From: Prochlorococcus sp. AG-311-J23
GTDB lineage: Bacteria; Cyanobacteriota; Cyanobacteriia; PCC-6307; Cyanobiaceae
Assembly (NCBI GenBank): GCA_003284375.1
Contig: QBVL01000018.1
Location: 1-33,728 of the forward strand
Direction of reading: 5' to 3'
Length of the DNA stretch: 33,728 nucleotides
Positions within the stretch are counted from its first letter, which is position 1, and each line of letters starts with the position of its first letter. The translations under genes were made by a program, and so were the position numbers. A model generated the notes under the pieces. That model was given only the letters and a program-made list of their open reading frames with translations. It was not told where the DNA came from and ran no database searches. Shown here one piece after another: positions 1 through 33,728 of this stretch.

Positions 1-673
1 TTGCACTTTCACCAGAAGTTAATTGATTTTCAACTGGGACAAGGTTAACTCTATACCTTTCTCGTTCACTGTCTTCCCACCCCGAATTACCTACACCAAG
101 CTTTTCAAGGAAACCACTATTTAATTGTTTTAATTTCTCCTCAGCTCCCTCATAAACAATTATTCTATCTGGACCACTACTAACAATTTCATCAACAGGC
201 ATCTCCCAAGTACTAAGGACCCCTTCGCCTAATAGAGGGACACCTAGAGCTCCCATCACTAAAGTAAGTAATTCTCCCGTTTCAATATCAAAAGAAAATC
301 CAAGTACTCTCCCCAATTGATCTCCAGATTCAGTAATAACCTGGCAATTGATAACTTTATTGAATCTTTCAGGAACAAAGTTTTCGCTTAAAGAATCGAT
401 TGTATCAACTAAAATCACATCACCTACTTGACGAATCTGGTCAAGAGGAAGCCATCTTGGTAAACCAGGTAAAAAACGTGTTAAGGGATTATCTCTTAGT
501 CCCAAAGCTACAACCTCCCTACGATCAATATCAACAACAACTTCTCCTACAAGACCCAACCTGCGTCCAGTATCACGTGTAATAACCTGAGTTCCCATCA
601 ACTCAGAACGAAGCCATAATCTGTCACTTGGGACAGCAGATGTTGATTCTTGTGGGGCTTGCGTGTTGGTCAA
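1..673 (-). CDS. PRC-barrel domain protein, C-terminus beyond window
   Basis: Partial gene read leftward off the window edge. The translation carries two PRC-barrel-like units: the first follows LRSELMGTQVITRDTGRRLG and has VVDIDRREVVALGLRDN; the second contains NCQVITESGDQLGRVLGFSF. PRC-barrels are small beta-barrel modules found in RNA-processing (RimM), photosynthetic reaction-centre H and other proteins; the exact role of this cyanobacterial two-barrel family is not known to me. The start is uncertain: a TTG at 671-673 gives an N-terminus beginning with T-N-T-Q, without a clear Shine-Dalgarno; the next in-frame ATG falls inside the first barrel and would truncate it. It lies about 60 bp downstream of smc on the same strand and could be co-transcribed. 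Domain call is good, function open. Confidence 0.8.
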   Translation of the reverse strand, partial: MTNTQAPQESTSAVPSDRLWLRSELMGTQVITRDTGRRLGLVGEVVVDIDRREVVALGLRDNPLTRFLPGLPRWLPLDQIRQVGDVILVDTIDSLSENFVPERFNKVINCQVITESGDQLGRVLGFSFDIETGELLTLVMGALGVPLLGEGVLSTWEMPVDEIVSSGPDRIIVYEGAEEKLKQLNSGFLEKLGVGNSGWEDSERERYRVNLVPVENQLTSGESA

Positions 674-731
674 CTCAAATATGCAGAAATGAGATTAGTA
701 GAACCATATTGAATCATCTTAGTAAATTCAA

Positions 732-3700
732 TCAAGCTGCGATTGGCAACCCAACAACTTGAGTATGATTTCCCCTTGCTTGCGTAACCCCAATAGTCCT
801 CATTGAGGCTGCAATCATAGGTCTTCTATGACTTACGACAAGAAATTGTGCCTGTTCAGCTTGTTGAGCAATTAAGGCCGCTAACCTTTCAACATTGACT
901 CCATCCAAGAAACTATCTACTTCATCAAGGGCGTAAAAAGGGGAAGGTCTAAATCGTTGCAAAGCAAAAAGAAAACTCAAAGCTGTTAAAGATTTTTCTC
1001 CGCCTGACATAGCCGCAAGCCGCCTTACAGGCTTACCTTTTGGATGAGCAACCAAAGTCAAGCCACCTTCCAAAGGTTCGTCAGGATTTTCAAGCTGCAA
1101 ATGTCCATCTCCTTCAGAGAGGCTTGCAAAAATTTCACGAAAATGTATATCAACCGCCTTAAAAGCCTCCATAAAGGCCTCCTGACGCAAAGTTGCAACT
1201 GTCTCTATTCGAAGCAATAACTGTGATCTTTCATCAGTTAGAACTTGAAGTCTATTTTCAAGTTCATTCAATCTCTCTTCTAATTTAGACAACTCTTCCA
1301 ATGCAAGCATATTTACAGGTTCTAATTCCTCCATTCTTTTCTGCAAAGCTTCCAATTTAGAAAGTAAAGCATCCAAACCATTCTCTCTTATTTCATCTGA
1401 AATTAAAGGCCTTGGATTAGGAAGCTTCTTCTCTAATTCAGTAAATCGAATAGTTTCCATTCGTATCTCTTCCTTCATGTTTTTTTGATCTTCCCTTAAA
1501 CGTTGGAGACTCCATTGCATTTCTTGTAAACTCAATCGTTTTTTAGCTACATCAGCTTCCACGCAATCTCTTTCTCTTCGTTGTTCCCCGAAGCGAGTTT
1601 CTAAATCTTTTTGTTGATTGATCAAATCTTGACGACTGGTATTAAGTAGTTTGCTTTGCTCACGCCAAGCCAAATGAGCAGAAGCAAGAATATCTATAGA
1701 ATCCTTTAAGCGTTTTTCTTCGCTTATTAAAGAATTTTCTTGATCATTTAATCGATCAATTGCAAGCTTATTTTGGGATTGTTTATTTGCAATCTCATCT
1801 CTTTTATTTCTGCAAGAAAGAAGATTTCTATCAGCATCTTCTAGATCATTTTGTAATTCAGACCAGACAGATGAGTCACTTGATTTATCTATTGTTTTCT
1901 CTTCCTGCTCAATTTCTAATAACACGACCTCTAAAGGTTTAATACTCAAATTAATAGCTTCTAATTGAAATACTTTTTCTTTTTTAGATTTTTTAAGATC
2001 ATCAATCCTTTTTGAACGCTGACTTTGGCGTTCTAATAAAGGTGAATTTGATCTTTTAGAAGTTACTCTTTCAGCATCAAGTGCTGCTTTCTCTTGTTCT
2101 AATTTACTGAGCTGAGTTCTAAGATTTTCTAGTCTATGAATGAGTTGATTTTCGTTCTTTTGACAATTAGTTAAAGTCTCACCTACTTCTAATAATCTAT
2201 TCTTCAAAAGACCACATTCATCATTATCCTTTAATCTTCCAAAACTCAACCCCAAGGCTCTATTATTCAAACTTCCACCTGTCATCGCACCACTCTTCTC
2301 CAGCAATTCGCCTTCTAAAGTAACAGCTCTTTTTATACCAATTTGATTACGAGCTGATGACAAGTCACTAAAAACAATTGTTTCACCTAATACATACAAA
2401 AAAACATTTTTATATATTGAATCATATTTAATTAAATCAATAGCCTTACCAATCAATCCAGTACTTTTATTAAGATTAGAATTAACAGATCTCTGGAATA
2501 CATCAGACCTATTTTGAGAGTTTTTTAAAATCTTATTAAGAGGTAAAAAAGTCAATCTTCCAGCTCTTTTTCGTTTTAAAAGATCAATTGATTTTGCAGC
2601 AATTTGATCGCTATCTACAACAACCTGTCCAAGCCTTGCGCCAGCAGCTACTTCAAGAGCAATCCTATAACGATCTTCAACTTCACCTAAATTAGCAACA
2701 GGGCCATGGATACCTTCTAAACCAGACTCTAATAACAAAGTTATTGCATTAGTCCCTCGACTTTCGGATATCATTTCCCTTCTACTTTCTAAACGAGCAA
2801 TATTATTTTGGAGATTAACTTGTTCTTTCTCTAATCTACATTTAGTGCGCTCTTGTATACCTTTTTCGGATACTAATAATTTAAATTCTTCTTGCTTAAG
2901 CGACAGTAAATTCAAAATATTATCCCATTTTTTATTCAAATTACTAATTTCTTCATGTACTTTTTGATTGGAAGATTCATCAGCTTTTTGGTCAGTCTCT
3001 AATTCCTTCAAAATAACATTTAACTGCAATAAACTTTCTTCAATATTTTGTTTCTCTAGTTTTTTAGGATCTAATTCCAATCGAATTTTATTAAGATCAT
3101 CTCTTGCTTTCTGATGTTTTTCTATCCATGCACCAGAACGACCTGCTACGTCTGAAAGCTTCCTTCTCGATGATCCCACCCAAGCCTCAGCTTCATTACA
3201 TATTAAGTCAGCTTCTTCTAGGTCTTTAGGATTTATCTGATTCATTTTACTTTGCAAATCAGTTTGATAATCTTTCTTTTTCTGTAGAAGATTATTTCTC
3301 GATTCCTGTAATTTTTCTCCTTCATTTTTATGATTAAGTCCTTGTCTTTCTAGCTCTCTGTGTTGAGATTCAATCCCTGCTAGTTTACCTTGAACTTCAA
3401 GCAATTGATCTTCACCAAGTTCTTTAACATTTTTTTGCAAAGTATCTAATTTTTCTATACATTTACTTAAATCATTTTCATGATTGAGTAAATTTTCTGA
3501 ATATATTTTTTCCTTTTTAAGCAATTGTTGGTGATCTAAATCTAATTTTTCCAAGCTCTTTTTTGCATTGTCATAAGATAAAACTAATTCTTGCTGTCTG
3601 CCAATTAATAATTGATTTTTTAGATCTTTATATAAACTTGCTTTCTCACAATCTTTTTGCAAACGCTGTTTGGAAAGAATCAGTTCTTGTTCAACAATCC

Positions 3701-4337
3701 GACAACGTTCCTGCCTTTCATAAACATCATCCAACTTTTTACGAGTTTGATCAATACGTGTATCAAAAAGTGCAACACCAGCAAGTTCGTCTATTAGACC
3801 TCTACGATCTTTATTACTCATAGAAACAATCCGAGTAACATCTCCCTGCATAACAACATTACTCCCTTCAGGATCGATTCTTAGACGCCTTAATTGGGTT
3901 TGCAATTGCTGTAAATTACAAGTCTCACCATCTGCGCTGTAAGTGGAAGCATATGACCCTCCTGGCATAATTTTTAATCTTCTTGATACTGTCCATTCTT
4001 TTTGATCAGGCTTAATCCAAGGCCCTTCTTCAGCAGGTTCTATCCCTTCTTCGGCTTCATCGGGCTTCCAATCACTTAAATCAAATTTGACAGTTACTTT
4101 AGTCTCCGAAGATTTTCCAGCTTTTAATACGCCACTATTGACTAAGTCAGGTAATCTGTCCGCTCTCATGCCTCGGCTATTTGCAAGCCCTAAACAAAAT
4201 AAAACTCCATCAAGAATATTGCTTTTACCTGAACCATTTGGACCTGTTACAACAGTAAAGCCCTCTTCAAGTGGAATCGACATCGATCCACCAAAGGACT
4301 TGAAATGAGACAAATCTACGTGGTTGATATGGACCAA
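732..4337 (-). CDS. smc: Chromosome segregation/condensation ATPase SMC
   Basis: A 1201-residue protein, the usual length for bacterial SMC, which dimerises through a hinge and organises the chromosome in the cytoplasm together with ScpA/ScpB. Domains in order: an N-terminal ATPase half with Walker A GPNGSGKS at residues 32-39; a long coiled coil; a globular hinge around residues 530-690, with GIHGPVANLGEV at its start and ALGLSFGRL near its end; the return coiled coil; and a C-terminal ATPase half with the ABC signature MSGGEKSLTAL, Walker B FYALDEVDSFLDG and an H-loop-like VVSHRRPM. All ATPase motifs look intact. The first ATG is immediately ahead of the conserved strand leading to Walker A. 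The PRC-barrel gene follows on the same strand. No scpA/scpB is visible in the window. Confidence 0.97.
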   Translation of the reverse strand: MVHINHVDLSHFKSFGGSMSIPLEEGFTVVTGPNGSGKSNILDGVLFCLGLANSRGMRADRLPDLVNSGVLKAGKSSETKVTVKFDLSDWKPDEAEEGIEPAEEGPWIKPDQKEWTVSRRLKIMPGGSYASTYSADGETCNLQQLQTQLRRLRIDPEGSNVVMQGDVTRIVSMSNKDRRGLIDELAGVALFDTRIDQTRKKLDDVYERQERCRIVEQELILSKQRLQKDCEKASLYKDLKNQLLIGRQQELVLSYDNAKKSLEKLDLDHQQLLKKEKIYSENLLNHENDLSKCIEKLDTLQKNVKELGEDQLLEVQGKLAGIESQHRELERQGLNHKNEGEKLQESRNNLLQKKKDYQTDLQSKMNQINPKDLEEADLICNEAEAWVGSSRRKLSDVAGRSGAWIEKHQKARDDLNKIRLELDPKKLEKQNIEESLLQLNVILKELETDQKADESSNQKVHEEISNLNKKWDNILNLLSLKQEEFKLLVSEKGIQERTKCRLEKEQVNLQNNIARLESRREMISESRGTNAITLLLESGLEGIHGPVANLGEVEDRYRIALEVAAGARLGQVVVDSDQIAAKSIDLLKRKRAGRLTFLPLNKILKNSQNRSDVFQRSVNSNLNKSTGLIGKAIDLIKYDSIYKNVFLYVLGETIVFSDLSSARNQIGIKRAVTLEGELLEKSGAMTGGSLNNRALGLSFGRLKDNDECGLLKNRLLEVGETLTNCQKNENQLIHRLENLRTQLSKLEQEKAALDAERVTSKRSNSPLLERQSQRSKRIDDLKKSKKEKVFQLEAINLSIKPLEVVLLEIEQEEKTIDKSSDSSVWSELQNDLEDADRNLLSCRNKRDEIANKQSQNKLAIDRLNDQENSLISEEKRLKDSIDILASAHLAWREQSKLLNTSRQDLINQQKDLETRFGEQRRERDCVEADVAKKRLSLQEMQWSLQRLREDQKNMKEEIRMETIRFTELEKKLPNPRPLISDEIRENGLDALLSKLEALQKRMEELEPVNMLALEELSKLEERLNELENRLQVLTDERSQLLLRIETVATLRQEAFMEAFKAVDIHFREIFASLSEGDGHLQLENPDEPLEGGLTLVAHPKGKPVRRLAAMSGGEKSLTALSFLFALQRFRPSPFYALDEVDSFLDGVNVERLAALIAQQAEQAQFLVVSHRRPMIAASMRTIGVTQARGNHTQVVGLPIAA

Positions 4338-4413
4338 CAGAACCCATACACAATAAGAATGAGATTAGCTAAATATGAGAAAAACTCAAGTCCTTGTAGC
4401 TAAGAGGAAATAA

Positions 4414-4803
4414 TTACTTTTTTTTACTAAAAATTCTGCAACCATTTTCATCTAATACCAAATCTGCTTCACGCTTGTCCCAAATCAAAGATAACTTTGT
4501 CGAGTTATCATCGACTGATGCAAATGATTGCAAGAAATGACCTTGCTTGATTCTCTTTGCAAATCCTCTATTACCTGAAACAACCTTTTCTTTAATATCA
4601 AGCCAGTAAAGATTATGAGGCGAGATACAAACGGAATCAACATAAGGCCCATCCAACAACGGAATATCACTCAAGCGCCAAGTTTTGCAAAATTCTTTAT
4701 CTTCTACAAGCAAATCATAATGAACACCTTTAATATCATTAGGTGAACCAATGTGTTTCAACAAAACCCACCTATAAACATTTTTTTTACAAAGATTACT
4801 CAA
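4414..4803 (-). CDS. Small protein resembling the LigD 3'-phosphoesterase fold
   Basis: A 129-residue protein whose motif layout resembles the stand-alone relatives of the phosphoesterase (PE) domain of DNA ligase D. It has RWVLLKH (His17), then VHYDLLVE (His28, Asp30), TWRL, then a PHNLYWLD segment (His63) followed by VSGNRG at residues 75-80. In PE family members the KH, HYD and later His positions line a metal site that trims 3' ends, and the VSGNRG-type loop recurs in bacterial relatives. An Arg usual after HYD is Leu here, so catalysis is uncertain. It sits upstream of smc on the same strand with a 76-bp gap. This is a recognition from motifs by eye, not a search. It could equally be an uncharacterised picocyanobacterial family sharing only the fold. 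Confidence 0.55.
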   Translation of the reverse strand: MSNLCKKNVYRWVLLKHIGSPNDIKGVHYDLLVEDKEFCKTWRLSDIPLLDGPYVDSVCISPHNLYWLDIKEKVVSGNRGFAKRIKQGHFLQSFASVDDNSTKLSLIWDKREADLVLDENGCRIFSKKK

Positions 4804-4895
4804 TTGAACAATATTAAAAAACTAAACAAGAAATTTCCATAAAAATTATTTAGGAGATAAATCTCCTCAATAAAAATTGCTTTAAAATAAATTTT

Positions 4896-5033
4896 TTAGC
4901 TTTTGGCCTCTGGAACAAACCTTAAAGCAATTAAAAGAAGGCTTCCAGCACCTGCAATTGCAGCTAAAACTAAGCCAACATCAGTAGGGATTGTATTAGA
5001 AGCAAAAAACATTGATAAAATTCCGACGCCCAT
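4896..5033 (-). CDS. Small hydrophobic membrane protein (45 aa)
   Basis: A 45-codon ORF from an ATG at 5033. The translation begins M-G-V-G-I-L-S-M-F-F and is hydrophobic for most of its length (LVLAAIAGAGSLLLIALRF), ending in the charged tail VPEAKS, so a single transmembrane helix with a short soluble C-terminus is likely. I do not recognise a named family; photosystem and cytochrome small subunits of similar size were considered, but none has this sequence pattern. No convincing Shine-Dalgarno is visible on this strand, which is common in these organisms. The coherent composition and clean tail favour a real gene. Confidence 0.55.
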   Translation of the reverse strand: MGVGILSMFFASNTIPTDVGLVLAAIAGAGSLLLIALRFVPEAKS

Positions 5034-5249
5034 GGATCAATAAGGAGATACCAATGACCTTTAGCACTATATGTATTCGAATAGCAATATTTGTAAGCAA
5101 AGACGACGAAAAATCCTTATGAAATTTTGGACTTCAAACATTTAAAACTTCAAAAAAGAATTCTTGTGAGCTAACTTTCAAAATTGAATTCAATCAAGGG
5201 GTTTCGATTAGGGCAATAACTCTATATTCTTTAATAAACCTTCAGGTTT

Positions 5250-5714
5250 ATGGAATCAGTGAATTCCTCACCCTCTTCATCATCAAATTCAGCCGAAGCT
5301 GAAGAAGCTATTGCTGAAAAGTCTCCAGAACAGTGGTTCAATGAGCAGTTCGATAATTTATTGCCAAAAATTCAAGAGCGTTGGCCAGATTTAGCTAAAC
5401 AAACATTAGAAGCAACTAAAGGCAGTCTCGAAGATTTAATCAATGTCATATCTCTGCATTCAGGAAAAAACAGTTTTGGAGTGCAAGAACAACTTGAAGA
5501 AATTTTTCATTCAGCAACGGATACAACTAGAGGGTTAGCCGAGTCTTTGGAGCCTCTCGAAAAACAGCTTGAAGATCTTTTAGATGAGTTAAACAGTACG
5601 CTAAGGCCACGAATTGAAAAGCCAGTAAGAAAAAGGCCCCTCTTAGCAATAGGCATTGCTGCTGGAATTGGAGTTTTATTTGGCATACTGCTTAGTGGAG
5701 GCAGAAGAAATTAA
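5250..5714 (+). CDS. YqjD/ElaB-like (DUF883-type) membrane-anchored helical protein
   Basis: A 154-residue protein. It has a Ser/Glu-rich disordered N-terminus (about 1-25), a largely helical amphipathic middle (25-130, including LEPLEKQLEDLLDELNSTL), and a C-terminal glycine-zipper membrane helix (RPLLAIGIAAGIGVLFGILLSGGRR) typical of YqjD/ElaB proteins. Those are inner-membrane anchored, can associate with ribosomes in enterobacteria, and are stress or stationary-phase induced. The stop codon overlaps the next start (TAATG at 5712-5716), implying translational coupling with the YqjE-like gene, the same pairing seen for yqjD-yqjE elsewhere. The assignment rests on architecture and neighbour rather than close sequence identity. 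Confidence 0.6.
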   Translation: MESVNSSPSSSSNSAEAEEAIAEKSPEQWFNEQFDNLLPKIQERWPDLAKQTLEATKGSLEDLINVISLHSGKNSFGVQEQLEEIFHSATDTTRGLAESLEPLEKQLEDLLDELNSTLRPRIEKPVRKRPLLAIGIAAGIGVLFGILLSGGRRN

Positions 5715-6100
5715 TGACCAACTCAGAACGCAAAAAAGGGATTGGAGCTGCAGCAAGAGTTACTGCATTAGCAAGTTCAGTGATGGACCTTCATGTCCGC
5801 ATTGCACTGCAAGAAATGGACAAAGAAAAACGCCGCCTGATAAGTGGTGTGATTTTTTTAGCGACTGGAGGGGTATTGATGTTATTTGCACTAGTTGGAT
5901 CTGAATTAATTCTCGGATATTGGCTTAGAGACTTACTTGAAATAGATAACAAATCAACAATTTTAATTTTAGTATTTTTAAATCTTGTATTGGCGGGGAT
6001 GAGTCTAAGAATTGGAGGATATCTAGCAAAAGGTCCTTACCTTCCAGAAACATTGGAGGGAATAGCAAAAACCACTAAAGCTGTTTTAGGAAAAAATTAA
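5714..6100 (+). CDS. YqjE/phage-holin-superfamily III-like membrane protein
   Basis: 128 residues with an amphipathic N-terminal helix (ARVTALASSVMDLHVRIAL) followed by two strong transmembrane segments (LISGVIFLATGGVLMLFALVG and ILILVFLNLVLAGMSLRIGG). This layout is typical of the DUF1469/YqjE 'holin superfamily' proteins encoded next to YqjD. They are not proven holins; their cellular function is unclear. Its ATG overlaps the stop of the upstream gene by one base. Its stop lies one base from the end of the convergent methyltransferase gene, so the two transcripts meet tail to tail with no room for an intergenic terminator. Confidence 0.65.
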   Translation: MTNSERKKGIGAAARVTALASSVMDLHVRIALQEMDKEKRRLISGVIFLATGGVLMLFALVGSELILGYWLRDLLEIDNKSTILILVFLNLVLAGMSLRIGGYLAKGPYLPETLEGIAKTTKAVLGKN

Positions 6101-6101
6101 A

Positions 6102-7226
6102 TTATTTAATTTTATAATTCAACCAACGGCAATCAATTGAACCATTATTTACTTGAAAACGTTGACTGGCTTTCATCCCTAAATATTTACTTAGTTTTGG
6201 ATTTCCATTAAGTAACCAAAGTTCCCAGCCAGATGCTTTTTCCTTACAATATTGACCTAATTGTTTATAAAGATTAGGTAGTTCATTTTCATCTCCTATT
6301 CTTTTTCCATAAGGAGGATTACAAATTAAAAAACCTAATCCAGGAGGTAATTGACCTTCTTGAAAAGGACAGTTAATTATTTCTATGTAATCTTCTAAGC
6401 CCGATTTCCTGACGTTTTCACTAGCAGAGTGAGCAATCATTTCATCAACTTCATATCCAATTATTTTAGGTAACTTCCTATTTAAAGGTTTTATCTTCTG
6501 TGCCATTTTTAATTCTTTATTCCAAATAGAGATATCAAAATCTGGCCAATTTTTAAACAGAAATTGTCTATCCATACCAGATGCAAGTCCAATCAACATG
6601 CTCACTGCTTCAATCAAAAATGTTCCGGAACCGCATAATGGATCTACCAAATTATTCGTTCCATCCCACTCAGTCATTCTCATTAAACCTGCAGCCAATG
6701 TCTCCTTGATCGGAGCTATTCCAACAGCTGGTCTATACCCTCTTTTATGAAGACTCGAATTGCTACCATCAACACTCAAAACGGCTTGATAATTTGACAA
6801 ATGCAAATGAAAACAAATATCTGGATTGTTCAAATCAATGCTTGAACGGACACCCCATCGGTCTCTTTGTAAATCAATAATTGCATTTTTCACCTGCAAA
6901 GCAGTGAAATGAGTATGTGATAATCCTTCTCCAAAGCCAGTTACATCTACTCGAAAACTTTGTCTGGGCTGAAGCCAATTTTCCCAATCAATGAGGCTTT
7001 GAACGCCGACATATAGCTCATTAGGACCATGACAAGGAAAACTAACAACCTCTCTTAAAAATCTAAAGGACAAGCGAGCCCTTAAATGTATTCTGTATAA
7101 ACAAGCAAGATCAGCCTCAAATGATATGTGCCTCCTTGAAGCTTTAACTGATTTAGCTCCAAGTTCTATCAACTCTTTTGCACCCTCTTTTTCAAGACCT
7201 TGTGAAATAGATGCAACAAGTTTCAT
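6102..7226 (-). CDS. THUMP-domain 23S rRNA (guanine-N2) methyltransferase, RlmL/RlmK N-half type
   Basis: A 374-residue SAM-dependent methyltransferase. The N-terminal 50-60 residues are ferredoxin-like (SQGLEKEGAKELIELGAK), followed by a THUMP-like RNA-binding region to about residue 150. The Rossmann methyltransferase follows, with the conserved VDPLCGSGTFLIEA (194-207) and catalytic NPPYGKR (303-309). These are the hallmarks of the UPF0020/YcbY family, which methylates a guanine N2 of 23S rRNA. Enterobacterial RlmL is a longer two-enzyme fusion; this is only the RlmL-type half, the usual form in cyanobacteria. Both catalytic motifs look intact. The methylated position cannot be read from sequence. 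It ends one base from the convergent YqjE-like gene. Confidence 0.85.
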   Translation of the reverse strand: MKLVASISQGLEKEGAKELIELGAKSVKASRRHISFEADLACLYRIHLRARLSFRFLREVVSFPCHGPNELYVGVQSLIDWENWLQPRQSFRVDVTGFGEGLSHTHFTALQVKNAIIDLQRDRWGVRSSIDLNNPDICFHLHLSNYQAVLSVDGSNSSLHKRGYRPAVGIAPIKETLAAGLMRMTEWDGTNNLVDPLCGSGTFLIEAVSMLIGLASGMDRQFLFKNWPDFDISIWNKELKMAQKIKPLNRKLPKIIGYEVDEMIAHSASENVRKSGLEDYIEIINCPFQEGQLPPGLGFLICNPPYGKRIGDENELPNLYKQLGQYCKEKASGWELWLLNGNPKLSKYLGMKASQRFQVNNGSIDCRWLNYKIK

Positions 7227-7314
7227 TACTTTTAAATTATAAAAAAGGATAACGAAGTTCTTTAAACACTAATCGATTAATTCCAAAAGATCTGTCAGAA
7301 TGAGTATGTCTATT

Positions 7315-7600
7315 TTCTAATGGACTAGGTGATTCACACCAGTATCTCGGACAGCGGTTCGATTCCGCTCAGCTCCATAAATGGGGCTGCAATGGCTTCG
7401 ACGGGGTATCAGGCGAGTGACTGAAGCCTGCTCGGTCAGAGCAAAACCATAACTGCTAACAACATCGTTAGTTTCTCCCGTCAAACAGCCCCTGTTGCTG
7501 CTTGATCTTTTAGGAGATGGGGTTAGGTCAGCCTTATCACCCAAGTGATCCGAGGAGCCTGTAAGGGCTCCACTCTAATTCCAGCAGAACGAGTCTCAAA
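7315..7600 (+). ncRNA. ssrA: Permuted two-piece tmRNA (ssrA)
   Basis: Rescues stalled ribosomes by acting as tRNA-Ala and then mRNA. The gene is circularly permuted: the 3' tRNA-like half comes first, with T-arm AGCGG-TTCGATT-CCGCT at 7354-7370 and acceptor strand CAGCTCC at 7370-7376 plus discriminator A. After a five-base linker the 5' half starts with GGGGCTG at 7383-7389, followed by the hallmark CAATGGCTTCGACGGGG. GGGGCTG pairs with CAGCTCC (one G-U), and GGGGTAT (7403-7409) pairs with GTATCTC (7342-7348) as helix P2. CCA is not encoded. A tag reading frame lies at 7455-7505 and a perfect hairpin GGAGCC/GGCTCC at 7554-7571. Outer ends are approximate. Permuted tmRNA is established for marine picocyanobacteria. 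Confidence 0.93.
7455..7505 (+). other. tmRNA proteolysis-tag reading frame
   Basis: GCT resume codon through TGA stop encodes ANNIVSFSRQTAPVAA, a 16-residue degradation tag ending in the Ala-Ala needed for recognition by ClpXP/ClpAP-type proteases. It closely matches the tag type of marine picocyanobacteria. Confidence 0.93.
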
Positions 7601-7707
7601 AATTATCAAAAACGACTTAAGTACAAAATAATTAGATAAAAATGAGCAAAAATTTAAGTGCAAAGTTAAGTTCAAAATCCAATATTTCTCTTTAAAAGCA
7701 ATTCTCA

Positions 7708-7821
7708 ATGGTCTCAAAAACAGAAAAAAGGACTGTTATAAGTCAGCCTCTTGGTTCCGATAGCAATCGGGTGTCAACATTTATTTATGAGGAAGTCAGC
7801 GTTTCATTTGTTTACCATTAA
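7708..7821 (+). CDS. Possible 37-aa ORF downstream of tmRNA
   Basis: An ATG-initiated ORF with a mixed, soluble-looking composition (MVSKTEKRTVISQPLGSD..., ending SVSFVYH). No Shine-Dalgarno is visible and I recognise no family. It lies about 110 bp past the tmRNA on the same strand. It could be a chance ORF or the remnant of a longer gene. Confidence 0.2.
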   Translation: MVSKTEKRTVISQPLGSDSNRVSTFIYEEVSVSFVYH

Positions 7822-7839
7822 GACAAAAATCTAAAAATA

Positions 7840-8148
7840 TTACTGATCGCTCTTGTTTGTTTTGGATTCTTTTTCGAGTTCTTTCTCTTTTTCGAGAGCT
7901 TCTTTTTCAATTTCTTTCTTTTTCTTTAGAGCTTCTTTTGCGATTTCTTTTTCAGCAGCAATTTTTTCAGCTAAAACAACTGATTCTTCATGAGCAATCT
8001 TTGCATCGAGCTGACCTGTTGCCCTCATCCATTCATTCACGCTGACTTCTTTTCCTACCGCTTCACATTCTTTTGTATATCTTAGAAAAGGAAACCAATG
8101 ATGATTATCTGTTTCAGGGTTACTCGCATTTAAACTATCTTCAGACAT
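7840..8148 (-). CDS. Hypothetical protein with highly charged C-terminal helix
   Basis: A 102-residue soluble protein in two parts. The N-terminal half (about 1-55) is globular-looking with aromatic residues (HHWFPFLRYTKECEAVGKEV, then WMRATGQL). The C-terminal half is an almost continuous Glu/Lys-rich alpha-helix built of repeated EKE/ALKKKKE-type units, likely a single charged helix or coiled coil. I do not recognise a characterised family. The clean start, length and non-random first half support a real gene; the repetitive second half explains the T-rich shadow ORF on the other strand. Confidence 0.7.
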   Translation of the reverse strand: MSEDSLNASNPETDNHHWFPFLRYTKECEAVGKEVSVNEWMRATGQLDAKIAHEESVVLAEKIAAEKEIAKEALKKKKEIEKEALEKEKELEKESKTNKSDQ

Positions 8149-8876
8149 TTATTTGATTAAAATTTTTAATATTATCTAATAAACCTAGGATTATAAGTAA
8201 GTAATTTTTACTAAATAGAAGTTAATTTTATACTTAAATTTGTTATCTGATCTTTAAAATTAAGAGAAAAATCAATCCAAAGATAAATCAGACGCTTAAA
8301 ACTAGAGTCGACATATCATCCGATTGACATATGGACACTGGAAGAGGTCATTATTAATTGCTTTTGTAACTGCAACAAAGTCAATTTTTTCAAAGCTTCA
8401 ATTTCCCCTTAATGGCTAAAGAAAAAAGTTGAAATCGATAAAGAATAAAAGCTATCTATTTGTAAAAGAAGAAATTAAAATTAACTTTTAGATCTATACA
8501 ATGTCGAGAGTCTAAATTTTATAAGCTGTTAAATCAATGAATATTAATGAGTTTTTCTCATACTATTTAAATACAAAAATTTATAATAAATAGTCTGACA
8601 ATATTTTTTATAAATAATTAGTGATATGCAGCAATTTTTGTTTTCTATGCCTCATCGGATTGAGGCATAGATAGATTCACAACCGACACTTTTACTTTAA
8701 CGCATAAGTAAAATTAACCAGTCTACCTATTCAATAACAGAAAGATAAAGCAAGCTTTAAAATATATGGACAATTGGAAAAACTATCTCAAATAGATAAA
8801 AAAGTATTTTAAACCTTATCATTTATATATAAATTTAAATCAGTTATTAAATAGTTAATAGAGTTGTTGAATACAT
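8149..8876. other. Gene-poor interval
   Basis: About 730 bp of AT-rich sequence without a convincing coding region on either strand; ORFs are short and interrupted. The only structured element I see is the perfect inverted repeat at 8645-8670. An unannotated small RNA is possible. Confidence 0.5.
8645..8670. repeat. Perfect 10-bp inverted repeat, hairpin with 6-nt loop
   Basis: CTATGCCTCA - TCGGAT - TGAGGCATAG. It is unusually GC-containing for this AT-rich interval. It is preceded rather than followed by a T-run on the plus strand, and followed by A-rich sequence on the minus strand. It therefore does not fit a Rho-independent terminator in either direction; an operator or part of a small RNA is possible. 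Confidence 0.6.
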
Positions 8877-9194
8877 TCAAGACATTTTTTCAAATAAGTC
8901 TTTGTGATAGTCAACAACATTTTGACAACTAATGACGGGAGTAATTTCCATATCCAGACCAAACTGAGCTCTCCATGGGGCAAAATGTTGAAAAAGTTCT
9001 TTATCACCATTGGCATTGCAGAGAATCACAACACGGCCCTCTCCAGGAGCGTGAACACGAAATAGCATTTCAAATCCTTCAAATTTGTCTTGTTTAGACA
9101 TTTCTCCGTTTTCCCAAAATTCTACAAACTGCTTATATGCAGCAATTTGATTATCGGTATCCGTGAACTGGCAATCAACTAAGTAGAGTTGCAT
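8877..9194 (-). CDS. DUF3303 family protein
   Basis: 105 residues matching the DUF3303 pattern: an N-terminal MQLYLVDCQFTDTD strand, the central FRVHAPGEGRVVILCNANG segment, HFAPWRAQFGLDMEITPVIS, and a C-terminal helix. These are small ferredoxin-like (dimeric alpha+beta barrel-like) cytoplasmic proteins common in cyanobacteria, function unknown. Length and motifs are typical and intact. It stands alone between two gene-poor intervals. Confidence 0.85.
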   Translation of the reverse strand: MQLYLVDCQFTDTDNQIAAYKQFVEFWENGEMSKQDKFEGFEMLFRVHAPGEGRVVILCNANGDKELFQHFAPWRAQFGLDMEITPVISCQNVVDYHKDLFEKMS

Positions 9195-9365
9195 TAGACG
9201 ATCTATAAAAACAAACTTTAGCTAGAAACAAAAAATAAATGTTTGATATATCGATCAATCAACAAATGATGTTATAAAAAGAAGACAAACCAAAAAGAAC
9301 GATTGTATGAAGATTTTCAAATAAGAAAGAAGCAATACTCCGTCATCTAAAGATTTATCAAATTT

Positions 9366-9536
9366 TCAAGGAGAATTAAAAAATCCATTTGAGAATAAAA
9401 ATAAGCTCATAAGAATTAAAGGTCCTACTCCAAATACAAAGAGAACAATCTTTGCCGTTTTAGGTGTTGCTTGGTTCTCCTTATTTACTTCAATTTTTTT
9501 AGAAGTTAATTTTTTTTTAGATTTTTTACTAGGCAT
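9366..9536 (-). CDS. Small single-span membrane protein (56 aa)
   Basis: A 56-codon ORF from ATG 9536 to TGA 9366. The N-terminal 25 residues are very Lys-rich (MPSKKSKKKLTSKKIEVNKE), followed by TPKTAKIVLFVFGVGPLILM and a hydrophobic run ending NGFFNSP, giving one transmembrane helix with a basic cytoplasmic tail. The pattern P-K-x-x-K-I-V-L-F-x-F-G followed by a membrane helix looks like a conserved small picocyanobacterial family, though I cannot name it. It is oriented like the DUF3303 and glycosyltransferase genes around it but separated from both by about 170-210 bp. Confidence 0.65.
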   Translation of the reverse strand: MPSKKSKKKLTSKKIEVNKENQATPKTAKIVLFVFGVGPLILMSLFLFSNGFFNSP

Positions 9537-9744
9537 ATTCAAAATAGACTTGAGTTAATATAATAGCAGTTATAAATTTCAAGCGAAGCCATATTAGAAA
9601 AAGTAATTCCAATTAATCATGAGGTAATTTTATAAATCTAAATAATCATCAAACCAAACATTAGAATTGCTTTAAATACTTAATAGTTTAAAATATTTTA
9701 CATAGCCTCAAGTACCTTTTAACTAACAACCTAGATAAGAAAGA

Positions 9745-10809
9745 TTACTCGATTTCTTGAATAATTTTTTCTATTGTTTTTGCAGTATCCAACCAATTAA
9801 ATGACTCGGCTCGTGATGGCCCCTCTTGAAGAGCTTTTTCAAAGCATTTTTTATCATTTATGACTGCATTCATCGCAGACGCTATTGATTGAATATTGAA
9901 TGGATTAATAAAATAACCATAATTTCCAATAACTTCGCGAAGCGCTCCCCTTTCAGAGGCGATAACTGGGGTGCCACATGCCATTGCCTCAAGCGCTGGG
10001 AGGCCAAATCCTTCCCAAAGACTGGCAATAATAAGTGCGTGACATTCGTTTAATAATGATAATTTCTCATCGTCATTAATCCAACCTTTCCAGACACACA
10101 AATGATTAATATTATATTTATCAATTAATTTTTGGAGGGTTGGTGTATATCTTTTATCAAAAGGGCCTACGAAGATCATCTTATAACCATTAATGTTGGC
10201 ATATGCAAATGCTTTGATAACCCTTACTAAATTTTTATGTGGATTATGCCTGCCAATAATAAGAAAGAATTTTTTTCGATTTTTTTTTATTGGATAATAC
10301 TTGTTATTATCAAATCCTAATTTAATTGGAAATAATTTATGCATAGGAACCTTATAAAATTTATGCAAATCATTCGCAGTAGAGATAGAGTTACATAGAA
10401 TTAATTTTGATTGTTTTAAAATTAGAGGAATATATATTAAATGATATAAAGTTAGAAATGATATCGAAGGATACCTAATTGGTATTAAATCATGGGCCAA
10501 AACAATAGATTTTATATTAGAAAATAATGGCGCTTCCAATAATGGTGATAGAAAATATTCAGCATTTAAATCGCTCATTAACTTTGGAACAGAATTTTGA
10601 AGCCAATAAAATCGTCTAAAATGGCTTTTCAAGCCTGAACCTGGAGATAAGTTATTAGGTATATAAATGTCACCTTTTATACCTATATCTTTTGGGATAA
10701 GTGTAGTTACTTTATTCTCTGAAAAAGAATATAGTAACTCCTTAGAAACAACTCCAATACCTGTATTTTTTTTTGTTATGTAGCTCCCATTAAAAACGAT
10801 AGAAGTCAT
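9745..10809 (-). CDS. GT4-family glycosyltransferase
   Basis: 354 residues with the GT-B fold of family 4 retaining glycosyltransferases. The N-terminal domain has an early GxG-like motif (KKNTGIGVVSKELL, about residues 13-26). The C-terminal nucleotide-sugar domain starts at KKFFLIIGRHNPHKNLVRVI and includes the signature EGFGLPALEAMACGTPVIAS with the E-x7-E pair at about residues 264-272, and REVIGNYGYFINPFN. The likely role is transfer of a hexose (mannosyltransferase-like) to a surface glycan or lipid-linked acceptor; donor and acceptor cannot be deduced. It is divergent from the gene at 10857 with a 47-bp gap. The ABC exporter beyond that could belong to the same surface-glycan module. 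Confidence 0.88.
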   Translation of the reverse strand: MTSIVFNGSYITKKNTGIGVVSKELLYSFSENKVTTLIPKDIGIKGDIYIPNNLSPGSGLKSHFRRFYWLQNSVPKLMSDLNAEYFLSPLLEAPLFSNIKSIVLAHDLIPIRYPSISFLTLYHLIYIPLILKQSKLILCNSISTANDLHKFYKVPMHKLFPIKLGFDNNKYYPIKKNRKKFFLIIGRHNPHKNLVRVIKAFAYANINGYKMIFVGPFDKRYTPTLQKLIDKYNINHLCVWKGWINDDEKLSLLNECHALIIASLWEGFGLPALEAMACGTPVIASERGALREVIGNYGYFINPFNIQSIASAMNAVINDKKCFEKALQEGPSRAESFNWLDTAKTIEKIIQEIE

Positions 10810-10856
10810 GGTTATAATATTCGCATAGATATCTATTTTAGATAGTACTCAGTCAA

Positions 10857-11366
10857 ATGTTGAGATCAAACTTTTTTAAATTTTTTAAATATAAAAAAAA
10901 TAGTAGCCATGAAATTGTGCAATATAATTCAAATAAACATTTTTCTTTACAAGATCAAATCCAAACTGAAATCATAGAAATTGACCAAAAAATATTAGAG
11001 AATAGTAAAGCTCTTGTTGAAGCACAGGTTGTAAAATTACGTTCTACATTCTCAAGATCGAATAATTTCCTAGAACAAATTGGAAAGAATGTATACAAAA
11101 CAAAATTAGAGGACTCAATTAATTGGCACCAAAAACAACTTAAGGAACTATATCTTAGGCGTAGAGAATTAGTAATCAATCTAGAAAAACTTAAAGGTAT
11201 CTTTTGGCTAAATCGAATTAAAAGACTTCTGAAAATTATCTTAATAGGATTTTTTATCTTTTTAATTCTATTTATCTTTTTGTCTGGTTTTATGATTGTT
11301 ATTTATTTGATGCCATTGATTATATTACTATCTTTTTTGGGATATTTTGTATCCCAAAAAAGATAG
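10857..11366 (+). CDS. Coiled-coil protein with C-terminal double membrane hairpin
   Basis: 169 residues. A polar N-terminal section (1-35) is followed by a predicted coiled coil (about 36-110, IQTEIIEIDQKILENSKALVE... and LKELYLRRRELVINLEKLKG). Two closely spaced transmembrane segments end the protein (about 120-165, IILIGFFIFLILFIFLSGFM and IVIYLMPLIILLSFLGYFV), closing with SQKR. I do not recognise a family. A cytoplasmic coiled coil tethered to the membrane suits a scaffold for the neighbouring glycan export/transferase genes, but that is inference. The end of the reading frame, including the stop codon, is embedded in the strong hairpin at 11324-11370. Confidence 0.7.
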   Translation: MLRSNFFKFFKYKKNSSHEIVQYNSNKHFSLQDQIQTEIIEIDQKILENSKALVEAQVVKLRSTFSRSNNFLEQIGKNVYKTKLEDSINWHQKQLKELYLRRRELVINLEKLKGIFWLNRIKRLLKIILIGFFIFLILFIFLSGFMIVIYLMPLIILLSFLGYFVSQKR

Positions 11367-11370
11367 TAAT
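11324..11370. terminator. 21-bp perfect inverted repeat overlapping the gene end
   Basis: Left arm 11324-11344 and right arm 11350-11370 are exact reverse complements, with a five-base loop (ttttg). The left arm contains TCTTTTTTGGG, the right arm CCCAAAAAAGATAG. The repeat covers the last codons and the stop of the 10857 gene. The A/T tracts in both arms could make it work as a terminator in either direction. Confidence 0.75.
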
Positions 11371-11558
11371 TTATACTTTAATATCAATTAAGCTTCGATA
11401 ATATTCAAATCAAAATAACTTTAACAATCTCTAAATAATACTTTTCAAAATTTTCTTTGTGACTTTAATAGCATTGGCTTTAACAACTCACAACCAAACA
11501 CCCAAGGAACTGGCTGAATAAGCATAAATAATTTCTCAAAATTAAGTAATTTTATAAA

Positions 11559-13394
11559 ATGATTGGCACAAGCAAAACATATCATCTATTAATGCGCCTG
11601 CTGAGGGCACTACCAGTTAGAAGAAGAAGGTCCCTGTTGAAATTAATTCCTGTAGCAGCCTTGACTGGTTTAGTCGATGTGATTGTAGTTGGAATTGTTT
11701 CTAGATTGTTTACTGTTTTTATAGGCCAACCTAATCAACCTTCCTTACCATTTCAAAATTTCATACCTGAAGACCCGAAAACAAAAGTTATCAGCCTAGT
11801 CGTCATATACATAGCAATGAATTGGATAGCATCATTTTCGAAATTATTTCTTAAAGCAGCACAAGAAAGACTTCGAGTAGCAGTTTGGAAAGACTTATCT
11901 GAATTAGCACAAAAAAAATTATTATCTCAATCATATGAATTCTTCTTAAACAAGAAAAAGTCTGATTTATCTTCAAAAGTTTTAATTAACATTTCTAGAG
12001 TCTCAGAATTCCTAGTCAAACCAATCCTTCAGATTTCTAGTGGACTATGTGTCATTACTTTTATATGTATTGCTGTACTTTTTATAGCAAAATCAATAGC
12101 TCTTTATTTAATAATTAGTCTCTTAATATTTTATATATTTATTTCATTATTTGTAACACCTTTTATAAGGTATTCTTCCCGTCAAAGAATCAAATTAGAG
12201 AAAGAAACAAATAATATACTCTCAGAATCAATGCGTACAATTATTGATGTTCACCTTACTAGCTCAGAACCTTACTTTGAAAAAAGATATCAATTAGCAA
12301 GCAAAAGCTCTTTCCCTTTCATTTGGAAAGCTGAGGTTTTACCTGAATTACCCAGGTCATTAATAGAGCCTTTTGGCATCACATTGATTTTTGCTATTGG
12401 TCTTTTCCCATACATCACAGGAAAAAACGATTCAATACTTATTGAGATAGTTCCATTCCTAGCAACAATTGCAGTAGCTGCATTAAAACTAACTCCCCCA
12501 TTACAAGATTCATTTAGAGCATTAACTTCAATGCGTGCATCAATACCTGATTTAGAGGAGATACTAAAGTTGATAGAACTGCCTTCTACTAGGCTAACTA
12601 AAAGATCCATAGGCGTTCCGACAAAAGAAGGAATTGAGCCAAGAAACAATATAAAACTTGAGAAACTGAGTTATAAGTATCCCAACAGCAACGAATACAC
12701 TTTAAAGAGTATTAACCTCACTATTCCTGTTGGTTCACGAATAGCTTTTGTAGGAGAAACAGGAAGTGGAAAAACCACCACCGCTAATCAATTACTATGT
12801 CTTCTGAGACCAACAGAAGGACAATTACTATTGGATGGAGTTGCAGTAACTGATAGGGAAGTGCCTGCTTGGCAGGATTGTTGCTCTTACGTTCCCCAAT
12901 CAATTACCTTGTTAAATAGCAATATTATTCAAAATATTGCATATGGCTTAGATGAAAAAATAATTGATCATGAAAGGGTCTGGGATGCACTTAGAGCCGC
13001 TCAATTAGCAGATTTGGTATCAGAAATGCCAATGGGTCTACATTCCTCAGTCGGTGATGATGGTATCAGATTATCTGGTGGACAACGGCAACGACTCGCC
13101 ATAGCAAGAGCTTTTTATAGGCAATCAAAATTATTAGTTTTAGATGAAGCAACTAGTGCCTTAGATAACCGAACAGAAGCTGAGGTAATGAACGCAATAG
13201 AAATTATAGGTAGACGTTGCACAATAGTAACAATTGCCCACAGGTTATCTACAATTGAAAGATCAGACTGCATATATGAATTTAAAGGTGGGAGAATAGT
13301 TGGATTTGGAAATTACCAACAATTACTACAGCAATCTAAAAGCTTTTTTAATATGGTAGACATAGCAAAAAAAACACACGAATCTAATTTATAA
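11559..13394 (+). CDS. ABC exporter, fused permease-ATPase (MsbA/PglK-like)
   Basis: 611 residues: a type IV (exporter) transmembrane domain with about six helices over residues 25-330 (for example LIPVAALTGLVDVIVVGIVS and IALYLIISLLIFYIFISLFV), then a nucleotide-binding domain. Walker A GETGSGKTT lies near 399-407, Q-loop YVPQSITLLNSNI, signature LSGGQRQRLAIARAF near 505, Walker B LLVLDEATSALD near 525 and H-loop TIAHRLSTI near 558; all are intact. It works as a homodimer exporting a lipid, lipid-linked oligosaccharide or peptide. Proximity to a GT4 transferase favours a glycan or glycolipid flippase, but this is inference. No accessory periplasmic or outer-membrane component is adjacent, so it is unlikely to be the type I secretion ATPase for the RTX protein at 18157-19995. 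Confidence 0.88.
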   Translation: MIGTSKTYHLLMRLLRALPVRRRRSLLKLIPVAALTGLVDVIVVGIVSRLFTVFIGQPNQPSLPFQNFIPEDPKTKVISLVVIYIAMNWIASFSKLFLKAAQERLRVAVWKDLSELAQKKLLSQSYEFFLNKKKSDLSSKVLINISRVSEFLVKPILQISSGLCVITFICIAVLFIAKSIALYLIISLLIFYIFISLFVTPFIRYSSRQRIKLEKETNNILSESMRTIIDVHLTSSEPYFEKRYQLASKSSFPFIWKAEVLPELPRSLIEPFGITLIFAIGLFPYITGKNDSILIEIVPFLATIAVAALKLTPPLQDSFRALTSMRASIPDLEEILKLIELPSTRLTKRSIGVPTKEGIEPRNNIKLEKLSYKYPNSNEYTLKSINLTIPVGSRIAFVGETGSGKTTTANQLLCLLRPTEGQLLLDGVAVTDREVPAWQDCCSYVPQSITLLNSNIIQNIAYGLDEKIIDHERVWDALRAAQLADLVSEMPMGLHSSVGDDGIRLSGGQRQRLAIARAFYRQSKLLVLDEATSALDNRTEAEVMNAIEIIGRRCTIVTIAHRLSTIERSDCIYEFKGGRIVGFGNYQQLLQQSKSFFNMVDIAKKTHESNL

Positions 13395-13422
13395 ATCAAT
13401 CAACTTTAACTAAAATCAAACT

Positions 13423-13659
13423 TTAAAAAAGAATTTTAAAATCTATCAATTCTTTGGCTGATAGATAAAAAATGAGAGCTGTTCCAATAATTGATCCCAA
13501 TAAGCCTCCGATTAAACCAAAAAATAATGTACTGAGATATTTTCCATCTGTGGTAGGAGCTTGATTAGATATAGGCAGTTTCTCAACTACTTTTAAGCGC
13601 TCAGTGGCAGGTCTACGACTGGTTTGTTGATGTCTGACAAGTGCTTCGAAATCTGGCAT
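13423..13659 (-). CDS. Small membrane protein overlapping the ParA-like gene
   Basis: 78 residues if started at the ATG giving MPDFEALVRHQQTSRRPATE; an upstream ATG at 13695 would add 12 residues but lies deeper inside the preceding gene. The N-terminal half is soluble and basic (SRRPATERLKVVEKLP). The C-terminal half is a glycine-rich membrane segment (FFGLIGGLLGSIIGTALIFYL) followed by AKELIDFKILF. It overlaps the 3' end of the ParA-like gene by about 67 bp in a different frame, strongly suggesting co-translation. The pairing hints that this could be the membrane anchor or partner of the ATPase, but no family is recognised. Confidence 0.7.
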   Translation of the reverse strand: MPDFEALVRHQQTSRRPATERLKVVEKLPISNQAPTTDGKYLSTLFFGLIGGLLGSIIGTALIFYLSAKELIDFKILF

Positions 13660-14264
13660 TGAATTTGTTGAGCAATGGAACAATAGGCCGACCAACCTGA
13701 CATTCGCCTGGGATCGGATCGACCTTTATCGTCAACTGCATCAATCACAGCTAATCCCTGGTTTTCTGCTTTATCAAAAGCGGATAACAAAGGGATATCA
13801 CCTTCTAATACAGTTAAATCAAATTTTTGTAAGGCTTCTCTTGCTTCATTTGCAATTCTCCTTTGACGGAAGTCAACCTTAACTAATAAAACTGCATGAG
13901 GAATATTTAACTGTTTTAATAAAGAGGCTAATTCGACAGTTAATTCAACCGATCTAGCTTTTGGAGCTGTAGGCAAGAGAACAAGGTCAGATCCAGCTGC
14001 TAAATGCTTCAATTCTTCTTCATCAGTACTTGCTTGACCATCAGTAATAACTATTTCAGAGCATCTTGTTGCTTTAGCAGCTGCCTCTACAGGGACAATA
14101 TTAAATTTAAGATTACCTCTTAAACCATAAGCAAGAGCCGATCGGTTTCTATCAGCGTCAACTAAGCAAACATTTTTCCCTTCGGAAGACCATACACTTG
14201 CTAGATGAATTGAGGTACAAGTTTTAGCTACTCCACCTTTTTGGCCACATACGGTTATGAACAA
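13593..14264 (-). CDS. Orphan ParA/MinD-family ATPase
   Basis: A deviant Walker A ATPase. Just after the N-terminus comes ITVCGQKGGVAKTCTSIHLA, with the KGGVAKT motif whose first Lys is the ParA 'signature lysine'; then VCLVDADRNRSALAY (Walker A' Asp) and a LVLLPTAPKA switch segment. Total length is about 223 residues. Such ATPases position plasmids, chromosomes or protein complexes by cycling on DNA or membranes. No ParB gene or parS-like repeat is nearby, so it is an orphan; carboxysome-positioning (McdA-like) or other cargo roles are possible but unproven. Start choice: an ATG at 14309 gives a 15-residue extension of odd composition; the TTG at 14264 puts Met directly before FITVCGQ as the family expects. 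I prefer the TTG, without strong Shine-Dalgarno support. Confidence 0.8.
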   Translation of the reverse strand: MFITVCGQKGGVAKTCTSIHLASVWSSEGKNVCLVDADRNRSALAYGLRGNLKFNIVPVEAAAKATRCSEIVITDGQASTDEEELKHLAAGSDLVLLPTAPKARSVELTVELASLLKQLNIPHAVLLVKVDFRQRRIANEAREALQKFDLTVLEGDIPLLSAFDKAENQGLAVIDAVDDKGRSDPRRMSGWSAYCSIAQQIQCQISKHLSDINKPVVDLPLSA

Positions 14265-14510
14265 AAGAAGGAAATTACATCTAAAAATAATCTGCAGGAT
14301 CTCATTCAAAAGTCAAGTAGCAAACAGAAGATTAATATGGCAATACTAATGTAAAAAAGCAAAGCTATAAGAAAAAGCTATAAAACTGAGTCAATTTTGT
14401 ATTTTCATATACATTTTTACAGAATAAATGTTAATTCAATCATCAAAGAACAATATTTATACTTGCAAGAAGTTTTTTCTAACGCATATTAACAATATGA
14501 TTTAAAAAAA

Positions 14511-14792
14511 ATGTTGATTAAAAAAATTTTATTAAATACAAAACGATATCTTTTTAAGATTTTAAGTATTTTGAATATACAAAAAGAAGATTTTCCAGAT
14601 AAGTGCGAAAACCTTACATCTATACCTGGCATTGGAACTAAAAACTGCAACAATTTCTATGAAGCAGGATACTTGACACCTGAATCTATTATTTCTGCTT
14701 CTGACGAAGAGCTTTTAACCATACCCGGAGTTGGTATTAGTTTTGTTAAAAAGTTGAGAAAAACATTAGGGGGATGTAATTTAAAGCGGTAA
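14511..14792 (+). CDS. Helix-hairpin-helix (HhH) protein
   Basis: 93 residues. A basic hydrophobic N-terminal helix (MLIKKILLNTKRYLFKILSI) is followed by two tandem helix-hairpin-helix motifs, LTSIPGIGTKNCNNFYEAGY and LLTIPGVGISFVKKLRK, each with the GIG/GVG hairpin that contacts the DNA backbone without sequence specificity. It resembles the small HhH units of the RuvA-domain-2/ComEA type and the helix-hairpin-helix domains common as short cyanobacterial proteins. It probably binds DNA; the partner is unknown. It stands alone on the plus strand between the ParA-like gene and the SDR gene. Confidence 0.75.
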   Translation: MLIKKILLNTKRYLFKILSILNIQKEDFPDKCENLTSIPGIGTKNCNNFYEAGYLTPESIISASDEELLTIPGVGISFVKKLRKTLGGCNLKR

Positions 14793-14835
14793 AAAATTTT
14801 ATAAATAATTCATCAAAATCATATCAAGAATCTTT

Positions 14836-15501
14836 TTACCAAGGTAAGACTTCGCCATTTGAATGCCAAAAGGTACCTGTATTTTCAAGTGTAAGTTCAT
14901 CAATTCTATGAATTAGTCCTTTAACTGATTCTTTAGGTTGAATGCCATTAGTAGTAAATCCTGTCATTCGAGTGCTGACTAAACCTGGATGTAAAATTCC
15001 AACCGAAATACCTCTAGGCTTTAAATCAACTGATAAAGATTTAGCCGCCATACATAAAGCAACTTTTGACATCCTATATCCATAGGAACCGCCAGAATTA
15101 TTATCCTCTATTGAACCCATACGACTACTTATTAAAGCTATTTTTGCAGATTTACTGAGCTTGCCAAGCAAAGCATGTACAAAACATAAAGGACTTAACG
15201 CATTTACCTCAAATTGATGCACGATACTTTGAGGATCTAAGTTGGAAAGAGAGTTGAATTCTGCAATTCCAGCATTTTGAATCAGAACATCAATGCTAGT
15301 GTCTTTTAATTTATCTCTGAGCTTAATAACAGAGTCTCCTGAAGTGATATCAATATTTGTCTCAACTCTTACTGACAAGGAATTCAACTCTGGAGAACTA
15401 GATCTACAAGTAGCGATGACATCCTCCCCTCTATACTTCAATTGACGAACAAGTTCTAAACCAATACCTCTATTGGATCCAGTAATTAAATAAGTAGTCA
15501 A
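14836..15501 (-). CDS. Short-chain dehydrogenase/reductase (SDR), CsgA/sniffer-like
   Basis: 221 residues, a classical SDR. NAD(P)-binding TGSNRGIG lies at residues 7-14, NAG at 76-78, catalytic Ser within ISSRMGS near 125-126, and YxxxK at Tyr142-Lys146 (YRMSK). Asn100 completes the tetrad. Length and the TGSNRGIGLELV start match the CsgA/'sniffer'-like carbonyl reductase subgroup. Its substrate, an aldehyde or ketone, cannot be read from the sequence. All catalytic residues are in place. It is monocistronic as far as can be seen. Confidence 0.88.
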   Translation of the reverse strand: MTTYLITGSNRGIGLELVRQLKYRGEDVIATCRSSSPELNSLSVRVETNIDITSGDSVIKLRDKLKDTSIDVLIQNAGIAEFNSLSNLDPQSIVHQFEVNALSPLCFVHALLGKLSKSAKIALISSRMGSIEDNNSGGSYGYRMSKVALCMAAKSLSVDLKPRGISVGILHPGLVSTRMTGFTTNGIQPKESVKGLIHRIDELTLENTGTFWHSNGEVLPW

Positions 15502-15842
15502 AATAAATATCTAGCTTCCACAAGCCTAAAACAGCAATCATTCCAATTGATACAAAATAAGACTTTGACGCGAAAAATTATTATTAAATAGAGTAAGTAT
15601 TCTCAATAGTGTAGATCCTCATAGATAAAATCACTTAGATAGGCAAAAGATCCTAAGAGAATATTTAGACCCAAAAAATAAATATTATTTTACTAATTAA
15701 TTCTCAAGATAATCGAAGACAACAAAATCCTTCTTTTATTAACAAGTAATCGCTAAGATAGCGTACAGTATATACATTGATCAAAAATTAAATTAATATG
15801 AAAAGTCTCATATAAAGAAGTAATTTAATAATTAGTTATGTG
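15502..15842. other. Intergenic interval
   Basis: About 340 bp between two minus-strand genes. I see no ORF over roughly 20 codons with coding character and no clear hairpin. Nothing identifiable. Confidence 0.5.
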
Positions 15843-16370
15843 TCATTCCTCAAAAATATTCTCAGAGCCACCAACAGGAGTATTCAATGATATTTGATAA
15901 GCCTTTTCATGTAAACTAGGGTCATTACTTGTCCTATAAAAATCAAACCAATTATCGTTATCAAAACTTTGAATTTCTTTTTTGTTTCTATAGCCTAAGT
16001 TTAACTTTTGATATGCAAGTTTTCTCCAACTGCTATCTTTCTTACGATATCCAAACTCAAAATAATATACACCTTTGTTTACGGGAATAGGGAATGTGAT
16101 AGAAGATTGAAACTTACTAATCTCAATCTCTTTCATAATACAAGTTGAATGATTTATATTTCTCTTATTACTTATATCAAATAATCTAATAGCACAAAAA
16201 CAACTATTACTTAACTTAATCCGCAAATTATCAATCCTACCAATTTCCCAAATGCATTTTACATATCCATTTCCAAGATTTTTAACTGTTAAACTGCTAA
16301 AGCTATTAAATAATTTATGTAAACCACTCCAAATATATTCTTTAAAATTTAGATTACGGCTAATCTTCAT
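15843..16370 (-). CDS. DUF4912 domain protein
   Basis: 175 residues. The core (about 45-150) shows the DUF4912 pattern: a short segment with CAIRLFDISN, a central SSITFPIPVNKGVYYFEFGY, then KKDSSWRKLAYQ, features of a small beta-sandwich domain. Function is unknown; family members appear in cyanobacteria and firmicutes, sometimes fused to transcriptional or sporulation-related regions. Here the domain stands alone, with a basic N-terminal stretch and an acidic tail (GGSENIFEE). No neighbour gives a functional clue. Confidence 0.7.
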   Translation of the reverse strand: MKISRNLNFKEYIWSGLHKLFNSFSSLTVKNLGNGYVKCIWEIGRIDNLRIKLSNSCFCAIRLFDISNKRNINHSTCIMKEIEISKFQSSITFPIPVNKGVYYFEFGYRKKDSSWRKLAYQKLNLGYRNKKEIQSFDNDNWFDFYRTSNDPSLHEKAYQISLNTPVGGSENIFEE

Positions 16371-16519
16371 TATCGTTTAAAATATTTAATACTATAGTTC
16401 ATTCATATTTTTTTCATAATTTTTATTTTCATTAAGTTTTCGTTTGTTTTCAATACATAAAGATTTAAATAGTGCTTAAACATAGAAAAAAAATTTCAAA
16501 GTTACCAGAGTTCAATAAC

Positions 16520-16679
16520 TTAGGCTGCTTGAGAACCATCTATATCAGAGAGAATTGTATCGACAAACTCTACAGTGGTTCTTCTAGATGAAATATTACT
16601 TGTCTTCCAATGATTAATTAAAGTTTTCAACTCAATTATCCTTTGTTCTGCAACTTCAATTCTCTCTTCATTAAACATC
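16520..16679 (-). pseudogene. Small conserved-looking gene broken by a single-base frameshift
   Basis: Starting at ATG 16679 the frame reads MFNEERIEVAEQRIIELKT and then hits a TAA two codons later. Dropping one base in the aaaactttt tract (near 16619-16626) lets the frame continue as LINHWKTSNISSRRTTVE... to a TAA at 16520, giving a coherent 52-residue helical protein. The two halves fit so well that either the gene was recently inactivated, the base is a sequencing error, or slippage restores the frame. I do not know the function. Confidence 0.5.
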
Positions 16680-16803
16680 GAAATAAGAAAATAACTTATG
16701 CTTTCAGCTTAACCTTTCTAAAAAATATTTCAAGAGACTAATAGAAAAAGTGAGTTTGCATAATTAGCGTCCCAACTTAGATCTGAAGAGGAGTATTGAG
16801 CAA

Positions 16804-16833
16804 TAAAAAAGCCAGCTGCTAAGCAACTGGCTT
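16804..16833 (-). terminator. Rho-independent terminator (minus strand)
   Basis: AAGCCAG/CTGGCTT stem (16809-16815 with 16827-16833) with a further TGC/GCA pairing inside and a TAA loop. Read on the minus strand it is followed directly by TTTTTT, so it would terminate the transcript carrying the small ORF at 16865-16966. Confidence 0.75.
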
Positions 16834-16864
16834 AATAAAATCATAGATCAATGTAGATGTAAAA

Positions 16865-16966
16865 CTATATAAATCTATTGATAGTAAAACCCTTCAAGGC
16901 AGGAGTAACAGAAAAAAAAAGTTTTTTTATTGCCATTGACTCTTGTCCGATTGGTAGATGCGACAA
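16865..16966 (-). CDS. 33-aa ORF with perfect Shine-Dalgarno and TTG start
   Basis: The minus strand carries GGAGGTGATCC (16968-16978), a full complement of the 16S rRNA 3' end, spaced seven bases (counted from GGAGG) ahead of a TTG at 16966. The ORF reads MSHLPIGQESMAIKKLFFSV and ends ITINRFI-like with TAG at 16865; a terminator follows 31 bp on. The sequence has an A7 and a T9 homopolymer, so frame errors are possible. An alternative ATG start in the same frame gives 23 residues (MAIKKLFF...). No known family recognised. Alternatively the element is a small RNA. Confidence 0.45.
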   Translation of the reverse strand: MSHLPIGQESMAIKKLFFSVTPALKGFTINRFI

Positions 16967-17251
16967 TGGATCACCTCCGTAAATAAACATATAAAAACAA
17001 TAGCTAGAAAATAATCTTAGTCAGTAAATTTCGTTACAAATTTAGAAAAAAATAAAGGTTTGAGAATTTATGCAATTAATGCTGAGTATGAACAAGAGGA
17101 GTCTCTGAAATCATTTATCACAAATGAGTGATACTAAACTTGAGTATTCCTGGCAGATAAGATTAAAAATAAATAAAAAAGGTAGAAAATAAACTATAAC
17201 GCACGCTGAGTAAATTTCTTCGCTAAAAAGAGAGTCCTTAACTTCACTTTC

Positions 17252-17422
17252 ATGAGTCAAATAGTTTTTGGCGGTTTACTATCAACTCCCGCGCCAACAG
17301 CACCTATTATAGGAATTGCTTTCATTGTACTATTCGCAATTGTAGGAGTCATGGTTGGACCTGACTATGACGGAATGAATGCACCAGCTTTAGATGGTTC
17401 AAAAGAAACAGATAAAAGCTGA
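17252..17422 (+). CDS. Small single-span membrane protein (56 aa)
   Basis: A 56-codon ORF from ATG 17252 to TGA 17422. It has a short N-terminus rich in Pro/Thr (LLSTPAPTAP), a transmembrane helix (IIGIAFIVLFAIVGVMVG), then an acidic soluble tail (PDYDGMNAPALDGSKETDKS). No named family is recognised; the size and layout are like accessory subunits of thylakoid complexes. It is followed 35 bp on by a strong hairpin terminator, and convergent to the Hli gene, so it appears to be an independent transcription unit. Confidence 0.65.
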   Translation: MSQIVFGGLLSTPAPTAPIIGIAFIVLFAIVGVMVGPDYDGMNAPALDGSKETDKS

Positions 17423-17457
17423 TTTATCTATAAATCAATTAGCCACTTGAAATCACA

Positions 17458-17495
17458 AATAGTTAATAGATCTAAGTTATCTATTAACTATTTTT
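17458..17495. terminator. Bidirectional hairpin terminator between convergent genes
   Basis: Perfect 14-bp inverted repeat AATAGTTAATAGAT/ATCTATTAACTATT with a seven-base loop, followed by TTT on the plus strand; its left flank is less T-rich on the minus strand. It sits between the stops of the 17252 gene and the Hli gene and could serve both. Confidence 0.75.
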
Positions 17496-17503
17496 CATGA
17501 AAT

Positions 17504-17611
17504 CTAGAATATTCCAGGAATGAATTGGCCCGTAGTTGCATACGCTCCTATACCTGCAACGATGCCTAACATCGCCATTAAACCATTGAAACGTTCAGCA
17601 CCAGAGTTCAT
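17504..17611 (-). CDS. hli: High-light-inducible protein (Hli), short form
   Basis: A 35-residue protein carrying the core of the Hli/ELIP chlorophyll-binding helix: AERFNGLMAMLGIVAGIGAY, then ATTGQFIPGIF. The E-x-x-N-G-x-x-A-M pattern supplies the chlorophyll-ligating Glu and Asn, and TGQxIPGIF is the usual C-terminal end. Hli proteins are one-helix thylakoid proteins that bind pigment, dissipate excess energy and protect photosystem II assembly intermediates; two helices dimerise. This is among the shortest forms, lacking any N-terminal extension. A 12-bp A/T hairpin (17615-17643) lies three bases before the start codon and may affect initiation. No Shine-Dalgarno is apparent. Confidence 0.85.
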   Translation of the reverse strand: MNSGAERFNGLMAMLGIVAGIGAYATTGQFIPGIF

Positions 17612-17614
17612 GAT

Positions 17615-17643
17615 AAATAGTTAAAAAAAAATTTTAACTATTT
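17615..17643. repeat. 12-bp A/T inverted repeat in the hli leader
   Basis: AAATAGTTAAAA - aaaaa - TTTTAACTATTT, ending three bases before the hli start codon. On the hli transcript the loop is UUUUU. It could fold in the leader and influence initiation, or be a weak promoter-proximal terminator; it is A/T only, so low stability is expected. Confidence 0.4.
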
Positions 17644-17855
17644 AGATTGGCTCCATGTGAGCGGAATACCGTACGATGCAGCTATTTTATAAATCTAAAT
17701 AGATTAAACAAGAATTTAATTCGAAAATCGCGAAGACACTACACTTGAACTAATCAATAGTATGCTTTGTAAAACAAAAAGAGCAGAGAGAATTTCCACT
17801 GTGATCAAGTAAAATTAATACTAATGTACTATGTCGTCGATTCTTAGTAAATCTT

Positions 17856-18044
17856 TTGTTTTTGGCAAGCAATGAATGTAACTTTACATTTAACAAATCG
17901 CAGCATATTGCAAGTGAAGCCTTCAAAAGAACTTTATATATTCTGAGTAATACTACCTCTACTAAGCAATGTGCTTGGGTGTATCAAAAAGCTTTTTTCC
18001 AATACATAGATCAGCTCGAAACTAAATTTAAAAACAATAGATGA
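17856..18044 (+). CDS. Hypothetical small protein (TTG start)
   Basis: A 62-residue ORF opened by TTG; no ATG is available in this frame after the preceding stop at 17845. The composition is that of a soluble helical protein (SQHIASEAFKRTLYILSNTT, then CAWVYQKAFFQYIDQLETKF), which looks real rather than random. No family recognised. A shorter protein from a later start cannot be excluded. Confidence 0.45.
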   Translation: MFLASNECNFTFNKSQHIASEAFKRTLYILSNTTSTKQCAWVYQKAFFQYIDQLETKFKNNR

Positions 18045-18156
18045 CTAGAATTTATAAAGTTTTAGTTGTAGAAAGTTATGCGTTGAAATCTTTTTTATAA
18101 CTTTAAAATTTTCGAGGTCTATAATTTGTAGGTCAAAAAAACTCAAAGTCACAGCA

Positions 18157-19995
18157 TTAATAGAAACCGGTCACTTCAGAAAAAAGTCCTTTGTTCTCAA
18201 TTGATTCAGAGAAACCTAAAAGAACTTCATATCTTGTTTCTACTCCACTATTGAGTTGACCTATCCAATAGTTCAAACCGTCAACATCAGCTTCTCGACC
18301 TAAAACATTTACATAAAGAGTATTCACATAGATTGAATCCGAGACATTTTCTCCATACCGCTGAATAAATTCAGCAGAAGCTAAAAATGATGACGCAACA
18401 GCGCGTTCATCATCTTTACCAGAGCTGAAATTACTAATCCAATAACGTAGTCCATCTGGATCAGGTAGACGTTTAAAAGAAGCGTTATATAATCTAAACA
18501 TTTTTCCTGAATCAGTGTTTAACCCCGTGACTTGATCAAAAGTCGCTTTGATATCATTTTTTAAATTCATATTTTTATCATCAAATTTGAGAATAGACTC
18601 GCCAGTTAACTCATCAATTCCAGAAGAAGTCCCTACTCCATACTTATCACTACCTAAATCATAAAATTTGTAAGTATCACTTTTACCTGCATACACTTTT
18701 GTTGATTGAAATCCTAATGAATAAATTGCCTTAATTTCTTCACTAGTGACTAAAGCGTTTTGATCAGCAAAAGTAAGCCTCTCGATATTAGATAATTGAT
18801 CTATCCCATCATTTGTCGATGAACGGTTGTCGCTAATGGTGACAACTTTATCAGCGATCGTAAAAGTGTAATCAGAAAAATTACCAGAGTAAGTAGCTAT
18901 ATCGAAATCAGAACCACCATCAATCGTATCGTTCCCACCATTCCCCTGGAAAACATCATTTCCAACACCTCCTTTGAGAGTATCTTGTCCATCTATGCCG
19001 GCAAGAATCTCTCCTTGGATATCTTTAACACTGACAATTACATACTGATTAGATTCATTTCCCTCTGAATCAATAGCTGAAACTATGACATTGTATTTAT
19101 TTGCTATTTCATCAGCTCTATGATCAATAGTACTTATACTTTCAATAGCAAAATAATTATCTTTATAGATAATATTTCCTGAAAATGGTTTTGAACTGGC
19201 TAAATTATATAGTGGTAATTGAGTGAGATTCAAACCATTTGAATACTGAACATTATAGCCATTCCTTAAAGTTGGATCATTTATACTTAACTCTTTAAAT
19301 AAATTACTAATGATCAAGGGATTCTTAATTCCATCTCCCAATATATGTCCAAAGACGGTAAAACCATCGTTTGAAGAATCTAATCCTATATTATTTGATA
19401 AATTTATAAACCATGAAGATGTTGCACTATTAGGTCTTCCAGCAATTTTTGCCATTGAAATAGTTCCAAGCAAATTTGAATTACCAGGTTCGTTATCAAT
19501 TTCCCCTTTTGAGGTAATTCTCTTGGGAATTCCTTCTATTTGATCAGATGAAACCTGCGGTTGTTTATATGCACCACTTTGAAAAACAAAATCCGACTCA
19601 ACTCTATGTATCAAACTATTTGTAAAAGAGCCATCATTAATATATTGAATAAAATTATTAGAAGTAATTGACGTAGATTGATTAATTTGATTTTCACTAT
19701 CATAAAGCTCTATAAAGAAAGTAGAGCTAACATTTGGAGCTTGATAATTAGTTATAAATTTTAAGGTTGTTCCATTTAATATCTTAGCGGTTTCATAATC
19801 AGGAACATCTTTAAAGCTTAATTTCCCAGTATCTTGATTAATAGAAAAAAGGCTTTTCTCTCCCCCACTTATAGACCAAGTCACTGGCTCGTTAGCCGTA
19901 AAAGTATAAATTTCCTTATTGTTTTCATTGGTAGAAGAATAAGTTAATTTTTCTCCCTCCATACCAGAGGCACCTTTTATTAATGGCGCAGTCAT
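18157..19995 (-). CDS. Secreted-type cyclophilin PPIase with RTX and DUF4214 domains
   Basis: 612 residues. An N-terminal cadherin-like stretch (about 20-75: SGGEKSLFSINQDTGKLSF) precedes a cyclophilin-type peptidyl-prolyl isomerase (about 92-265). The isomerase shows IHRVESDFVFQSGA, NLLGTISMAK, SATSSWFINLS and FTVFGHILGDG at the expected places; the Arg of HRV is kept. RTX calcium-binding nonapeptides follow near 330-365 (GVGNDVFQGNGGNDTIDGG), and the C-terminal 110 residues are two DUF4214 units (FKRLPDPDGLRYWISNF and LGREADVDGLNYWIGQL). There is no N-terminal signal peptide, which with the RTX repeats points to type I secretion using a C-terminal signal. It probably acts outside the cell on surface or secreted proteins. 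The transporter is not in this window. Confidence 0.85.
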   Translation of the reverse strand: MTAPLIKGASGMEGEKLTYSSTNENNKEIYTFTANEPVTWSISGGEKSLFSINQDTGKLSFKDVPDYETAKILNGTTLKFITNYQAPNVSSTFFIELYDSENQINQSTSITSNNFIQYINDGSFTNSLIHRVESDFVFQSGAYKQPQVSSDQIEGIPKRITSKGEIDNEPGNSNLLGTISMAKIAGRPNSATSSWFINLSNNIGLDSSNDGFTVFGHILGDGIKNPLIISNLFKELSINDPTLRNGYNVQYSNGLNLTQLPLYNLASSKPFSGNIIYKDNYFAIESISTIDHRADEIANKYNVIVSAIDSEGNESNQYVIVSVKDIQGEILAGIDGQDTLKGGVGNDVFQGNGGNDTIDGGSDFDIATYSGNFSDYTFTIADKVVTISDNRSSTNDGIDQLSNIERLTFADQNALVTSEEIKAIYSLGFQSTKVYAGKSDTYKFYDLGSDKYGVGTSSGIDELTGESILKFDDKNMNLKNDIKATFDQVTGLNTDSGKMFRLYNASFKRLPDPDGLRYWISNFSSGKDDERAVASSFLASAEFIQRYGENVSDSIYVNTLYVNVLGREADVDGLNYWIGQLNSGVETRYEVLLGFSESIENKGLFSEVTGFY

Positions 19996-20065
19996 CTTTT
20001 TTACCCTTTAATATTTGAGAAATAATTAGATCAAGTCATACTATAGCTTTAAGGGAAAACATGTC

Positions 20066-20425
20066 ATGTTGCAAAAAAACGTTTTAGGCACTGAACTTAA
20101 ATCTTGTAGCTGCAGCCCTGTTACTGGATGGTATCGCGATGGGTCATGCAGAACAGACATATCAGATCAAGGAATGCATACTGTTTGCGCTGTCATCACT
20201 GAACAGTTTCTTTCTTACAGCAAAGCTCAAGGAAATGATCTATCTACGCCTCAAATAGGATTTCCTGGCTTAAAAAAAGGCGATCACTGGTGTCTTTGTG
20301 CTCCCAGATGGAAAGAAGCGTTTGAAGATGGAATGGCTCCTTTAATTGATCTTGAGGCAACGGAGGAGAGTACTTTAAAAATTATTGATATAGAGATATT
20401 AAAAAAATTTTCATATCATAAATAA
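20066..20425 (+). CDS. DUF2237 family protein
   Basis: 119 residues with the complete DUF2237 signature: NVLGTELKSCSCSPVTGWYR, DGSCRTDISDQGMHTVCAVI, the GNDLSTPQIGFPGLKKGD segment and HWCLCAPRWKEAFEDGMAP, then VLEAT-like IDLEATEEST. Conserved Cys residues (about 4-5) suggest a metal or redox site, but the family has no assigned function. It is a cytoplasmic protein widespread in bacteria. It is divergently oriented to the cyclophilin gene with a 70-bp gap that may hold both promoters. Confidence 0.9.
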   Translation: MLQKNVLGTELKSCSCSPVTGWYRDGSCRTDISDQGMHTVCAVITEQFLSYSKAQGNDLSTPQIGFPGLKKGDHWCLCAPRWKEAFEDGMAPLIDLEATEESTLKIIDIEILKKFSYHK

Positions 20426-20678
20426 TATTGGATAAGAGGTAACTTATTTCAAACTATTTTTGCTGTAAATTCATCAATCAAAAGGCTATTTTAAGCTTTT
20501 AAAGGTGATATAAATTAGTAATAACAAAATGGAAATGGTGAGCCAGAGCCGACTGGGTCAAAACTTTGAATAAAAATTCTAGAAATTCAAATTAATTCTG
20601 TAGTTGAGTCAACACAACATGCACTTGCTGAATTCCAAGCTACAAATAGCAAAATAGATAGTTATTCATTCTAATACA

Positions 20679-20980
20679 AGCTCTCGTCTTCGAATACAAG
20701 AAATACTAACTAGACCTCATTCAGAAATGAATTTATCATTGAAGAAAGGATCGATACCAATAAAGATGCGACTAAAAATCAAAACATATCTAGTTGGATT
20801 AGAAAAGCCTCACGAATTCAAAGACAAGATCAAATTGCAAAGCAAATCGTTGAATTGCTGAATGGACTTGATCTAATTGCAGATGAACCCCACATAACAC
20901 ATAATCCAAAGCATGATGATCTGGGAGAATGCTTTCTGGAGTGCCTTAATGGATCAGAAGAAACTAAAGTTAAAACATAA
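20679..20980 (+). pseudogene. Degraded small helical protein gene (frameshift/stop)
   Basis: The first stretch reads SSRLRIQEILTR in one frame; the remainder lies in another frame opened right after a TAG, reading EFIIEERIDTNKDATKNQNI, SSWIRKASRIQRQDQ, and HNPKHDDLGECFLECLNG to a TAA at 20980. Together these follow the pattern of a roughly 90-residue picocyanobacterial protein I believe to be conserved (SRxRIQ... F-E-E-R-I... SSWLxKAxR... DDLGxxF). No start codon serves the second frame. Function unknown. Confidence 0.5.
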
Positions 20981-21027
20981 TAAAGGATAAAATTTACCCT
21001 AAAAATTCATATTGTTTGGCAGAACAA

Positions 21028-21300
21028 TCAAGCCGCTTCCTTATTATCTCTCTTTTCTAGCTTTAACAAATCAATAACATTCGAACTGATTGGTTGGAAA
21101 TCCTCTTCCTTCGCAGAAGCAATAGAGTCTTTCATCAAAAGTTTTACTAGTGCAGTAATTGATGAAGTAAGCAGCTTCAAGCTTTCAAAAATAATTCCAA
21201 GCTCTTTAGTAATGTCATCTTGATGCTTTCCTTTACTCATTAACGTTGAGATAGTCCAACCAGCCAAGCCTACAACAAGTAGAAAAACAACCGTAATCAT
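21028..21300 (-). CDS. Small membrane-anchored helical protein
   Basis: 90 residues. An N-terminal transmembrane helix (MITVVFLLVVGLAGWTISTL) is followed by a cytoplasmic helical region (TKELGIIFESLKLLTSSITA) and a charged tail (LLKLEKRDNKEAA). No known family recognised. It is intact, with normal length and no internal stops. Its neighbours on either side are the degraded gene at 20679 and the FAD oxidoreductase, so the context is uninformative. Confidence 0.65.
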   Translation of the reverse strand: MITVVFLLVVGLAGWTISTLMSKGKHQDDITKELGIIFESLKLLTSSITALVKLLMKDSIASAKEEDFQPISSNVIDLLKLEKRDNKEAA

Positions 21301-21446
21301 AGTAATATCAAATACAAATCATATATATCTACTCCTTATAAATAAAGCAAGACGCAAAACTTAAATTCTTTGAAATTTTGATAAATCTAAAAATACTTTG
21401 GGCATCTTTAAAATTTCGATAATGGGAATATTATTTGAAAGATATT

Positions 21447-22568
21447 TTATAAATCAACTCTGGTTAAAGATTTGACCAATCTGATTGAACTATTCATTGC
21501 CGATTCTACTCCTCCACAACTATTCAGATCAAACCAATCTCCACAGAAACCAATCTTACTGTTATCAGACCACTGTAGTTCTTTAGGTAGTAAATTATTA
21601 AGGGGTTGAGAAGCTCTCCAATCCATTGTATCAATAAGGCTTGCTTCGAAAAACAAATCCAAAAATACTTTATAACTTGAAAATAGTGATATCAAAGATT
21701 TGATCATATTGTCAATACTAATCTCAGGAAGATTATTTATGTACGAGCAATGTAAGGAGATAATTATAGATCCATCAGATTGTCTTTGAAAAACAATTCT
21801 TTCAAAATTTAAATCCTCTTTAATTATATTTGTAAAGATTATTTGTAAATATTGATGATTAAAGTTTTGGACTACAGAAGAATTAGAAACATAAAAAATA
21901 TAAACTTTTCTCATGATATAAGTCAACTTTTTAGTTTGTTTTAATAATGCATCAACGACTTTATCTTTTCCTGGAATAAAAGCATCTCTAAGTGGTAGAG
22001 AGTTAATATTTAATATTTTCAAACATCTTGGGTGTGCTAATAAAGAACTCGATAGAATCAGATTTTGGGATTTAATAAGTTTTCCATTATTATCTTTTAT
22101 CTCCCATAAATCATGTATACGTTTAATAGATTTAATTAGTGTTTGAAATGAAAAATTTATATTTTTTGGGTTAATAGATTGATTCAAAATTTCCTCACAA
22201 AAGTTTACCATTAGGGGAGAACTCCTATAAATCAAATCATGATTCAATGCATTATTTATATTGCCAAATTCATTCATTAACAAAATATCCTTTGAAATAT
22301 CTATCAATTTTTTTGAATTTATTAATGGCGAAATTAGTTTTAATATATCTTCTGAAATATGTTCAGTAAAATTAATAGATGGCAAACCGTGATCGTATTC
22401 AAGATTTTTATTTTTTCTTGATTTTCTCGTTGTAGCTCTTCCACCAATTCTCCTTCCATGTTCAACTAATAATATAGAAAGATCAGAAGAACTTTTATTT
22501 AGAAGTGATGCAAACGTGCAAGCAGATATTCCTGCACCTATTACTATAAAATCATAAATATTGCTCAT
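21447..22568 (-). CDS. FAD-dependent NAD(P)-binding oxidoreductase (renalase-like)
   Basis: 373 residues. The N-terminal Rossmann fold has FIVIGAGISACTFASLL (GxGxxxxxx dinucleotide motif about 10-20) and the FAD-contacting VEHGRRIGGRATTRKS about 35-50, then DHGLPSINF. The C-terminal FAD-binding end is IGFCGDWFDLNSCGGVESAM. This layout matches the amine-oxidase/renalase-like flavoprotein family common in cyanobacteria; the substrate is not deducible, and the middle is divergent and Ile/Asn/Lys-rich. The ATG shares its A with the stop of the upstream exported-protein gene (TAATG at the 22568 junction), so the two are translationally coupled. Confidence 0.82.
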   Translation of the reverse strand: MSNIYDFIVIGAGISACTFASLLNKSSSDLSILLVEHGRRIGGRATTRKSRKNKNLEYDHGLPSINFTEHISEDILKLISPLINSKKLIDISKDILLMNEFGNINNALNHDLIYRSSPLMVNFCEEILNQSINPKNINFSFQTLIKSIKRIHDLWEIKDNNGKLIKSQNLILSSSLLAHPRCLKILNINSLPLRDAFIPGKDKVVDALLKQTKKLTYIMRKVYIFYVSNSSVVQNFNHQYLQIIFTNIIKEDLNFERIVFQRQSDGSIIISLHCSYINNLPEISIDNMIKSLISLFSSYKVFLDLFFEASLIDTMDWRASQPLNNLLPKELQWSDNSKIGFCGDWFDLNSCGGVESAMNSSIRLVKSLTRVDL

Positions 22569-22963
22569 TAGTGTGGCAAATACAAATCCCGATTACTTGC
22601 TATTTCTCCTTCTTCTTTAAAAAAATCTCTTAAAATAGTTGCTTCCTGATCCGTAACGTATGTACCACAATCATTTCGAATTCTTTCTATTGTAAAATCC
22701 CAAAGATCCTCTAAAAACCCATCATCGTCAGGAAAAGCTACAAATTTTAGATAAGTATTATTTAAGGCAAACTCACTTGAAGATTCTGACGAAAATCCTT
22801 TTTCCTTCGCCTCGCAAAATTTACTAGCAAATCTCTTTCCAACTGCATTTTGAGCTGATGTTAAATCAAATTCTAATGCTTGTAAAATTGATACTTGAAA
22901 GGAAAAAATCAAAAAGAAACCTAAAATAATTACTATAAAATATTCGTTTTTAATTATTTTCAT
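22568..22963 (-). CDS. Small exported protein
   Basis: 131 residues with an N-terminal hydrophobic signal (residues about 7-30: FIVIILGFFLIFSFQVSIL, then QALEF), consistent with a Sec signal peptide or anchor. The mature part is soluble and acidic (SAQNAVGKRFASKFCEAKEK, then FPDDDGFLEDLWDFTIERI) with two Cys (in KFCEAK and NDCGTY) that could form a disulfide. No family recognised with confidence. It overlaps the start of the FAD oxidoreductase by one base, so both come from one transcript. Its role is presumably lumenal or periplasmic. Confidence 0.7.
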   Translation of the reverse strand: MKIIKNEYFIVIILGFFLIFSFQVSILQALEFDLTSAQNAVGKRFASKFCEAKEKGFSSESSSEFALNNTYLKFVAFPDDDGFLEDLWDFTIERIRNDCGTYVTDQEATILRDFFKEEGEIASNRDLYLPH

Positions 22964-23045
22964 AATAAAAATTAAAATTATTTTTATATAATCATTATTA
23001 AATTGCTATTAATAATTATTGACTACTTATCAATAGCTAGTTAAT

Positions 23046-23080
23046 AAATTTTATATATATTTTTATTATATATAAAATTT
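23046..23080. repeat. 14-bp A/T inverted repeat
   Basis: AAATTTTATATATA and TATATATAAAATTT around a seven-base loop, in the AT-rich gap upstream of the metalloprotease remnant. It may be a promoter/DNA-unwinding element or simply a product of low complexity. Confidence 0.35.
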
Positions 23081-23086
23081 TAAAAA

Positions 23087-23976
23087 GTGACTGCAAATGA
23101 TTTTAATCAAGAAACCATTAGCTTTTCAGGGGAATCATATAAATCGGTCAAATATACAAGTTTTGACAGAATTGACGCTTATTTTCATGAATCGAACGAT
23201 GCAGTGGCATGTAATAGTGATCAATGTTTAGGGCCGGCATATTCAAGTAATGGTTCTACAGCCGTTTCTTTCAGCTTTGCGGATAGTAGTAATACGTTAT
23301 CTAACTCGGAGTTTTTTGCCCTCCCTGATCATTCAATATCTTACAAACCAATTTCTAATACAGATTCTCAAAAAAATAGAAACACGTAAAGCATTTGATG
23401 AAATAGGGACGATCGCCAATATTACTTTTTTGGAGTTTGAAGAGGTCGGGAACAAAGTGGAAACAATACGACTTTTTATTAATAGCCTTATCTTCTCCTC
23501 GGAAGGAACAATCGGCGATACGGTTGGAGATATTCCAGAAAAGAATCCCTCAAGTAGAGATATTATTTTTTCTCCACAATTCTCAAATTCATCATTCTCT
23601 TCTAGCAAAAATGGCTTACTTCAAGGAGCTTACGGAACATATTCTCCTTATTCAATAATGGACGATGAAATTGGTCATACATTAGGTCTAGAACATCCTT
23701 GGGAGCATCCTACTTTTGACTTTCCTGATGAAAAAGAATTTAGTCGTTATACGTTAAAAACTGGGAGAGAAAGAGCGGTATGGAAAAGTCGTCTCTAACG
23801 AAAACCGTTTGAATAGTCTTTATATAAATATTTTAGGTAATGATTACGATCAGGCTAGTTATTAGTACTGGTAAGGTAATTTGAATAACGGTGTTGAGAA
23901 AAAGTATTAATTACTATTAGGGTTTTCTGAATCAGTTAAAAAAAGACTTTTTTCTGAGATGACTGGTTTAGTATAA
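23087..23976 (+). pseudogene. Serralysin-like metalloprotease with DUF4214 tail, inactivated
   Basis: Three frames make up one former protein. Frame one (GTG at 23087 to 23389) carries the serralysin N-terminal signature STAVSFSFADSS. After a frameshift near 23385, frame two (to 23798) has KAFDEIGTIANITFLEFEEV and the zinc-site segment DDEIGHTLGLEHPWE. Here the HExxHxxGxxH motif has lost its first His to Asp. A second shift near 23765 opens ERYGKVVSNENRLNSLYINI, matching the DUF4214 end of the 18157 protein (QRYGENVSDSIYVNTLYVNV). That tail then contains three in-frame stops but still ends GFSESVKKRLFSEMTGLV. The intact ancestor would be a type I secreted zinc protease. The gene is clearly dead. 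Confidence 0.8.
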
Positions 23977-24085
23977 AAAATTAACACCTCTTTTTTTTCT
24001 ATAAAAATCACCTAATCTTTCTAATTATATGCTTATTAGATCAAGTTGATTATCCTAAACCTATATACAAGAAAACTTTAGAGAA

Positions 24086-24292
24086 ATGAATATCAATACC
24101 ATTTTCCTTTTGCTTTTAGTAATAGCTGCTTATCTGAATTTATATTTTACTATTAACAAAAAAAAGAAAAAAACAAAACTGCCCATATCATCCAAAGAGT
24201 GGAGAGAAAAAGTAGAGGATGCAAACTTTAAATCATGGCTTACTAATCGAAAGCGATTAAAAAATAAAAGAAAAGAAAATATCGATCAATAA
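24086..24292 (+). CDS. Small membrane-anchored basic protein
   Basis: 68 residues. An N-terminal transmembrane helix (IFLLLLVIAAYLNLYFTI) is followed by a strongly basic cytoplasmic tail (NKKKKKTKLP, then SKEWREKVEDANFKSWLTNR, ending KRLKNKRKENIDQ). The WREKVEDxxFKxWLxxR segment looks like a conserved helical motif but I cannot assign a family. It is intact, about 110 bp downstream of the protease remnant. Confidence 0.6.
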   Translation: MNINTIFLLLLVIAAYLNLYFTINKKKKKTKLPISSKEWREKVEDANFKSWLTNRKRLKNKRKENIDQ

Positions 24293-24405
24293 GCTATAGA
24301 GATGCTATATGCTTAGCAAACCTTAAGAGCACTTATGAAAACTTAATAAGCTATTAATATAGATAATGTAACTATGTCTACGATTTAATAGAGACAATTA
24401 TAACG

Positions 24406-24714
24406 TTAAGTAGATGTTCCAGTAAAACAAAATCCATTCTTAATACAAAAGTTATAAGCAAATAATTTTAATGAGTCAGGCATTTCCTGCCATTGCATTT
24501 CTTCAAGATTATTTAATTGATCTGAACTTAAACTCTCTTTAACTTCATATGCATCCATCATTTTACCCCAACTTGAAGAAAAGCTATCAAGATAAAAAGC
24601 TTTCTGATTTTTATTAAAAAAATTAATTATATCCTCATTGGTAACTACTTCTCTTGAAAGTTTCTTATAATGTTCAAACTCTGAAGACCAATCTGGAGTT
24701 AAGTTGTCAGGCAT
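24406..24714 (-). CDS. Hypothetical acidic soluble protein
   Basis: About 102 residues starting MPDNLTPDWSSEFEHYKKLS; an ATG nine bases upstream would add MLL. Mostly helical and acidic, with aromatic-rich patches (FYLDSFSSSWGKMMDAYEV, KLFAYNFCIKNGFCFTG). No family recognised. The reading frame is clean and its composition is clearly coding. It is monocistronic, between two plus-strand regions. Confidence 0.6.
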   Translation of the reverse strand: MPDNLTPDWSSEFEHYKKLSREVVTNEDIINFFNKNQKAFYLDSFSSSWGKMMDAYEVKESLSSDQLNNLEEMQWQEMPDSLKLFAYNFCIKNGFCFTGTST

Positions 24715-24870
24715 CAATAACACTATTTAATACATCATTATAATTTATGAAGTGCATAATGATAAGAGGAATGACCAAATGAACATAATGATTTCATTAC
24801 AAAATTAAACTTTCACCTTAATCAATAGGTTTAAGGTGATTAAAGGAAAATAGCTAATGACTTATTTTAG

Positions 24871-24963
24871 GCTGCCATTAAAAATCTCGCTCAATGTGTC
24901 CAAGTCGAGACTGGTAGCATCTATGCAATCCGTAGAAGAAAGAAAAAATCAATTCCTAAATAA
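24871..24963 (+). pseudogene. Possible gene remnant
   Basis: Immediately after an in-frame TAG, 30 codons read AAIKNLAQCVQVETGSIYAI and RRRKKSIPK to a TAA, coding-like in composition but without a start codon. An ATG ORF in another frame (24857-24994, 45 aa, MTYFRLPLK...) overlaps it, with AAGGA ahead, but has a less protein-like sequence. One of the two is probably the remnant of a small gene. Confidence 0.3.
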
Positions 24964-25067
24964 TCTTTATTGTTGCAATGCTGTAAATAAGTAAGACTAA
25001 ATATCGAAAACTTTGTTGAAAGAATTGATTTCCAATAGGATATAAAAAACAAGTTATTGATTTCTCT

Positions 25068-25598
25068 ATGCAACTAAAGAGTTTAGAGGGATGTCGATTA
25101 GCAATAGGTAAATATCCATCATTTAGCTATAACGCTTATGGAGGAGGAGGCGAAGCGACAATACTTCCAAATCAGAAAAGTAAACTCCTACATATCAACT
25201 TTTCATCTAAAGCATTTTCAATTCCTCCTCTTACTTCAAAAACAACTAAATTTTTATCTCTCCCATTGCCTCCTGGTTTCAAGATCGAAATGTCTATGGA
25301 CCAACTAAAAGGAACTATTGATAAGAATTCTGGAGAAGTGTTATTGAAATTTGAATCCAATTTTCTTTTTAGCATTGGCTCCATACTTAAGTTTCCTAAA
25401 TTAATAGTTAAGACCTTTCTCACATCAGGCAAAGTAAAAGGTCAATTACATGAAGGAGAAGGTCATGTTCTTCAAGCTAATGGCTCGATAAAGCTGGTAG
25501 GTATTTCCATTATCCCTAAAACTGGCAATAAGATCTTAGATACATTTCTTGGTCTTCCTAACGAAGCATTAGCAGAACTACAATGCGAAATTAAATAA
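25068..25598 (+). CDS. Conserved hypothetical soluble protein, beta-rich
   Basis: 176 residues, ATG start. The sequence is rich in beta-type segments (YNAYGGGGEATILPNQKSKL, KIEMSMDQLKGTIDKNSGEV, FLTSGKVKGQLHEGEGHVLQ), with alternating hydrophobics, and ends LPNEALAELQCEIK. It resembles the uncharacterised cyanobacterial/plastid-type proteins predicted to form a lipid-binding-like beta structure, but I cannot name a family. There is no signal peptide or membrane span. The frame is intact. Confidence 0.65.
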   Translation: MQLKSLEGCRLAIGKYPSFSYNAYGGGGEATILPNQKSKLLHINFSSKAFSIPPLTSKTTKFLSLPLPPGFKIEMSMDQLKGTIDKNSGEVLLKFESNFLFSIGSILKFPKLIVKTFLTSGKVKGQLHEGEGHVLQANGSIKLVGISIIPKTGNKILDTFLGLPNEALAELQCEIK

Positions 25599-26213
25599 TA
25601 AATTTAATACTCATATCTCCTGCTCCTAATCCAACCACAAATAACAAAATCAGCTCATCTTCTAATCTTTATAATCACCCCCCATAGAATAAAACCAACT
25701 TAGATCTTTTAACAGAGATTATATTACCTTTAGATGTTTTAAAACTTTCTCGATTATTTGATCTTGAGGTACAAAAATTTGTTTTATTAGCCTAACAATC
25801 TACACCTAGTCAAATCAATATTTTCTTATAAGAATTATTTAGTTCTTCAGATGAAGAATTAGAAGAGAAAGTAATATTTTTTTAGATTAAATATTCTATA
25901 TATTCACAACTTAGTTATCTTGATTTTCACCGGTTTTATTTGAGTTGTTTCTTTATGAAATATTAATCCATATGGAGATTTAATTATCTTGGTGACATGA
26001 TGGTATTTAAATTGAATCTTACTTTTCTTATATTTTCAATAAATAGCAACCGACATCTACAGAATCTTCTACTTAACGTATTTATCGTCTATTTGAATCC
26101 GCAACCAGAGAAAAATTACTGGGAAAAACCAACAAATGACTTTTGAGCAAGGAATAGATAAAAACAGTTCTGCTCATGAAACGTAAAAAAGAATAAGCAA
26201 CCTACTCAAGTCT
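25599..26213. other. Gene-poor interval with possible coding remnants
   Basis: About 615 bp. A start-less stretch at roughly 25688-25795 on the plus strand reads coding-like (LLTEIILPLDVLKLSRLFDL) to a TAA, and another near 26095-26145 reads PQPEKNYWEKPTNDF to a TGA. These look like fragments of lost genes. No RNA gene or repeat seen. Confidence 0.35.
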
Positions 26214-26381
26214 ATGGCGATTCATTCAGAAACATTTACAAGCTTGACTGAATTTGTTAAAAATCATCTAGTTAGAATAAATAGAATTTCTGTGTCATTA
26301 TCAAAAACGGTATCCCGGATATCTCACAAATTTAAAGATCTTAAGCTACTTAAAGCGAATAGCAAAATATGTATCAGATAA
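26214..26381 (+). CDS. Possible 55-aa basic helical protein
   Basis: An ATG-to-TAA ORF of 55 codons with a coherent amphipathic, basic composition (MAIHSETFTSLTEFVKNHLV, then VSLSKTVSRISHKFKDLKLL). No Shine-Dalgarno and no recognised family. It is located between gene remnants and the membrane protein at 26465. Moderately plausible. Confidence 0.35.
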   Translation: MAIHSETFTSLTEFVKNHLVRINRISVSLSKTVSRISHKFKDLKLLKANSKICIR

Positions 26382-26464
26382 AGCTCAGTTAAAAACAGAT
26401 ATTATTACAGCAAATAAAACAATTACTAAATCCTCTAAGCCAATACACCTACATCTCAATACGA

Positions 26465-26800
26465 ATGACTCCTGATCTGCCGAATATTCCTTCTTCAAAA
26501 AGAAAAAATAAAAAGCTAGATAAAACTAGAATTCATAAATGGACTTTTTTTTCTCTTTGTTTTATAACTACCTTAATAGTCGTCAGTTTGATTAAAGCAT
26601 ATCTTCCATTGCTAGTGTCTGCTCTCTCGATGCTTTTTGTATGGAGTCAAATGACTAAACCAATAGCAGAAATAGAAACTAAAGCTACAGATGATGATAC
26701 TAACCAATTAGATTTGTTCCAGAGGCAATACAAGATTGGCAGAAAATATTCCAAGATCAAGAAAGAGTTACATGACAAGGAAGATCCAAAAGTTGCATAA
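26465..26800 (+). CDS. Small membrane protein, two-span hairpin
   Basis: 111 residues: a basic N-terminus (PSSKRKNKKLDKTRIHKWT), a hydrophobic hairpin of probably two short spans (FFSLCFITTLIVVSLIKAYL and PLLVSALSMLFVWSQ), then an acidic-to-basic cytoplasmic tail (AEIETKATDDDTNQLDLFQR, ending KKELHDKEDPKVA). Not recognised. Intact, with an ATG start. Confidence 0.6.
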   Translation: MTPDLPNIPSSKRKNKKLDKTRIHKWTFFSLCFITTLIVVSLIKAYLPLLVSALSMLFVWSQMTKPIAEIETKATDDDTNQLDLFQRQYKIGRKYSKIKKELHDKEDPKVA

Positions 26801-26869
26801 TACAGATTGCTTTAAAGAAAAAATTGAAACCTAGACATTACATTTACTTTTAAGGATTGGGGATTAGAA

Positions 26870-27052
26870 GTGATTGTGTTATGCATTATCTATTACATCC
26901 GTTATCGATGTTGCTTAGCACATGAAAGGAATTGACAATCTCAACAGAAATGTGAAAATCGATTCATCCAAGCATGTCCTGAAGCCCAATGGTTACCCTT
27001 TTCTGTCTACTCTGCTTGCAAATCATCATCACTGCTACGAATATTTAACTAA
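26870..27052 (+). pseudogene. Short gene interrupted by an in-frame TGA
   Basis: A GTG-initiated 60-codon frame: VIVLCIIYYIRYRCCLAHER-N, TGA, then QSQQKCENRFIQACPEAQWL and PFSVYSACKSSSLLRIFN to a TAA at 27050-27052. The second half looks strongly coding (Cys, Trp and Pro spacing), and the stop TAA abuts the ATG of the next gene. The single TGA at codon 22 suggests recent inactivation or a separate downstream start. Confidence 0.4.
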
Positions 27053-27199
27053 ATGAGCAATCTTGATAAATCACCTATTGAACTCACTGAATCACAACTA
27101 CTTATCATTAAGAATAAAATTAAAAGCTGGAGTACAAAAGATCAAATCATAGACATAATGAGGTACCGATATGGTCGACTAGAAGATAAAGCTGCATAG
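27053..27199 (+). CDS. Small acidic/basic helical protein (48 aa)
   Basis: The ATG directly follows the TAA of the upstream frame. The 48 residues (MSNLDKSPIELTESQLLIIK, then KIKSWSTKDQIIDIMRYRYG, ending RLEDKAA) form a soluble, helical, coding-like sequence. The abutting stop/start supports co-translation with the interrupted upstream frame. No family recognised. Confidence 0.5.
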   Translation: MSNLDKSPIELTESQLLIIKNKIKSWSTKDQIIDIMRYRYGRLEDKAA

Positions 27200-27391
27200 A
27201 AGGCTTCGAAACCAATCGTCAATTAAAGACTCAGTATTGTTTCTATCTAAAAACTCACCTAAGAATGAATAGCTACATAAATTCTCTAATTTCTTACAGC
27301 TAATATTGTATAAGGAAAGCAGCAAATTAAGCTCATCCCTATTGCAATCATTGTCTATCTAAGTGAAGCTAAACTAGCATAATTAATTAAA

Positions 27392-27601
27392 ATGCTTGTA
27401 GAATTTTACATCTTAGTTATTCTATTTTGCGTTTTTCCTGTCTTTCTAGTCTCGCTAGATTACCTAAATAAAAATGCTGAGCTCAATCGAGACAGTTATA
27501 GTGTATTTGACTTTGATAAGTTCGTAAAACGTAAAGAAGAAGGAGATGATGTAGACGTTGATATCGCTAAACTATTAGATATTGAAAAAATTGCAGCATA
27601 A
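27392..27601 (+). CDS. Small single-span membrane protein
   Basis: 69 residues. An N-terminal transmembrane helix (FYILVILFCVFPVFLVSLDYL) is followed by a soluble acidic tail (SVFDFDKFVKRKEEGDDVDV, ending AKLLDIEKIAA). Not recognised. The ATG start, clean frame and typical layout for this genome favour a real gene. Confidence 0.6.
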   Translation: MLVEFYILVILFCVFPVFLVSLDYLNKNAELNRDSYSVFDFDKFVKRKEEGDDVDVDIAKLLDIEKIAA

Positions 27602-27622
27602 ATTTCTCCACTAAATTTATGC

Positions 27623-27799
27623 TTATTCTTTGATAGTCACTACTTTCAAAACATCCTCAACCCTTACGCCCTCATTTAACCACTCTCTAAATTCTTCACT
27701 AATGGCTAATTGATCGCATTCGTTAAGTCTTTCAGCTCGGATCATAAGACCTGTCATAGAATCAGCTATTAATTCTTCAATATCAGGGCTAATACACAC
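27623..27799 (-). CDS. Small acidic helical protein
   Basis: 58 codons from a GTG at 27799, or 44 from an in-frame ATG at 27754. The sequence is helical and acidic (ISPDIEELIADSMTGLMIRA, then EEFREWLNEGVRVEDVLKVV). It is convergent with the 27392 gene, 21 bp apart. No family recognised. Coding character is good; the start is uncertain. Confidence 0.5.
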   Translation of the reverse strand: MCISPDIEELIADSMTGLMIRAERLNECDQLAISEEFREWLNEGVRVEDVLKVVTIKE

Positions 27800-28227
27800 T
27801 TGAGTTTACAGATAATTTTGAAAACTTTAACCTGAGTTTTGAGGATCAATGCACCCACAAGTTGATATGAACACCCTTAAGAATTATTTAGCTTGCAATT
27901 TATTCATTTCAATTCGATATGCTCTGGGTTATTAACCTTATAAAAAGTGAATTAAAAGAGATATTCCTAATTAAAAACTTGAGCTTTTAAGTTGCAGAAA
28001 ACTCATAGAAAATATGATCCCCCAAAAAAGAAAACCAACTAACCAGAAGTACTAAAAATAGGCTTAATCTGAGTAAAATTTATCAAAATATACTGATTTT
28101 ATTTTTCGACAGGTTATTCATTGTCTTTATAAAAACTTTAATTGAGGGCATTAAAACACTCATTATCTGGAGAATGGTCCACAACTCCCAATCCTTACAA
28201 TTCCATATTGATACGACTTACAAATGA
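27800..28227. other. Gene-poor interval
   Basis: About 430 bp, AT-rich, with no coding-like ORF on either strand that I can support and no clear hairpin. Nothing identifiable. Confidence 0.45.
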
Positions 28228-28392
28228 TTAGTCATTTACAACTTTCTTTAACCAATAAGGAATAAAATTTTTTTCACTCTTGGCTGAATCATATAGATAA
28301 TCAGACGAACCTTCTAATAAAGCTGCAATGGTTATACGTACACTAGGAAAAGTAAGACCACAAAAAATAACTATCAACAAAATAATCTTCAC
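28228..28392 (-). CDS. Small exported/membrane-anchored protein (54 aa)
   Basis: GTG start at 28392 with AGGGGTG about seven bases upstream as a fair Shine-Dalgarno. The N-terminus is a hydrophobic signal (KIILLIVIFCGLTFPSVR), followed by TIAALLEGSSDYLYDSAKSE and YWLKKVVND at the C-terminus. Likely a small exported or membrane-tethered protein. Not recognised. Confidence 0.5.
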   Translation of the reverse strand: MKIILLIVIFCGLTFPSVRITIAALLEGSSDYLYDSAKSEKNFIPYWLKKVVND

Positions 28393-28599
28393 TCAAACAC
28401 CCCTATCAATGAAATAATTCATCATCAAAATCTCCCTTGACTGGTCGAGTTACACAAGGACTATATATAAATCCAGGCATAAATAAAGGCAAAAGGCTTG
28501 CTATCAAAATTTACTCTACATAAACGACAATGGCACGTTTAAGATAAAGTCGTCTACACCTCGATACCATAGTCTGTCGTATATAAATAGGCATATATT

Positions 28600-28806
28600 T
28601 TATTCTTGCTTAGGGGATAATTTATCGATTTTAGCTTGTTGAATTTTTAGTAGTTCTTTTTCTTTTTTAGCAGCTCCATAAGTTCGTCTAACGCTATAGG
28701 TTATAAAAATTGCATTAATAGCTCCAACTAAAATAATTCCAACAATAATTTTATTAATCCCCTCAGATGAGCTTAAATATTCCAAAAGGGCCTCTTGCCT
28801 AAACAT
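28600..28806 (-). CDS. Small membrane protein with charged C-terminal helix
   Basis: 68 residues: an amphipathic N-terminus (MFRQEALLEYLSSSEG), one transmembrane helix (IIVGIILVGAINAIFITYSV), and a basic coiled-coil-like tail (KKEKELLKIQQAKIDKLSPK). No named family. Intact and coding-like. It is part of a run of small minus-strand genes. Confidence 0.6.
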   Translation of the reverse strand: MFRQEALLEYLSSSEGINKIIVGIILVGAINAIFITYSVRRTYGAAKKEKELLKIQQAKIDKLSPKQE

Positions 28807-28944
28807 CTAGTTTCTCACTAAGTCTTTCAAATATCATAGGAATGACGGCTCCTTTGCGAAAGACAAGAAAAAGAGATCTAAAATCACGAAAATTCAGCTT
28901 ATTTAGATGCCAAGCAATGAGCAGTTATTGACTCTATGTAAGTT

Positions 28945-29118
28945 TTATTCTTTTACTTCAATAATTTCATAATAGGGACGGTCCCCATAATCAGCATCAG
29001 AACAACAAACATCAGAGTATATATCTTCTAATAAATCATATGCATCGTCATAGCAGTTAAATTCTTGCAAAGTAACATCATCGGATTCTTTATCCTGCCT
29101 GATAATTTTATAAATCAT
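28945..29118 (-). CDS. Small acidic soluble protein, Cys-Cys motif
   Basis: 57 residues, ATG start: MIYKIIRQDKESDDVTLQEF, then NCYDDAYDLLEDIYSDVCCS and DADYGDRPYYEIIEVKE. The strand-helix-strand pattern, the C-C-S-D-A-D-Y motif and the YYEIIE end look like a conserved picocyanobacterial small protein; three Cys (NCY and CC) could bind metal. Function unknown. Confidence 0.65.
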   Translation of the reverse strand: MIYKIIRQDKESDDVTLQEFNCYDDAYDLLEDIYSDVCCSDADYGDRPYYEIIEVKE

Positions 29119-29129
29119 AAAACAGTTGA

Positions 29130-29225
29130 TTAGCTCGATAAAAGTGTTCCAAACAATCCTGCAAAAGCAGAAAGGACAAAAATTGCAACGATACTAATTG
29201 CTAAAAGTTTAGAAATGCTTTTCAT
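29130..29225 (-). CDS. Tiny single-span membrane protein (31 aa)
   Basis: 31 codons, almost entirely one hydrophobic helix (MKSISKLLAISIVAIFVLSA, then FAGLFGTLLSS) with a basic N-terminus, like a signal anchor. It ends 12 bp before the start of the 28945 gene on the same strand, so the two may be co-transcribed. No family recognised. Confidence 0.45.
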   Translation of the reverse strand: MKSISKLLAISIVAIFVLSAFAGLFGTLLSS

Positions 29226-29263
29226 ATGTTCATCTTCGCAATTCAATAGGGCGTCCATCAAAA

Positions 29264-29467
29264 ATGACACAAATTGATGAAAATTATAAAGAGTTCAAGA
29301 ACATGAGCAACTTCCAATTCACTGATGAACAGTTTGTAGAAATCAGAAAAATCTAGAGAGATATCAACTCTCAATGCAAATTACTGCAAGAGCAAACTGG
29401 CTGTCCTGATAGCGAGATAGTCAAAATGATTGACTCTGCAAAGAGTTATTGGGAAAACAAGAGTTAA
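29264..29467 (+). pseudogene. Small helical protein gene with in-frame amber stop
   Basis: From ATG 29264 (or ATG 29303) the frame reads MSNFQFTDEQFVEIRKI, TAG at 29354-29356, and continues in the same frame as RDINSQCKLLQEQTGCPDSE then IVKMIDSAKSYWENKS to a TAA at 29467. Both sides are coding-like and fit a single small protein of about 54-68 residues. One base separates it from an intact gene. Confidence 0.5.
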
Positions 29468-29506
29468 AAAAACTATCTAAGCACTTAGTTTTTTCCAAAT
29501 CACCAC

Positions 29507-29758
29507 TTATTCTTTAATCAAGTCAATAGCCTCATTTCTACCAAGTGTCTTTTGTGCGTCGTTCATCAGCTGTATATACCTGAGCCTTAGTTCGTGTTTA
29601 TTCATGAGTTGCATTTGTATTTCATGCAGGGACTTGTCACTCAGTGCAAAATTATGTTTATTAGATACGTGCAAAAAGTTCAAAGAGGCATTGTGGTAGC
29701 TCATTGAACTGAGTCTGGTTAAATTATTAGCGAGAGAGGGAATTGCTATGTAGAACAA
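29507..29758 (-). CDS. Hypothetical small protein
   Basis: 83 residues from the first ATG. The second half (HEIQMQLMNKHELRLRYIQL, then MNDAQKTLGRNEAIDLIKE) is helical and convincingly coding; the first half is less so, and the true start may be an internal ATG giving MNKHELRLRYIQL. No family recognised. Confidence 0.45.
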   Translation of the reverse strand: MFYIAIPSLANNLTRLSSMSYHNASLNFLHVSNKHNFALSDKSLHEIQMQLMNKHELRLRYIQLMNDAQKTLGRNEAIDLIKE

Positions 29759-29882
29759 TTTTCATAGTTTTAGTTCAGTGTAAAAAGGCGCTTTACAAAA
29801 CCTTTTCAAGCACTTGTAGATGATTGATTAACTTACACAGCTTGATTAACATTTTGTCTAGATTGTTTAGCTATTGAGTTGG

Positions 29883-30083
29883 TTAACCAGTACGGTTTTC
29901 CTTCTTAAAGGTTGGAACTTTAAGTGTTGAAGCTTTAAGTCCTTCAGGGTAGACATTAAATGATGTTGTCCACTCACAAAATTCTTGACTAACTGCATAA
30001 CTGTCTTCATACCTCTGTAAGCTATCGAGATAAGTTATCCTTGTATTAGCCCAAATAATTGTGAGTCGTTGATTATTATCCAT
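29883..30083 (-). CDS. Hypothetical small soluble protein
   Basis: 66 residues: MDNNQRLTIIWANTRITYLD, then SLQRYEDSYAVSQEFCEWTT and a C-terminal extension ending FKKENRTG. Mixed alpha/beta-like composition with aromatic residues; not recognised. It is divergent from the photolyase gene with about 170 bp between them, which contains that gene's promoter region. Confidence 0.5.
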   Translation of the reverse strand: MDNNQRLTIIWANTRITYLDSLQRYEDSYAVSQEFCEWTTSFNVYPEGLKASTLKVPTFKKENRTG

Positions 30084-30251
30084 AAAACTACCTTATTCAA
30101 GTCCAGAAAGCAGCGTGGTTATTACTTGTTAAATCAATATGAAAAGAATACTCAAACGAAAAACTTTTTTCTTAATTACTCACAACTAAATAAACTTTAA
30201 GATAAGGTAAATAAAAGTTTTTTAACTTACGGCCTTGTTTAAATCTAGAGA

Positions 30252-31751
30252 GTGGAAACAATAAATTTATATTGGTTCAAAAAAGACTTAAGAACATATG
30301 ATAATCAAGCTCTTAATGAAGCTCTTAAACTTGGTAATGTAATACCAATCTTTGTTGTTGAAACTGATCTCTGGAAACTTCCTGATCATTCATCAAGGCA
30401 ATGGGAATTTGTACGAGAATCTTTAATTGATTTAAATAAATCACTAAATGATATTGGTTTAAAATTAATCATAAGAGTTGGGAATATCGAAGATGTGATA
30501 AAAGAATTTATGGAAAGGTTTCACATTAAAGGTCTTTATAGCCACGAAGAAACCGGAAACGAATGGACATTTAAACGTGATGCAAGTCTAAGGAACTTTA
30601 CAAAAAACAAATGTATAAATTGGAATGAATACAGACAATTTGGCGTTTTTAGAGGTCTCAAAACTCGTAAAAAATGGTCTCAAAAATGGGAACAACATAT
30701 GTCACAGGAACTCATCAATAATCCCAAGAAAGTAAATCATTTTATTAACATTGCAAGTCATCGTTTACCCTCATCTAAGAGTCTAAATTTAAATGTAGAT
30801 AAATGTATTCATCGAATTCAGGGGGGAAGAAGTCAAGGGCTTAATAGACTGAATGAATTCCTGAAATACAAATTAGATAATTATCAATATTCTCTATCAA
30901 GTCCATTAAAAGCATTTGATGGGTGTTCTCGCTTATCACCTTACTTAACTTGGGGTTGTCTATCAATTAGAGAGGTAGTCCAAGCTATTAGAAAAACCAA
31001 GAAAAGTGGATCCAAAGCAATTGATTCAAGATTGCATTGGCATTGTCATTTTATTCAAAAGCTTGAATCAGAACCTGAATTAGAAAATCGTGAGTACCAC
31101 CCACAAATGAGTGGCATCAGAAATTCAAATACAATTTTTTTAGAAGCATGGAGTCAAGGTTTGACTGGAATACCTTTTATTGATGCATGTATGAGATCCC
31201 TAAATAATCATGGGTGGATTAATTTTCGAATGAGAGCAATGCTTATGTCGTTTGCTAGCTATCAATTATGGCTGCCATGGCAAGAGAGTGGTTTATGCCT
31301 GGCACGCAAATTTATTGACTACGAGCCAGGAATTCATTGGACACAATGCCAAATGCAATCGGGTACAACCGCAATTAACACTATTAGAATTTATAACCCA
31401 ATTAAACAAGGATATGATCATGACCCGCAGGGAGTATTTATTCGAGCTTGGGTAAAGGAATTACATGGTCTTCCAATCAAATTCATCCATGAACCATGGG
31501 AAATTGATCTATTTCGTCAAAATGATTCATCACTCGTTCTTGGAAAAAATTATCCATTACCTATAGTAGATCCTTTTGTTAGTGCAAAGACAGCACGGGC
31601 AAAGTTAAAAGAGATTAGAAATAAGCCTGGCTTCATTGACATCGCTAATAGTATCCTTGAGAAACATGGCTCAAGAAAAAGAAGAGCGTCAAAGTTGAAA
31701 AAGAACAAAAACAATCCCAAGTTACATGATCAGTTAACCCTCAATTTTTAA
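30252..31751 (+). CDS. DNA photolyase/cryptochrome family flavoprotein
   Basis: 499 residues. The N-terminal alpha/beta antenna-binding domain begins at YWFKKDLRTYDNQAL (residues 7-21), followed by the helical FAD-binding domain. The latter shows RLSPYLTWGCLSIREV, HWHCHFIQKLE, TGIPFIDACMRSLNNHGWIN, FRMRAMLMSFASYQLWLPW, and the DYEPGIHWTQCQMQSGT / YNPIKQGYDHDPQGVFIRAW block. These are standard FAD-pocket and Trp-chain regions. It either repairs UV pyrimidine dimers with blue light or serves as a blue-light sensor; sequence alone does not decide between CPD photolyase and cryptochrome-like members. The start is a GTG at 30252. A basic C-terminal tail (SRKRRASKLKKNKNN) may help bind DNA. It is the only large intact gene of the right third. 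Confidence 0.9.
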   Translation: METINLYWFKKDLRTYDNQALNEALKLGNVIPIFVVETDLWKLPDHSSRQWEFVRESLIDLNKSLNDIGLKLIIRVGNIEDVIKEFMERFHIKGLYSHEETGNEWTFKRDASLRNFTKNKCINWNEYRQFGVFRGLKTRKKWSQKWEQHMSQELINNPKKVNHFINIASHRLPSSKSLNLNVDKCIHRIQGGRSQGLNRLNEFLKYKLDNYQYSLSSPLKAFDGCSRLSPYLTWGCLSIREVVQAIRKTKKSGSKAIDSRLHWHCHFIQKLESEPELENREYHPQMSGIRNSNTIFLEAWSQGLTGIPFIDACMRSLNNHGWINFRMRAMLMSFASYQLWLPWQESGLCLARKFIDYEPGIHWTQCQMQSGTTAINTIRIYNPIKQGYDHDPQGVFIRAWVKELHGLPIKFIHEPWEIDLFRQNDSSLVLGKNYPLPIVDPFVSAKTARAKLKEIRNKPGFIDIANSILEKHGSRKRRASKLKKNKNNPKLHDQLTLNF

Positions 31752-31979
31752 AATTGCAGGGCTCATGAGTCCACAGAGATTTTTATTAAAGGTAGGAACA
31801 TCAAGCAAGCAGCAGAGAATCTACAGTAGACATACGCCTTATCCTTCAAGGTCTACATAAAGAACAGTCGCTAAATTGTTCAAAAGTCCTAAGAGCATTC
31901 AAAACATCTACTTGAACAAGACTTTGCGGGTATCTATGAAAGATTTTTCAAGTCAATGAGAGTAGGGGGTGAATAAAAT

Positions 31980-32159
31980 ATGAAACCCCTTACCACTGCG
32001 ATTGCTTTAGGAATTGGTGCTGCGACTGCTGTTGGTTTATCGCTGCTGAAAGTTACTAAGGATTTTGTTCTTGGATCCACTGCTGTTGTTATGAGTGCAG
32101 GATTAATGATTGCTTTAAAAGAAAAGAACAATCTCAATATAAAAGCAAGAGATTATTAG
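31980..32159 (+). CDS. Small membrane protein (59 aa) with strong RBS
   Basis: The ATG at 31980 is preceded by AGGGGGTGA at good spacing. The protein has two short hydrophobic, Ala/Gly-rich segments (TTAIALGIGAATAVGLSLL and FVLGSTAVVMSAGLMIALK) with a basic link and tail (KEKNNLNIKARDY), so a membrane hairpin is likely. No family recognised. The TPR remnant follows directly, in another frame. Confidence 0.6.
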   Translation: MKPLTTAIALGIGAATAVGLSLLKVTKDFVLGSTAVVMSAGLMIALKEKNNLNIKARDY

Positions 32160-32443
32160 TTTTTTTCAATAGAGCACAAGATAAGTTTGAGCTTTCAAAT
32201 TATGAAGAGGCAATACTCGACTACAACAAAGCATTAGAACTTTCACCAATTGAGATTAGTCTTGTTTACTCAATGCGTGGAAATGCCAAACGTAATTTAA
32301 ATGATTTTGATGGTGCCATTAACGACTATTCACAAGTTCTAAACATTAACCCAAAAGAATCAGATGCATTTTTTAATCGTGCCCATGTAAAAAAAGAAAT
32401 TGAAGATATGTAAGGTGCATTCGAAGACTGGAAAAACAACTGA
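32160..32443 (+). pseudogene. TPR-repeat protein remnant
   Basis: No start codon serves this frame, which reads FFNRAQDKFELSNYEEAILD, YNKALELSP, then MRGNAKRNLNDFDGAINDYS, QVLNINPKESDAFFNRA: two full and one partial tetratricopeptide repeat with the typical A-x-x-x-Y/F-x-x-A-I-x-D-Y and x-L-x-P pattern. A TAA at 32411-32413 interrupts it ahead of GAFEDWKNN, ending at TGA 32441-32443. It is the truncated relic of a TPR gene. Confidence 0.7.
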
Positions 32444-32585
32444 TCTTGGGGGATAATGATGCTTCAAAATTCTTGTGGGAGCATTGTGAATGACTCTCTT
32501 TCTTACAGTTTAATCCCAAAAGTTATCTTTGAGTCTCTCTATATCTCTTCATCGCCAAACTCCTGGCATCTCGTTGAGAAAATGA

Positions 32586-33115
32586 TTAATCTGCTAACCT
32601 TCGAGTCAGCATTTTATGCTCAACAATAATTCTTCGGATGGTTGATAAAGCAAGTCCGGCTTGTTTCCTAATTGAACGAAAAGAACACCCTTCTATTCTT
32701 AAACGCAAAACCAAACTTTCTTTATCATCATTTGTCTTTGGTCTGCCTCCAATATTTCCTCCTGTTTCTCTTCTGTAGTAAATGCTCTCTTGAGTTCTCT
32801 CAATCAGCATCTAACTCTCTACTTCTCCTATTTCAGATAAAAGACCAATAACAACGATTGGAGCAAACTTTCCAATTGCTCTGGTATTAATCATTCCATA
32901 AGTTGTCCTTGCATGAATGCCTTTCTCTTGAAGGTCGTGAAGAGTATTGATATTCTCCCTCTGATTTCTAAAATCTCTACCCAATTAAGTGAATACTATT
33001 TCATCCTCTTCCTCAAGGGTTCTTAATGCTGCATCGAATTGTGGACTTGCTTTATGCGTACGTGTATTCAGGTCTGTCTACGAACAATAATTTTTCTCTG
33101 GTGAACTTCTTTTTC
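32586..33115 (-). pseudogene. Serine recombinase (resolvase/invertase) remnant
   Basis: Read on the minus strand: KLLFVDRPEY, a frameshift, then RTHKASPQFDAALRTLEEED, EIVFT, TAA, LGRDFRNQRENINTLHDLQE, KGIHARTTYGMINTRAIGKF, APIVVIGLLSEIGEVES, TAG, MLIERTQESIYYRRETGGNI, GGRPKTNDDKESLVLRLRI and a C-terminal helix-turn-helix SFRSIRKQAGLALSTIRRII. This order matches resolvase/invertase-family site-specific recombinases (catalytic domain, long E-helix, DNA-binding HTH). The N-terminal part with the catalytic Ser is absent, and two stops plus a frameshift kill it. The last 74 codons remain open. It marks a former mobile element or phage-derived segment. Confidence 0.8.
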
Positions 33116-33352
33116 ATTTATCTGTTCTAGCAACTATGGTGTTTATTATTGCATTGGTTATGTAATTATTGAATCAACCAAACAGTCTTATTGAAACGCT
33201 AAAACACCTTATAAACTTGATTTTTATGATTATGAAGTGAACAGTCTTTGAGTCCAACTACCACCGACTTTTTGGAACACTAATTTTTCCCAATATTTAA
33301 GAGATTATTTTTATAATTGCCATCTTGGTCCTGGATATATAAGAATAGGTAT

Positions 33353-33412
33353 ACAGAACAACTCCTCACACATAGTTCTGTGCCGAAAGAGCATCCAATA
33401 GGGTGCTTTTTT
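33353..33412 (+). ncRNA. yfr1: Small RNA Yfr1 candidate
   Basis: About 60 nt. A perfect 7-bp stem ACAGAAC/GTTCTGT (33353-33359, 33375-33381) encloses a 15-nt loop that contains the exact Yfr1 hallmark ACTCCTCACAC (33361-33371). A terminator hairpin AGCATCC/GGGTGCT (33390-33407) follows, with TTTTT after it. TAAGAAT at about 33340-33346 can serve as the -10 element. Yfr1 regulates mRNAs such as outer-membrane porin transcripts by base-pairing in picocyanobacteria (established for the family). The hallmark is usually in an unpaired stretch between two hairpins; here it is in a large loop, a slight variation. Confidence 0.85.
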
Positions 33413-33482
33413 AGTGACTGTGCCAATCTTAAAACCCACCTGCTAAGGGTTTATTACTATTCCAATTCAGGTAAATTCAAAA

Positions 33483-33577
33483 TGTGAGGAGTTGAGATCC
33501 TCCGCAGTGGAAACAAGGAAACACTTGCGCCTGATCTCACAAAAAACCGTCCATACAGAACTGGGCGGTTTTTTTGT
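33483..33577 (+). ncRNA. yfr2: Small RNA Yfr2-family (Cyano-1 motif)
   Basis: About 95 nt, 70 bp downstream of Yfr1 and in the same orientation. The core stem TGAGATC/GATCTCA (33493-33499, 33533-33539) and an inner stem CGCAGTG/CACTTGCG hold a loop carrying GGAAACA twice (33509-33515 and 33517-33523), the Yfr2-family hallmark. The terminator AACCGTCC/GGGCGGTT (33545-33552, 33563-33570) is followed by a T-run. The 5' end TGTGAGGAGTTG (33483-33494) complements Yfr1. A small hairpin GTGCCT/AGGCAC lies just after the T-run. Family targets are poorly defined. Confidence 0.88.
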
Positions 33578-33640
33578 GCCTAAGAAAAGGCACGGTTAAG
33601 TAAAATTACTTATAAGATTAACTAAATTTTAATTTTAAAG

Positions 33641-33728
33641 ATGATTAAAAGGTACCCCTTGCTTCCTTTCCTTATCTTTGCTGCTTTCGTTGCAGGAACA
33701 GCAACAATTGGTCTCCCTGTATTTGCTT
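33641..33728 (+). CDS. Exported protein, N-terminus only
   Basis: An ATG-initiated frame running off the right edge. It begins MIKRYPLLPFLIFAAFVAGT and ATIGLPVFA: a basic start then a hydrophobic core with an Ala-rich end, typical of a Sec signal peptide with possible cleavage near the end of the visible part. The mature protein is outside the window, so no function is given. It lies 64 bp past the Yfr2 terminator on the same strand. Confidence 0.55.
   Translation, partial: MIKRYPLLPFLIFAAFVAGTATIGLPVFA

Follow-up and report, generated by a model that had tools for sequence, protein, structure and literature searches.

The 3' end of the window (the whole stretch of 33,728 nucleotides that was analysed) very probably carries a tandem yfr10-yfr2 locus of Prochlorococcus, whose two RNAs would act in trans as a regulator and its sponge. 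The clade is most likely low-light-I (LLI), to which we assigned the window's genome through its kinship with a genome of the same genus. The following features were read on the forward strand.

33336-33341, + strand: TATATA, candidate -10 element for the upstream RNA, read from the letters
near 33349, + strand: putative start of transcription of the upstream RNA, a guess from the sequence
33347-33412, + strand: Yfr10-type small RNA, 73.5 bits with the genus model R1, whose training set includes this copy
33352-33382, + strand: predicted Yfr10-type hairpin, 8-bp stem (33352-33359/33375-33382) and loop (33360-33374) with AACTCCTCAC
33359-33370, + strand: CAACTCCTCACA, complement of the Yfr2 5' end, read from the letters
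33385-33412, + strand: Yfr10-type intrinsic terminator, predicted from a 12-bp stem with a U run
33419-33427, + strand: TGTGCCAAT, conserved element 5' of Yfr2 and candidate regulator site, from word conservation in the genus
33478-33542, + strand: Yfr2 (Rfam Cyano-1, RF01701), 61.9 bits at a cut-off of 41, model positions 1-69 of 69
33483-33494, + strand: TGTGAGGAGTTG, Yfr2 5' element and partner of 33359-33370, read from the letters
33507-33524, + strand: GTGGAAACAAGGAAACAC, conserved loop motif of Yfr2, from the Cyano-1 alignment
33541-33574, + strand: predicted Yfr2 terminator

Elsewhere in the window, a permuted cyanobacterial tmRNA gene occupies 7292-7570 (RF01851, 300.6 bits) and a DNA photolyase gene lies upstream of the two RNAs at 30252-31751 (Pfam FAD_binding_7 and DNA_photolyase).

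The identity of 33478-33542 as Yfr2 is certain, and both the 5' UGUGAGGAG tail, which is predicted to be free, and the GGAAACAAGGAAAC loop are present in it according to the Cyano-1 alignment and folding. The upstream RNA had been called Yfr1 in the original prediction, a label that proved wrong, because this RNA holds its seed in a hairpin loop and adjoins Yfr2, and in relatives the Yfr1 locus is a separate one. Yfr1 is described as carrying its seed single-stranded between two stems at a locus that mostly lies between guaB and trxA (PMC6778093). The window RNA shares the ultraconserved seed ACUCCUCACAC with Yfr1, but its motif is predicted to lie in a hairpin loop 5' of Yfr2 and not single-stranded between two stem-loops, and its neighbours are Yfr2 and the photolyase gene, not guaB and trxA. 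It has the features of Yfr10 instead, namely the ACUCCUCACAC motif in a loop atop a stem, as judged by folding and pair counts, and a gene placed directly 5' of a Yfr2-family gene on the same strand. With the Rfam model of Yfr10 (RF02362, cut-off 43) the window copy scored 23.5 bits, and two genus copies situated directly 5' of Yfr2 scored 45.9 (G030) and 44.0 bits (G021); the sequence and structure of Yfr10 have been described as poorly conserved (Lambrecht 2019, PMC6778093). A separate Yfr1-like copy, having the motif once in the context GTAGTGAGAGCC...CTCTCACACTCCTCACAC, was found in all six single-contig genomes of the genus, and the two Yfr1-like loci that we translated (L259 and L270) are flanked by guaB-like and trxA-like (thioredoxin-like) open reading frames, named by eye. 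In the window's genome, which is 77% complete, ACTCCTCACAC did not occur outside the Yfr10 and Yfr2 genes, but a search for the IMPDH family returned two weak matches, the better of which reads by eye as another protein, so that the guaB region may be missing from the assembly, and we claim no absence of Yfr1.

The 12 bases of perfect complementarity first noticed here were confirmed: CAACTCCTCACA (33359-33370) matches the reverse complement of TGTGAGGAGTTG (33483-33494) at every position, and the run is bounded by A/A and C/A mismatches. In agreement with the original prediction, the matching segment of the upstream RNA is predicted to lie mostly in the loop, with only C33359 outside it, closing the hairpin stem. 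When both RNAs were shuffled with dinucleotide frequencies kept, none of 1000 pairs reached a perfect run of 12 (the maximum was 11, in two of them), so the run is beyond chance for the window pair taken alone. Joint folding, which had been suggested as a check, gave -10.4 kcal/mol net, a value that 28 of 200 shuffles matched and that is thus only modestly better than shuffled sequences; the plain duplex energy, which the terminators dominate, was ordinary and uninformative, 267 of 1000 shuffles being as good. The predicted probability of being unpaired was 0.97-1.0 for the upstream loop (33360-33370) and 0.98-0.99 for the Yfr2 tail (33483-33490), while the ends of the 12-mer fall in stems of their own (C33359, 0.01; U33493, 0.50, and G33494, 0.01, the latter two in the Yfr2 stem), and about 10 nucleotides of the 12-mer are predicted to be freely available. 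In the predicted dimer an 11-bp helix joins 33360-33370 to 33483-33493 and the upstream hairpin is opened, at the cost to Yfr2 of a single outer-stem pair, six of the seven staying in place.

The tandem arrangement is widespread in the window's genus, where a Cyano-1 search yielded 130 Yfr2 copies in 38 of 41 genomes. Up to 400 nucleotides upstream were read for all of them, and after one copy with 34 upstream nucleotides (L117) had been dropped, 129 could be scored: 96 had a Yfr10-type RNA upstream and 33 did not (hereafter solo). The tandem set combines 86 copies in which the exact word CTCCTCAC occurs no more than 400 nucleotides away and 10 variants that scored at least 50 bits with R1; the copies with weaker R1 matches, L139 (34.0 bits) and L042 (32.2 bits), went into the solo set. 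The Yfr10-type RNA lies at 98-153 nucleotides in 90 of the 96 and at 311-361 nucleotides in the other six. The 86 occurrences of the exact word upstream on the same strand, out of 130 copies, compare with none on the opposite strand, one for the reversed word and none in the 150 nucleotides downstream. Viewed from the other side, Yfr2 starts at most 400 nucleotides downstream of 90 of the 102 R1 matches of at least 60 bits, and the remaining 12 have no Yfr2 within that distance; solo Yfr10-type matches include the best of all (G018:C19:15011-15088, 103.1 bits) and G020:C5:23507-23583. The pairing core GTGAGGAG is intact in 117 of the 129 genus copies of Yfr2. From three to six Yfr2 copies are present in each of the six single-contig genomes, and in the window's genome all four Yfr2 copies have a Yfr10-type RNA upstream of them, a fifth Cyano-1 match of 18.8 bits having been left out. 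Two of its loci depart from the pattern: on contig C15 the Yfr10 seed is intact but the 5' end of its Yfr2 neighbour has decayed (duplex energy -3.9 kcal/mol), and at 22 kb on contig C10 Yfr10 has a variant seed. At another genus locus (L041, G037:C6:34972) the Yfr10 body appears by eye to be missing, so that the promoter and the first stem letters GCAGAAC are left with the Yfr2 promoter region directly next to them. A pattern scan of named genomes, using a pattern built from the window's genus, returned 56 stretches; apart from one in a Verrucomicrobia bin, all of them (55) belong to Prochlorococcus. Three Yfr10 matches in other parts of the family sample (L167, L168 and L171) had no Yfr2 within 500 nucleotides.

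The fold of the Yfr10-type RNA is conserved as well. For the training of R1 we took 70 distinct upstream copies selected for the exact word CTCCTCAC, which is therefore invariant in this set by selection; three copies in which no T run was found and those more than 160 nucleotides away were excluded. Over the 70 sequences the hairpin stem pairs in 98.0% of cells, with two pairs changed on both sides, and the terminator stem in 98.8%, with four such pairs. Overall, 98.5% of cells were paired as against 44-58% for slid partners, and pairs that changed on both sides number six, above the shuffle mean of 2.9, none of 500 shuffles being as high.

Yfr2 seems to have a regulated promoter of its own, since 107 of 129 copies (77/96 tandem, 30/33 solo) have a word of the TGTGNCART type at -59/-60 relative to the point where the Yfr2 model begins. 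A GntR regulator is reported to bind yfr2 promoters that have the CGRE1 motif (PMC6778093), and it is no more than a guess that the TGTGCCAAT-type word is such a CGRE1/GntR site. One common stretch lies upstream of 21 of the 33 solo Yfr2 copies and of 0 of the 96 tandem ones, hence comparisons of tandem with solo copies are not comparisons between independent loci. At the one locus tested, the element upstream of solo Yfr2 was a glutamine-II riboswitch (L028:1265-1327, - strand; 67.1 bits, cut-off 33), which ruled out the tail of a 6S RNA as the identity of this stretch. Since the riboswitch is on the opposite strand, the 21 solo Yfr2 genes would be oriented divergently from a riboswitch-controlled gene, which hints at a link of solo Yfr2 with nitrogen.

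Comparison with the literature, proposed at the outset, showed that the adjacency of such RNAs to Yfr2 is already published and that mutual pairing was proposed from it (Steglich 2008, PMC2518516). In MED4, Yfr10, Yfr12 and Yfr18 directly adjoin Yfr2, Yfr4 and Yfr5, and a 270-nucleotide Yfr10-Yfr2 precursor was detected (PMC2518516), so read-through between Yfr10 and Yfr2 is possible. Later work on MED4 RNAs reported reciprocal pull-down of Yfr2 with Yfr1 and Yfr10 and vice versa, relief of Yfr1 repression by Yfr2 in an E. coli reporter, prevention by Yfr2 of the binding of ppa mRNA by Yfr1 and Yfr10, mutual pairing stronger than pairing with ppa mRNA, and protection from RNase E by pairing (Lambrecht 2019, PMC6778093). 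Thus, the suggestion that Yfr2 could act as a sponge named the right kind of mechanism, one already published (PMC2518516, PMC6778093); the name Yfr1 for the window RNA was mistaken. The spread of the regulator-and-sponge pair in the window's genus is the new part, in contrast to the published adjacency and pairing; we found no account of Yfr10-Yfr2 pairs in low-light strains in the literature searched, a scope that leaves aside the 2018 work on GntR and the Yfr2 promoter.

For the high-light group we used the genus g18, which we took to be that group from a genome (G187) with Yfr10 at the published MED4 coordinates 346661-346738. Of 23 inspected loci there, 20 had the tandem layout and the other three were without the motif by a crude scan; the seed motif and the loop motif of Yfr2 are 162-193 nucleotides apart in the 20. 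The MED4 pairs Yfr10-Yfr2, Yfr12-Yfr4 and Yfr18-Yfr5 resemble the window in having a seed RNA as the immediate same-strand neighbour of a Yfr2-family RNA and a loop complementary to a 5' tail. They differ in that the Yfr2 match is interrupted: the Yfr2 start reads GTGTGTAGGAG in 16 and GTGTGAAGGAG in four of the 20 high-light loci, with an interrupted match in all 20, whereas the window's genus mostly keeps GTGAGGAG without interruption. For the GTGTGTAGGAG form, a bulged C and one mismatch were allowed in the published pairing (PMC2518516). Spacing and stem letters are also unlike those of the window's genus, in which, as a further difference, a downstream Yfr10-like RNA is found. Beyond cyanobacteria, enterobacterial small RNA sponges, such as SroC with GcvB, titrate a regulatory RNA through its seed; the window partners differ from these in being adjacent, multi-copy genes, and we know of no sequence shared between such sponges and Yfr10 or Yfr2.

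We propose that the locus comprises two small RNA genes on the same strand, which end in separate terminators and probably start from separate promoters. The Yfr10-type RNA would present the conserved cyanobacterial seed ACUCCUCAC in its hairpin loop and modulate mRNAs by pairing, and the free 5' tail of Yfr2, being the complement of this seed, would bind Yfr10 (and Yfr1). A rise in Yfr2 would then draw the seed-bearing RNAs off their mRNAs, and pairing with Yfr10 or Yfr1 may in turn protect Yfr2 from RNase E. The interaction would take place in trans among several copies with a common seed, so that adjacency probably contributes only co-inheritance and closeness of synthesis. For the window strain, we infer binding, relief of repression and protection from RNase E by analogy with the MED4 RNAs, as studied in vitro and in E. 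coli, while the sequence, the tandem arrangement and the predicted structures and accessibility were observed at the window locus itself.

The original prediction went further and suggested an RNA switch in cis, in which the upstream RNA, by binding the 5' end of Yfr2, would shift Yfr2 from one internal fold to another. The window Yfr2 has both hexamers that this would need, TGTGAG and CTCACA, as do 39 of the 130 copies of the genus, but one or both are missing in the other 91; moreover, the alternative UGUGAG/CUCACA pairing had a predicted probability of 0.002-0.005 in a fold 3.7 kcal/mol worse. Nor did folding favour remodelling of Yfr2 by the upstream RNA, given that the 5' element is predicted to be single-stranded already and that nearly all outer pairs persist in the dimer, and we regard such a switch as barely credible. 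The idea of two adjacent genes tuned to each other in cis fared no better. Neighbours had a mean duplex energy of -19.38 kcal/mol as against -19.31 for permuted partners, and permutations were as good as the true neighbours in 928 of 5000 trials over the genus and in 845 of 5000 within genomes; among Yfr2 copies, 69 of the 96 in tandem and 26 of the 33 solo ones keep GTGAGGAGTTG intact (p = 0.50). The pairing is thus conserved no further than the seed imposes, a result that counts against a private pair and not against pairing in trans, although the comparison cannot prove pairing, because the seed is almost invariant and was itself used, in part, to find the copies. A candidate compensatory change, a GTACTCC loop with GGAGTAG in Yfr2 (L066 and L049), was rejected since L022 has the same loop and keeps GGAGTTG, and GGAGTAG occurs also beside ordinary loops or without a loop. 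We likewise make no claim of a bias of seed variants toward changes that preserve G-U pairs, which was seen by eye only and which AT-biased mutation could explain. Adjacency adds nothing detectable to the match, and the sequence comparison suggests that the interaction is best viewed as one in trans through a shared seed.

Two further explanations concern what keeps the locus as it is. The complementarity might be a by-product, maintained because each RNA has partners of its own, Yfr10 with mRNAs and Yfr2 with antisense RNAs and mRNAs. The equal retention of the Yfr2 5' element with and without a Yfr10 neighbour would fit this, as would the many mRNAs pulled down in MED4, 302 with Yfr2, 206 with Yfr1 and 253 with Yfr10 (PMC6778093). 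However, the solo copies are not independent, as 21 of 33 share one upstream context, and their conservation is expected of a sponge too because Yfr1, which could also pair with Yfr2, is present in all six single-contig genomes. As the mutual pairing in MED4 also beats pairing with ppa mRNA and works in the reporter (PMC6778093), we consider a by-product quite improbable. Somewhat less improbable, yet still unlikely, is a duplicating cassette whose copies decay and have little function at many loci. The several Yfr2 copies of each single-contig genome, the degenerate Yfr2 on C15 and Yfr10 seed at 22 kb on C10, and the apparent deletion of the Yfr10 body next to its promoter at L041 (judged by eye) are consistent with such decay; against it, the pairing core survives in 117 of 129 copies and the Yfr10 stems and terminators still pair, with changes on both sides. 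The trans regulator-and-sponge pair is our preferred reading.

A second contact between the two RNAs is only a lead. In the window, ACAGAACT in the Yfr2 terminator (33555-33562) is complementary to AGTTCTGT in the Yfr10-type RNA (33374-33381), so that the terminator word CAGAAC might pair with the Yfr10 stem arm; this contact was absent from the predicted dimer. CAGAAC occurs in 55 of 130 genus Yfr2 terminators, and in 49 of 96 tandem versus 5 of 33 solo ones (Fisher p = 0.0004), copies that are related by duplication. It was found in 0 of 20 high-light loci, where CAGAAA, the letters of the high-light arm itself, occurs in five, placed by eye before the terminator and not in its loop.

Downstream of Yfr2, R1 also matched a second Yfr10-like RNA in the genus, here called 'D', an example of which is L004:1780-1870 (G000:C15:38192-38282 in the window's genome), with similar ones in L021, L035, L040 and L043. 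It has an altered seed, AACTCCTTACC, a loop that reads AACUCCUUACC in most copies and by eye resembles the anti-Shine-Dalgarno sequence, and a very conserved terminator, GGGACTCAAGGTCGCTGAAGCAGCAGGGTCCC. A model of 'D' (R2) was built from 22 training sequences and used to search 300 family genomes at E up to 1e-4; as no pair had changed on both sides among the 22, support for the fold comes from conservation of the sequence. The draw contained 24 genomes of the window's genus, and 23 of these held all 50 matches of at least 50 bits; the 276 other family genomes gave matches in two genomes only, of at most 41.8 bits. Within 1.2 kb downstream of a same-strand Yfr2 lay 32 of the 50, 23 of these at 206-218 nucleotides; among the 83 Yfr2 copies in the genus genomes searched with R2, 32 are followed by one (tandem 24/58, solo 8/25). 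No Rfam family exceeded its cut-off at 'D' in L035 or L028, the two places tried (Yfr10 in L028, 27.5 bits, cut-off 43). Between Yfr2 and 'D', 19 of 22 distinct loci have an open reading frame of 32-38 residues with an MIF or MNF start (for example MIFPPPQVVFGLLLLSTAVVLIFDIRYNPFGNSEDDI), its tail shifted in some loci; in L035, L040, L043 and others it has about 37 residues and one hydrophobic stretch (MIFPPPQVVFGLLLLS...). In the window a small open reading frame, MIKRYPLLPFLIFAAFVAGTATIGLPVFA, begins at 33641-33727 and is truncated by the contig end. A similar locus in G007 (L018), which has Yfr10, the spacing, Yfr2 and the start of the small reading frame in common with the window, reads MIKKYPFLPFFIFTAFVAGTATIGLPVFA and then a stop in place of that frame, and it has 'D' 684 nucleotides after Yfr2; the window stops at 33728, short of the expected position. 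By eye, 'D' could still pair with Yfr2 via G-U wobble. We tentatively consider a repeated cassette of Yfr10-type RNA, Yfr2, an open reading frame for a tiny hydrophobic peptide and 'D', in which Yfr2 would be a sponge between two seed RNAs of different target range and the Yfr2 terminator loop ACAGAACU would possibly take the opened Yfr10 stem arm.

In summary, the regulator-and-sponge arrangement of high-light Prochlorococcus would be common in another clade too, where its pairing core is uninterrupted. The copies within the window's genome, intact, with a broken sponge (C15) or with a changed seed (22 kb on C10), are natural alleles that would let the published model be tested, and the solo Yfr2 and solo Yfr10 copies of its relatives may serve as further ones.
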